Below, in pieces: positions 1 through 64,000 of a stretch of DNA of 64,000 bases. The position numbers and the translations under genes are program-made. Source of the stretch: Sistotremastrum niveocremeum HHB9708. Lineage: Eukaryota; Basidiomycota; Agaricomycetes; Sistotremastrales; Sistotremastraceae. The DNA is taken from the NCBI GenBank assembly GCA_001630475.1, contig KV419417.1:424713-488712 (forward strand), read 5' to 3'. The stretch's first letter is position 1, and each line of letters starts with the position of its first letter. The notes under the pieces are model-generated. The model saw nothing but the letters and a program-made list of their open reading frames with translations. It was not told the origin of the DNA and did no database searches.

Positions 1-115
1 GCGGCGAATATTTAAATGATTTATTTATTATTTATATTATTTATATTATTTTATATGTTATTTATATTTATTATTTATATTATTTACATTACATTGGTGA
101 ATATTACGATGATTA
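1..115. repeat. AT-rich ATTT/TATTT low-complexity tract
   Basis: The first 115 bases are nearly all A and T in irregular TTTATATTA units. The open frame across it codes only for I/L/F/Y/M runs and is composition-driven, not a gene. Confidence 0.85.
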
Positions 116-172
116 TCGACATTATTTTGATGATTATTACAGAATGTCCCCTGCACATCCTTGCACCCAAGC

Positions 173-205
173 CTACATCCATCCATCCATCCCTCCATCC
201 ATCCC
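173..205. repeat. CATC/CATCC microsatellite
   Basis: Imperfect tandem copies of a CATC tetranucleotide lie within an otherwise unannotated stretch. Confidence 0.8.
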
Positions 206-411
206 AAATCCATCTATTTTCTTCTCCAAATGTGTTGCCAGTGGGTGTAGATGATGTTGAACACTTGATTGGAGGTGGTTGTTGCATGGGAAGGGGGTGG
301 ATGCGTTGGATGGTGGCTGGATGAGGTGCTGGTGGAGAGCCGAGTGCACGAGCTGAGTTCGAAATGCAAGGTCTGTTGTTTGTTTGCGTTCGAAGTGCTG
401 GGTTCGAAACG

Positions 412-444
412 ACGACGCGCGTCGTTGTTTGCGTACAAACAACG
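412..444. repeat. Two overlapping palindromes
   Basis: Bases 412-425 form a perfect 14-bp palindrome (ACGACGCGCGTCGT). Bases 423-444 form a 9-bp stem (CGTTGTTTG / CAAACAACG) with a 4-base loop. Their function is unknown; they could be the tip of a degraded mobile element. Confidence 0.7.
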
Positions 445-496
445 CGAAAACATTAAATATATTAATTTACAATAGAACGAATATATTTATTAATTT

Positions 497-683
497 AAAA
501 CCCGCGGATATCACGGATATCACGGGTATCGAGACCCGAATACCCGAGACCCGGAAAAACCGCCGATATCCGCGTATCAGACCCGGCGGGTGGCGGATAT
601 GGCCTCTCGGGATTCCCGCGGGTCCCGGGTATGGCCTCGGAGATTCTCGCGGATATCCATATCCGCGGGTGTATACCCGTTGA
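497..683. repeat. GC-rich block of GGATATC / GGGTATC / CCCGCGG units
   Basis: Dense direct and inverted copies of short units such as CGGATATC, GGGTATC, ACCCG and CCCGCGG occur here in both orientations. This resembles the subterminal repeat arrays of small hAT-type elements. The right edge reads ATACCCGTTGAGAACC. I could not find a matching left terminus, so it may be half of an element. Confidence 0.5.
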
Positions 684-1527
684 GAACCTTAGTCATCGCG
701 GAACAGTTTGGTTCGCCAGTGTGGACCGCTCCTGAGGAGAACCTCTGAAATTTGCCCAGAAATGTCTCACTGCTCAATCTTATCATTTTAAACGTAAAAG
801 CACTCTTGTGAGGGAGATCGTGAGGATGAAGTGGTAGATAGTCGTCGAGGTAGTGGCGTACTGGTCCGAGGAGCATAGACTGCCAGTAATAACGAGGACC
901 GTGAAAGCACTTATTTACGGTCATGTCCACGTACCGACTCAGAAGTCCTGTGAAGGCATAATATCTCCAAATCAGTACTTTGAGAACAGGATTTTTTGTA
1001 GAAGTGCCCGAAGTTCATTGTGCTGAGTCCTCGCTTGCGTTTGAAGCCTATGGACTCCTGGCTGTTTTGATATGATTGATCTTGAAATATCCACATCCAA
1101 TAGCTCCATCGATGACAAGGGACGAGAGGGTCCCTCGAAGGACGAGCCTGCCATGGTACAATGTGCCCTGACATGTTTGACTCAAGTTTTCGCTGGAAAG
1201 AGCGCTAGCCGGGCCAAACACAGCACAACAAACTAGTAATCGATGATCCCAAAGCCAAGGGGTTTTCGGAACCTTAAATCCGTACCCTGGGCCAGGGTGT
1301 GTGTGTGGGTCTCGGGCCCTTCCACACGCAAGTGCCCACCCATAAGTAATATATATATTAATTTTTGAATAATTATATATGAGTTTTGGAGTGCTCCAGT
1401 ATCTATTGAAAGCCTCAAAAATGTGTTTGGGCCTCTGCAACAGCTAAAAATCATACAATATAGCAGTATCTAGGGTCTGGGGCTTGTATATGACCAAAAA
1501 TCAATACATTAATTCATTTTATATATA

Positions 1528-1535
1528 CATTGGTG
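1528..1535. repeat. Left target-site duplication of outer element
   Basis: CATTGGTG directly precedes the TAGTG end and is repeated exactly at 2725-2732. Confidence 0.88.
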
Positions 1536-1769
1536 TAGTGTTTGAAAGTCAGGTTAAGTTAGGTTATGGGCCCCTTGGAGGCCCTAACCGTAACCAAACC
1601 ACGGTTATGGTTAATGGGTTTTGCTGTAACCTATAACCGCCAACGGTCACGGTTAAGCCAAAATTGGGTGACCATGACCTGACTTTGACCAGTTAATGCG
1701 GTTATGACCTCAAAAAAGTCATAAATCTCCACTTTTTACTACTTAATCTAGGTTATTGGTCCTCATATA

Positions 1770-2489
1770 TAGTGATGTGAAATATGATATGATATGATAT
1801 TTTCCCCAAATTTTGGAATACTGATATCGTGATCGATATCGCAAATCCCAATATCTTGGAAATATCATATCGATATCGCGATATCGATATTTTGTTTTCA
1901 AAATCAAAATATCGCATCGATTTAAATCGATTTTTATCACTTGTGTGATTTAAATCAGTTTGATATCAGTTTTTATCAATTTAAATTGCAATTTTTTCTC
2001 ATAACCTTCTCTAATCCACATATACCCTCCAGTATATCATGATATCATGGTACTGTGGTGCTATATCAGCCTATACATGCAGTCCCCAGTGATATCTGTG
2101 ACTGAATGATGACCTCATGGGAAGGTTCAGCACCTGTGGGACCTGTGACGGAGGGTGACGTGGGTGACATCTGGTCCCCAGAGGGTGGGAACTTGCCTAT
2201 ATATGAGGGGTATCACAGTATTATAGCATATAGGAGGCTATATATCACTTGGAAGGTGATATATACTGAGATATTGANNNNNNNNNNNNNNNNNNNNNNN
2301 NNNNNNNNNNNNNNNNNNNNNNNNNNNNNNNNNNNNNNNNNNNNNNNNNNNNNNNNNNNNNNNNNNNNNNNNNNNNNNNNNNNNNNNNNNNNNNNNNAAT
2401 ACTGATATCACATATCATATCACTTTGCGATATGATATGATATGATATGCGATATTTTGCGATATTAAATATCCGTTTTTGCAACACTA
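1770..2489. mobile_element. Nested hAT-type non-autonomous transposon
   Basis: This element lies inside the 1536-2724 element. The left end starts TAGTGATG and the right end, read on the minus strand, starts TAGTGTTGC; both are bounded by the same 8-mer CTCATATA (1762-1769 and 2490-2497). Both inner flanks are filled with GATATC/ATCGAT/CATATGATAT repeats, a typical subterminal array. No coding frame is visible. The inner part contains a 120-N gap, so its true length is unknown. The inverted repeat is shorter and less exact than in the outer element; the duplicated target is the stronger evidence. Confidence 0.82.
2278..2397. other. Assembly gap (120 N)
   Basis: A run of exactly 120 N falls inside the GATATC-rich nested element, consistent with assembly failure in repeats. 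Confidence 0.99.
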
Positions 2490-2724
2490 CTCATATATGA
2501 TGTATATGACAAGCAGAACACACCAGAAGGCCTGGGGAAGGCTGTAGACAAGGATCTACCCATGTTGGTCAAGGCAAGCGGTTAAGGATTCCGGGGAGGT
2601 CTATGACTGTGACTTGACCACCAGCTCTGAGCCATGACCATTAACCATGGTTAGGTCACAAATGGTTAAGTTACGGCTAAGTCGCGGTTATTTGGCGGTT
2701 AAGTGACCTGACTTGCAAACACTA

Positions 2725-2732
2725 CATTGGTG
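2725..2732. repeat. Right target-site duplication of outer element
   Basis: CATTGGTG directly follows the CACTA end and matches 1528-1535. Confidence 0.88.
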
Positions 2733-3418
2733 TGTACTATTCAAAGAAGGATCCTTCATATAACCTCCTGGGGCCTTGATAACTGGGTGTACGCAAAGCT
2801 GAGTTCGAAACCATAGTTGAAAAGGGATCCCCGGGTGTCGGAAATATTCCGGAAGCGTCCAAAAATGGAGATAGTCTCGGAGATAACGGACTTAAGAGGT
2901 GTGTGTGTGTGTCCCAAGGCCTTCCCCGCGTAAGGTGGCGTATGTTCCGTGTTTGCGATTCCGAAAACCCCTTGCCCAAAGCTCGGCGAATTGGAACTTG
3001 AAGCTGATAGCTTTAGCCGGCGACTACTTGCAGTCTTCGTGGATGTTGCTGCAGAATAATCAGGACGATCTCTCTCTCAGTACCCCGCCGAACGCCTGGG
3101 GTTGGCCGCGACGACAGAATCGGCTTGCACGTGCAGTCCATTAGCAAGTTTGCCAACAAGCGATGCAATCAAAGCTCTTGGGCCTCGTGGTCCCCTCATG
3201 ACTGTGGGCTGTCTTACTGTCGATATGCTGCCAGCCAGTGGACTCATTCGTGCCCGGATCCCGCACGATCATAGCACTACACGCACCGCTTTGGGGGATG
3301 AACTCTACGCCCTTCCGCCCACGTATAAACCCACACGAAATTGACGAGCAAGTTCCTTCGAAACTACGATACCATTTCGATTGATCAATCTAATCGAATA
3401 AGTGGTGAAAAGAGGTTA
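2733..3418. promoter_or_regulatory. Intergenic region with TATA box for GPY1
   Basis: There is no convincing gene in this 690-bp stretch, which includes a short GT repeat near 2899. A TATAAAC box at 3324-3330 sits about 95 bp before the GPY1 ATG. Confidence 0.5.
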
Positions 3419-3941
3419 ATGTGCCTGTGCTTTCGTCATCTTTTCAAATCGAATAAACGCGTTTTCCGTGAGCACCATTACTCTACCCGCAATTCTTCAT
3501 GCGGCTCTAATGTCAATACCATTCTCCATGCAGGGGCGGGAGATGGTGGAAATGGAATTCAAGGCGGGATCGGCGGCGGCGGCGGTGCCTTTCTATTATC
3601 TCCAGCAGAATTGGGCAATCCGCAGGGTTTGAGTAAGTATCTGTGTCTTTAAACTGACTGTTTATGGCGGATCTCAAAGGATTTCTTCATTAGTAGGCTT
3701 CAACTCACCTACGCCACCAGCGTACGCCGTTTCGTTAACCGAAACGTACATATGTCTTATTCAGTCTGATTTCAGCCCTGCTTTCAGCCCATCACCGTCA
3801 CCAGGCTGGTATCCTCAGTCTCCTCCAGGTTCTGGATATGGATTTCCACCTACTTATCCGCCGCCGCAAGTTGGGGCGCCCTACGTGCAGTATCAACAAG
3901 GCTACAGTCCTCAACACTGGGGGAGCTCACCCTACGATTAA
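3419..3941 (+). CDS. GPY1: Gly/Pro/Tyr-rich small protein
   Basis: Four exons (3419-3467, 3534-3632, 3697-3721, 3776-3941) joined at GT-AG sites give 112 residues. The N-terminus is short and basic. The middle contains a GDGGNG motif and a run of five glycines. The last exon is rich in Pro, Tyr, Gln and Ser with PGWYPQ- and QYQQGY-type blocks and ends in SSPYD. No signal peptide or membrane segment is seen. It shares exon plan and composition with the next three genes. Its function is unknown: the composition resembles prion-like or phase-separating low-complexity proteins, but that is inference. The 25-nt third exon and the start at 3419 are the least certain parts. Confidence 0.65.
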
Positions 3942-4683
3942 GACGACGCATCGATGAAGCCACTTCCACCTTTATTCAATCACCTCTCATTGAATTGTCA
4001 TGGGCCGCAAACTCAAAACATTCGACCCTCATCGATCAATCCCAGCTGGAATTTCAAGCGGTCTTCGATCGTTGAAGATAGCCAGCGGGCAGTTACTCAA
4101 GTACTCGGAAGGGCTCTTGAGGCTTAGGTGCTTGGACGAAGGACTCGACAATGCGCGACGCACGTACATGTATTTATCTCAGTCGCCGTGCACTGGCAAT
4201 AAGAGCCTGAGGCTAGCACGATCTTTATCCGGGAATTAACTGCGTGTACCAGTACATCGTTTTCCACTGCGACTCCATAAATATGGAGCAAATTCGCCTG
4301 AAATTTCCCCAACTCAGGTGCTGAGAGCGCCGAGATCTCGAGACTCGGAGGGTGAGGGAAACAAGCGCCGGTTAACCGGTACCCTCTCGACCCCTCTTCA
4401 TGGCACGTTGACGTCCGAACTATTAAACTGGTACCGATCTCTCAAGTTGGTGGCTAACTGAATCTATGGTCCCGTGCTGTCAACATTGTACTTCGTGGAT
4501 ATTCGCGGTCTGCCCCTTGAGTGCTCGATCCCATTCTCATCTGGCAACTCCGAGGTAAAACAATGCGGTTCGATCGAATGTCCCTAAGCCTAAGACAAAG
4601 GAACGTACAACAGTATCGAATATCAGTACGGTTGTCTTCACAACAAATATTCAAAGCCCAGAGATGCAAATGGAACAGCGAAT
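3942..4683. other. Intergenic, no gene seen
   Basis: About 740 bp between the convergent GPY1 and GPY2; only scattered short frames. Confidence 0.5.
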
Positions 4684-5273
4684 CTACCACCCTCTGGATC
4701 CGTAACCTCCGTGAGGTGGATAACCCCATCCTGAATAATTCGGTTGAGGGCCGGGATATCCTGAATTTGGATAGCCTTGGCCTTGAGGAGGATATTGAGA
4801 CTGATACCCCTGTTGCTGATACTGAGGTTGTGGTTGATAGCCGTACTGTGGGTATTGTGGTTGATACCCTTGTTGAGGGTACTGCCCTCCGGAGCCCGCT
4901 GGTTCAGGCCTCCTTGAACTGTTCTGGCTCATGGAAGACCATACTCTGCCGAAGAACATAACCGTAAGTTCCACTTTCACAGTTTTACGACGTGGTCACT
5001 CACCGATCTACTTGGCTAGCCTCGTATCCTAACATCATACTACCTCCATTTCCTCCGCGGCTGTCCCTTCCCACCGCGTCGCCACCATTACCACTGTCTT
5101 GAAGTGTTTCGAGTCAGCACCAAAAGATTACGAACATCATATGGCAACTCACTTATGTCATCAAACTTGTCTATCGCTTCAAAGGCCAGAGCTGCACGAC
5201 CACCGTCGCCCGCCCAGCCCCCATCTTGTCCGTTTCCGCCATTTCCACCATCTAAGCCAATATAAGACGCCAT
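4684..5273 (-). CDS. GPY2: Gly-rich / Tyr-Gln-Pro repeat protein
   Basis: Three exons (5273-5153, 5097-5004, 4945-4684) encode 158 residues. Exon 1 encodes DGGNGGNGQDGG and GDGG motifs; exon 2 has SGNGGD and RGGNGG. Exon 3 is a Tyr/Gln/Pro/Gly-rich tail with repeated QGYQ, QYPQ and GYQP units, ending GYGSRGW. No signal peptide is visible. A TATAAATA box on the minus strand (5407-5414) lies 134 bp upstream of the ATG. It is the only member of the four-gene cluster on the minus strand. The tail resembles prion-like domains and annexin-type YPQ repeats, but no known domain is recognised. Confidence 0.75.
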
Positions 5274-6093
5274 ACCGGTGTGAATTCAAGTGACGTACTG
5301 AATTTTCTGACCATGGCTTTTAAAATCTTTTGGTCGTTGAGAACGATGACGATAAGACCTTAAACTTTCCTGGGAGCCCGTTCTTGAAACCTGCTATGGC
5401 TTCCTATATTTATAAGAACATGATAGGTTGCAGGGTATGTGAGACACGCTTCGCTCGTTCCGACCTCAAGGCTCGTCGCTGTTTTGATCAGTGAATGATA
5501 GGTGCACGAATATTACCTCAAACGTCAACAATCTCAGTGTCTCTGATCGAATTGAATGTGTTTCGTACCGGCGAGGCAGTGAACCCATAGACTCATGACG
5601 CGATCGGCTTCAATCGATGACCCAGCTAATGCATCTCGGCGCAAGGGCATGGACTCGACTCAAAGATGGAAATTCAACATGAACTGATTTTAGCCCGACC
5701 CCGGATAGGACCATATCCCCGTGATCTTTCGCGATATTAAGCTGGGCTAATGGCAATTCTTACTGCATGAGGCTATTGTACAAGTTCATCCCCTTTCATA
5801 CGTTGCCCAGACATACTTCCGCAGTCTATGCCCGGCACTCAGATGGACCGAGCGCCTTTGTAAACGCACACTTTAACGACTTTGAACATGAGACTGTACT
5901 CTCCTGTCTTCCTTGATCGATCAATCCCATCAAGCATGGCAATGGACGTTGCACGCTGCAAAGATGAAATGGTATCATAATGACCCTAGCCCTACGAGGT
6001 CTCCGATGAGGCCTACTCACGTTGATAGCTGTTTAAATTGCTGAGACTTACCTCTGTCCCGTCTTTGATTGCTTAAGGAGATCGACCGAGACC
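5274..6093. other. Divergent intergenic region between GPY2 and GPY3
   Basis: About 820 bp without a supported gene; it must hold the promoters of both flanking genes. Confidence 0.5.
5407..5414 (-). promoter_or_regulatory. TATA box upstream of GPY2
   Basis: TATAAATA on the minus strand, 134 bp upstream of the GPY2 start codon. Confidence 0.45.
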
Positions 6094-6701
6094 ATGACAC
6101 GAACTATTCGTAAGCCCCCGTCAGTTTAACATTCCTTGTTCACCGTTGGTTGACCTTTTTTTTCAAGGCACTGGGGATGGCGGAGACGGGAGAAGCGGAG
6201 GTCATGCAGGTGATGGAGGTGATATATTCTCTTCCTTCAATGACCGTGCTAATTTGCGTGAGTCTGGTGAGAGGAATGACCCTGAGCGTTGACTGAATCC
6301 TTTGACAGGGAGTGGAGATGGAGGCAATGCCTCGGGAAAAGGGAGCATCGGAGGTTCTGGTGGTTCAATTTCCTATGCCTCCCGTCCTGATCGCCCAACA
6401 GCCTCGTCGTAAGCATTTCTCATCGACCTTTATGATGATGAATTCCGATCTAGCAAATTCAATTTTCAGGCAACCCTCTAGTGTGTCGCGAAGTAGGCCG
6501 TCCAGCCCTCCCATGCCCAATTCAGGGTGGGGATATGGCCCACCACCACCTACTTACCCAACTCCCGGATGGCAACCTCAATGGAATTCCCATCCTGGAT
6601 ATCTCCCATCGAATGTCTCGCCGCAGGGTTATCAAGATTATCCTTACGGAGGATACCAGCAGAATACGCCTCGGGGAAACTGGGTTAACAATCGTTGGTA
6701 A
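6094..6701 (+). CDS. GPY3: Gly-rich / Pro-Tyr-rich small protein
   Basis: Four exons (6094-6109, 6168-6257, 6309-6408, 6470-6701) give 145 residues in a continuous frame. A 16-nt first exon encodes MTRTI. Exons 2 and 3 encode Gly/Asp/Ser runs (GDGGDG, HAGDGGD, SGDGGN, IGGSGG). Exon 4 encodes a Pro/Tyr/Trp/Gln-rich tail with GWGYGPPPP and GYQQ-type motifs and ends NNRW. It has the same two-part layout as its neighbours, with the glycine half encoded upstream and the aromatic/proline half in the last exon. The function is unknown. Confidence 0.72.
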
Positions 6702-7868
6702 GCTAATTCGGAGGACGTGGTCGCTTTCGAATTTTTTGCATCAAACATGTGCCGAATTTGTTGAGCTTGTCGGATGACTGAAATGAAACAATTGGACTGA
6801 CATGTCATATTTCTTTGCTATGAAAGTGTTGCGCGAGTGGGATGAATGACACGCACATTCATCTCAGCGAGACCACCCATATGCTTGTCTTTTCGAAACC
6901 TCAGATTGAGAACCTTAATTGGAGGTCTTTGTACCTGATCGTGATTAGCGCTTATGTAACGACGAAGCTAGAAAGGCTAATTACGGGGAACGCCGCCTGC
7001 CGGCATTTCGGCATTCCCTTCTGTTCCTGTTCCGTTCTGGCTCGGAGCTTCTGCAGGCTCTTCCTTGGGTTCTTCAACTCGTTTCTGCACATCATCGCGA
7101 AATCTTGCCCGTCGCCCAGTCTAAGTTTAGAAATCCCCAAGACACGCTTCTTCTCCTTTTCGCTGCAACTCTGAATCACTACTGGTTTCACTGGCCGATT
7201 CGCTGGCCGATAGCTCAAACTCTCGCCCGCTGGCAGTCCAATCGGGAGGCTCCATGTTGCCTTTGCTGAAGCTCAAACTGTCGAATTATAAACGCAATGC
7301 GTTTCGGACCGACAGAGCTCTTCTGAGCCCATGATGTTCTCATTGTTATCAATAGAAGGAGAAGAATGCAACACGAGGCTCGTGTTCGGCAGCGGGATGG
7401 TCATATCGTACGCACAACTGCAAAATGCGGACTTGAGCACTCAATGTCGCCAGTATGCGCATACGTTTCATTTCCGTCTCTATTTATCTCGCCTCTCTAT
7501 GTGATCAGCTGGATCGAAGAGTTTATCGTGATGAAGGCTTCATTTCGGCTAGAAACACATTGTTTCTATCACCATCGATAACGCTATGAAACGAAATCAT
7601 CCATCGAACTCCTAATCTCGGAATCAAGTGCTCGAATTCAGTACTGTTCATGTTGAAGCTGTACTCCAATTCTCGCAACTTGGCTCTATCGATTTCATTG
7701 CGGCCGGGATGGCCTGATGACCGACCTTTGCCCACCATATCCTCAATTTATCCCCTAGTTTCGATTTCACGAGGTGATTGAAGGCAAATCAGCTTTGCCA
7801 GCGCTCATGTTGGCTTTAAAACAACCTTTGTCTTCGCCAGTTGGTCTATCCTTAGTACTGAAATCAAG
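6702..7868. other. Intergenic, no gene seen
   Basis: About 1.17 kb between GPY3 and GPY4. Frames near 6842-7218 lack introns, domains or compositional support. Confidence 0.5.
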
Positions 7869-8332
7869 ATGTCTGGCTACCCTGGCTACCCTGGCTATCC
7901 CAACTACCCTCAACAACCACAACAACAACCAGGCAACATCCGTATGAGACGTTCATACCCATATCCTCTCACTCGATATTGATTCCTTGACCTTCAGGAC
8001 TTGCCAACGGTGGTAGCGGAAGTTACTACGGTATAGGTGGTCGTGGTGGTCAAGTCAGCGTTGAAGCCCTTCGAGCTCTCCAGCCATCTATCGGCGGCGG
8101 TTCTGGTTCGTCACTTCTGTAAATCGCTGATATCTTAGGATTGATATTCGTCGACAGAGCTCGCTAATGGTGGCCAAAGCGGCAACTATGGCCACGGTGG
8201 TGACGGTGGTTCTCTCGGTTACCAACAACAGGCCCAGGCTAAGTAGTGAGTGGTTCTTGAGCTTCACTGATCGTGGATTAACTTGAGACCCACAGTTTCG
8301 CTTATCCCTATGACCCCAATCGCCGCTGGTAG
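7869..8332 (+). CDS. GPY4: Gly/Tyr/Gln-rich small protein
   Basis: Four exons (7869-7941, 7998-8105, 8158-8245, 8296-8332) encode 101 residues. Here the Tyr/Pro/Gln block comes first (GYPGYPGYPNYP then a Gln-rich stretch), followed by two exons that each start with a LANGG motif and carry NYGHGGDGG-type glycine repeats, and a short last exon ending NRRW. The repeated LANGG start of exons 2 and 3 suggests an internal exon duplication. The C-terminal Arg-Trp is shared with GPY3 and, in looser form (RGW), with GPY2. The function is unknown. Confidence 0.75.
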
Positions 8333-9392
8333 AAACTTTGTTCGACCGAACGATCTCTGAGTGGGAATAGATCGTTTTGTTTGTATCACCGTTCTGAACT
8401 ATGCAATAATTTTTGTCCCGGTCAAGTTCATTCATGGATTATGCATGAATAGGCCTACGCCAAACCGGTGCCTGATTCCTGATCTCATCAGTTATCGACA
8501 TGCACGTCAGAGACTGAGAATGACCATAAGCGCTGATTTCGAATGACTAACAAGTTCGGAAGGCGCCAAATCAAACTCCGCCGGAGGTTGTTTGACGAGC
8601 TCAACCAGTGCCTTGCTTGCTTGACGTCAACGTCGGTCGAGTCAAGCGACTGATGGGCACAGAGCGTCATTTTCCCAGGGTCACAGATCTTGAAACCGAA
8701 GTGCATGATCTTGGGCAATCGCGGATTTCGATCAACCGAAGCCGTCGATCCTGTGCTGATCATGTTTTAGGTTGGTGGCTGTGCGTCAAATGACCGTGTT
8801 GAAAAGGCCCTGATCTATGACACTATCTCCAATACTTTGGGCAGGCTGTTAGATATTCGCGATGCGCATATAGCCTCTTTGATCTACCAGGAAAGTTGAT
8901 CGCACGTTGGCGCGGTCCCGACAATTCTAGACTTCCGCCATTTCCCAATATTGGCAGTGCTTTGTTATTGTTTGAACTCAAGTTAGTATCTTTCTTTGCG
9001 CAGCTAAGATTGTCTTGTGCTCGGTGCTCGGTCTATTGCCTTCATCCTGGCCCAGTTTCAACTCAGCTGAAACAGGTACGAAGAACAGACTCGCTAAAAT
9101 ACAAGATCTCCATACAGATCCACAGAAACGACGCTCGGATATCTGGCGGCCTTCGGGATATCAGGCCGTTCCTGACATATGGACTGGGGAGCCAAGCTCA
9201 TATGCACTTAGCGGTCGTACTAGACTTGGTTCGCTACGCTGTCTACGCTGTCGCTCGGTGCTATGCCATTGCCTAACGCTCTCATCAATATGGACCGATG
9301 ACCAGGTCGGTCAGGGATATCACGCATAATATCCTGCTGGATACGCAGCGCGCCACAAGCCTGAGGCATTGCAAAGCCCCAAGCGTTCACAA
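8333..9392. other. Intergenic, no gene seen
   Basis: Just over 1 kb with only short overlapping frames on both strands and no intron-supported gene. Confidence 0.5.
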
Positions 9393-9400
9393 TATAAATA
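9393..9400 (+). promoter_or_regulatory. TATA box of first GCPGCPPGGP peptide gene
   Basis: TATAAATA lies 105 bp before the ATG; the paralogue has TATAAAA at almost the same distance (109 bp). Confidence 0.6.
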
Positions 9401-9497
9401 CCAGCCATCGTATTCCAAGTCCACATCAAACAACACTTCAGCATCCGTCTCCGAGCTCCATTCATCTATTTGAACACATCTTATTCTCATGTTTAAT

Positions 9498-9662
9498 ATG
9501 CAATTCCTCGTCATCCTTTTCGCCATGGTCTTCATCCAATCTGTCGCCTCGGCGCCAACCAGCACCCACATTATCGAGCCTGAAAATATTGCGACGGGCG
9601 CTATTGTTAAGGGATCGATCCAAGCTCGCGGTTGTCCCGGCTGCCCTCCTGGTGGACCCTAA
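9498..9662 (+). CDS. Secreted mini-protein ending GCPGCPPGGP (copy 1)
   Basis: The frame encodes 54 residues. It starts MQFL and continues as a hydrophobic signal peptide to about residue 19 (VASA). A polar spacer of roughly 24 residues follows, then QAR and the C-terminal decapeptide GCPGCPPGGP. I chose the ATG at 9498, not 9489, because the paralogue at 15412 begins at the same MQFL. The Arg before the core could be a processing point; a classical Lys-Arg Kex2 site is absent. The stop codon is followed four bases later by a likely intron. Leader, variable spacer and invariant core resemble a secreted peptide precursor. No named family is recognised. Confidence 0.8.
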   Translation: MQFLVILFAMVFIQSVASAPTSTHIIEPENIATGAIVKGSIQARGCPGCPPGGP

Positions 9663-9665
9663 AAG

Positions 9666-9715
9666 GTGAGTTGGCGACGCAGCTTTTCTCGGCCAAGTAA
9701 TCTGATAATTTGCAG
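9666..9715 (+). other. Probable 3'-UTR intron of peptide gene copy 1
   Basis: GTGAGT donor starting four bases after the stop codon and TTTGCAG acceptor, 50 bp. The paralogue has an intron at the same position. Confidence 0.6.
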
Positions 9716-11661
9716 GCCATCCTCCGGTTAATCATGCCTAATTATCACTATATATTCGCATTCGGAAGATATCTTCGTTCACATATAATCGTGCTCGCAG
9801 CACATTAATCTCTGCGTTACCCTACATCATATATTTATTCCTCTCATAAACTATTACCGTATAAATAGGCACCACTCCTAAGCTATGACCTTTTATCTAA
9901 GACTATTCCTCTTCCTTCTCTTCCTTTCTCGATATCTATTGCTATATTTTAGTCCTTTGCGATGTTATGACTGTAGTTCGATGGATCATGCACTCATCAC
10001 ATCGTTACGCCCTCGAGTTTATCCGTAACCATAAGCACTGTTGAATCTTCCAAATATTCGCAGATACTTCACCATGTGTCACCCGTATACGGAAGAGTCC
10101 TCTCTCTGTCGTCGGCTCGAAGCCTCGACCTTTCCGAAGGTCATACAGGTTCCGAGTCAAAATCGAATGTCGAGATGAACCTTCCCAATCGTGATTTCTG
10201 ATGAACCATTTGAATGAACTTCGTGTGCCTTATTGTTCTCCTTATCGGGTTGTTTACAGTGATTGTTGAGAAACAGGACTTGTTAGGGCGGAGTTGGAAT
10301 TCCGATGTTGAACTCGAACACCCATCTGTTTTTCCAAACGCCCCTCAATGCGATTGGCCTCTTCTACAGCACTACAAAATCAAGTGACTGTATGAGCTCA
10401 CTTCTTGGACACGTACTAGTCTTTACTGACCTCCTTCGCTGTTGCAAAGCCTGGGATGCCCCTCGGACGATGCTTTACAGTGGCTCGGGCTGTAACGATT
10501 GCGGTGGCATAACCTTGGTCCTATCTACACTCGAGCGGATATACACAATGCATCTCTCCGAGCAGCTCAGGCGAGCCACTGGTTCTGGTACCTCTCAGTC
10601 ACAGTGAGTCCACAGTCTGGAGTCGCTCAGGACCGTACCGTACACACTTCGCAGACCTTCTTCGATGCTGGAAACCTCAGAGATGATCAAGCTTGGAGAG
10701 CTCATTCCTCCCAGGGCATGCTCCCACCTGTCCCGTTTGAAGGGCCTGTGCATCTTTCTGATCATGAACTGCAGACTCACGACCTTGATGCTTGCCGGCT
10801 TCTAGTGCAAGTCATGCTTCGCCTCCCAGTATATCCGCTTAGAAGTTGGATCACCTGGATGATACCTGGATGAATGAAACGCCCAGAATTCACACTGCTG
10901 CTGCTATTCCATCTCCATACTCGAAACACCTGGTCCTCCAAAAACTCCGAGACTCCAACTCGCCGTACCTCCGTTTTCGAGACATCACCGTGGGACTTCT
11001 TGTATGATGAGCTAAACGTCCTTCGCTGTCTTCAGTTTGCAAAGTTTTCCATTTGGACTCAGGATCGTCAGACTCCAAGTCAACAATGAACGTCAACTGA
11101 GCTTATAACCAAGGCAACGCCTCATACGACGCGTCATCCCAAAGAGGAAGTTCACGGGCTAAACAACCAACAACAACGCGTCTCGGAAAGCAAGGCGTCT
11201 ACCATTTCAAAGTCCGCTACCTTTCTCGAGGACGTCGTCCCCGTCGTACAGACAGGTCCGCTCTACTGCTACAGACGATGACAACGACAGTACATCCGGG
11301 ACGCTGTTTTGATACACAAGGGCAGCTTTCTGGGAGAGGAGAGGGCAAATCCAGCTGATCAAGCATGCCAAAGCAACCACGGAGACTCAAGCCGATGCCA
11401 CATTCTTGCTCTCCGTCGTATTGTTGTCGTCGATATAAAAACCACTTCGTTCTCCGCCATGCTCTTTTTTCTCTTTCTCCAGTACCAGGATCATCGCCCG
11501 GGCAGTACTCCTCTCCTTGCCTTGCGAACGTGTTACTCAGTTTTCTCGTTCTAGACCCCAATATCCCCCTCCCCGGCTCGTTCTAATCATTCACCTATCA
11601 ACAGCCAAGCTTCAAGCGCCCCAGTCAACGTCCGACAGCCTCTCTCGCTCAAGTTGCAAAG
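9716..11661. other. Intergenic, no gene seen
   Basis: About 1.9 kb. Short frames at 10305-10873 and 10890-11096 lack domain or splice support. A TATAAAA box at 11434-11440 probably serves the gene starting at 11662. Confidence 0.5.
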
Positions 11662-12114
11662 ATGCCTTCGAGCCCGGTTCTTCACGATCTTTTCAAATTC
11701 GACATCGATCTTCCCTCTCTGGATGGCGATAGGAACCTTCATGGCGCCAGTCCTATCTACTTCAACAGGCAAGCTCCTATGGAGGGCATATCTTTGTTAG
11801 ACCCTCAAAAACGCGTTGCTTCGGCTTCCCGGGTCTCCGCAGAGAAGGTCAATATGCCAGCCTCGTCGAAGTTGAAATGGGCTGACGCCATCGGTTCTTA
11901 TCACTACATTGAGGTCGCGGACCGTTCTCAAAGTCTTGAAACAATCGTCAAGCTCATCAAGGAGGAAGTTCAGCGCTATCTTATTGCGGCGGGAGCGGCC
12001 AAGGAATTGCTGGCCCAGTTAAGCTTGGTGGGCATGAGGCAGACTGGTCCCCGGGAATGGCAGGTAATGTTCAAGGTTCGTGCTCGTGTTTTCATCGGCT
12101 GTGCTGGTTACTAG
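11662..12114 (+). CDS. Uncharacterised 150-residue protein
   Basis: A single open frame of 150 residues with ordinary protein composition and a plausible helical segment (about residues 95-125). No signal peptide, membrane segment or recognised domain. The TATA-like box lies 222 bp upstream. Near the C-terminus a GTTCGTGC could be a donor, so the real C-terminus might lie in a further exon. I do not recognise the family. Confidence 0.5.
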   Translation: MPSSPVLHDLFKFDIDLPSLDGDRNLHGASPIYFNRQAPMEGISLLDPQKRVASASRVSAEKVNMPASSKLKWADAIGSYHYIEVADRSQSLETIVKLIKEEVQRYLIAAGAAKELLAQLSLVGMRQTGPREWQVMFKVRARVFIGCAGY

Positions 12115-12305
12115 TGTCGTTGCTGCTATATGCTATCTTGTCGCTTTTAAGATATTGTAATTTGCATGTATACTTAATTGATTCTTTATTCTAATACACT
12201 CGATCTTGCTATAAAATCATCTGTTCAACTCTCGTTTGGTTCAAGAAGCCCCGGAGGGTGCTATGACAATACACATGGAAAATAAGTGGGAGGACTGCGG
12301 AAAAT

Positions 12306-13987
12306 TCAGAACGCCTCAGCGTCCGATATGCTCGCGTACGGTATATTTGACATGCTTGTAAGATTCGAAGTGGGATGGGCAATATGGGAGGGATCAAAGC
12401 TTGATCGTTGCGGGGCGAGGGCGGTTGACAACGTCTCCTCAGCGTATTGGTCGGAGTAGTGTCTCAATGCATCGATGCTCGGTGCATGCGCTAGATCGTG
12501 TTGAGCGTGGTGATGTGGTGCGAAAGCAGGGAATGGTTGATAAGTGTCAGTGCTAGCCGATGCCGCTAACGACCCAAAGAAGGGCATCGCATCGTGGGCG
12601 GCCTGAATGTGCATAGCGAGTTCAGGCTCGAATGAGGACAGCGAAGGGTGGGGATACAGCTCTCGTTGTGCATGTTTTTGTGATTGCCGATTGCGTGGAG
12701 TAGAAACGCGTGAGCGATATGGATGGTAACGTTGAGCAGGGGTGGAGGGCCCAGGTATCGACTCTCTACCAGTGCTGAGATGAGGACTGGGCAAGTCACC
12801 GAATAGAGCCTCTGTGAATTGAGCAGTGCGTGGACTGGCGGTGATTGGAGCGCCGTCATCATAGAATGGAAGAGAGTAGCCTTCCGGAAGAATGATGGGG
12901 TCGAAAAGTGTAAAGCCGATACTATCGGCTGGTCCGCCAATATTGTCTATTGCCGGAATTTGGGCCGGTTGGGGGATGTCGTAGTTGGTGATATCAGGGT
13001 CGGCATTCTTCGAGGTGGAGGCGCTCTCTCTGTTAACATCACCCTTCCTCGTAGAGAGAGGTTTAAAGGTAAAGAGCGGCTTCGCGCTGTCCTTCCTGAT
13101 CAGGGAAGACTGAGCTTCGGTTTGCTGGTTGGAAGATGAGTGAGAAGTGGAGGATGGTTGGATTTGAACATTGGGGTCTGCATATATAATTCCGGGGATT
13201 TGCAGCTGAGGACAGAAGTCTCCAAGATTTCGCCGTGTCCAATACATGTTTGGTAGGTACATGCCACCGGGAGTTTGGAACATCTCATCTCGTGCGCGTT
13301 CGGTGACGAGGCTGAAGTTGGGCCACCAAATCCCAGGCGCGACGTTTTGGATATCATGGAGGACAAGATCCTCTAACCGAAAGGGAGCAACAGAATTGAA
13401 ACCCGGATGCTGTCGAAGTTGTAGACTCTAGGATATCCAGGCTTCAGTGAAGCTGTGACTATATCGGCGATACGCTCACGTCAAAGAGGTCTCTTGCATG
13501 TCTCCACACCTGATAGACGAGATGAAGGCGCAGAACACCGAAACCTTCAATCTCGACAGTATTGAGAGGGTTATCTTCCGCGCCAGGCCACTATGCATTG
13601 TCAGGATGTGATCGTGCACCTCGAAGGAGAACGCACATCAAATTTGAGCGTAAATTTTGAGCCACGAATGAACAGATCCGTTGCTTTGTTCAGCCTTGGG
13701 TCATATAACTTGTGATTGCCGTGGACGAGTTGCATTCCATATTGACCCTCATGTTCCACAAGACGAACACCGGTGGCTTTCCCTCCTCCTCCTTCCTCGC
13801 ATTGGAAATTCCTGAATTCCAAGAAGTCATGTCTCTGGGTTTCTATAAACCGGGTATGAGACACTCCTCGGCTTCTGCAGAGTGCCCTCTGACGAGCTCT
13901 GACTCTCTGACGGTATTCATTCGTGATCAAGAATTCAAGTTTGCCGAGGCGGCTTGTCGGGGTACCAGGATCAGGCCGTTCGAGCAT
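12306..13987 (-). CDS. Uncharacterised fungal protein, Ser/Pro-rich C-terminal half
   Basis: Three exons (13987-13637, 13590-13480, 13427-12306) join in frame to 527 residues. The first about 210 residues are a folded-looking basic region with Arg-rich helices (YRQRVRARQRALCR), an aromatic core and a WW-containing segment. The rest is Ser/Pro/Thr/His-rich and probably disordered. No signal peptide or membrane helix. The N-terminal part has the look of a lineage-specific basidiomycete domain, but I cannot name it. Confidence 0.65.
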
Positions 13988-15302
13988 TGCGGAAGGAAGG
14001 GATAATTGGTTACGATGTATCTCGAGTACGAACAGGTTTGAAGAAGGGAAATGATGGGTAGTAGGAGAGTCGTAGATGGGAGAGGCTCGAATCCAGTTAT
14101 AAAAGAGTCAACCGTGGCACTAGTATTGTTCGACAACGAGAGTCAGCGTGGCTACCCTTGGACCCACTACTGTGATGTGGCCTCGTGCTCCTTTGTTACC
14201 AAACTTACCATAATTGGTCCACTCTAGAACCAGTGGACGGTAGTCCGAAGAGCCGTCCAAAAAATTGCGTAGGATAATACTCAGCAACTAGCATGGGTCT
14301 AGCATAGGACCCGAGTGGACGCAATTTTGTGTCCGTTTTTCGGCTTTCTTCATCAACGACATCGTTGACAGCGTGAGGAAATGCAAGGAAATAATGTCAT
14401 GAGTTGTTTCAGATCATTTCATACTCCGCTATCGAGCTGCCCGACGGCCATGATGCTGACCAAGATGGCTCTGCTTGTGAACAGCTCAGCTTAGTTCACC
14501 GCAATCCGGATTTTTATTTTCTCAGTGCGATATACTCCTTGGCGAAGTCAAAGCTGTATCCCACGCAACACGGACCCACAGGCCCTGACTTGCCTCTGAA
14601 ACAAGCTTCGATGGGCAATCACGGACGAGGATCAGTGGATCAGTATCATCCACAATGGATCGACTTGAATCCTACAATCACGGCTGGCTGTGCTGCTCCT
14701 GATATCGGTTGTACCGTACCGGGGCGCGGGTACATCAATTTCAAAAAGCGCAGCTAAATTCTCCAATGCACGCCTTTCTCTCGTTGAACTCGAATTCTGC
14801 TCTCGCGTCTACCAACACTAGGTACTGTGTCAACCTTGCAATTTATTGCAGTGCTGGCTTGAGTCCTTCAGTCGAGAGTATGGATCATCCTGGGCTGACT
14901 TGGGTCTGCATACTTGTGCGCTAGGACTAGGCTGTCTCGAATTTCACGGTTTCGGCTACGGTCATCAGGTGAAACGGCTCGGTATGAAGGTATCAATCCC
15001 AACTGTCAGGTTCAAACTGCCTTGCTATAGCAACAAAGCCGGGTATCTCCAAAGTTTTTGACTTACTACGGCGTGTATGGCACAGGGTTCTTGTTCTTCA
15101 GCCACTCCTGCAGGTTTTGGCGTCAAATTGTCCGCGACGTACGCGTAGTGTACGCGCTCGCACGGGCTAATACCTAGCCATTCCTATCAACCTGAACAGC
15201 GTCGGCCAGGGACATCTTGCATGACAGTTTTGCCTAGTCAATACTCGAGAGGTGAGACATGGGCAGACGCAAACGCTTTGAAAAGCTCTGTGGCATCATG
15301 GG
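13988..15302. other. Intergenic, no supported gene
   Basis: About 1.3 kb. A 117-codon frame at 14404-14757 has Cys/Pro-rich composition at its end but no domain, signal peptide or homologue that I recognise, so I do not call it. Confidence 0.45.
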
Positions 15303-15309
15303 TATAAAA
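15303..15309 (+). promoter_or_regulatory. TATA box of second GCPGCPPGGP peptide gene
   Basis: TATAAAA 109 bp before the ATG, matching the spacing in copy 1. Confidence 0.6.
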
Positions 15310-15411
15310 TTCTGGGCATTTCGAGTCAAACCTCATCATCCAACAACTCCCACTTGAGTCTCAAGTCCTCTCAGATTCAAACTTCTCATCTATTTTTATA
15401 TATTCTGAACT

Positions 15412-15585
15412 ATGCAATTCCTCAGCATCCTCTTCATTGCTATCGCTTTCCAACTCGTGGCATCTGCGCCAGCAGTCCCATCCCCCTTCGATAACGTCGA
15501 ATCAACAACATCCACAACCTCCACGACTACTGAGACTCCTATCCAAACTCGTGGCTGCCCCGGCTGCCCCCCGGGTGGACCTTAA
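15412..15585 (+). CDS. Secreted mini-protein ending GCPGCPPGGP (copy 2)
   Basis: The frame encodes 57 residues: MQFL start, hydrophobic signal peptide ending VASA near residue 19, a Ser/Thr-rich spacer, then QTR and GCPGCPPGGP. The first four residues, the VASAP signal-cleavage region and the last eleven residues match copy 1, while the spacer has diverged completely. That pattern indicates selection on the leader and the C-terminal core. The two Cys in a CPGC arrangement could form a small disulphide or be modified. The class (defence, signalling or modified peptide) is unknown. Confidence 0.82.
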   Translation: MQFLSILFIAIAFQLVASAPAVPSPFDNVESTTSTTSTTTETPIQTRGCPGCPPGGP

Positions 15586-15588
15586 ACG

Positions 15589-15634
15589 GTCAGTCTTTAC
15601 CCTTGATTTGGAACTTGATCTAACATCACAATAG
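15589..15634 (+). other. Probable 3'-UTR intron of peptide gene copy 2
   Basis: GTCAGT donor three bases after the stop codon and CACAATAG acceptor, 46 bp, at the same place as in copy 1. Confidence 0.5.
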
Positions 15635-16133
15635 ATTGGATGACACGAGAGCCAGTTATATATATATGTACGACCCGTATTTCCGGCCTAATACTATCGA
15701 GGTCCAATTAGGGCACCAATCATCCGTCCTCTATCCTGCCATATCCTTTCTACCTCTTCATCATTGCATATATTTATATATCATTATCTACATTATAGGC
15801 TCTCGTTCACGCACTTGTACGCATCGGTCTTGCTCTCCTTCATGTCCACCCAACCTTATCGTAGCATGGTTGCCTTACATAGCATAGTGTCCGGCTGTAA
15901 TGCTGTCTTTATCGCTCGAAATCGAGACCTAATTCACCTTCCCTTAAAATCTTCGAATTCTTCCTAATTAAGTCGATGAGACTGCAACGAGAACTGAATC
16001 TTTGAATATTTTTAAGTGCAGAAGAGTGCAGAGCTAGAGCTTAGCTATAGGCGCCAGACGAGCGTCTACCGCTCTGTTTTCGTACGACTGGCAGCGCTGG
16101 CATAACTCACGAGCACATAACTCAACTTGAGAC
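15635..16133. other. Intergenic, no gene seen
   Basis: 3' region of the peptide gene and promoter of OGG1; AT-rich. Confidence 0.5.
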
Positions 16134-17556
16134 ATGACAAGCATCTTAGCTCCTCCTGGATTCCGCTCACTGTCTATCCCATTATCCCAATTGTCTCTAG
16201 CGACAGTCCTGAAATGTGGCCAGTCATTTCGTTGGCACATATTCGCTCTCCCGAATGAGACGACAGATCCACAATACCCAACTCATGAATACCGACTCGC
16301 ACTTCATGACCGTGTCATATGTCTCCAACAAGCCCCAGACAGGCTTTTCTATCGCTCAGAGCTCTCAGAACGCGTTGCAGAACGCGACTTTGAACTTCGA
16401 CAGGAGGAGACGCTGGTGTGGCTTCGAGATTATTTTCAGCTTGATGTGGACCTCTTGAATCTTTATGATGAATGGTCTCATAAAGATGAGGTTTTCAAAA
16501 GTTTGAGACATCGTTTCGAAGGCATCAGGATGTTGAGGCAAGACCCTTGGGAAAACTTGATATCGTCGGTCCTACTTCTTAGTAACGTCCTGGACCTATC
16601 TCATCTCGCTCAACACAGATTCATATGCTCGTCGAACAACCATATTTCGCGCATATCAAAAATGGTCCAAAACCTCTGCACCCATTTCTCCTCGCCAACT
16701 CTGTCCATGGCTTCTCCCTCAACCCCTGAATCAACAATATACTATCCATTTCCTCCGCCTTCAGCTCTTGCAGATCCAAGCGTCGCTGAAAAATTGCGAT
16801 CGCTCGGCTTCGGATATCGAGCCAATTTCATTCAGAAAACAGCCCAGATGCTGTTAGAGCAAACCGGATCAGATCAAGCTGCCATTAAATTCCTGTACGA
16901 GTTACGGTCTCGTCCGACAGACGAAGCTCGGGAGGAACTGATAAAATTCATGGGAGTTGGGAGAAAAGTGGCAGATTGCGTTCTCCTCATGAGCATCGAT
17001 AAGGTATATCCACCCGTTTCATCCCACCGCGAACCCTACTGATGAATAACTTCATGCCTAGAGAGAAGTAGTCCCCGTCGACACCCACGTTCACCAAATC
17101 GCGGTCAAACACTACAAATTCCGAGGTTCACCAACAAAAACCGCCATGTCACCCAAATTATACGACGAACTTCAGTCAAAAATGTCCAAGATCTGGGGCC
17201 CTTGGGCGGGCTGGGCCCACTCCGTATTATTCACCGCCGATCTCAAGTCGTTCTCGACCTATGGCCTTCCCACTCCATCCCCGTCACCTGAAAAACCTCG
17301 CCCTTCGAGAGCCGTATCGGATACTCAACTGTTGACGACGCCGACGAAGAATGGCAAGCGCAAACGAAAGGATGAAGGAGCCCCGTCTACGTTCCTACAG
17401 GAAGCTAAGACGGAAATTCTCTCAGAAGCCATTGCAGAGCTTGAGCTAAAGGCCCCCATGAGCGACGTCGCATCAGAAGACCTCTCTATGAACAGTCTTG
17501 CGGAGCGCGTCAAAAGACGAAAGCGCACCCCGTTGCAAAGGACGCAGACGCGATGA
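16134..17556 (+). CDS. OGG1: 8-oxoguanine DNA glycosylase/AP lyase
   Basis: Bifunctional base-excision-repair enzyme that removes 8-oxoguanine paired with cytosine and nicks the abasic site, in nucleus and mitochondria. Three exons (16134-16564, 16619-17003, 17062-17556) give 436 residues. Seen: CGQSFRWH near the N-terminus, the FICSSNNHI motif restored only when the 54-bp intron is removed, the helix-hairpin-helix GVGRKVADC with the Schiff-base lysine at about 260, and VPVDTH with the catalytic Asp at about 279 (spacing of 19 as in human K249/D268). The C-terminal about 80 residues are a basic Lys/Arg-rich tail that may act as a nuclear signal. It is convergent with UFD1. Confidence 0.95.
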
Positions 17557-17724
17557 AAGATATCGCAAGAGTCCTTGTTTTGTACAATTCTAGAACCAGT
17601 GGGCAATAACTTATTCAACATATAGTATAATTGTGAAAGCTATGATCGATGCAGCACGCTCTGATAATGGAAAATATGTGGGAAAAGGAATCACTAAGCG
17701 GAACAAAGTCTACCAACGAAACTC

Positions 17725-19463
17725 TCAATCGCTATCAATCATAATGACATCGTCATCGTCCACACCCCAATCAGGTGTAGGACTTCGCTCTCGAGCTTTC
17801 TGCTTCCCTTTACTGGGTGGCTTCGCCGCGCCTCGCGGTGCATTGGAATTACTGAGTGAATGTCCTTTGCCCCAATCGTGTTCGGGTTTCGGAGGGGCTG
17901 GTGCGGGTGCGGGTGCGGGTGCGGGTTGGGGTGCTGGAGTTGATCGATTTGAACGTGATCTAGATGAAGGACCAGTCAAAGTGTTCCCACTTCCAGTGAA
18001 CGCCGGTCGCGACTGGGGTTCCTCGGCCTCTGGGGACTTGGGAGCTTCCGGTGTAGGTACGTGCGGAACGACATTGTAGCCAAAGAAGAGTTTACCGAAG
18101 GGAAGATTCAGAGGCGCAGGCGCTTTGGCATCCGTCTGTAATGTCTCATTGGATATGATATGAGGTCTGCAAAAAGGCGGGGTTATCGGTGACCTGTACC
18201 AATGAAGGTATTATGATGACGCACCCAGTTCGATAGATCTTGGAGTTCGTCTGTTGATCTTCGATCTTCCGGACACTCACTCCTTTCCCTTTGGTCTTTC
18301 TACCCGTCAGGCTTTCACCCTTGCCCTTGAAAGCTTCCCAATCCTGTCCATTCTTGCTTACTCCGCCGCCTCCCGACGTTCCGGCAAACGCGCCAGACAG
18401 TGCCGACCCTGGCCGCGATGACCCAGGTGTTGAACCGTTAACGTCAATGTTCAGCTTCGAAGCCATGGTCGGGGGAGGCGCGGGAGCCGGTCGTTTGGGT
18501 TCAACATATCCTTTTGGCGCGGCGAAATCGACTGACAGGTCGACCTCGAATATACTGATGCCGGGGCCAGCAGGTTGGATTTCCATGATAAGAATAGAGA
18601 AAGTGATCGAGTTATAAGATATTTCGATGATATCGCCTTGTGTTAAAGCAGTGAAATTACGTAGAGCTTGTTCCAGCCTGATTGCATATAAGAAAACGCG
18701 AGAATGCGACCTTGAAAGAGGGCTTACACGGCTTTGGGGTCGGACACTTCGAGAAAATCGACTGTCTGAGGCTGCAGTTTGACGAGTTTGCCTTTCGGCA
18801 GTTGGGCGCCTGTTATTCGGATAGGATCTCCTTCATTTAATCGCAGTGTCTTCATCATCTGAATGGCAACATTGGTCACAGGGTTCGCACAGCCAGCACT
18901 TTGCCACGCACCCAATATGGAAGATGAACGACACCCTCTTCAGCGATGAATTCAAGCACACCGGCATGAGTCGAGGCGGCAGGATTGGAAGGGTTGCGTA
19001 ATTCGAACATCCAAGGACTCTCGAGTTCAAGCTCGGCTAATCGGGTACAATCAGTTACAACTTCGGTGAGATTGGAAAAACCAATGCTCACTCAGAGAAG
19101 CAAGTGCTGAAGGGGGCATGATGACTGGGTAGATGCAACATGTCAGGAAGGCCGAAACATCGCAGAGACCGTGAAGACGCACTCTTGCCACCGTAGCTGA
19201 CGTTCAATCGTTCCTTGCCTGGCAACATCGCGACCGAATACGCTTTCAAGAATTCATCATATTGTCTTGGTTGACCTCTCCTAAACGGAGGACCTTGGAA
19301 GCCTCTGGGTAATGTCAGCCTAAAGATGAACTTCGACGTGAATGCAGACTCACTGGGCTAACTGGTTGAATAAACCGGCTGGACCAGCACCAAATGGATC
19401 TTGTCCACCAAACTGCAGAAGAATATTAGAAACAATATCCACATCATAAATGCTGCTCACCAT
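17725..19463 (-). CDS. UFD1: Ubiquitin fusion degradation protein 1 (Cdc48/p97 adaptor)
   Basis: With Npl4, Ufd1 recruits polyubiquitinated substrates to the Cdc48/p97 ATPase for extraction and proteasomal degradation. Multi-exon minus-strand gene. The UT3 double-psi-barrel region is clear: FLKAYSVAM, GGK, PPSALASL, GVLEFIAEEGVVHLPYW, then PQTVDFLEVSDPKAV, and the conserved segment FEVDLSVDFAAPKGYVEP. The tail (after 18580) is Pro/Ala-rich with a (PA)n run and ends in acidic VDDDDVIMIDSD. The best start is the ATG at 19463, immediately followed by a GTGAGC intron, so exon 1 contributes only the start codon before MFGGQDPFG; this first exon is less certain. Confidence 0.92.
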
Positions 19464-19687
19464 CTTCTGAAAGGTCGTGTAATGAGGTCTAAGGGAGATG
19501 TGCGTCAGCGCGTACCGGACTTTGAAATAGTCTTGCGAAAGAGAAACGCGTCTCTATTACGTAAGGCGTAGCTTTTCCAAGAATGTCTGCCCAACCTTCA
19601 AGCCATGCGTCTGGTAACCCCTCTGGGTCAAATAAGTCGTTTAATGACAGGGTATAGCTTCTGTCATGCCTCTAATTCTTCAACTAA

Positions 19688-21703
19688 ATGCCTCGAACGC
19701 AGGGAAAACCAATCGAAGTGCGACTGTCTAATTTGACCGCGGCGAAGGGTACGTGCCTGCAGGTGAAAATATTGGCGTGCACTGATCTTCGGTTGTATAG
19801 CTATCAGCGATGCAGTCAGAACGTCTTTGGGACCCAAGGGAATGGACAAGATGGTGTGTTTCTCGATGGGACGTCGCGAGCTTCCCTGAGGCTTAAAACT
19901 AGATCCAAACGTCGCAAGGCGAGGTTATCATCACCAATGACGGTGCAACTATCCTTCGAAATATCCAGGCCATGCACCCCGCTGCTAAAATGGTTTGTCT
20001 TGCAAAATTCACGATCGGCATAGTCTGACAAGAGCGTAGTTAGTCGATTTGTCTGCGGCCCAAGATGTTGAAGCTGGCGATGGAACGACGAGTGTGGTGG
20101 TCCTTGCAGGGAGCTTTTTGGGTGCAGCTGAGAAGATGCTTTCCAAAGGTGCGCACGCTATGAATTCCAAGTCTGCCATCATCTGACCTGTGGGAATAGG
20201 GATGCATCCTACAATCATCGCCGAGTCTTTCTTGAAAGGGTCTGCCAAAGCCGTGGAGTTTTTGAACGAGATTTCAACGCCAGTCGATCTCGATGATAAG
20301 ACAAGCTTGCTACGGGCAGCAAGCACCTCTTTGAACTCCAAGGTAAAGTACAGAGTGGCTCGTCCCAGTGACTATTTTAAACATTCATTCAGATCGTGTC
20401 ACAATACTCATCTACCCTCTCCCCCATTGCTGTGTCCGCCGTCACCCGACTTGTCACCCCTACCTCCTCGAACGTCGACCTTAGAGACATCAGAATCGTC
20501 AAGAAGGTCGGCGGTACTATTGAAGATACCGAACTGGTTGACGGCGTCGTGTTGAACCAAAACGTAGTGGTTGGTGCCGGTGGCCCTACGCGCATTGAGA
20601 AGGCGAAGATCGCCATAATCCAATTCCAGCTCAGCGCTCCTAAGCCTGACGTGAGCCTTTCCGCTTGATAAAACTTGTTTTGTGTATTAATTGTTTTCAG
20701 ATGGATAACACAATCGTTGTAAATGACTACCGACAAATGGATAAAATCTTCAAGGAAGAGCGTCAGTATCTTCTTAACATGACGAAGAAGATCAAGAAAA
20801 CCGGCTGCAACGTGCTTCTCATCCAAAAATCCATCCTTCGTGACGCCGTTAACGAAATTTCCCTGCACTTCCTCTCAAAGCTCAAGATCCTCGTTGTCAA
20901 AGACGTTGAACGCGACGAGATTGAGTTCCTCTCGAAGAGTCTCGGGTGCAAACCCATCGCCGATATTGAGGCGTTCACGGAGGATAAGCTTGGGCAAGCT
21001 GATCTTGTGGATGAAGATAGCAATTCCGGCGTCCGTGTTGTTCGCATCACTGGTATCAAGAATCGCGGGAGGACTGTCAGTATTCTGGCCATGGGTTCTA
21101 ACTCCCTCGTGCTGGAAGAATGTGAACGCAGTCTTCACGACGCACTTTGCGTGGTGCGCTGTCTTGTAAAGAAGCGGTGAGTATCTGTTGTCGAAATATC
21201 CAGTAATCATTCACTGAGCAAATTTCACTGCCAGTGCTCTCATTGCAGGAGGAGGAGCACCCGAAATTCACGTGTCACGGCAACTTGCCCAATATGCTCA
21301 ATCGCTCAAAGGAATGGAAGCATACTGCCTACAAGCCTATGCCGATGCATTCGAAGTCATCCCCACAACATTAGCAGAAAACGCTGGTCTTAACCCTATC
21401 GCTATTGTGACCGAATTGCGTAACCGACATGCATTGGGGGAGAAGAACGCTGGTATCAATGTTCGAAAGGTAGGCTTATTTGCTTTCTGGCTCATTGAGC
21501 TTTGGGGCTGACTGCGTGGCTTAGGGTCTTATTTCAAACATCTTGGAGGAGGAAGTCGTGCAACCGCTTCTGGTATCAACCAGTGCTGTTGAGCTCGCGA
21601 CAGAGACTGTTTGTCTGTTATTGAAGATCGATGACTGTGAGTACCATAATGAGAACTAAGTGTCTCGATATTGACCTTCTCCCTAGACGTCATGGCACGA
21701 TAA
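19688..21703 (+). CDS. CCT4: T-complex protein 1 subunit delta (CCT4)
   Basis: Subunit of the cytosolic chaperonin TRiC/CCT, which folds actin, tubulin and other proteins. Ten exons join in one frame: 19688-19748, 19801-19853, 19901-19992, 20040-20148, 20200-20342, 20393-20650, 20701-21176, 21235-21469, 21525-21636, 21687-21703. Diagnostic motifs: [35 protein letters not shown] (ATP site), [18 protein letters not shown] typical of the delta subunit, [27 protein letters not shown], and LLKIDDYVMAR at the end. All introns are about 47-58 bp. It is divergent from UFD1 over 224 bp. Confidence 0.96.
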
Positions 21704-21954
21704 AGGAGAATCCGTCATGTAGTAAAAGTACCATCTAGCGCTAATCGTAGAGTCTTCATCTTGCTGATCCGATCTCACGTTATTCCTCACAATCCGCTTT
21801 TCGATTCGTCATGTTGCAAATGCGCATCATATTTGCAGTCAGGGGTTGTTATGAACTAATAGTACAGATGATGTCAGTCTATTAGGAAGTACACTAAGCT
21901 TTCGTATCAAGAGAGATTCGGGGGATAGCAGCGCAGTATATCAAGTTAATCAAG

Positions 21955-23469
21955 TCAATCTTCAAGCTTACGGGGGAGCCTGTCTATATAGCCGGAAACA
22001 TAGTCGAAGACGGTCCATAAAAGACCATGTGTGGTAACACTGCGCAAAGCGCTGACACCCAACCCACGATAAAGGCGCGTAATGCCGCTAACGACAGGTT
22101 TGGGATGATCGGGATCAGGACCTGAGGATACCCGGTCATTTTCAAATGCAAGTCAGGAAGAATCGGCGCACCCCTAATAAGACGATGTAAGGTCTCGAGA
22201 ACGGTGCGCCGGGGCTTGCCGGCCAATGCTCTTTGCTGTACTTTCGTCTTCACCCTAGATCGCGTTAATTTGACAAGAAACGCGTATAACGCGATGGAAC
22301 GTACACATCAAGCGGATAAATTAGAGCCCATGACGTGACGCCAGCTAATGAGCCGCATAAAAACGGAATGAGTGTAGGATGAATGGGAAGCCAAGTAGGG
22401 GGATCGCCTTGTTCCCCAGAAAGCCTTCGACCCATGAGATATCGAAAGCCGTCATACTCAAGAAAATAGAGAGCAGTGCCTGAGGTGTCACGGACTGGAT
22501 TCACAGACGACAATGATCAGCGATAAACCGCTGCGGAAAGATATTATATTGCTTACGGAAGTGAAGTCGGAAGCCGGTATATAAACCGCGAAACCCAGCC
22601 ACTTGTATGATGTCCTTCAGGGCCTGCAATGTTCCAGGCGGTTTCAAGCATTTTTGCCCTTTCTCTAGCGCAATACTGAACTCCAGCTGCCGCCGAATCT
22701 ATCAGATGCTGATATTAGTATTATCTAGCGGGAGGAAGTTGGGATCGCACCTTCATCAATTCGAAAGCTATTAAAGCGAGAAAGTTTAGAAAACTTGAGC
22801 ACAAGGAATATGGACTGAGGACTGACGAGCGCTCCCAAAGGAAATTAACGCGCCAGCCATTGCACCACCAAGCCCTCCTGCTCCCGCGACGTTCAAGAAA
22901 TTAAATTTTGTGAGCAGATCACGAGTTTTCAAGAATTCTTTGGTGTTGCCATAGATCGTGAAAGACGCCGCGCCTAACACAGAATGGTCGTTAATGCTGC
23001 TCTCTGTGGAGACAAAAGGCGCACTCACGGACTGCAGAGATAGTCATTAACGGGATCCACAATCCTCTGAAGAATCCTGCTACCCCCTCCTCGCGAAAAA
23101 CAGCGACTGCCAAGCTCGGCACTGACATGGGGACTCTTGAGGCTTGGAGTCGAGACTTTAGGGAGTCCAGCTGGCGATATGGTCACCATTAGGAAATGAA
23201 ATGAGATGCGACTCATATATGCGTACCGGATAGCCAGCCAGAGTTGACACGAAGCTGGCTGCTGTGGCACATGCTACAGTTTTATTTTCTGAAAAATTAT
23301 GAGCACCGCTACCCTCAGTGGCAGAGCATGCCTCCTACGTTGCAAAGCATCGACGATAACAACGCGATTTAATACGGCATTTCCGGATCTACTTGAACTT
23401 CATCATAAGAGGTTGCGGCTGTAGTGCTGTCATCGGAATTTTTGGACTCACTTTGAATCGTCCATCCAT
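21955..23469 (-). CDS. Mitochondrial carrier family (SLC25) protein
   Basis: Inner-membrane transporter of the six-helix SLC25 family; the substrate is not deducible. Nine exons join to 337 residues: 23469-23452, 23334-23227, 23170-23029, 22973-22827, 22767-22751, 22698-22557, 22494-22305, 22254-22172, 22121-21955. Repeat signatures are YPLDSLKSRLQ (first), APFELMKIRRQ (second) and YPLDVVKTKVQQ (third), each followed by a glycine/aromatic matrix segment such as FFRGLW, GFRGLYTGF and LYRGLG. Two exons are tiny (18 and 17 nt). The second repeat has AP instead of the usual Px(D/E)xx(K/R) lead-in but keeps PFELMK. Confidence 0.9.
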
Positions 23470-23764
23470 TCAGCCCGGACCCAGTCGCTCAAAACAGCTC
23501 CCAACGAGCACCGTAATCAGAATGTGTTGAAGGGACGATGTTAGGAGGTGAACTGGGGGACAGAGCTGGATGTGGACTCGAGACTGGTCTCGTGGGGTTG
23601 CAATGCACTGAATTTGGGCTTGAGGAAGCCTTGTCACGCCGCGTAACGCCCAGACTGAATAGGCGGCGTTTGCGGCTCTATTTCCGGGAAAACGGTGAGT
23701 CTCTTCTTCTGCTTCCGCTATGGGTACAAATACAATTCTACAGTTTGGTACAGGAAATGGCGCT
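23470..23764. other. Intergenic between carrier start and GH5 stop
   Basis: About 295 bp. A Ser/Pro-rich minus-strand frame is interrupted by TGA, so I treat it as non-coding. Confidence 0.45.
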
Positions 23765-25443
23765 TCAATCACATGCACATCTCAGCGCGGCACTGACTCC
23801 CTGGTTGAAACCATGTTCTGCGTTCCGAGAGATCAATTAGAATGTCGAAAGGGGCCTAGATTGACTCACCATATTCCCACACGTTACTCTCTCCTTTTTC
23901 TCGTATATGCTCGCTGGATCTCCTTCGGGCCAGCTGGCCTCGGAATCCAATCTCTGAAACGGAAGCTGAGCTATCTCTGAAATTGAAGAAGACGAAGGCA
24001 TCGTCCCATCCCTGCTGGAATCCAAGTTCGAATCTCCAGTGTTCATAATGTCCAGGATATTTATTCCACCAATTAACATGATCATCTGACTTCCGTCAGT
24101 CAAAGATTCACCCTCATTCATGCCTAATAGACTCACTGGTCGCCCGTCGTTTTTCATCTTCGCGTCGCCCGGCGTCATTGTGAATACCTTGACTAGTCTT
24201 TCGTATTCCATAGAAAGAAGGCATTATTTCGGCTAAGGAGGCGTTCCTCAGATCCCAGCCAGCATCCCATCCTTCTTGCTTTTTATAACACCAGAAGAAG
24301 GATCCTCCGCAAGTTTCATTATAGAGGTCCAGCTGAGCCGCGGTAAAAACCCGGCGCTGTCTATCCTGCTCTCCGGCATCTCCTGAACGAAGTGACCGTT
24401 GATTTAAAGCAGCAGAATATTCAGCCACGACAAGATTGCCTGCGATCTTGTTCGATATGCCTTTGAAATGACCCAGAGTGCCACCACGAAGGTTTCGAGC
24501 ATGATCGTCTCCGGATTGATTTTGATCCTCCGACGTGAAGCAGCGGTAAAGATGATGGTCCAACACTACGAAATCTTTTCTGCGAGATACCAACTCGGCG
24601 TATTGGTCTGTATTCCATGCGTCGTGGATATACAAGGGAAGATCAGGGGCCAGTTTGCGAAGAGTATCTAGCGCATGCGAGTAGAAGCTGGGTAGCGCCG
24701 GATTATTTTGGGGTTCATTGATGAGTTGCAGGCCAATGACATTGGGAATTATGTCCAGGGCTTGTGCGAGGAACTTCAGGGCATTAAGGGTTTGGTCCAT
24801 ATTTCTCTTTTCGTAGAAGCGAATCGGACCAGGAGCACCACTGTGTGCGTCTCCGTTTTGTTTACCGACCGCAGAATGTAGATCTGAGCTATGATCAACC
24901 ATCGTCGATAATTCAGAACATTCAATTTGAACATACCGATAAGTACTCCCATGCCGTAGCCTCCAGCAGTTGCGATCGCTCGAGTGATTCGAGTCCAAGC
25001 GCCTTCGAATACAGGACCCAGTCCATTGAAATCAGTTCCCTTCAAGATTTCAGGATAGGGACCGGCGAGGTGGTAGTATCCAATCTACAGAGTGACAGGA
25101 GGTTTGGAGTTTATGGATTGCTTCCATACAGCAATGACTTACTGGAACCCGGACGGCATTAATGCCTCGATCTCTAAGCCACACCCAGTCGTCTGGCGTA
25201 ATCCAGTTATCCCAATGAGCCTCTAATATCTGCTTCGCATTTGCGCTCTTTGCAACATCTAGGTCGCTCGATCCCTGGGTATTCACGAATGGCTTAGGAG
25301 TGATCCATTTTTCTAGCACAAACCAGGATCCTATACGAATATCGATGTGAGCAGTTTAAGGTGACCACGCCGGTTGACGTGCCTAGGTTTACTCCTCGCT
25401 GTTTTCTGTATCGGTGGATGTCTCTTGCATCCAGTGCTGTCAT
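23765..25443 (-). CDS. Glycoside hydrolase family 5 (exo-beta-1,3-glucanase-like), non-secreted form
   Basis: Six exons (25443-25383, 25330-25143, 25084-24937, 24883-24137, 24085-23870, 23817-23765) join to 470 residues. Family 5 (alpha/beta)8-barrel glycosidase; relatives cleave beta-glucans. Seen: RGVNLGSWFVLEKW near the N-terminus, GINAVRVP, VGKQNG, the acid/base Glu (about 189) in LQLINEPQ, the nucleophile Glu (about 287) in LVVAEYS, and GSFFWCYK. A C-terminal aromatic region (WWNKYPGHYEHWRFELGF, then WEYEHGFNQGV) is typical of fungal intracellular members. There is no signal peptide (MTALDARDIHRYRKQ). The first intron (25331-25382) appears to use a GC donor. Confidence 0.9.
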
Positions 25444-25788
25444 CTTTCTAGGATAGGTTGTCGAAGAACAGGTAGGGTGCGGGGTTCATTCTGACTTTGC
25501 ATGACGCAGTGATGCGGGGGAGGGCAGAACCAGTCGGTAATCGGATAGCATTTTATTTCCTAAACCTATACTGTACACTCTCACTCGTACTGTGAGTCGT
25601 AGCAATTTAATTCCAGTTGTCTCACCCCGTGCAATAACTTCGCTGAAGAATGTTCAGAATACAGTGTTCTCACCCGAGCATTTTTAATTTTATTCTATCG
25701 ATCAACACCGCAAAGACTTCAGCAACACTGATGACCTCAAGTACACATTGAAGGAGGGCGTCCCTACAGCCCAGTGTGAGACAGCGCA
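25444..25788. other. Intergenic, no gene seen
   Basis: 345 bp between the GH5 start and the fatty-acid methyltransferase 3' end. If the last intron of the latter is used, its stop moves to 25737. Confidence 0.5.
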
Positions 25789-27699
25789 TTAACTAAGATA
25801 GCCACCACTCACATGTCTAGTCAACGTCCAACACGTCAAGCCCAGCCACCATCGAGAGTAGGCAATTTCCATGTATAAGAACATATATCTCCACTTGCGA
25901 CGAAAGATTTCCATATTTTCTTTCTGCTTCAATTCTGGATACCTCTCCTCCAAACTTCGCACCAGTTTCTCGTCCCAGTTCTCCTCGAAACGCCTAGTCG
26001 ACATGTCAGCAAGTACACCGCAAACACGACAAAAATACCAGACCTTCCCCACTCTCTTAGTCCTCGAGGATAATCTGGACAGGTATCTCAACAATTAACC
26101 CACATAGCCTCTCATCCAATGTGGTACTCACGAGGACTCATATCTTCGACACTAACCACACAAAAGCGTCCTGGGACATGCTTTTGGAAGTCATTCAAGA
26201 AGGAAGTCGGACTCGGCGAGACTCCATTTGGCCAGTGATATTTGCGGACAAAATCGTTTCCCCTGGAAGGCGTGAGCGGAGTGCAGAGAGAGAAAGACAG
26301 GTATATTAACTGATATGGCGTATATGTTCGCTCAGGATACGTCGATGCTGTTAGAACAACAGACGAGCGATCGTCTTTCAGCGCCCAATCGATGAGCCTC
26401 AAGTACTTTTTCATGTGCTTGACGCCGACGGCCTGTTAGTGTGCTCAGTTATGATGTTTCTCCGAAGAATTTATGGCGTCGTCACCTCTAGCATCTCTGT
26501 GCTGAAGCAGGCATCGAAGGCTTTCTCGAAATGCGGTGGCATATCCCGATAATCCATGCAGTGGATCCTGACTTTATCTTCAAACCCGGCAAGCTTGACA
26601 CGTTCTCGAGCTCCTTTCGCTTGTTCTACGGAGACTGTAATGGCGTCAACGGTGCATCCGCGCCTTGCGGCCTGACATTTAAGTGAGATCTACGACCAAA
26701 TGAAAGGCGAAGGAACACGCACCCCAATAGCCAGAGCACCCCAACCGCACCCTATGTCCATGACCCTGTCTCCTGCACGTACTCCTGCTTTGTCCAAAAG
26801 ATGGGCAATTTTGCGAGCTTGCGCTGCTTCCAGATCGCCAGGTGCACGTTTGCCTTCCATGTCACCTCGTATTCCACCTTCTTCTTCGCTCCAAAGAGGA
26901 CACGAGTACATCATCTCGTCGCTCAGAAATGCCTAAAATGTTCATGAATAAGGTACCCTTTCGATCTGAATTGTCTTACTCGGTAAAGCTCGTTGGACGC
27001 ATTATAAACGGCAGCCTTTATGAAGGTTTTTATCGCGAATCAGAGTGGCAACTTTTCGCTTCACTTACATTTTCAACTGCTTTAGATTTCCTGTGGTTGA
27101 ACAAGAATGTCCATACAACAGCGTGAAGCTGGATAAGCCAGTATATCGGAGATGATAACGCTCCGAGGTGGTCCAAATTGTCTACGTATAGCTGCGACGG
27201 TGTGAATATATCAGCACAGGTGATGGTGAATGGAACTCATACATCGAGGACGGATTTGAGGTCTGGAGAATCAAATTCTCCGGCCATATAAGCCTCCGAG
27301 ACTATGGGGCAGTTATTAAATCCCAATTACCACTATCTGAACGGCAAATACTCACATCCGACGTCGTACGAGAGCAGAACACGAACCCAGAAATTCTCGT
27401 CATTTATATAAACAATAGCGGTCTGTGGTTCCTTTGCGTCTCCGTTCGCATGATCTGCACCGAAAGTACATTTTCCGACGACAGGGTCGAAAATTTCTAA
27501 GCGTCCAGTGACGATGCCTTTACTCAAGGCGTTCAAGACGTGATTTCGAGCTGAATGACTTCAAGGTAAGCGGCTACTACTGGAAAGATATTGGTGGAAT
27601 TATCAACGCACCGAAGACGGTTAGCCAATTCCAGAACAGGTCGGTTAGGAAAGAGCGCAGACGAGCAAGGGATGACGGTTGTAGTGTAGCATAGCTCAT
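25789..27699 (-). CDS. Cyclopropane-fatty-acyl-phospholipid synthase-like SAM methyltransferase
   Basis: SAM-dependent enzyme of the CFA-synthase/mycolic-acid-methyltransferase family, which modifies unsaturated acyl chains of lipids. Eleven exons join in one frame to 465 residues (27699-27612, 27550-27356, 27301-27243, 27191-27069, 27015-26980, 26932-26723, 26671-26486, 26432-26311, 26262-26132, 26086-26044, 25993-25789). Motifs: YMAGEFDSPDL, DNLDHL, MMYSCPLW, SAM-binding VMDIGCGWGALAI, VSVEQAKGARERV, FDACFSTEMLEAVG and RRFEENWDE. The final GTGAGT at the CAT codon could start another intron leading to a stop at 25737, so the last six to nine residues are uncertain. No secretion signal. Confidence 0.9.
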
Positions 27700-27910
27700 T
27701 GAGTTCTAGATTTGACTGATCTGCTGTAGTGAGCTAGCGATTTTATCCAAGCACGCTGCACAGGTTGAAAAGGTGAGTCCACTGTTCGAATGACGCCAGA
27801 AATGACAAGTCAAGATATGCACAGGAGTCAGAATCGACCACAGCTTCATATATAAGGCTTCCGAAATTCTTACGATTGTTCACCTCCCAAAGCTGAACAA
27901 TAGCTTCCAA

Positions 27911-28851
27911 TCAGTCATATGCTGTCCCACAAGCATACTTCCGTTTCCAAGAACCGCGGAACGTAAGAGACCATTTGGACAAACCAAGATGGACGTGAGA
28001 TATCAAAGACTGTCCACCAGCGCCGAGCCGTAAGATAAGAAAAGCGATACCGTCATTATGCTTCGGCGGCGCAGGTAAAGCTCGTTCACTAAATTGACAG
28101 CCCGGGAAGGAGTTACCAAGCGGTGTTCGGGTCGGATAAACAAGCTTCCGAATATGCTTCCGGCCGGCGATCGAGACAGCGGCGCTTGTTCCGAAACCAA
28201 TCAGCTTCCGTTCCGACTCCCACTCTCCCAGGATATCTCTTTTTTGGAATACGCGTTGCTGGTAATTGAGGCCGAGATAACCATGATTGGAAATTTTTAT
28301 GGTATCCTGAAGTGCATTTAGCTTTGCAAAAGAGCTCGGTCCTAGAGACGCCTCGAACTCATCCCAGGACTTATCAGCTTGAGCAATCCGACGCTCACGA
28401 CAAGATGTAGCATCACGATCTGAAACTCCCTATTATTTTACAGATATTATCCTAGCTTTCTTTCAAGCCGTATCTAAGCGCACTATCTCCCACACCCACC
28501 TGGTTCGTAGTGCCATACTTTCCGGTTCTTCCATCTGATGCGCCAGTAATCTACTCCGTCGTGGAGACGAGGAACTTCAAGAAGCTCGATGATACGCTCT
28601 CAACTATCAGTGGCATCGGAATCTAATGATTAACTCATCAAATCGACGTTTCGCATACCTAAACTCTAGGTTTAAAAATGGTACCATTTTCTGGTTGGAT
28701 CTCCCAAGCCATTGGATCCAATAGAATTTCGAAGAAGCAGGGGCCTGTGGGTAAAGTATTACTGCCCCATACGACTCAGAGGACAGCCCCGGGATATGGA
28801 ATTCTTGGGAATACGCCGAGGCAACTTCACTCTGAATATCATATCTGGCAT
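27911..28851 (-). CDS. Uncharacterised protein with chromo-like segment
   Basis: Four exons (28851-28815, 28744-28665, 28596-28500, 28419-27911) join in frame to 240 residues. The segment RIIELLEVP, then VDYWRIRWKN, then VWHYEP has the spacing of a chromodomain (E-x-I-L, YxVRWKG, WEP), though the aromatic cage is not complete. It is followed by Arg-rich ERRIAQADKSWDEFEASLG. The last exon runs 169 codons without a Met, so it is easily missed. Its Lys/Arg/Gly-rich end has no domain I recognise. The first exon and start are tentative. It could be an old retroelement-derived fragment or a lineage-specific gene. Confidence 0.5.
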
Positions 28852-29161
28852 CACAGTTCCGTTGAGGCCAACACTCAGAATGCCTTTCTTCCGGCCGTTT
28901 CGCCGTCAGATCTACGGGAATCTTGGTTCAGGCGATGGCACTGGGGATATAAATAGGAGCCTGATTCATCCATGATTCGCACCAGGGTCCCCGATCTGAT
29001 GGCAAGGAAGCTCCAGGATTTCTTTGTCGGGACGACCGGCATTATGACCTGCGCTGTCAGGTGCTGTATGGCAAGAAGCGTCGCCCTCGGAGCAGGGCTC
29101 TCGTCTAACCGCCCCTCCATCCCCCTTAATCCTTCTCTCTACAACCAACGCCATCTCGACC
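28852..29161. other. Divergent intergenic region
   Basis: 310 bp between the chromo-like gene and the DUF6534 gene; no gene seen. Confidence 0.45.
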
Positions 29162-30742
29162 ATGGCGACGACATGCGATGACTTGACTCATGTGGAGGTT
29201 GGAGATACTTTAGGGGCAGCGTTGATCGGGGGCATTTTAACTGCAATGTGCGTCTAACCATCTCGGTTGATCGCGAAGTCGATCTTTACACTATGCCATT
29301 CGTAGGCTTTTCGGGATCACCGTGCTACAGACCTTCATTTATTACCAACGCTTTGAACGAGACCCTAAGGAGCTCAAAACATTTGTATATCGCCCGCCGT
29401 TTCCTTATTGGAAGTATCGCTAAAGAACAAGTTAGGTTGGGTTGGTCTTCCTGTCAGACACCGCACATATGATCCTCGTGATACACTCACTCTATTGGTA
29501 TCAACATTGTCTACCGCACCAGTAATTATTCTGACCTTGCCAAGGTACATGATCATCAACTACGTCAATCCGTCTTCGCTGGCATTGATTCCGTCTTCAA
29601 TCTTCGTACGCCCCTCACTGCTCTTCCCGAACAGTCCTAATACTCGAAGCAGGGGGGAATATGTGTAACAGTCAGCGGCTTCCGTCTTTCTTCAATAAAG
29701 GACGTAACTCAAATTTTCAACAGAACATCAGTGACACTGCTATTCGGTATTTTTTCATGAGACGAGTCTGGATTCGTAAGCGTCTGCGGAGAATCGGAAA
29801 AAAAATCTCACAACTGACGAGGTAATAGTGAGCCATCGCAATTACCTCTTGACCGCTCCCTTGTTCATTCTGATATCTCTGATATTCATATCCGGATTTT
29901 CCTTCGGCGTGAAAGGGTGGGTTTGATTTCAGCTTCCGTGTCAGTTTTCAAACTCATCTTCATCTTTTCGACTCAGCTTTTCGCTTCCAACATTCGTGCA
30001 ACTGAGCACCATTTCATGGCTTCTTTACCTTGGCTTCGCCATGGCCGTGACTGGAGATTTTTATATTGCTTGCAGTTTGTGCATCCTGCTGTATCGCTCA
30101 CGGAGTGGTCTCAAGTCGACGAACTCACTTGTTAACACCCTCATCGGTTATTCTGTCAACACTGGTTTAATCACTAGTGTGACGTCAACAGTATGTCTGT
30201 TCACAGTGAGTCATTCCAAACTCTCGCTCAATCACGATATTGATTTGCATGAAGTATGTTGCAATGCCGACAAATTTTGTGTTCTTGGCCACATATTTTC
30301 CTTTGAGCAAACGTAGGGAACGATCCATTTACCCTCTTACTACGCTTTGCTGACGTAATCTAACCGTTCACAGTTTACGTCAACGCCATGCTTGCGACGC
30401 TCAACTGTCGAGACTATCTGCGAAATACCGATTTTGGGGTGCCTGTCAGCTCTCTCGTTGCCTACATGCCATCATCCGAAATCAATACAGACGGAGAGAA
30501 CCGTACTCAGAGTCAAGGACGAACTTCGTATCCACTGCGGGCGGTGGGACAGAGTTCAACGTCTAGCACGAGTACTCAAAAAGTTGAACTCAACTCAAAA
30601 TCTAATCCTGAGGTAAAATGTCTATGTCAGGTCCTCTCATTAGTCCCGCTGATCAAGCTTGCAGAACTCTGTCCACGAAGTCTTCGTGACAAAGCGGCTT
30701 CAGGGAGAAGTTGACACCGCCAACGAGTTAAAAGACGTCTAG
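29162..30742 (+). CDS. DUF6534-type seven-helix membrane protein
   Basis: Ten exons (29162-29247, 29306-29384, 29436-29497, 29545-29605, 29724-29775, 29829-29916, 29977-30205, 30255-30312, 30374-30612, 30665-30742) join to 343 residues. This family, expanded in mushrooms, has seven hydrophobic segments and no known function. Diagnostic features: LGAALIGGIL near the N-terminus, FIYYQRFERDP, LSDTAHMILVIHSLYW, NYVNPSSL, FFMRRVW, NSLVNTLIGYSVNTGLITS and the end-of-domain motif KLYVNAMLATLNCRDYLR. The tail is Ser/Thr-rich and ends with a charged VHEVFVTKR segment. The intron 29606-29723 (118 bp) is longer than the others and could hide a short exon. Confidence 0.88.
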
Positions 30743-31857
30743 GGAGCGTATTTGGCATCATCCTTGAAGTCAATAGGGTCTCCGCAGTGCTTTTCATCTC
30801 AACATTAATATCGTTAAACCCTTTCACTCTTTTATTCAGATCCGTACACATATGTAGTTTAGAATACCGTATTAGTATCACATAATTCAGCATGTCATCG
30901 GAATTTTTTCGAAGGACTGGGCCCAGTGACGCTAGTGTTAGGTCGCCTGCAGGGACTTGCAGAGGGCCAGGAACAAACATGAAACTTCTCTCGCATCGCT
31001 TCTACGAGAGCGTCGGGGACCGCGTGAAAACACAGCATTTATTTAACGGGAAGCCGGAAGCCGTAGATACGCCTACATTGCTCCGCAGGAAACCAGGATG
31101 TTCAGAAGCTCGGTGAGAGCGGACTGTGAGAAAATCATGAAAAATCAGTTGTAGATGGGAATTCTTAGGAACCTGTGTAACTCTGAAGCTTCTTCCTGAA
31201 GAAGTTTGTTGACAGGTTAAATAGACTACCGCCTTGAACCCGGCCATTTTCAGGCATTGCCATGTTCATTGCGCTAGCACATGGCAAATCTGGCAGCCAC
31301 TGAATATCTGAAGTCAGAGCAATTGCCTAAATTGGATTCGGAGTCTCAATCTGCTAGCCGACTGCACGCAGCTCTGCATGCCGCATGCTTCGTACTTTTC
31401 ATCTTTGGGCCATCAACCGCCATCTTGCTTCACATATCAATTCATATCCCCTTATGTCGATGGCACTGGGAACGAGACGAGAGCGGCGTTCCCTCTCTCT
31501 GATTCTATTGTTCGATCCCGTCGTTCAAGACTAAGTTCAAGACTTCCAGTTCTCGGGTTCTCGGTGATTGCGCCAGATGGCGCTGAGCGTGCCGTGGAAG
31601 ACTTGAAAGTGACGCTACTGCGTGCTATTACTGTTCTTCATCAACCATGCGCGACAGATTAGAAATCGGATTGGCGCGCTCGTGTTTCTTTTGACGATGA
31701 ATGACTTCTTCGGACCGGCCCTTTCAAGCCTATCCGATCTTGGTTGGGATATGCATAATGCTCCAAGCGCTGCGCCTAGGGCGTGCTCAGTGGTAGCGGG
31801 TCTTGTTGGCTGCCTCATCTGCGTATCTTTCCCGCCCTTCCACCAAAATTCGAAAGA
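30743..31857. other. Intergenic, no supported gene
   Basis: About 1.1 kb. Frames at 31281-31502, 31378-31662 and 31622-31963 are mutually overlapping and carry no domain; they probably lie in the upstream region of the hydrolase gene. Confidence 0.45.
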
Positions 31858-33054
31858 ATGGACTACTCAGTCTCGACACATTTCTTTGTGCAACCGAAGA
31901 CGAATCTCGTTGGATTGGCTAACCAATATATGCCTCTTGGCAATGCAACACGGGATGGATTGACCTTGGTGTTCGCGCATGGACTTGGCAGTCGTCAGTG
32001 ATGCTTTTCTCGTGGACAACAGCGTCTGACAAGCTGAAAGATAAGGAACAATGGGAGACTATGATCTCATCGTTATTCAAAAATGCCGATGGCTTGGTGA
32101 AAGAAGCGTGGTCCCTAGAGTGGCAAAGTCACGGAGAGTCAGCTAGTAGAAATGCGCTTGCATTAGAGAATCGAGATGCAGTTTGTGAGCGGCCCATTGA
32201 TTCATGATATACTTTGACTCAAGCCCGTTCGTGCAGCTATAGAAGATTATGCAGATTTAATACGCCATTTCGTCGAGTCTCCGTTCCTAAAGGGAAAGAC
32301 AATAGTTGCGGTGGGCCATTCGGCGAGTACGACAGCCTGGTACGACTTTTACTAGTACATCTCACTGTCTTTCGATCCTGAAGGCCATGCAGGACCCTCG
32401 CGGTATTCCAGCTCACCATCCCGATATGCCCAATTGTGGCATTCGTCTTCTTTGAACCCGTGCAATTGATACCACCGATCGTCGAGAGTGATATTCGCAT
32501 CAAGAAAGGCATAATGAATGTTCAAGCTGCCCAGTCCAGAAAGACGACTTTTCAAAACATGCAGCAAGCCGAAAAGTATTTTCGCAAGCGCCTCCCTTGG
32601 AGTCTTTGGGATCCCCGCATTATTGAAACTTTTCTTGTAAGTCTCCAACGGCGCCATTGCCTCACACGACGGCCTGAGATTCAACCTTCACCAGGAACAT
32701 GGCTTGATGACTCTCCCAAATTCGACGGAAGTTACAACAAAATGCAAAGCATCGCAAGAAGTCTGGTCGTACGAACCATACGTGCATCTATTGGCGGGAC
32801 ATCTGTATGGGAAGTTATGTACGACTTTTCCAGTCCACGCGATCTTTGGAGAACGACCTGAGATGTACTCTAAAAAGACAAGGGATGTCTATTCCGATGG
32901 CAAAGAAGGTCGTGTCCTCGCGAGCGTGGCGTTCATCCCACGGACCGGCCATCTTTTGGTGCAAGAGCGACCGGATGAAGCAGCGCAGCACATCGCAAGG
33001 GTTCTGTCAAAGGTTTCGTTGAATAAAGTAGATTCGATTAGAGCCCATCTATAG
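31858..33054 (+). CDS. Alpha/beta hydrolase (AB hydrolase-1 family)
   Basis: Five exons (31858-31993, 32041-32184, 32237-32339, 32384-32636, 32695-33054) join to 331 residues. Alpha/beta-hydrolase fold: the oxyanion-hole region LTLVFAHGLGS, the nucleophile elbow VGHSAS with Ser, a late acidic segment IFGERPEMYS, and the catalytic His in IPRTGHLLVQERPDEAA. Relatives include fungal hydrolases linked to secondary metabolism (MpaH type), but the substrate here is unknown. No signal peptide. The stop codon lies only 26 bp from that of the convergent P450 gene. Confidence 0.85.
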
Positions 33055-33080
33055 CGTACACGTAGTACAACTGTTACCTT

Positions 33081-35046
33081 TTACGACCTCTTGGATAATC
33101 GGACCCGCAGTTTGCCCCTCGAACATACAAACTGATCATGGAGCGCATCTTCAAAGACCGAAGGCACAAAGTCCTCCTTCTCTGCAATCTCGATGTCGAA
33201 CTGCTGCAGCAAGAGGCTAGTAACCATCAAGATCTCTTGTCTTGCAAGATTTCTTCCGACGCAATTTGCAGGTCCGTACGAGAACGGTATGAATGCCAGA
33301 TTATCCGCGGCGCCTTCCTTGAACCATCTTTCCGGGATGAATTGATCGGGTGAGGGTGAGAAGTAGCGTGGATCCCGGTGGAGGCAGTATGGAGGGACGT
33401 ATATTTGAGTGCCTTCGGGTATGAACCTGAAGGGATGACAACGAGTTGTGGGATGGGGTGGGTGTACTTACTGTCCAGCGATGACTTTGCCTTTGGATCC
33501 GAGTGGAACGATGCGAGGTCCGTTCGTAGGTACCGGCGGATGTAGTCTCAACGCTTCGCTCCTATGACGACGTTGAGGTTTGTGAGCTAGAAACGTCAAT
33601 GTATAACTCACGTGCATGATTGAAGGAAATGGAGTTGGTCGTGTAATCGTGTATCCAGAGCATTGGATCCCGGAGGGTACACAGAGTCAATTTCTTCGCG
33701 GGCACGCTTCAATGCATCGGGATGTGTCAACAACAGATACATAAGAGCACAAAGAGCAGTTGCGGCAGTGTCAGATCCGGCTATGATGGCTAGTGCACCC
33801 TCTGCGATAACGTTGGGTACTAAAGGGCGAGTCTTCTCAAGTCCGGCCTCGGCGGTCTGGATTGGGGATTAGATTGGACGGCATTCTGAAGCGAGAAGGA
33901 CACGTACAAGATGATACCAGAGGTCTTTTTTCGTCGCTCCTTGTTTTATGCGTTTGGTGGCACAGTCGACACCGAATTTACGGAGAGCGAGTAATGGCTT
34001 TGCTACCCAAGATAGGCGCTGAATGGCTAGGGCTCCCCAAGGCACATGAGAGACCAATGCTGCCGCGCTAAGAGGGCATTGATGTCGATGAAGAGGTATT
34101 TGGAAGTATGAAGATTGACGCTTACTATGTAAAGGAATCCATGACTTCCCATAAGCCATCTTTGTCTCCGCGGTCTCTGAGCATCTCGAATCCACCACCA
34201 AATCTAAGGAGGAGGCTAATGAGAAATCCGAGCGAGTCAGCATACGAGAAGAGACTCACGCCATGTCACCCATGAAGTCGAACCTGAATGGAGAACAATA
34301 AGCCCTCTTCTTCCCGAAATCGAGATCCGAGGAGGCTCACGAGAAATATCCGATCCAAGCAGCCAAGTCCACCTGGTCCCCAGCCGCTTCAAGTTTCTCA
34401 GATAGTTGTAACGCACGCTTTGATATGACTTCCGCATATTCCAAGAGAGATTCCGAGCTCATTCCCCTGTTCCATAGCTTCCGCCGTTGAGCATGTTCTT
34501 CACCTCGCAGAACTATGAGATTCCTAGGGGCAGTAGGATCTTGACGAGCATCGTAATCTAGACCGTCATAAGATCCTTTGCCGAACGAACTGATTGGCAG
34601 CACTTACATGTTCCCTTGGGAAGCCCTTCAGCTCCGAGCACCGAAAGTACTGCATCTGAATCACAAATGGACAGCTCGTTTGGTCCTATTCGGACGATAG
34701 GTCCATGTTTGTCATGTAATGATTTGAGGACTAGATGTTGGTGACCACGCGACGAAACCCAGACCCCCCACAGTTTCGACACTTTGGCCAGCACTGGGCC
34801 CGGAAATCGAGCAAGAGGATGAAGCGGAGAAAGACGATAGAGAACCACCGAGGATATCCATGTTGAATAAAGAACAATGTACGAGAAAACGATATCTCTC
34901 GGGTTCGTCGACCTTGCCACTATTAGTGGGAGCACGAGACAGCCCAGGACGAGATTCGAAGTCAGGCGTCTCGGTTCGTTTCTTTTGATGATTAGATGGC
35001 ACAATATGCCTAGGAGAGCAGGCGGCAGCAGTTTGTTGAGAGACAT
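33081..35046 (-). CDS. Cytochrome P450 monooxygenase
   Basis: Haem-thiolate monooxygenase anchored in the ER membrane by two or three N-terminal hydrophobic helices (residues about 5-80). Eight exons with short introns (first intron 34558-34607). Visible motifs: RFPGPVLAKVS proline-rich hinge region, GLPKG, EHAQRRKLWNRG, I-helix AGSDTAAT, K-helix EALR (ExxR), PERW, and the haem-binding loop FSYGPANCVGRNLA with its axial Cys. It appears intact from start to stop. The CYP subfamily is not assigned. It is convergent with the alpha/beta hydrolase, and the pair might act on a common substrate (inference only). Confidence 0.93.
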
Positions 35047-35558
35047 TGGATGTCTTGATGAGAACTGTTGTAGGCGTGAGATAATAGCATGACTGATGAA
35101 AGTGGCAACGCCAGAAGCGCCAGCAGGAAGAAGGCCGGAGTGTGTCCCGTCGACCAGCGCAGCAAGATATTAATAAGCATCGCTTGAAGCTCGTTGAATT
35201 TTGAAATGATAAGTCACAATCTGCAGTAGGTGTCGGCTACATTGTGCTCTAGTATTCAGCAGCATAGCCAATTATTTCCTGACTATCATGGACGGGAGAA
35301 GACCAGGACGGACTTATCGGACGCTTCCCCGAGACCTCATTTCATGGCGAACTCGTAGCTTTTTCGACACTGTCGTTGCAATCAACCTTGGAATATTGAC
35401 TCTGATTTCCAACGGTTACACAAAATCATTGCCTTACACCAGGCTTCGAATGAACCTCGATTCAGTCAAGCTTCGGACAGGGCCCCGTGCCCAGGCTTGA
35501 TTCCGATTTTGATTATCTGAACAAACCCAACTTGGTTCTTGATTGGCTCTTCGACTAC
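35047..35558. other. Divergent intergenic region P450 / NMT
   Basis: About 510 bp with no supported gene; the upstream frame to 35487 starts only at GTG. Confidence 0.5.
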
Positions 35559-37436
35559 ATGGCAGAAACTGAAAGCTTGCATGACATTCTGGATGAAGCC
35601 TCAGATATGGCAGACGTAGACTCCGCAGAGGCTCCCCCCGAGTCTGATCTGTCCGATGACGAGGAAGCAAAAGCACCGGAGCCCAAGGTATATCGAGTCC
35701 ACAGGTCGACATAGGATTGTACTTAGCATAGAGGCAGTTTTGGACGACGCAACCGGTACCACAAATCGGTGAGTAAGCTGTACGATTCTGGGCGAGTGAA
35801 GCCATCTGAGCAACCGTTGCATTCAGATGATCCTCCATTCGAAGGAGATGGTCCTATTCAAAGCATTCCATCCGACCAAGTCTCGACGACACCTGCTGTA
35901 CTTCCTGATGGCCTTCAGTGGTCCTTCGTCGATATCACTCAGACAGAACAAGTGTGTCTTTCACCCGGGAATCCCTACCCCAATCTAGTTCATTGATCTC
36001 GAATGATCTAGCTTCTAGAACTTTACCATCTTCTTGCCAATCATTATGTTGAAGATCCAGATGAGGAATTCAGGTTCAATTACTCTCCTGCTTTCTTAAC
36101 ATGGCGAGTTTCATTTTCAACAATCCTGATTGCTGAGCTCACCCATGACAAAGGGCGCTGAAGCCACCGAACTACGTGCCAGATTGGCTCATCGGCATTC
36201 GCAGCCCTGGATCCAACGCTCTTGTAGCATTCATATCCGGCATCCCTTTGACCCTGAATATCCGTGGCAAGTACGTTAATTTTTCTCGAGTCCCTCGTCA
36301 GAGCTGACGTTCCACTTAGCATCGTCAAAACCAGCGAGTTTAACTTTCTTTGCATCCACAGAAAATTCCGCTTGAAACGCTTGACTCCTGCTTTGGTTTC
36401 TGAGTTTATTCGTCAATCTCGTCTCAAGGGTGTTATGCAATCTTTCTTCACTGCTGGCGCCTATCTTTTCCCGGCGGTTTCAGAATGCAGGTAAAGTGGA
36501 CCAAATGTTTCACTAGCTCTGCCATCATATTGACTTATGTAACCGCTATAAGATACTTCCATCGGCCTCTGAATTTTCCTAGGCTCGTCAATGTCGGATT
36601 TTCATATGTCCCGGCATCTTCGTCGATGTCGGAGATGGTTGAAAGGAACAAAGTCCCTACCGAGACTTCTCTACCGGGCCTGCGCGAAATGGACGAACGT
36701 GATGTTCCAGAGGTTAAAGAATTGCTGACGAAGTATCTGACAAGATTCGATATGGTGCCTGTCTTTTCCAAAGAGGAAATTCATCATACTTTCGTAGCGG
36801 GCCGCGGAATCGGCGATAGAGGAGAGAATGGTCGGCGCAAAGACCAATCTACCTGTACTTACGTCGTGGAGGTTCGACCTACTTCTTTGACGTGAAATCT
36901 CAGCGTGCTCATGCCGATTCATAGAACCCGGAGACGCACGAGATCACCGAGTTCTTCAGCCTTTACCACATTCCCTCCACCGTCCTAGACAACGAAGAGG
37001 ATCCAGAAATCAACGTTGGCTATCTTTCGTACTATGCAAGCACGGCGGCATTTGAAGAAGACGCAGAGGGAGAGGATGGGAAATTGAAGCATAGGCTTAC
37101 AGAACTCATTCAAGACGCTCTGGTCATTGCCAAACAGGTACGTAATCGTGACTTATGGAACGACTTGTTTGTTCATGTGAGATCTTCGCTAGCAAAACTT
37201 CGATGTCATAAATGCTCTTACCCTGATGGACAACAATTCATTTTTGAGAGATCTTAAGGTATTTGATTCTTTACGACAGTTTGTCGTCAATCTGATTGAG
37301 CTTTGTCGGTTAGTTCACACCGGGCACTGGAATATTGAGCTACTATCTTTATAACTGGAGGACGAAACCTTTGGCTGGCTACACTGCGACGGATGATCGA
37401 CCGATTGGAAGAGGGGTAGGAGTGATCATGTTGTGA
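35559..37436 (+). CDS. NMT1: Glycylpeptide N-tetradecanoyltransferase (N-myristoyltransferase)
   Basis: Cytosolic/ribosome-associated enzyme that transfers myristate from myristoyl-CoA to N-terminal Gly of target proteins. Nine exons (35559-35687, 35727-35951, 36012-36103, 36154-36270, 36320-36490, 36553-36871, 36925-37137, 37193-37258, 37314-37436) join to 484 residues. Signatures: VEDPDEEFRFNYSP, KPPNYVPDWLIGIR, LVAFISGIPLTLNIRG, EFNFLCIHRKFRLKRLTPALVSE near the CoA site, CRYFHRPLN, and a C-terminus ending VGVIML, whose terminal Leu carboxylate is the catalytic base in this family. The acidic N-terminus is a usual ribosome-targeting extension. The intron 36104-36153 looks GC-AG; intron 1 is only 39 bp. 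Confidence 0.95.
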
Positions 37437-37860
37437 GATCGGTCCAGGCGAACGAGGGGCATGAAAGGAAGTGAATATAGCTCGTCCCGACAACCCTACA
37501 TCAATCCTTGAAATGAATTGTGTTCGTTATCATGGCTGTCGAGCGTAGTTCGCGAGAGAATATGTCACGTAAAAGATGCTGAAGAGTCTCACAAAACCAC
37601 CTGACCAAAGGAACACGCCTGTCGGAGTCTGCATTCTGCTTCACTTCGACGCATCGACCAGGCCCGCTATCCTGCGATATGAGCCTTCCAAAGCTGTATC
37701 AGGCTAATCTTACCCATGAGCAGGCTGGCTATGGAATTACAGTACTTCTATCGACGATCATGTGCGAACAACTGGCAACGACAGTATCTCTTCAGCGTGC
37801 TTCAGCAAACGCTGATCGTCGACTCGTCCTACCTTGACTTCTACGTATACTTGTTGAACT
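37437..37860. other. Intergenic, no gene seen
   Basis: About 420 bp between NMT1 and MYND gene A. Confidence 0.5.
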
Positions 37861-40163
37861 ATGAATGCACTTGCTCAGGAGTGCGAGGGTGTCGAAGCTC
37901 CCGTTTCTTGGGATCTAATGCTCAAGATCGTGTGTCGCCACCTGAATATCGGTTAGTCTACTTGAAGAAAGCCTTCATCCATCGACTCAGCCTCATCGGC
38001 AGCCGTATCTACATCGCGCGATATCAAGCGTATCCTGAAGACCCATTCATGCGGCAAGGTCGTCCAGAAGCTGCTGCAGTGCTCTCTGCAGAACGAGCAA
38101 TACAAGAATGTCTGCGGTGGAGTCTTGATGGCAATCCGGAAATGTTTTCAGGATACGATCCTGACTCGGGAAGTGCACAATCAAAGTGAGTTGTTGGTTT
38201 TTAACCCTCCCGAATCCTCAGTCTCACTGTCTTCGCCCAAGGGCTCTCCATTTTTCTATTCCGCTGTCTCGAGCTTCATGCATCTGATCCTCAGTTTCGA
38301 GATCTTCTTCTATATTGTCTGTTTGAGTTCGCGAAGCCAGAACTCACAACGAGCAAATGTCAGCACGAACAAGCGTATGCAGGCACTGCGAAGCTTGTGC
38401 ACCTCATACCAGATTACGTCGACAATCCACAGATGCTTCAGGTACTCCTAGGGACCCTACACCGCTATCTCTATAGCTTTGGGTCCGTCCCGCACACCAC
38501 TGGAAGTTCAGCAGATCTTTCCGTACTGGAATATCTCGAACTCCCCCTCCTAGTCAAATCATTGATTCCGCTCATTGACAGTGCAAAATCTCCAGGTCTT
38601 TTGTCTTGGGAGACTGTGGATCATGTCTCCGGGATCTTGTCCTGGATTGCCTATCACCAGAGTAGTGCTTTCGAAGGTCCTGAGAGCGCCGATCTTCTCT
38701 CAGTATTCGCCGCTTTTCTGCTTAGTCCATCCCCATCTATCCGGTGTAGAGGACTCCTCGGGCTATTGAATTACCACTCTCCCGATTACATACGGCACAT
38801 ACGCCTTTGCGATCCCCGAATCGTGGCTCGAGTACTCAGCACGGTTGACGCTGATAAGCGATTCCAGGGTGGGCTTAGCACTGTCCTGCCAACTTTTACA
38901 CCTGAGAGCATTCGCAAGCGCTACCATAATCCCTCGGTCAAGACGTACTGCGATGGGAGTCCTTTCAACACTTACGAAGCGGCGTTGCGTATTGCAGAGT
39001 TTGAGCTACATGGTCCCCGGGATGCATCCGAGTCATTCGCCTACCCCTTCTTCCGATTGTTTGGCGGCCTTCTGTGGAACATCGATGCACCCCTCGTCGA
39101 TGACCTTGAAGCTGCTCTCAGATTCCACAAGAAGGATTTTGAGGCCGACGTCGTCAGAATGGCAATGCTGAACCTTATATCCAGAGCCTTGGTGACTACA
39201 GGGGGCCCTGGCTCATTGTCGGGCACTCTGTATGCTACAAACCTCGCTCGCAAACGCGCCGCTGCGGATGGAATGCGACGATGGCCAGATCACTACTATT
39301 TCTATTACAGTACAGTTGCGTCTCGAACTGGCATCCGAAACCATGAGATTGTCTTGAGAGGGCTGGCATGTAAAGGCAACCCACATCTTCGTACCTTGAT
39401 GATGTATGAGTCTGCACTCAACTTGTTCAATATGGCCGTCACTTTTCTAGCCTTGACTCCTTTCGGCGGTCCGCTTTGGGAGACAGGAGCACAACATCTC
39501 AAGGAAGCCGAGATCTGTGCCGTGGCAACCCTCGAGCTATTGAAGCCAGATGTCGCAGAACATTACATCTTGCGAAACATCTCCTGTCTTATACGCATAA
39601 TCACTCGAGTGCCGACCTTTGGATCCTGCCGCTTGTCAACCCTTGTAAGCGCATATACAAACATATCACAGGTCGGGAGCTAATTCGATTTTGTGGCAGA
39701 TGGATGAGCTCGGCTCCACCTCATCGACCCTGCTGTCGGAGAAATGTCTTCTGTTTCCAGAACTGTCGAGAGCCACGAATGATTTTCTTGCACTTTATCC
39801 GATCACGTTAAAGACATGGCTACCGCTTATCACTCGTATGGAGGCCATGGAACATGTCATCCGTGAAGATGCTGAGTTTGTGAGTATATATCGGAGGACA
39901 TCGAGCGACGACCAAATATACCGAACGCTGCCTTCTTTGGAGCGTGAAGAGTTGTGTTGCGCATGGTGTTCTGGGTATAGTGTGGGTCTGAAAAAGTGTT
40001 CAAGGTGTGGAAAGGTGAAATATTGTGGTAAAGAGTGGTGTGTTTTTCTGCGGTTTATCGTTTTCGTCAATCGGTGCTGATTCGTTCTTGTTCCATCAGT
40101 CAGACGGCCCACTGGAAGAAAGGTCACAAAGCAGAATGTATTTCGCCAGAGATATCCGTTTAA
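37861..40163 (+). CDS. MYND-finger protein, tandem copy A
   Basis: Five exons (37861-37951, 37991-38185, 38242-39644, 39700-40037, 40100-40163) join to 696 residues. The large central region is all-helical-looking with motifs WIAYHQSSA, SIRCRGLLGLL, RYHNPSVK and RLFGG shared with copies B and C. The C-terminus is a complete MYND zinc finger: CAWC, then CSRC, then YCGKEC, then HWKKGHKAEC, with the last Cys/His group completed only by splicing the final 64-nt exon. MYND fingers bind proline-rich peptides; the role of this family is unknown. Intron 1 is 39 bp. It is a lineage-specific expansion by tandem duplication. Confidence 0.85.
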
Positions 40164-40597
40164 TGAGGTGGCCCTGGTTGCTTCCAGATTGAATGGGTGA
40201 CTGTCCGGGTTATGGCGCAGATACTTTGGTGATTTGGATTTTCAACATTTACGACTGGCCAGTACTAGTATTAGTACTGGTATACGTACTAGAATTGTAG
40301 TGTGCATATGAAAGATTCTCGACTCGGTATTTCAATCATGTTATGGGTCGGAGTTCGTTCTCAGGCTCAGCTTCGTCTTCTATCCAACGGCAACGTGTAG
40401 GTCTAGTGCCCGGGTCCCGTAGCGTGCACTGGCCAATGCTGTATCAGGCTAATCTTACTCATCTACAGACTGACTATGGGCCTGCCGTTCCGTGGACGTT
40501 CTTTGGTCACCAATCCACTCGCAATCGCAGTCCTCTCCAGTAATCGCTCATCGTGAACTCACCTGCGACTCCTCTGCGCACTCCGAGTCGTGTAGCC
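40164..40597. other. Intergenic between MYND A and B
   Basis: 434 bp. It repeats a segment also found just upstream of gene A (a stretch reading GCTGTATCAGGCTAATCTTA occurs at both 37694 and 40438), so the duplication included the promoter. Confidence 0.6.
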
Positions 40598-42931
40598 ATG
40601 AATGCCCTCGCGAAAGAATGTGAGAGCTTCGAGTCTCCCGTTTCTTGGGACCTCATGTGCAAGATCGTCTGCTGCCATCTTGATATCGGTTGGTTGTCCA
40701 CTTGAAAGGCACCTGCAGCTATCGATTTAGCCACGTTGTCAGCCGTGTCAACGCCGCGCGATCTCAAGCGCATCCACAAGACTCGTTCGTGCGCTGTGGT
40801 TGTCCAAAAGCTGTTGGATTGCTCTCAGCAGAACGAGGAATACAGGAATGTCGCTGGAGGGATATTGATGTCAATGCGTAAATGCTTTCGAGATACTATT
40901 CTGAGTCGGGAAGTGTTTGACCAAAGTAAGTTCAGCCATTTAGCTGATTCACTTCATGGGCTCATTGTATCTGTTGAAGAGCTCTTTCACTTCACCTTTC
41001 GCTGTCTTGGCCTCCATACATCGGACCGCCAATTCCAGGAGCTTGTCCTCAAGTGTCTTTTTGAATCAGCGCGTGCGGGCATTGCGGCGTGTTCTTACCA
41101 GCAAGAACAAGCCATCATGGGCACAGCCAAGCTTGTGCAGCTCATCCCCGATTACGCTGACGACCACCCGATGCTTCAGGTACTGCTGGGCACCCTCCTC
41201 CGCTATCTGGGACACGCTCTATGTTCTTACAGAGCGTCTAAGTGGCGTTCAATGCCTGTGTCCACCTTGAATTCTCTGCAGCTTCCTCTTCTGGCCCAGT
41301 CACTCTTGCATCTCATGAATGTGCCAGAATCACAGGTCGCCTTGCGCTGGGAAACATTGGATGTCGCTTCTAAGATCTTAACATGGATCGCCTATTATCA
41401 AAGCAGCGCCTTTTCCGAACCCCATTGCGACAACGACCCCTCGGTCTTTGTCGCTTTCCTCCTTAGCCCATCACCCTCAATTCGATGCCGAGGACTACTT
41501 GGCCTTCTGAATTTCCATTCTCCCGACTATATACGGGATGCGCGCCTTTGCGATCCTCAGATCGTCAATCCGATAATCAGCGATGGAAACATGGATGAAG
41601 TATTCAAAGGGCCCCTACAAGAAGTCTTACCCAGCTTCACAACTGAGACAGTTCACCAGCGTTACCATAATCCCACGGTCAAGGTCGACTCTGATGGCAG
41701 TCCTTTCAACATCTACGACACGGCGTTGCGTGTCGTTGAGTTCGAGCTGCACGGTCCTCAGAATGTTGATGAAACATTCGACTATCCACTTACAAGGCTC
41801 TTTGGCGGCCACATCAAAGATATCACTTTACCGCTTATAGCTGACCTCGAGGCTGCCCTAAGATTCCATGATCAAAACTTCGAAGCCGATGTCTTGAGGC
41901 TTGGGATGCTTAATATGATCATCAGAAAGTTGAACACCCCAAAAGACAGGTTAGAAGTATTATCTTCCACCTTGTATGCGGTGCACGTTGCTCGCAAACA
42001 CGCTGCTGCCAACGGAAGACGTCGATGGCCACATCACTGCTACTTCTACTACGCTACAATTTCATCACAAACTGACATTCGGAACAATAATATTGCCATG
42101 CAAGCGGTGCTATGTGAGGGTGACACACATCTGTACCTGCTGCTGATGTATGAGAGTATAATCAACCTGTTCAACCTGGCCGTCACTTATATAGCTCTCG
42201 CGCCAGAACGTGATAGAGTGTGGGAGATGGGTATAGGGTATCTGAAGGACGCTGAAGCCGGCCTAGCTTCTACACTGGCAGCACTTAAACCAGACACTGC
42301 AGAATATCACATCATGCAGCTTATCTCCAGTGTTATACGGCTGATCACCCGAATTCCAATTTTAGGGCCTTGCGACTTGTCGACGCTTGTAGGTCTCTTG
42401 GTGATTTGTTTTCGTCGTTGGCAGCTGAAATATGCCCTGGTATAGCTGAAGGAGCTAGAACCTCCTGCGACAACCTTGCAATCAAAGAAGTGTTGGCTCT
42501 TTCCCGAAATGTATCAAGCCATCAATGACTTCATATCGCGTCACTCTTCCACGTCGAATGGGTGGTCTTCAATTGTCAATCAAATGACCAACATGGAAAG
42601 CGTTACTAGCGAGAATTCCAAGGTTGCGAGTATATACCGGATTCCGCCTAGCACTGCTCTGTTCCAACGAGCCTTCCCTGCTGCAACTCGCTCCGAGCGC
42701 ATTCGCATGGACTCTTGTTGCGCGTGGTGTCATGAGTACAGCGTGGGTCTCAAAAAATGTTCAAGATGTGAAAAGGTGAAATATTGTGGGAAAGGATGGT
42801 GCGTTATCATTATCTGATAATTTGCCGACGGGATGATCTGATCGTTGACCTCAATCGTTAACCATTATGGGTGTAATAGCCAGAAGGCTCACTGGAACAA
42901 AAGTCACAAATCGGAATGCATCTCGCCTGAA
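40598..42931 (+). CDS. MYND-finger protein, tandem copy B, last exon frameshifted
   Basis: Five exons (40598-40688, 40731-40925, 40980-42388, 42446-42798, 42880-42931) as read give 699 residues. It has the same architecture as A, with exon 1 (91 nt) and exon 2 (195 nt) identical in length. In the last exon an A-run has five bases where copies A and C imply four. As a result the frame leaves the conserved HWNK-SHKSEC track and stops at 42931 instead of 42944. The final His and Cys ligands of the MYND finger are then lost. This may be a real mutation or a homopolymer sequencing error. Everything upstream is intact. Confidence 0.8.
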
Positions 42932-42944
42932 ATACCTATTTGAC

Positions 42945-43671
42945 AAGGTCGCTCTTGTCACTCAAGGCACCGTCAGCTTACTCTGGATTGTCTGGCAACG
43001 CCGAGATGAATTTGTAAAGGCCCCTTGTTGATATATCATGTTTCGCTGTAAAGATCAATAATCGCTGTTTCGGAGGAAGATAATAAACGGTGTACAACCT
43101 TATGTGCATCTTGAAACAACTTGATCAAACTCTCCTTGCAGATTCGAGAATCGACACCATTCGAGATGTGCCGATGCCAGATGCCCCGTTTGTCAGCAGA
43201 TCATAGTCTCAGGCCATCATGCAACGCAAGACGTGGATACTTGGATTGAAGATTCTATGAGGAATACTAACCTCATGAGCGATTGTACGCCATGACTAAT
43301 GTATCTGTTAACCGCGTTCGTCACTTTTCTACCTTTTTCCCCACATTCTGACGAGCTGAGTCCGTTGTGAGAGACACTCGAGCGCTTGCTTCTTGGTCCA
43401 ATAGCTATTGGCGGCGTAGAAAGCTTATGTTGAGTATTCGCATCTTCGTAAGCCTATATGTCATAGAGCTTGAGTACATTCAGTATGTCCACATGTTCGG
43501 GATCCCCGCTAGTAGTAGAGACATGCAGGGGTCCGAGAGCTGAGTTTACCATTGCCCTCAACCACCCGCACCGTCATCCAATCACTATTACGCAACTTAA
43601 TACACTCCATCCAGCCTGGTTTCTTGGAAAAAATTCGTACGACTGAAGGCCGTACAGTCATATGTGTATCT
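42945..43671. other. Intergenic between MYND B and C
   Basis: About 730 bp. An in-frame upstream extension of copy C begins at 43552, so its start could be earlier; otherwise nothing. Confidence 0.5.
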
Positions 43672-46040
43672 ATGTCTAATCTTGCAAACGAATGCGACGA
43701 TGTTGCTCGACGGTCCGTGCTCCCGAGCTGGGATGCTATGTGCGATATCGTCTGTCGTCATCTAGGAATCGGTCAGTACTTTACTCTATCTAGTCTATCT
43801 CCATAATTCTTACATGCTTTCAGCCCTTTCATCGCCCCGTGAGATCAAGCGGATTCACAAATCCAACACAGGAGCAGAAGTCATCCGCAAGTTAACACGG
43901 TGCTCCGAAAAGAATCATCAAAATAAATATGTCTGCGCGGGCATCTTGATGGCCATCAGGAAGTGCCTCAAAGATGCGATTCTGGTTCAAGAGATGGTCG
44001 ACCAGAGTGAGTGAGATACACCTGTGCCCCGTGAAATTCCGTTCACTCACCATGTCATGAAACGCACCGCTCGCCTCAGACCTATGGGGCTTCATATTCT
44101 ACTGCCATGATCTCGAGTCCGACGATACACACTTCGCTACGCTTGTGTTTCGCTCTCTCCTTGACTTAATCCAGGCACAAACTCCATGTGGTTGTCTTTA
44201 CGGACAGGCAGAGAGCGGCATTCCAAGGCTTACGCGGGAAATCCCTGTCTATTTTGACAACCCTGAAGTTCTGAGGCTCATATTTACCACTCTATGTGCC
44301 TATCTCTCCTCTCTCAGTTCGTACAGATCGACCATGGGGAAGCCATTGCCCGAGCCTTTCATCGAATACATCACACTACCACAGTTAGCCCAGAACATCG
44401 TTGATCTCCTTCAAACGCCGCGATCTCTATTGCTCTCCTCCTGGGATATATTCGACCCAATGTCCAAAGTTATGGCTTGGATTGCATACCATCAGAGCAG
44501 CGCCATCCTGGACCTTCCGGATAACGCTGGGCTTTTGCTCTTTATCACCTTTCTCCAGAGTCCCTCGGTTGTCATACGATGCAGAGGCATGATTGGCCTC
44601 GTTAACATGAAATATCCGGATCATCTCTCGGAGGTGCGCGTCTGCAATCCGCAATTGACCGTCCATTTGATGAGCAGTTCTAAACCCTCGAAAGAGGTTC
44701 CGACCTCAGAAAAGGGTGGACCTTGGCTGCTGCCATCTGATCTTCCATATGAAACCGTCTCTGAACGATATCGTAATCCGCTGGTCAAGTTCCTCGATAA
44801 TGGTGCTCCTTTCAAAGCGTATGAGGCGGCATTGCGGGTCGTCGAATTTGAGCTCCGTGGATCACAGGACGTGAGAGAATCCTTCTCATATCCATGTACC
44901 AGGCTTTTTGGCGGCCGTGTTGCGCTCAGCCTTAACCTCATCGACGACATGGAAATCGCTTTAAGATTCCATAAGAAGAATTTTGAAGCGACCGTTCTGA
45001 GACTCGCACTCTTAACTGTTGTGTTGGAGGATGCGCTAGACTTCGGAGAGAAGAACCCCGACGTCAAGGATACCCTCGATAAACTTCCCGCAGTCATCAA
45101 ATCTGAATCAGATCGAGCAATCAAAAAATGGCCAGACCGTTGGTACCCCTACTATGCTATGATAAAATCTCAGTCTGGACATGACTACCTCGACGTTGCT
45201 CAAACGTCGCAGGGTTGCTCGGATAGCACTCACCGCCATAAGTCCCTTATGGTGTATGAGATCGCCTTCAACATGTTTACCACAGCTGTGGTCTCCATTG
45301 CCCTGTCACCTTTTGAGTCCCCTGCTTGGGAGGCTGGTGTACGACATTTGAGAGAGGCCGAAGGGGGGATTTTCATGGCAATGCAGGTCCTCCCATCTGG
45401 ATGCGTTCAACATCGAATGGCACAGGTTTTGTCCTGCTTGCTACGCCTCATCACGAGGTTTTCTGTTTTGGGCCCGTGCGAACTGCCAGCCATAGTGCGT
45501 ATTCTCTGGACGCTGCTTAGAAGATATTTTGGATTCTCAATTTACTCTTGCAGGTATCCGAGCTCAAACAGCCATTAATGACTTTGCGCTCGTCAGGCAC
45601 TAAAGTTCACACCGAATTAAGAAATGCCGCAACGGAATTTGTGTTGAACCATGCGCGTGCATCGAAGGCGTCGGTGCAACTTCTTGCACGCCTGGCCCAA
45701 TTGAAGCAGGTTGCAGAACATCATCGGAAGTGGCAGGTCATCTATCGCGACATGGAAGGAGACGGGCAATTCCAGGATGACGTGAACGCATATGGAGAAC
45801 AGGAACTCATTGCACGTCGACTGACCCAATGTGCCTGGTGTGGACGATCTAGCTCTGGGTTAAGAAAATGTGCTCGGTGCGAGAAAGTGAAGTATTGCGG
45901 AAAAGAGTGGTTCGTTTGTGTTTCTCCCTAATCCGGTGTGGTTTCTGATCAAGTTCATGGATGCTTCCACCAACAGTCAGACTGATCACTGGAAACAGGG
46001 GCACAAAGAGGAGTGTGTGTCTCCAGTGATCACAGTGTAG
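43672..46040 (+). CDS. MYND-finger protein, tandem copy C
   Basis: Five exons (43672-43771, 43824-44006, 44080-45494, 45554-45909, 45977-46040) join to 705 residues. It shares with A and B the intron positions and phases and the motifs WIAYHQSSA, IRCRG, RLFGG and RYRNP, but is the most diverged copy. Its C-terminal MYND finger is complete: CAWC, CARC, YCGKEC, HWKQGHKEEC. The start at 43672 aligns with the starts of A and B; a start at 43552 would add 40 residues. Confidence 0.83.
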
Positions 46041-46531
46041 CCAGACCACTGAAGGCCTGTCAATCGTGGACCGACCCGGATGCAGATACTTTTGGACCGG
46101 TTGAAGAAAGAAACATCAACAGCAATATGCGGCATATTATATGCCATTGCTCGACCGCTCAATTGCAATTGGTTCCAGCAGTACCGTTTCGAATGCGAGT
46201 CCTGGTGACAAGTTCTCATCGAGAGTCGGCGCAGTTGAATTTACTGTATGTATTCGTGATGCATGTATGTCTGGATTTCTTCACGTTAAAAGAGTTGACG
46301 GCTGCCGGAGAGTTTGTATGGCGCGGTTGCTGAGGAATGGTACGATGCGTTCGAACGCGGAATAGCATCGAATTTCTCAGTGAATCAAGGAGTTGAAAAT
46401 CAGGGAGACTGGTGACCGGCTTACAAAGCTTGACCAAGATAAGGTGCCAGGGGCTCGGACGTAACGGAGATTATCTCTGTCAGCACCGTCACCTCTTTCA
46501 ACCTCCAACCTCGTCCTAAAATCTTGTAATA
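46041..46531. other. Intergenic, no gene seen
   Basis: About 490 bp between MYND C and SLT11. Confidence 0.5.
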
Positions 46532-47846
46532 ATGCCACCCAAGGCAGACATCAACAAAGCAGGATGGGAACAGAGTGATTTTCCGATTCTTTGCGAAACA
46601 TGTATGTACCTACATATCCAACGGTCTGGCAATGTTTAAATGGTTATTTAGGTCTTGGAGACAATGCGTTCATTAGAATGGTTTGCATCCCTCAATGATG
46701 CCCACGACGCCTAAACTAACTTTTACCTACAGTCTAAACAAGAATTTGCACGCGAGTGCGGTACCTGCGCTCGCCCATTCACCGTCTTCCGTTGGAATCC
46801 CGGTCAGTCGTCAGGCTCCCGTTTCAAACAGACTGTCATCTGTCAAACCTGTGCAAAGATCAAGAACGTGTGTCAGACATGTATCTTGGATCTTGAGTAT
46901 CATTTGCCTACCCAAGTCCGGGACACGGCTCTGGCGTTGAAGAACGAGGCGCCGAATAGTGATATCAACAGGGAGTATTATTCACAGAATATGGATGGCA
47001 AGGTACGTATCTTCGGTCATTCTCATATCAACGGGATTCTTACAAACTCGTAGCTTGATGGGGCTAAGAGCGGGCTGGATACTGGGAGGGCCTCGAGTGC
47101 TGGGAAGGAGATGTTGAAAGAATTGGCGAGATCAGATCCTTATTACAAGAGGAATAGACCAAAAATCTGTTCCTTCTTCGTCAAAGGAGAGTGTAATCGG
47201 GGAACTGAATGTCCATTCCGGTGCGTTCTCTTGTATACACTTAATTCGTTCATGGAGAAGCTTACACCCATGTCAGACATGAGATGCCACCCAATGGTGA
47301 TCTTGCAAAACAAAACATCAAAGACAGATATCACGGAAAGAGTGATCCTGTAGCTCGTCGCATTCTCTCAGGTCACGCTGAGACACACGGCATGCAACCG
47401 CCCGAAGACACTTCCATCGTTAGTCCTTTGCCACTTTACCTTCGACCTAGTTCTGATTTACGTATCTAGACATCCCTATTCATCACCTTATTACCTGCAT
47501 CAACCACTGAACAGTCACTCCGAACGACTGTAGTGCAGTCAATACCTAGTATCGACCCTGCGGCCATCCGCTCCATCGTTCATGTTGCAAAGACACGGTA
47601 TGTTTCCCTGCCTATGGAAGCTTTATCTGCGGGTTAGGCTGATGCCATATCATCAGATGTGCATTTGTCAATTTTGTTGATCGAATGTCCGCGGAACGAG
47701 CCGCCGAAGCCTGGGCTTTGGGTCTTGATGTCGAAGGACAACGAGCGTCCGTCAAATGGGGTCGTGCAAAAGCCGCGAAGGCTCCAAGCACTAGTGCTGC
47801 CCCTGGTCCAGGAAGTACAGCTCCTGTTGCTGCCGCATCTGCGTAA
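46532..47846 (+). CDS. SLT11: Pre-mRNA-splicing factor SLT11/ECM2 (RBM22/Cwf5 orthologue)
   Basis: Spliceosome component of the Prp19-related complex that contacts U6 snRNA and the catalytic core. Several exons join to a protein starting [21 protein letters not shown]. Seen: N-terminal zinc-binding Cys region ([41 protein letters not shown]), a CCCH zinc finger ([21 protein letters not shown]) and an RRM (TSLFITLLP, then [17 protein letters not shown]). The C-terminus is a short Ala/Pro-rich tail. Domain order matches RBM22. The ends of the last exons are confident; small intron boundaries were placed by GT-AG and family motifs. Confidence 0.93.
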
Positions 47847-47894
47847 TATAGTGTATTATTATATAGCTGTGTAAGTATAGATACAGAGTGCAGG

Positions 47895-48969
47895 TTAAAA
47901 TGTGATGCGCCGTTTCCGACCTGTAAACTTTGAGTCTCGTGGGACGTCTTCCTTCCCTCTCTGTCTGTAAAGCTGAAAGAGACTGATTATTGAGTCGAAG
48001 TGAAACCAGTGTCGGACATACCTCTTTCTTCTTCAAAATCCAGTCTTTGCCACCTTTGACGGCCTTCCTCTTTCCACTCTTATCTCTTTTCCGTTCCCTC
48101 TCTCGTCTCTTCTCAAATCTTGCCGCCGCTTCACTCTCCTCGATGCCTTCTCCATCAAGCCCCTTCGGGAGCTCTCTGCTCTGGGCGCCGCCGCCGCCGC
48201 CTACGAAAAGACACAGAAACACTTTCCGAGCCTTCTTCGAATTGGGATAATCAACCACTACACCGCCACCAAACCCAGCCTTCTGCGCAATACTCGTAAT
48301 GAGTTCAATCTGGTCGTCGCTGCTTGGATAAAATTGCAACACAGCTCTGCTCGGGCTTCGTAAAGCCGAATGTAGAGTGGTAAAGAAACGAGTGAGGCGA
48401 TGGGGTGGTGATGAAGTTGGATGTGATGATTCTGCGTTGAGGAGCCATTGGATAACTGATATGCTGATTGCGCCGTCGAAGACGCCTGGTCGGAAACCGA
48501 AGCCTTGGCCGATGTCTTGCAGGAATAAATCGCCTTCCACTTCACGCTCTAGTGCGACCTCTCATCACCCTATTAGTTTTTTGATGCAATAAGAGAGAGA
48601 AAGGAGGGATACCGAGCATAGAAGGTGCGATGTCTACGCCGACCCATTCGTAACCTTCTTCGTCCAATATTTCACCTGAAAGTCCCGAGCCACAGCCTAT
48701 GTCTAGTAAGAAGGCCGGTTGGTCTGGTGGGAGATTCAGAAGCTCCAAAGCTCGATGTGTCATTTGGGACTGAATTTGTTGATTCCGAGAACTATGATCA
48801 GGCATGAGTTCCTCATGACTGTAGTGAGCCTTGTCAGAGCACGCACTTTGATGTATATTTTTTGGCTTCTGAGTCGCCATAGTACTAAAATTGTCAATCA
48901 ATATCATTGCTTGTATTTCCATAATGCACATACGATTTCTGGAGGAGCGACGAGTTCTGGTCTCGACAT
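47895..48969 (-). CDS. BUD23: 18S rRNA (guanine-N7)-methyltransferase BUD23
   Basis: SAM methyltransferase that, with Trm112, makes m7G in 18S rRNA and promotes 40S biogenesis in the nucleus. The multi-exon protein starts [23 protein letters not shown]. It has the SAM motif [47 protein letters not shown] and the diagnostic C-terminus [19 protein letters not shown], then TGRKRRITF in the last exon after a short intron. A poly-Gly stretch (GGGGG) interrupts a loop near the end of the catalytic domain. It is head-to-head with BET3. Confidence 0.95.
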
Positions 48970-49036
48970 TTTGACGGAGAGGGGAGAAAAGCGGTAACCG
49001 GAAGCTCTGCCGAAACGGTCGGCAACAACCGCAACG
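48970..49036. promoter_or_regulatory. 67-bp bidirectional promoter between BUD23 and BET3
   Basis: The two start codons (48969 minus, 49037 plus) leave only 67 bp, so both genes must share or overlap promoter elements. No TATA box is seen. Confidence 0.65.
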
Positions 49037-49805
49037 ATGTCTTCAGCGAAACAGTACAAGAACGTCGGCGAGGACCTCTGGAAAACCCGAACAGACAAGA
49101 TCGTGCGTTGTCGTCATTAGCTTTCGGCTACGCTAACCTGAGGTAGAATGGAGAACTGTTCGCAATGACATACGGCGCGCTCGTCGTGCAACTGATTCAA
49201 GATTATGAAGACTACACTGAAGTGAACAAACAACTAGAAAAGATGGGCTATAATATTGGCACTAGACTGATCGAAGATTTCCTGGCGAGAAGTGCATTGG
49301 GACGATGTGGCGATTTTCGAGAAGTAGGCGAGGTTGTTGCAAAAGTGCGTGCTGCGTTCTTACTACGCACAGTGTATCTGATGATGGGCTGTAGGTCGGC
49401 TTCAAGTCATTCTTGAATATTACGCCCTCTGTTTCACATGCTGGTCCACCCCCGCCGACACCGCTCCCTGGAGGCGGCATACCGCCCGGTCCCTCGCTAA
49501 TACCTGGCTCATACTTCACGCTCACATTTGATGAGAATCCGCTGGCGGAATTCGTCGAGTTACCAGATGACGCGCTAGAAGGTGGCCTCTGGTACAGCAA
49601 TGTTTTATGCGGCGTCTTACGTGGATCACTAGAAATGGTAGGCTCGTTCTCACTGACAGGGACGAGGGAGCTGATGTGGCCACAGATCCAGATGCAAGTG
49701 GAAGCAACGTTCGTATCGGACGTTCTACGAGGGGATGAGAACACGGAGATCAGGGTTAAATTAGTCAAGTATCTGGAAGAAGAGGTTCCCTTGGGAGACG
49801 ATTGA
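49037..49805 (+). CDS. BET3: TRAPP complex core subunit BET3 (TRAPPC3)
   Basis: Core subunit of the TRAPP tethering complex/Rab exchange factor in ER-to-Golgi traffic. Four exons. Seen: [14 protein letters not shown], the helix [42 protein letters not shown] with the Cys position that is palmitoylated in orthologues, [27 protein letters not shown] and [15 protein letters not shown] Pro-rich insertion of about 30 residues ([16 protein letters not shown]) sits in the loop where other BET3 proteins are short. Confidence 0.95.
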
Positions 49806-50357
49806 TTGCCGTGAAACAATACCACGACGTCCGTTGCCCTCGTCCTCACACTTTACCCAAACTGAGATCGACGCGCCCTTCCGATATCCGACTTTGCTTC
49901 CGCTTGTAACTTCAAACTCGCTCTTGACACAATGTGACTACTTTACGAGGTATGATACCTTGATTTTGAATATATGGATATAGAAACCAACTGAGAGCAA
50001 AGAGCGATCCTCGCATGCAATCCAAGTTCCGTGTCTTGTAGTGCGGCCAACTTCTCGCGCCACAGGGTCTGGTCTTGTACTTTCGTCTCCAGGCACGGTC
50101 CAACTAAAAGTCACCTGTATCATGTTGTGGGTCCACTTCCTGAACAGGGTTGTCTTGTACTCCCACATAATGTTCGTGGCCCTCAAAAGTCGAGCGCTTT
50201 GTCTCTCTCGCAATCTCCCCTTGTCTCTTCTCACTGGCTGGTCCAAGCGCACAACCTCCAACCATCCCGCTCTTTGAATGCAAATAACTAATATCCTACC
50301 TTCCTCGTTCTCTCCAATAATCAGGTTGCAAGTTGAAGTGGGTGTAGAAGTTGGATC
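49806..50357. other. Intergenic, no gene seen
   Basis: About 550 bp, pyrimidine-rich near the following gene. Confidence 0.5.
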
Positions 50358-52547
50358 ATGCCTCCTGTAAAGGTCTTGTATCTCTTGAGACCGTCGTGGT
50401 TCGTTCTTTCTTCTTCGTCTTCGTACACAAAAGAAGTACGTTTCTCACTTTCATTTTCATTCAGGGATCGTCTCACATCCATGAGCCAGGCTAAGCTCTC
50501 CGCTGCCGACGACACTCGCCAGCATGTCCGCCTCGAAGGTCGTCAGGACTCGACGACGTCAACGTCTGGAATCTTCACTTCACTGACAGAGATGATCATC
50601 CCTGTCAATACCCAAGGTATCAGTGGGATTTTCGCACCCACCACAACCAATACGGATCAGGCGTTAACGAGCACGTTGTGGGAGACGGTGACTGTTGAGG
50701 CAACACCGACGAGTACGACGACGACTACTTCGACCTCGACTACGACCACGAGTACCAGCACTGACTCGGACACTGATACGGACACAGACACCTGGAGCAT
50801 CAGTTCCGGATCGATCATACTCGCCCCGAGTCCATCTGCCTCTACGACATCGTCAACTACACTCTCCACGACATCTTCCACCGATACTCCCTCACCAACC
50901 TTTACTCCCCTCATCGCCCCGACGAGCTCAGCATCTCCTCAGTCTGCATCGAAGGCTACATCCGGAGACATGTCCCAATCCCTCCCTCGAATACTGGGTG
51001 CGTTCATCGGCGGCTTCTTCTCTTTACTCTTCATCATCGCCTTCGTCCTATTCATGGTCTGGAGAGCACGTAAAAGAAGAAGAGCCAGAGGATACGGAGG
51101 AGACTCCTTCATGCTTCTCAATTCGAACGCAAGTTCAGGCTCAGGACATCGCCCTAAGAAGCCGAAGAGAACGTTATCAGGCATGTCAATGGACGTGATT
51201 GAAATGTCTCTCACTGCGAACAACGGTGGATTCATCCCTCCTCCCTTGCCTTCCACGCCGAGGAAAGGTAGTCAAGACTTCGAAGTCCGTCCGTACGTTC
51301 TACCCCCCAAGCGTACCTTCTACGGACACACAGATAAATTGGTAGATGAAAGAGGGTTGAGCGTATCATCCGTCAGCCAATCTTTTCGTAGTGCACTGGA
51401 TAGTCCTCGTCCAGGCACGGAATCAGGTCGTGGCACACCGACGAGCTCACTACTTCCTCAGGCAGGCCATTCTGTAGCTCCAAGTGGGGATGGACATGTC
51501 ATGACTGCCCCGATCAGTAACTCAAGAGAGGGACGATTCTCGATGTTGAGACCTTCGACCTGGTATTCGCGGGCGACTTCCATCGCTCCTGCTCCTCCGA
51601 CACCGAGCTTTGCCTCGGCGTCGACTTCGATGGAACCTCGTCAGAATTCGACGAGCATCGGTCGCGCGAAGTCTCCTGATGATCCTCCTAATCGAACCCA
51701 GAAGCGAGAGATGAAAAATGTCATGCCCCTGGTTCCTCGAAATGCTGCAGGGCGATCTGAGGAAAACCGAGGAACCGACGTTGGGAACGTCAATGATAAC
51801 GTGCCTGCTGAGAGGGAGGTAGCTAAGGAGACCGATAAAGGAAAGGGGAAGAGGAAGCACAGGAACCGCGACCGCGATCGTGTTGGACAGTCAAGTCCAA
51901 GTGCTGGAGAAGCAAGTGGTAGTGGACGACCATCAATGGAAAGGCGATCTCTTCATTCGACCTTCCTTGACATGTCCGCGGGTTCCTCCCACGATGGCCA
52001 TCTTTCCATCCCCTCCCTTCCGTCCTTACTAGGTCATACTTCGCTCCCCAATGCTCTCTCAGCACCTGGGGGTCAAGATGACAATCCGCGGGCGAGTTTC
52101 CAGACCTCGCGCACCCGGATTCACTCGCAACCACCTCCGCCGTATCAGTCGCGCCTATCCTCGTACAACGAATCTCACTCTCACCCTGCTCCTCATGTGC
52201 CCCCTGTTCCACGAATCCCATCCCTGGCCTTTGATCCTCCATTCAGACTTGGAGGCAGTGTCGTACCTGATGTTCCAAGGGACATAACGCCCAGTCCATC
52301 CATGCCCAGCTTGCGGTCAAGTTTGAGACCCTTGACCCCTTCAACCCTGAGGTCAGGAACAGAGGTGCCGATGTCGATGGCGAATGTTCCACAACCTGGT
52401 TCTCATGTCGGTGGATCGACCATATGGACCTCTACTTTCCCTGATGTGCCCCCACCACCCCCTTTACCAGCTTCCTTGTCCCGAAGTTCGGGGAGTGGTA
52501 TAGGCAGAGCAACTGCGAGGGTCAGCTCAAGCGCAACGAGATTATAG
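50358..52547 (+). CDS. Ser/Thr-rich single-pass plasma-membrane protein
   Basis: A single open frame of up to 729 residues; a later Met at 50481 (MSQAKLSAADD) is an equally good start. Residues about 65-215 are Ser/Thr-rich, probably O-glycosylated and extracellular. One membrane helix follows (about 218-240: GAFIGGFFSLLFIIAFVLFMVW) and then a basic stop-transfer RARKRRR. The rest, about 480 residues, is a Pro/Ser/Arg-rich disordered cytoplasmic tail. The layout resembles Mid2/Wsc-type cell-wall sensors, but the Cys-rich WSC domain is missing and no signal peptide is clear. The precise role is unknown. Confidence 0.7.
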   Translation: MPPVKVLYLLRPSWFVLSSSSSYTKEVRFSLSFSFRDRLTSMSQAKLSAADDTRQHVRLEGRQDSTTSTSGIFTSLTEMIIPVNTQGISGIFAPTTTNTDQALTSTLWETVTVEATPTSTTTTTSTSTTTTSTSTDSDTDTDTDTWSISSGSIILAPSPSASTTSSTTLSTTSSTDTPSPTFTPLIAPTSSASPQSASKATSGDMSQSLPRILGAFIGGFFSLLFIIAFVLFMVWRARKRRRARGYGGDSFMLLNSNASSGSGHRPKKPKRTLSGMSMDVIEMSLTANNGGFIPPPLPSTPRKGSQDFEVRPYVLPPKRTFYGHTDKLVDERGLSVSSVSQSFRSALDSPRPGTESGRGTPTSSLLPQAGHSVAPSGDGHVMTAPISNSREGRFSMLRPSTWYSRATSIAPAPPTPSFASASTSMEPRQNSTSIGRAKSPDDPPNRTQKREMKNVMPLVPRNAAGRSEENRGTDVGNVNDNVPAEREVAKETDKGKGKRKHRNRDRDRVGQSSPSAGEASGSGRPSMERRSLHSTFLDMSAGSSHDGHLSIPSLPSLLGHTSLPNALSAPGGQDDNPRASFQTSRTRIHSQPPPPYQSRLSSYNESHSHPAPHVPPVPRIPSLAFDPPFRLGGSVVPDVPRDITPSPSMPSLRSSLRPLTPSTLRSGTEVPMSMANVPQPGSHVGGSTIWTSTFPDVPPPPPLPASLSRSSGSGIGRATARVSSSATRL

Positions 52548-53477
52548 CCGTCTCTTCTCATCCCATGAAGCTAAAGCTCCTTGTCGTCATCTTAATGACT
52601 TTCAACGTGTCCCACGATGTTCAGCACCACCTCCGCGACTCTGTGCCATGACTCCGATGTCTCCCCTTATGACCCATCATCGTCATACCCTATATCTTTT
52701 TAGTCGATTATTCCATCATATTATCTTCCAAAACCTCTCCTTTCGAGCTAGGGATAAGAAGCGACGCCCTAATTCGTACCCGTTCTTAGTACTCTGTCGT
52801 CCGCCTTCCTACTCTTCCAGCTCACCCCTCGGCTATCTGATTCTCCACTCTCCTTTACCCCGATTTTATCGTCGAACTTTCGTCGTTATATTTCTTTACA
52901 GTCTTTTTTTTCCTTATCTGGGACGATTTTCTTTCTCTTGTCACCCCCGTCTTGCTAGTACTGCTCTAGTCAGTTTGGCTTTCACCCATATCGTTTCCCG
53001 CTCTTCAGGTTGATACGCATAGTGTAGCTTCGCACTTTCCCCCCCCCATCATTATCCTTGTAATCCGCATTCATTCATCCCATCCGACCTTGTTCCAATG
53101 TCTAGAATCTGATACGCTACAGTCTACTGTGTTACCCCGCTCGTTCCTGCATGTACATACAGTAAATATCCTAGTAATAGAAGTACAAAAGACCCCTCGT
53201 TACCAGCACGCCTGCAGGCTTGTCAATGGCCGATTTGAGCGGATCATGCATGCTTAATGATCGGACAGGAACAGCACATGTACATGTGAATGGTCGTGCG
53301 ATAGATTCCAATACCGTTGAAAAGACAATTCACATTGAAGACAGTAAGAAATGATAAAAGGTGGAAAGTATAAGGATCCGTAGACCGGGCGACTACAAAC
53401 AGCTAGCTAACTAACTACCAAGAGGATAACGCGCGATCAGAGGCGAGAGTGCTCGTCAATTAGTTAGAATAGGTGAT
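52548..53477. other. Intergenic, pyrimidine-rich
   Basis: About 930 bp between the membrane protein and the Ran 3' end. C/T-rich from 52640 to 53020, with a nine-C run near 53040. The frame at 52648-53013 is a composition artefact. Confidence 0.5.
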
Positions 53478-54585
53478 TTAGAGATCTTCATCTTCTTCAG
53501 GCAGAGGGACAGCCTCGGCCTGAGCCAGCTCCTTGTTGTACTGCTCCATCAATGCGGCATCGACGACAACCTCGGGAGGAGCGAGGGCCGGAGCGGCAAC
53601 GAATTCAAGGGAGCTGTTTCTGTAAACAAGAACGAAATACCCCTCTCAGTCAGACAGCTGCGAGGTACAAAGATAACGCTGGGAAACGTACCCGACGACT
53701 TTCCGGGCCAACCACAAGAAAGGCTTCTCGAAGTTATAATTCGACTTCGCGGAAATTTCGAAGTACTGGAGGTTCTTCTTTCGGTGGAAAGTGACCTGGC
53801 CGGTCTTCACTTTTCGCTCCTAGAAAGTGACAAAGGAAGATTACGTAAGCATGATGAGGTAATGCGGAAGAAAAAATTTGGGAACAAGAATTTTCGGTCG
53901 CGGCAGACGACCAGGGACAAAAAGAGATAAGACGAGAACGTACCTTCACGTCAACCTTGTTACCACAGAGCACGATAGGGATGTTCTCGCACACGCGCTC
54001 GAGATCGCGATGCCAGTTGGGGACGTTCTTGTAGGTAATGCGGGATGTGACGTCGAACATGATAATGCCACATTGGCCTTGGATGTAGTATCCATCACGA
54101 AGACCACCGAATTTTTCTTGACCAGCTGTGTCCCAGACATTGAAGCAGATCGTGCCGTAGTTGGTGGAGAAGGAGAGAGGGTGGACTTCAACACCGAGGG
54201 TGGCTACGCGGTATAGATTAGTCGACGATAACTTTGATGGGATGACACAGCGAGGGTTGGACGCACCAATGTATTTCTTTTCAAATTCTCCAGTAAGATG
54301 GCGCTAGAGGGTTTGGATCTGAGTTGGATCGTGGGCTGATGAGGGTGGTTGATCCTAACGATACCTTGACGAATGTGGTCTTGCCAGTGCCACCATCGCC
54401 GACTAGACGGGTTGCATGTCAGATCAGACGAAGATCAAGGTGGCAGACGCGAAGAAAGGCGAGAAGGGGGCGAGTCGATGCAGAACAAGAACAGATCAGT
54501 TCGTCAGTTCGGTTGCTGCGTTTCGAAAGTTGGACGCGTTCTTACCAAGGACGAGTTTGAATGTTGGAACGGTAGGGGCGGCCAT
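53478..54585 (-). CDS. GSP1: Ran GTPase (GSP1/Spi1)
   Basis: Small GTPase that drives nucleocytoplasmic transport and spindle assembly. The multi-exon gene starts [18 protein letters not shown]. All G motifs are visible: [14 protein letters not shown] (G1), switch I with [14 protein letters not shown] (G2), [17 protein letters not shown] (G3), CGNKVDVK (G4) and [14 protein letters not shown] (G5). The acidic C-terminus PEEDEDL is the Ran hallmark. Very strongly conserved family. Confidence 0.97.
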
Positions 54586-55134
54586 TATTCTAGTGCGAGC
54601 TTAACGTGAACTGAACTGGGTTTTAGAGGAAGAAAGGGAGTTGGAGAAGGTTGGAAGAAAAAAGGAGATGACCGTTGTTTGGTCTTCTCAACAAGTCAAC
54701 TCGTCATTTTATTCTGCCTCCGAACTTGAACACACAAACACGGCAATCGCCCGGCAACACGACGACAACGCATGTTCCTCTATAAGCTCACATCGATGGG
54801 CTCTTCACTACTGTTTTGTCAATTGGAACCATCCAGTCAGCACCGGATGCCTCATGATCATATGCGCAGGCTTCATCCTGACTCGACGTTTGAGCACTGC
54901 CAGCAACGTTGTCCGAGTCAGCTTGGGGATGCGTCTGATGCGAAGCACGGACAACGCAGCAAAGTCGTGTATAGAACTTGAAGATGGAAGATCGCGATGG
55001 ATAAGACGATCAGGCAGTTGTTGTTTGAAATCACTCTTTTATTGCTACGTCCTATCAAGTCTCCACAAATTCCAAGAAGGTCGAGATCTTCACACTAGGG
55101 TATCATAGAGTAAGGTATTCCCATCATCAAGATT
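54586..55134. other. Intergenic, no gene seen
   Basis: About 550 bp; the 155-codon frame at 54641-55108 lacks domain or intron support. Confidence 0.5.
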
Positions 55135-56229
55135 TTAGTTGCAAGTGCAAGTGGAAACATCAGGCGTCTTTCCGAAAGGGCAGGATACGGCTAGATTAGC
55201 AACAATCAGCTGATTATCCCCATCGATCAAAATCGGGCAAGAAAACTCACGATCACCGAAAGCGACAGGAGTGAACTTGGGTCCACCGAAGATACCAGGG
55301 TTAACACCATCAAGCTGGCCATTGACGAGGCCGTTCAGCTCCGCGTTCTGAGGAGCCTTCTGGCAGAAAGGCGTAGAAGGGATCAAACCACCACCGATGT
55401 CGAGAGCATTGCGAGGATGCTGTCTGTAAGCAACAGCATTCGCGATCAAAGCATCTTTGTTCGTGATCCCGGCAGATTTGGCGAAGGTGACCATGGCATC
55501 TGCGTTATCCTGCTGTGCGCAAGGATCGGAGTTGGCGAGGAGTGCGTTGATGCCATTTACTCCTGCGAGTGTGACACAAGGCGTGTTGGTGACGATGTCA
55601 CCACCGCTAGCTTCACAAAGCGTTTGCCAGGATTGTGCGACGGCAGGCAGATCCTGTTGAGCAATGCGCTTGGTGAAGATGAGATCGGCGAAGGAGCGTT
55701 TGGTCTTTGCGGCACAGGCGGGAGGAGCGGTGGGTGTACTAAAGAGTATGTATACTTAGTACGAGATAATCTAAGTCGATGAAGACAACTTACGCTTGAC
55801 GTTTCTTCGAGGCACTGCCGGTAAGACCACCGGTAGCACCAGTATTGGCGATGCGAGTGGTGGCATCATCAATAGTGTCGCAGGTGATACTTGTTCCAGC
55901 GCTGTTCACGAGAGGAAGAGCCACGCAAGACAAGCCACCTGCGCAACCGGTAGAAACGAAAACGCCATTCACACATTGTGAGAATTGGCCATCGATACAA
56001 GCGTTTTCTCCGGCTAGAACAATATCAGATACGACACTCTGATATGCTTGGAGTAGAATCACATACCATCGCAGGGTGATCCCGCTGCGAGAGTCGCAAA
56101 TTTGGCATTGAGAGCTTGTGCGGCCTGTCCATTCGAAAGACTGAATTCGGCGCGTTTATCGATGGCTTTAGCGGAGACGAGGAGCGCCGCGAGGCTGATA
56201 TGGAAGAGAAGAGCACTGGCAGAAAACAT
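55135..56229 (-). CDS. Secreted CBM19-like cysteine-containing protein
   Basis: Signal peptide (MFSASALLFHISLAALLVSA), then AKAIDKR, a possible Kex2 site, then a Cys-rich segment (ACIDGQFSQCVNG, then TGCAGGLSCVALPLVNSAGTSITC) that resembles a CBM19-type chitin-binding module. It is followed by KKRQ, another dibasic site, and a second domain with paired Cys and a CTCN end. The later Cys-containing domain has no name I can give. The last intron (55191-55250) is 60 bp and has no stop in frame, so two protein forms are possible. Probably acts outside the cell on chitin or the cell wall (inference). Confidence 0.75.
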
Positions 56230-57673
56230 GATGACGAGAATGAGAATGAAAGAATGCTACTGTATGACGTCGTGTGTTTGAAGAAAGAAAGGAGCAACCA
56301 GGCTCGAAGAAGTTGCAAAAAGGGGAAGACTTGAAGGACGAAAAACGAGGCCGGGCTCGAAGAGAGTGATTGAGGAGTTCCTGGGGCTTCGAGAGGGTAC
56401 CGAGTGGATATTTAAGCAGAACAGACTCCTCAAGTCGGGCCGAGGAGCATCATGATGGTCGTGTAGCCTCCAGATCAAAACACGAGTCATGCGGTGATGA
56501 GTAGCTTGTAGTGGTTGTAGACACTGCATTGGGTAAATGTAGCGCACAGAAAGGATCAAGTTTTGATATCCGTTATAGTTATTACGCCAAGATGCACTTA
56601 GTTAGCCAATTGGATTGCCAGGCTCAGACTGAGAAGGTGCACATCAGCGGCGTCGCTGTAGATATAGATTGACCAGCGGTGAGAACACGAGCTTGGGCTT
56701 CTGAGAGTGGATGCGACAGAGTGATTCTCAAGGTAGTGTAGTGACTAGAAGAGGTTCTGAGAAACAACACTGACGTTGTTCTGGCAGCTGAAAGTGAACG
56801 ACATCGCCTTCAAAGTTGCGGGCGGTTTCCGTCGGCATCGGAAGCCGCTCCTTGACGCTCTCAGCCTCCCGACTTTGACGTCGGTACTGGTACAGCATGC
56901 TCCTAACAATTGCTCATTTTGTTGAGGATCTGATCGTCTCCATCGTGTGTGAATTCCTGTCAATTCTTCCGAACCGAGATATATCTGGAACGATTCATCA
57001 TCTCAAGTTACTGATCTATGGCCGCCCCTGCCGCCAGCTTGATCGTTTGATTGCGAGTTGTATACTCGGCTGGAGATCCGACCTCTAGCTGTCCGCAATT
57101 TTGATCGATCGATCTCCTTCACGGCATTTGCGCTAGAAACAATCAACATGAACAAAGTGCACTCTGTATCCATATGAGCTCAACACATCTGGTCAATCGA
57201 GTCTTAAGTTATTACTTCTCCCTGGTCTGGAACCACCGAGCTCTCTTAGGCGCACGATTAAGCCAGCATTGGATCTTCTGGGATACACGATCCAAGAGAA
57301 CTCCTACCACACCTATTGCATCAATACATTGAAACCATAGGCGAAACACCCGAAGCTTTACGGCCCTGTTTCCAGAGCCCGCATTTTCTCTCAAGCACTA
57401 GGGAATGCAATTAAAAGAGGTTTTATGTGGCACTAGACCATTCGACTGGAGGTTCCTTGTGTTGATTTTACAACTCGAACGGAGATGAGCAGAATCACTT
57501 TTGTGTAGCAGCGCTTTTTGAGACAACGGGGCGAGTATGAAATCTTTGTAGCATTCTTATTATCCGGAAGAAATTGATCTGAAAGATGTAAATAAAGGGC
57601 AAGAGAGAACAATATATCTAGGTATAAGTTATCCCGGTGCGATAACATCAGACGCGCGAGTATAAGCCCAAAC
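56230..57673. other. Intergenic, no supported gene
   Basis: About 1.4 kb. A short plus-strand frame near 56897-57088 and fragments around 56790 look coding-like for a few dozen codons but are broken; possibly a decayed gene. Confidence 0.4.
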
Positions 57674-58861
57674 TCAAAGACCCAGCTCTTCCCGACAATA
57701 AGGATTGGGTTCCGTGACGAAAAGCCTGCGGAGCAGCTGTTTTCCCTTCCTCGCCAGTTCATACGTCTCATAAGCATAATCAAATAATCTGCCCTCTGCC
57801 GCCGCCTTCATCAACCCCATAGGATCTCCAGGCAGATTAGAATTTGTGGGATCGCCCATCGTGAGCAGTGAAAGCGAAAACGAGAGTTGGTAGGTATCAC
57901 TGTTATCTTTGCAATTGTGATAACCCCAATCCTTTCCGACCTCTGGTTCTAGCGTGGTCCGCATCATGAGGGATGCTTTCAGCTCCCAAACTGTTCCTTT
58001 GAACGACTTGTTGTATGGTCGGCTAAGAATTTGGATGAAGTCTCTGAGTCGACTAAAACGATGGAGTCGAGGCCCAAGCCCTTTTTCTTCAAAAAGACGG
58101 ATGATGGAAGATGATGTGTAGGCAGCGGTAAGTTCGTCAACGTAGCATTCTTTGCTAAGGGCGTCATAGAGATCGGCGATGTAGTCAAACTCGTCTTCCG
58201 TTTGACCAGCGCAGTATCCTAAGCGCAGGTAGGCTGGCTCATGTGGACGAGGAATGGTCTTCAGGTTAAAGAACGTCCAGCATTCGAAGATAAATTGTTT
58301 TTCCGGGGGCCAAGAAGCCACCGTTCCGGGGACGTCGAGGCAAAGCAATCCGTCGGGGACAGCGAGGAGATAGTTCTCCATGGCCCGCATTCGTTTATAT
58401 GCCGCTTGATCCCGCTTCGCAAGAACGGGATTGAGGAATCGATGACCCCTCTCGATGAAGAATTTGGAGGCCCTCCCGCGACGGCTCAATGGTGCGGCTT
58501 CGAATGTCTCCCGAATTTTCTCTTCCAATTGACCCTCGTTTTTCCACCGATTCAATTTAGGCGCGGTGACTCCAAGAACCTGGATAAGGTGATCATACAC
58601 CTCTGCCAGCTGTCTATCATGCATCATGGTGTTTGTGAATCCATAGTCCTTGATGGCTTCAGGATTCGTGGGGGGTCGAGGCATGCGGACGAAGGCTGCA
58701 AGATGATCGGCGGTGGTAAGCTCTCGACCTGGATTGGCGCATTCGATGACGTGGGTCGTCCAGCCTTCCTTCTGACATTCTGCGCTGCAGTAAGAGATTT
58801 TCGAGCATCCGCTGCATCTCTTGTTCGAGGGACTTCCACAGACGGCACAGGGATGAGACAT
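57674..58861 (-). CDS. MYND-finger protein, N-terminal finger
   Basis: Single-exon gene of 395 residues with a complete MYND zinc finger at the very N-terminus (residues about 5-43: CAVC, CSGC, YCSAECQKEGW, HVIEC). A helical domain of about 340 residues follows, with no recognised motif (contains WPPEKQFIFECWTFF and KDWGYHNC). The finger position and the intronless structure set it apart from the tandem A/B/C copies at 37.9-46.0 kb, so it is a different subfamily. Function unknown. Confidence 0.85.
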   Translation of the reverse strand: MSHPCAVCGSPSNKRCSGCSKISYCSAECQKEGWTTHVIECANPGRELTTADHLAAFVRMPRPPTNPEAIKDYGFTNTMMHDRQLAEVYDHLIQVLGVTAPKLNRWKNEGQLEEKIRETFEAAPLSRRGRASKFFIERGHRFLNPVLAKRDQAAYKRMRAMENYLLAVPDGLLCLDVPGTVASWPPEKQFIFECWTFFNLKTIPRPHEPAYLRLGYCAGQTEDEFDYIADLYDALSKECYVDELTAAYTSSSIIRLFEEKGLGPRLHRFSRLRDFIQILSRPYNKSFKGTVWELKASLMMRTTLEPEVGKDWGYHNCKDNSDTYQLSFSLSLLTMGDPTNSNLPGDPMGLMKAAAEGRLFDYAYETYELARKGKQLLRRLFVTEPNPYCREELGL

Positions 58862-59426
58862 TTGTGGTCCTCGAGAAAAAATTGGGGTAGTGTCTGGGTT
58901 GAATGGAGAAGTATAGCTGTATCACAGGCAGACATACTCGCACGACCCAGGCTTATTCCAGCGGGAATACGTAGAATGCATGTATAATATAAGCTGGGGT
59001 CACGAATCTTCCCTCATTTCTTCACATTGTTTGTGAATTTGCCTCAAATCAATCCCGAGCCAAATGCAAATCAATTCCGCACAATCGTCCTGTTGCATTT
59101 CATTTCATTGATTCTCGCTGCGAAAACATGCTCACGTGTCGGAGATAAGGGAAAGCACTGGTGTATAAATGGAAATATCGGCAGCAGAACAGGAAACTAC
59201 GTCATCTAGGTACTGTATACACATGTGGCAGCACCAAACCGGCCGCCCCTCGCAAGCCAAGATACCGTCGCCGCCAGCTAGACTATCCCTTAGCGGTGCA
59301 CAGCACCAGCTATCCCCTCCTCCAGCCCTCCCTGGAAGAAACATTGTTATGTAACATGTGGATTTTTTCTCGCGTAATGTACTTTACACAGAATACACAA
59401 CCACTTGCCCAATCCCTGTGCTTTGA
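58862..59426. other. Intergenic, no gene seen
   Basis: About 560 bp between the MYND gene start and the downstream Cys-rich-tail gene. Confidence 0.5.
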
Positions 59427-60468
59427 TCAGAACCACCTGACCTCTTTCTGCACTTCGCTCTGCCTTGCAAGCAACACCTCGCCGGCGGTCCTCCATCCAC
59501 TCTCACACGCCTCGCATCTGCAGTCTCGGCACCAGGATTTGTACTCGCTCATATAAGGGTTCTGTTCGAAATGCTGGTACCTGAATCGTATGCCTATGAA
59601 CGAGCCGTGTTCGGCATATTCAGTTGGTATTGGGGCGAAGTCGCGCCGTCCCATTGCCTCTCGCTCCTACTCCCCCCATCAGGTTGGGTCCCAAACCGTG
59701 AACAGATTGACGTACATCACAACTGCGCAGAAACTGCTTCAGGTACTGGCCCATCCCGGTATACAACGGGTCTCCTCCGAAGGGCCTGCGATCGTCGAGG
59801 AGGTCGCCTTCTTGATCGGCAGCCGGGATCAGTATTGTCTCAGGTTGATGTATGACAATTCCATTGGGATAGACGAAACCTCTGTGACGCGGGTTCGTCA
59901 AGCAGCGTACAAAATCGGCTGCGTAGCTTCGCGTTTGGAACACCTCGATGACTTGTACATCCCCGTTGCGTTCCCGGAAGAATCGTACCGTCGACAGCAG
60001 AGCTTGTTGAGCATGAAGCGGAGTGTAGTTTGGGGCGGCTGGGAGATTCGTGTGCTCAGTCGCGACTTGATAGCCTTGGCTCACGAACCATGCTCTTAAC
60101 GAGCCATGTGGATCACTTCGCGAGTGTTCAGAAAAAATAACGGGGGTTGCCTGATGAACACACCGTCGCGTGACTAGAACCAGCCAATGCCCCTCTTCCT
60201 CCTGCGCGTCCCTACCTGCAACAATGGCAGTTACCGCTGGCCCACCCACGATTATCCCGTAGTTTTCCATAGTGGAAAAGCATGTGTTGGCGTCCAAGAA
60301 TGAATGCACGTAAGCCCGGACTTCACATTTAAAGTGTTCGGCTACCGTGTTCTTTAGTAGCTGTGCGACGTCGGGCAAGCTGAACACCTCTGCCATTGTC
60401 GTTCGGTTTAGCATAGCCATCAGCGCAGGTGCGGGTAGCTTGAGAGATAACTTTTGCAGCAGTTCCAT
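59427..60468 (-). CDS. Uncharacterised Agaricomycete protein with Cys-rich tail
   Basis: Two exons (60468-59716, 59666-59427) join through a GTACGT...AGTAG intron of 49 bp to about 330 residues. The middle segment GIIVGGPAVTAIVAG followed by WLVLVTRRC resembles the nucleotidyltransferase-like GSAAL-type region of a large family of mushroom proteins of unknown function, but the acidic pair expected there is not evident. The C-terminus carries a compact Cys cluster (CRDCRCEAC). It shares an R-F/Y-x-P-x-W-x-Cys tail pattern with the gene at 60798. Confidence 0.68.
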
Positions 60469-60797
60469 CGTGGGTCCTGGGTGGTCAGGAGGAAAAGTCT
60501 CTGGTGAGACATAACTGTTTTAACAGCGTTGCCAGAACGAGATCCACTCAGAGCAAGAACAAGGTACAATTGTTCGAGGCGGTGCAGGCCATTGTTATTA
60601 GTCATAACGATCGCGGCAAAAGCCGAGTATGGGCGATCAGATCTATCCGTTGTTATCCGTCTGGCGAACGTATAACAAGGATTATTTCAGTACTTTCGTC
60701 TCCCAGGGTCGCGATTTCAAAGCCGCGCAGTACTGCTAAAATTAGTCCAAGCCTGACATCGCCCTTCATTATTGTTAGGATACAAATACATTCGCTC
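60469..60797. other. Intergenic, no gene seen
   Basis: About 330 bp between two tandem minus-strand relatives. Confidence 0.5.
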
Positions 60798-61220
60798 TTA
60801 AATGCCATCCATGGTCTTATTAATGATAGCCATCCTTAGCCTGTACATCGCCAGAGCTTGTTCGTTGACGCACTTCCCGCAGTCACATTCTTCACCCCAT
60901 TCTTTCCAGTCTTCGAGGAACGGGCGTCGTTTGTATCGCCTGTGATTGAACGCTATACAGAGCGGATAGTCGTAACGCGCACGCCGCAACATATTGGGAC
61001 AATCGCTGCCCGTTGTGGGGATGTTGCCCGACTAACATCGTGCGCTTAGTGACTGTAATGATGGTCAAAGTGCGCTTACGTGATGTTGGAGGCTGTAGTC
61101 TTTAAGCAGCACGCGTTGCCCATCGTTCAGTATGTCGAATGCGCTCCGTCGGAGAGTAGCCTGATACCATTCGTCGTTGACCAACGTGACATTATTGAAC
61201 GTCTTTTCTGGCCAGAGCAT
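60798..61220 (-). pseudogene. Probable 5'-truncated relative of the 59427-60468 gene
   Basis: Two exons (61220-61080, 61031-60798) join in frame to 124 residues, ending in a Cys cluster (ECDCGKC) preceded by RRYKRRPF and WKEWG, matching the layout of the C-terminus of the neighbouring gene. The only ATG lies 8 bp from the end of an inverted-repeat unit that begins at 61228, and an in-frame stop in that unit lies just upstream. The N-terminal about 200 residues present in the neighbour are missing. The simplest reading is truncation by the element; a short functional gene is also possible. Confidence 0.5.
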
Positions 61221-61496
61221 GACCAACTAGTGTTCCGAGGTCCGGTCAGGACCGGACCCTAGCCCGCCGCAGGCGCCGACCGGAGACCGGTATCGGTTGC
61301 CGGTTGCACCCAAATAGGCCGACCGGCAACTGCGACCGCGGTCTCCGGTCACAACCGACGGTCTGCGGTCCGGTCGTGGTCCACTGACCGGTCGCTTTGC
61401 TGACCGGTTGCAGAACCGGTTGCTGCAACGTTTCGATGAAACAGCCTGTCTATTGCTAATCGCACTGGCTGTATATACACGTCTGTCTACTGTGGA

Positions 61497-62060
61497 GTAT
61501 CATATACTAATAGTCATACCGTAATCCACATCTTGCTTCCCTCCGACAGTATGAAACTGGAAAGAAAACGTACCAGTGTCGATGAATGCAGCATCGGATG
61601 AAGTGCGAAAGTGAACGAAGATGTAAGGAGGAACCGATAAGGGCCGAGATCGTAACAGGGGTAGTCGACTAGTGGTATGTGAAGGCGATTTGGATACGAA
61701 CACGTTGATGACGCCAATGTTCAGATGCGAATGCGGATATTGAGGACGGTCGAAGTGGAGGATGGATGGTTGCGGTAGTACGAAGGTCAGGAATTTGGAT
61801 TGGGGAGACACGTAGATTAGCGCAGTGGATGCATAAACGAGTAGAAGACACATACTTTGACTCCCTTTCTCGTATCAAGCTCAGTTCGATCCTTATCCCA
61901 CTAGCCTCATCGCCTTGCGCACCAGGACCCCCCACTAGCAACGAATGACGCACGAGAATAGGAGATACTCACCTTGGGGATATCTTTGAAGTGAGAAAGG
62001 TAGAGGACGAATGCTGCATTTTGAAGTAATCTTGATGGTTATCGAGTATTGTGAGAGTCG
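61497..62060 (-). other. Possible gene fragment inside the inverted-repeat unit
   Basis: The minus strand has an open frame of 117 codons (61500-61853) overlapping a second of 94 codons (61669-61953). There are also possible splice signals (GTGAGT near 61974, GTTGCTAG near 61938). The reading frames look partly coding but I could not join them into one convincing protein, and I recognise no domain. Confidence 0.3.
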
Positions 62061-63170
62061 ACGAGAATCGAAACAACCGCCGAAGTGGAGTGAACGCGAT
62101 GAACGGATGAGTCGATGGATGGAGGGTGAAAAAGATGGGTAGAAGATAGGTGGTACGCGGGGCGAGGAAGTAATGCAGTTGAGAAATCAGTTGACGATAG
62201 ACATACTCTATACCAAAAGCGAGGCACCTACGACTGAAACCGACTGACGCTCTTCTGTTAACACCCTCTTTTCTATCATCGCGGACGACCTGAGGTCCCA
62301 GAAGGCTCTATTACTCTTGAATGGCAGCTGAAAAGACTTGAGGTACGAATCCAGACCAGCACACGAAGGATGAACGAGCAAGCTGGGTACGACGAGCGAG
62401 AACTACAAGTTTCATTCCGAAAACGCCCGAGAGACGTGATGACGCGTAACGGTTGAGACTCCGCGCTCACGCGTTCTCTTACCTCTAGCTCTGAGCTCGC
62501 TGTTGACTCCATCAGGACGCGTCGCCTTCAGCTAACAACCTGCGCTCCGGCCTGTATCGCGTCACTACGACCTGCTCACCAACCCCTGCTCTCCAACGAC
62601 CGAAGAACCAATATTGCACTTACCTTTCGGCGACGCGACCGTGCTCTCCATTTTTCCGTCACGTTGGTGCGGAAAGCACCTAGCCATCACCCGTCACCCA
62701 AGCATACACATCCCTTTTCACGATATACCGCCGATCTCAGACGACCAATCTCAATTGCCAACAAGTCGTTATGTGGCCTTTTCGACGGTCCATCTCTCAA
62801 ACATCGCGCTGCTGCTCTGTAGCGTACTCCTTCGCATGTTCGGATGACGACAAGAAGAGTGCGATAACGAGAGAGAGTGGTGACACTATATAGGCCAATA
62901 CACTTGGTGACGAGGTGGTATTGATTTTGGATCGGTCATTCCGAGGTGTGTTGCAACCATGCTTGTTCGTATCGACTGAGACTGACATCCGTGCTCTTGC
63001 TTCGCGTTCATTTTCACCCGGATGTATTGATTCTTCAATTCTGTCATGCCAGACACCCTTAAATCCACGGTACACTCGTCTTGCAAAGGCTCTCTTCCAT
63101 GCCACACCTCGAGATCTAACAGTGTCGAGCTCGGAACGACTTGTGATTTCTCCTTGCTGGTATGTACTGT
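62061..63170. other. Unassigned interior of the inverted-repeat unit
   Basis: Contains a plus-strand open stretch (about 62300-62455) with charged, helix-like codons but no start codon, and low-scoring minus-strand frames. No supported gene. Confidence 0.35.
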
Positions 63171-63322
63171 ATTTTATCGGTCGTGACCGGTCATGACCGG
63201 TCACGACCGGTTGCCCCAAATTTCCATGAGACGGCTGACCGTAGACTGCGACTGCCAGAAACTTGGTGCGACCGCAACTGAAGGTCCGGTTGCGACCGCG
63301 TCGGTCCGGTTGCGGTCGCCGG

Positions 63323-64000
63323 TCATTTCCGGTTGCCGTAACCGGACTTTGGAACACTATCTAAAATATCCCCATGTGAAATACTGGCCCACTCTTCGTT
63401 CATCTTGGCCTGCTGATCTTGGTTCAGTTGATAATGTTTCGCAATTGCCTCGCGTTTATCAGAACGATACCAGCCAAAAGAATCGCCGTAAGACAGCTTG
63501 ATATTCGCGGCAGGAGGATCCTGAAGACTAATCAGCATAGAAACAACTTAAACAAAGCCCAAAACCCCTCACCTTCTTATCAATCTTTCCAAGAAGACGC
63601 AGTATGGCGCCGGCGCCTTTGACCTTATTCTCACCATTACTTTTATCAACAAAATACCACTGATAGGAGGGATGTTTGAGTGCATACTCCCAGGACTCGG
63701 CCTGGATTATTTTGGGAGAAGGGTTAGCCTCGCTATCCTCTTCTGGGGGCAAAACAGGTGCAGTCGAAGAAGAGGGTGGTGGGGTCAAATCGGCTGACTT
63801 TGACACGAGGGGTCTTAAATCAACTCCAAGATCCTCGGGAGCCTCCACGCCTGCTTTCGACAACTCGGATAGCCTAGTCGCAGCATTATTTTTGGCCGCG
63901 GCATCCCCCGCGTGTCGTTGATGTGAGAGAGCGAGATGTTCTGGACTCATAGAAACAATGAACTCCGGTCTTTTGAGCGACGGGTAACCTGGGGTCCGCA
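63323..64000 (-). CDS. Partial gene running off the window; 3' end reads into the inverted-repeat unit
   Basis: The frame is open from the window edge (64000) and continues through KRPEFIVSMSPEHLALSHQR to an intron near the KIDKK/DPPAAN junction (GTGAGG...CTTCAG). It then runs through YGDSFGWYRSDKR and QDQQAKMNEEWASISHGDIL. From 63359 it enters the terminal repeat and ends with about ten residues encoded by the element (SVPKSGYGNRK) at a TGA at 63323. The true 5' end lies outside the window. No domain is recognised; the chimeric C-terminus suggests that the original 3' end was displaced. Confidence 0.6.

Follow-up and report, generated by a model that had tools for sequence, protein, structure and literature searches.

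The window, that is, the whole stretch of 64,000 nucleotides that was analysed, comes from the wood-inhabiting basidiomycete Sertulicium (Sistotremastrum) niveocremeum HHB9708 and carries on its forward strand two candidate prepropeptide genes whose starts lie 5,914 bases apart. Gene A (9498..9662, stop included) encodes 54 amino acids, or 57 if an in-frame ATG further upstream, at 9489, is used, and gene B (15412..15585, stop included) encodes 57. Based on hydrophobicity and a -3/-1 site, a signal-like leader was predicted at the start of each (MQFLVILFAMVFIQSVASA, 9498..9554, in gene A and MQFLSILFIAIAFQLVASA, 15412..15468, in gene B). Each protein ends with an arginine and the core GCPGCPPGGP (R-GCPGCPPGGP, 9627..9659 and 15550..15582). 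When the two are aligned, 12 of the 19 leader positions and all of the 11 C-terminal residues are identical; the spacers, of which that of gene B is rich in Ser and Thr, barely align. The original prediction of two reading frames with near-identical leaders and unrelated spacers was thereby confirmed. The likeness is not a matter of chance, since each of the two proteins, used as the query against the whole genome, picks up its counterpart (E 2.7e-9 and 3.1e-9).

A family of four paralogous genes

The whole-genome searches revealed two more paralogues: gene C on contig C16 and gene D on contig C44, while genes A and B lie on C24. Gene C was found at E 7.3e-6 with gene B as the query. Gene D was matched at E 0.62 by gene B and at E 0.09 by gene A, and used as the query it found gene A at E 0.012 and gene B at E 0.28; in these searches neither C nor D found the other. 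As these scores are weak, gene D is assigned to the family also for its match to the exact core pattern, its layout and the promoter element described below. All four genes have the same layout, namely a hydrophobic leader, a free spacer, an arginine directly before the core, the core [GS]C[PA]GCPPGGP and a stop, and they form one family. The spacer differs in sequence and length between the paralogues, while the leader and the tail are kept. The core had been predicted to be invariant, which holds for A and B but not for the other two members, where it reads GCAGCPPGGP (C) and SCAGCPPGGP (D).

A comparison of the open reading frames around the loci (unmasked, about 16–40 kb per locus) gave no convincing common neighbour. 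Of the ten cross-locus pairs, seven consisted of the peptide genes, read on either strand; the remaining three, with 23–37% identity and E 9e-6 to 3e-4 with the composition correction off, are weak and are taken for low-complexity matches. The Pfam scan of seven neighbouring reading frames gave nothing else at E 0.1 besides a sub-cut-off match to AKAP2_C (E 0.044).

The 11 codons of the arginine and the core differ between A and B by six synonymous and no non-synonymous changes. Likewise, each of the six family pairs shows 5–6 synonymous against 0–2 non-synonymous changes, and second-position changes within the core are absent from all six pairs. As judged from these codons, the tail is under selection. 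The leaders were compared with the 303 ATG-initiated reading frames of 40–120 amino acids in the window: the hydrophobicity of the gene A leader is reached by 1.0% of them and that of gene B by 2.0%, whereas the weak leader of gene D is reached by 9%. With this one weak case included, a hydrophobic leader with a plausible -3/-1 signal-peptidase site is present in all four proteins.

The searches of sequence databases and literature gave mostly negative results. In the protein database, the gene B query produced nine word candidates and the four-sequence alignment 584, none of them at E ≤ 10. The four genes appear to be unannotated, because not even the query itself was returned; as OGG1 of the same genome was returned by that database, the missing protein homologues are no evidence of absence. 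A match of 11 residues scores poorly against 5.8 billion sequences. Among fungi, the DNA searches covered this genome. No entry of the PDB sequences matched gene B, the sole query, at E ≤ 10. None of the four proteins reached the curated cut-off of any Pfam family. Below it, gene B matched ‘New glue’ (E 0.0028; 17.8 bits against a cut-off of 31) and gene A matched DUF1505 (E 0.2); C and D gave none at E 0.1, and NCBIfam had no match at E 1 for any of the four. The core followed by a stop, searched as a DNA pattern, was absent from the viral contigs and matched three times in prokaryote genomes; these three matches we took for chance, a rough estimate of chance matches from base frequencies being about 0.2 at 50% G + C and more in G + C-rich genomes. 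The core string and five variants of it did not occur in the open-licence papers of PubMed Central.

The failure of the protein database to return any of the four products would also be expected of chance reading frames or a decayed repeat that give no protein. Such an origin is highly improbable: it is contradicted by the codon pattern, with core substitutions almost only at third positions in four copies on three contigs, and by the promoter word, TATA-like box and intron-like signal that the genes have in common.

Upstream elements and gene ends

In the 34.7-Mb genome there are exactly three copies of the 14-mer CGGYCAGGGAYATC, all of them 190–250 bp upstream of a family gene and on its coding strand; the reversed control gave no copy. 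The carriers are A (GTCGGTCAGGGATATC, 9306..9321, its CGG starting 190 bp before the ATG), B (GTCGGCCAGGGACATC, 15201..15216, CGG starting 209 bp before the ATG) and D, while gene C has no good copy (four mismatches at best). The best common 16-mer of the upstream pieces has 15 identities for A–D and B–D and 14 for A–B, and for all three pairs with C it has 12, which is no signal. For 400 pairs of 400-bp pieces drawn at random, the best 16-mer reached 16 identities in four, 15 in one and 14 in nine; without overlapping pieces the maximum was 14, in 7 of the 400. We infer that this rare promoter word may switch three of the four genes together.

A TATA-like box lies at −102 to −140 from the ATG in all four genes: TATAAA at 9393..9398 (−105) in A and at 15303..15308 (−109) in B, a box at −102 in C and TATAAG at about −140 in D. 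The test, which was designed after the sequences had been seen, was positive at 110 of 3000 random window positions.

Copies of the promoter element near STE3 receptor genes raise the possibility that the secreted peptide is an unprenylated mating signal, produced in response to pheromone and acting alongside the STE3 system. The examination covered six STE3 loci, leaving out the C13 matches at 527.5, 614.8 and 625.6 kb, and distances were measured from the first matched codon or, for one of the five loci without a good copy, from a start placed by hand. At one of the six, a two-mismatch copy on the same strand precedes the first matched codon by 310 bp, and a copy with one mismatch is situated about 3.6 kb from the STE3 cluster on C13. 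When 600 random pieces of 600 bp were scanned, a best copy of one to three mismatches occurred in none; four contained an exact copy, which fits pieces with the family’s own sites, and 596 had four or more mismatches. However, in the 600 bp upstream of the other five loci the coding strand has no copy better than four mismatches, the family genes (C24, C16 and C44) share no contig with an STE3 match (C13 and C35), a CaaX pheromone-like reading frame adjoins the receptors on C35, and the link came to notice post hoc, among the 84 sites that the search had given. The mating link, as tested, is weak, and this role is decidedly unlikely. The one-mismatch copy on C13 merges with a TATA box, so that its likeness may be partly coincidence.

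An intron-like signal was found at the stop of all four genes. The predicted introns of gene A (9666..9715, 50 nt, with donor, branch-like and acceptor signals) and gene B (15589..15634, 46 nt, with a CTAAC branch-like site) both begin 3 nt past the stop. Such a signal lies within 25 nt of 365 of 3450 window positions (10.6%), and the agreement of the four genes is suggestive only, as the search expression was written after they had been seen. These predictions bear on a frame that continues past the stop, which had been named as grounds against the original prediction: at the level of sequence, three of the four genes end in ...GGP-stop, and gene D depends on predicted splicing, ending at GGP if the intron is spliced and one Trp later if it is kept.

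Proposed processing of the precursors

The best explanation, which we hold tentatively and at a little under even chances, is that the genes encode prepropeptides cut after a single arginine, releasing a CxxC decapeptide that would most likely serve as an extracellular signal between hyphae. The original prediction of processed secreted-peptide precursors is partly supported and stands as the best reading, because of the signal-like leaders, the selection on the tail, the invariant arginine and the leader–spacer–tail layout in four paralogues; of the standard fungal classes, CaaX pheromones, KEPs and dikaritins were tested, and each fails on a defining feature. We infer secretion and cleavage at the arginine: the leader would route the precursor to the secretory pathway, the spacer, short and free, would be a disposable pro-region, and a kexin-like or other trypsin-like protease would cleave after the single conserved arginine to give the C-terminal decapeptide [GS]-C-[PA]-G-C-P-P-G-G-P. 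The rest is a guess, namely that a disulphide between the two cysteines forms a CxxC loop of four residues and that the peptide carries an extracellular message from hypha to hypha. Its Pro/Gly end has no basic residue that could be trimmed. The computed M+H of GCPGCPPGGP is 841.333 in the reduced form and 839.318 with the disulphide; the corresponding values are 815.318 and 813.302 for GCAGCPPGGP and 845.328 and 843.312 for SCAGCPPGGP.

Arginine occupies P1 in all four proteins, with A, T, I and T at P2. The P4 residue is Ile in three of the four (I-x-x-R) and Gly in gene D, and in none is it the Leu of LxxR, the expanded Kex2 motif used according to a passage of PMC8528282. Excerpts of PMC9769878 describe Coprinopsis peptide precursors expressed in Pichia, whose products were apparently cut after a single arginine. 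Two loci in the genome encode a P domain, which is found in kexins. A dibasic site is absent from all four proteins, and a single arginine is weaker evidence of cleavage than KR or RR. The weak leader of gene D, its Gly at P4 and its poor scores (E 0.012 to 0.62) also count against the reading, as does the want of a good copy of the promoter element at gene C.

The absence of dibasic sites would also suit a small secreted protein left uncut at the arginine, whose CxxC-PPGGP tail works in place, for instance in metal binding or as a thiol–disulphide redox group for wood decay or oxidative stress. Conservation of the tail centres on the CxxC pair, and the string Cys-Pro-Gly-Cys appears once in a paper on thioredoxin-mimetic peptides (PMC10968419). 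This alternative is doubtful, as the spacer drifts and changes length while the leader and the tail stay, and the invariant arginine would be needless in a mere linker.

The layout of a leader, a variable spacer and a fixed core is typical of modified-peptide precursors. Together with the small paralogous family, it could point to a ribosomal natural product, in which the released core is cyclised, thioether-linked or otherwise modified into a defensive or antimicrobial compound. The search for modifying enzymes covered UstYa, none of whose matches comes closer than 10 kb to a family gene, and the core lacks a Tyr on which UstYa could act. Moreover, the cores of natural products usually vary between paralogues, whereas these hardly vary. 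We consider such a product unlikely.

To our knowledge, few peptide signals of mushrooms are known outside the CaaX pheromones. Under the preferred reading of a cleaved, secreted decapeptide, the genes are candidates for a new fungal peptide signal. It is possible, though not what we would expect, that they represent a new class of mushroom peptide hormone, with a conserved C-terminal CxxC decapeptide, a plant-hormone-like layout and a dedicated promoter element in three of the four genes, missed by annotation and by repeat-based screens. The idea lends itself to direct testing, because the mass of the decapeptide is known and the promoter word in its exact form is confined to these genes. A conserved C-terminus, a free spacer and a common rare promoter word suggest a route for finding such genes.

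Comparison with known peptide systems

The family was compared with known peptide systems, and membership of four of them was rejected, each failing on a defining feature. KEPs, which are fungal and known from mushrooms, are alike in the signal-like leader and, under the preferred reading, in the short secreted product and possible kexin-type cutting. They are defined, in the relevant passage of PMC7329392, by at least three tandem repeats of at least eight residues between KR, KK, RK or RR sites, and the published screens, as excerpted from PMC6339444 and PMC7329392, need several repeats or fragments between dibasic sites, so that single-core precursors escape them. The present family has one C-terminal core, no repeats and no such site in any of its four members. 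The CaaX lipopeptide pheromones of Agaricomycetes are likewise short secreted peptides from small precursors. The family has no CaaX box, since all four proteins end in ...GCPPGGP, in D possibly followed by Trp, and no linkage to STE3, all 25 matches of which lie on C13 and C35.

The dikaritins (ustiloxin, phomopsin and asperipin) also combine a leader with a short core and carry Tyr in a repeated core. The core described here is unrepeated and without an aromatic residue, and none of the 53 exon-wise UstYa matches lies on C24 or C44, the nearest to gene C being 40.6 kb away on C16. The cyclic peptides of the MSDIN and prolyl-oligopeptidase type are made without a secretion leader, from precursors in which the core is succeeded by a follower segment. 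In the present family, the stop follows the core directly in three of the four genes (in D after one Trp if the intron is kept), and the leaders are signal-like.

In plants, signals of the CLE, GOLVEN and SCOOP type are encoded near the C-terminus of the precursor. They resemble the family in layout alone, with paralogous precursors, a leader, a free pro-region and a conserved short peptide near the C-terminus; the kingdom, the core and the proteases are different. The analogy in working is with Qsp1 of Cryptococcus, also a basidiomycete, where one peptide of 11 residues is cut from a secreted pro-peptide; according to a passage of PMC7537855, Pqp1 carries out its extracellular maturation and Opt1 its import. 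The two are likened by description and not by sequence.

Four genes with a conserved C-terminal tail

Both open reading frames of the original prediction were present as described. Gene A (positions 9498–9662) encodes 54 residues, or 57 if an in-frame ATG at 9489 is used, and gene B (15412–15585) encodes 57; the paralogues begin at the position equivalent to 9498. Beside the two genes lies one for a DNA glycosylase of the OGG1 type, interrupted by one or more introns (16134–17553, + strand). Identity between the window and the S. niveocremeum HHB9708 protein record of this enzyme is 92% over residues 1–281, where the alignment is gapped as expected from an unspliced intron, and 100% for the final 164 residues. 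Elsewhere in the window (38397–45578, + strand), three consecutive long ORFs of 428, 569 and 477 aa appear related by eye and may form a local gene family.

The genome searched (34.7 Mb, 111 contigs) belongs to the species now named Sertulicium niveocremeum (Sistotremastrales) in the NCBI taxonomy; the window corresponds to positions 424713–488712 of its contig C24. Protein searches with each family member as the query matched only four loci in this genome: genes A and B, gene C (contig C16, 428622–428789, + strand) and gene D (contig C44, 201894–202082, − strand). Queries A and B retrieved all four loci, while C and D each retrieved A and B; the genome-wide matches to gene D were weak (E 0.012 to 0.62). 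The DNA pattern TGYNCNGGNTGYCCNCCNGGNGG, with up to one mismatch allowed, found precisely the four family loci genome-wide, each with 0 mismatches, and its reversed control found no site in the genome. Another family pattern with up to two mismatches found one extra site, on contig C17, without the second Cys codon; the reversed control of this pattern also gave one site. No Pfam or NCBIfam family scored above its cut-off for A–D. Even the query was missing from the results of a protein database search. The family genes therefore seem to be unannotated even in the protein catalogue of their own genome, and a lack of matches in other species is uninformative.

The alignment of all four members showed constant M1 and Q2, one Ile ahead of the tail, the Arg, and C-x-G-C-P-P-G-G-P. 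Over the 11 codons from this Arg to the final Pro, the six gene pairs differ by 5–6 synonymous and 0–2 non-synonymous changes (6 and 0 for A versus B), with no second-position change. No other observation argues as strongly as this codon pattern for translation of the frame and for the tail as the functional part. The spacers of A and B were scarcely alignable, so the middle is free, whereas leader and tail are conserved. As the core is nearly fixed across four paralogues, a diversifying toxin or antibiotic is argued against, and one receptor or target is argued for. The main rival to a signalling role is that the tail works by metal binding or redox.

Signals flanking the genes

Comparison of the upstream regions revealed a single block common to A, B and D. 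Without mismatches, CGGYCAGGGAYATC occurs at three genome sites, all 5′ of family genes and on the same strand as the gene, starting at −190, −209 and −250 relative to the ATG; its reversed control occurs nowhere in the genome. Since about one chance match per genome is expected (estimated with equal base frequencies), the placement of all three sites at family promoters is very unlikely to be accidental. Gene C has only a poor copy, with 4 mismatches, at −193.

With up to two mismatches, the 16-mer has 84 genome sites versus 23 for the reversed control. The downstream DNA was inspected for 30 of these sites (the three family genes included) plus some further ones. An exact 16-nt copy of the gene A element (GGTCGGTCAGGGATAT; contig C13, 606999–607015) overlaps the TATA box of the downstream gene; it lies about 100 bp ahead of a gene, apparently spliced, for a small Cys-rich protein whose leader is signal-like (MQLTSRISFLAIITAALFASNAVA...), and about 3.6 kb from a cluster of STE3 pheromone receptor genes. 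A signal-like 69-aa ORF begins 351 bp downstream of a 2-mismatch copy on contig C8 (446763), and the remaining inspected sites showed by eye no signal-like ORF pattern downstream. A further 2-mismatch copy (contig C35, 27651–27666) lies on the strand of a STE3 gene, 310 bp upstream of its first matched codon. Through this element a mating link of the family may be considered as a lead, based on one of the six STE3 loci examined and seen after the fact. Beside the STE3 genes of this contig, a short ORF with a CaaX end (MDELVTLSLSQDPEDFGPVDWDAYHNPWGWCVVA; near 24.89 kb, locus position about 97, + strand) is likely a conventional lipopeptide pheromone. Linkage of the family to STE3 was rejected, as the STE3 matches lie on contigs other than those of the family genes.

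All four genes carry a TATA-like box: TATAAA at −105 (A), −109 (B) and −102 (C), and TATAAG at about −140 (D); 110 of 3000 random window positions satisfy the same test. Predicted intron-like signals of 46–56 nt begin 2–14 nt past the last sense codon in all four genes, but 10.6% of 3450 window positions have one within 25 nt, so that their presence in all four is suggestive. Both tests were devised once the genes had been seen. In gene D, the predicted splice would join TG to A and place a stop right behind ...GGP; the unspliced form gains one Trp.

Predicted processing and comparison with known peptides

In a simple hydrophobicity test, the leaders of A, B and C reach a level attained by 1–3% of 303 short window ORFs, and that of D by 9%, genes A and B being part of this background. 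A leader above 2.2 with a −3/−1 site was found in 11 of the 303 ORFs, and one above 1.8 in 22. The natural predicted cleavage point would be directly before the core, after the invariant Arg, although this site lacks the classical dibasic pair. One study works with LxxR as a widened Kex2 motif (PMC8528282); the family has IxxR in three genes and GxxR in one. Coprinopsis precursors expressed in Pichia gave products apparently cut after a single Arg (PMC9769878). The P domain, as carried by kexins, was matched at two genome loci.

KEX2-processed repeat proteins (KEPs) are defined, in the descriptions given by PMC7329392 and PMC6339444, by repeats between dibasic sites, and the screen of PMC6339444 began by leaving out the C-terminal portion of every protein. 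Because such screens, as these sources outline them, demand the repeats, genes A–D would be missed by them; the family does not have these repeats, and KEP membership was rejected. The same repeat requirement sets the family apart from a KEP type described as confined to Sistotremastrum, in which eight of the 12 members have a DUF3328 gene close by (PMC7329392). For UstYa, the dikaritin enzyme family (PF11807), 53 exon-wise matches were detected in the 34.7 Mb, some grouped locally on contigs C33, C37 and C52, and S. niveocremeum may make several UstYa-type peptides; none of the 53 lay near the family genes.

Plant peptide hormones combine a leader, a free pro-region and a single conserved short C-terminal peptide in a small paralogous family, and the precursors described here have the same layout. 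In outcome, the family resembles the Cryptococcus Qsp1 system, in which cleavage of a secreted pro-peptide yields a peptide of 11 residues (PMC7537855). The plant-hormone layout and the Qsp1-like outcome favour an extracellular signal, a reading that, taken over its whole chain of steps, we hold tentatively and at a little under even confidence.
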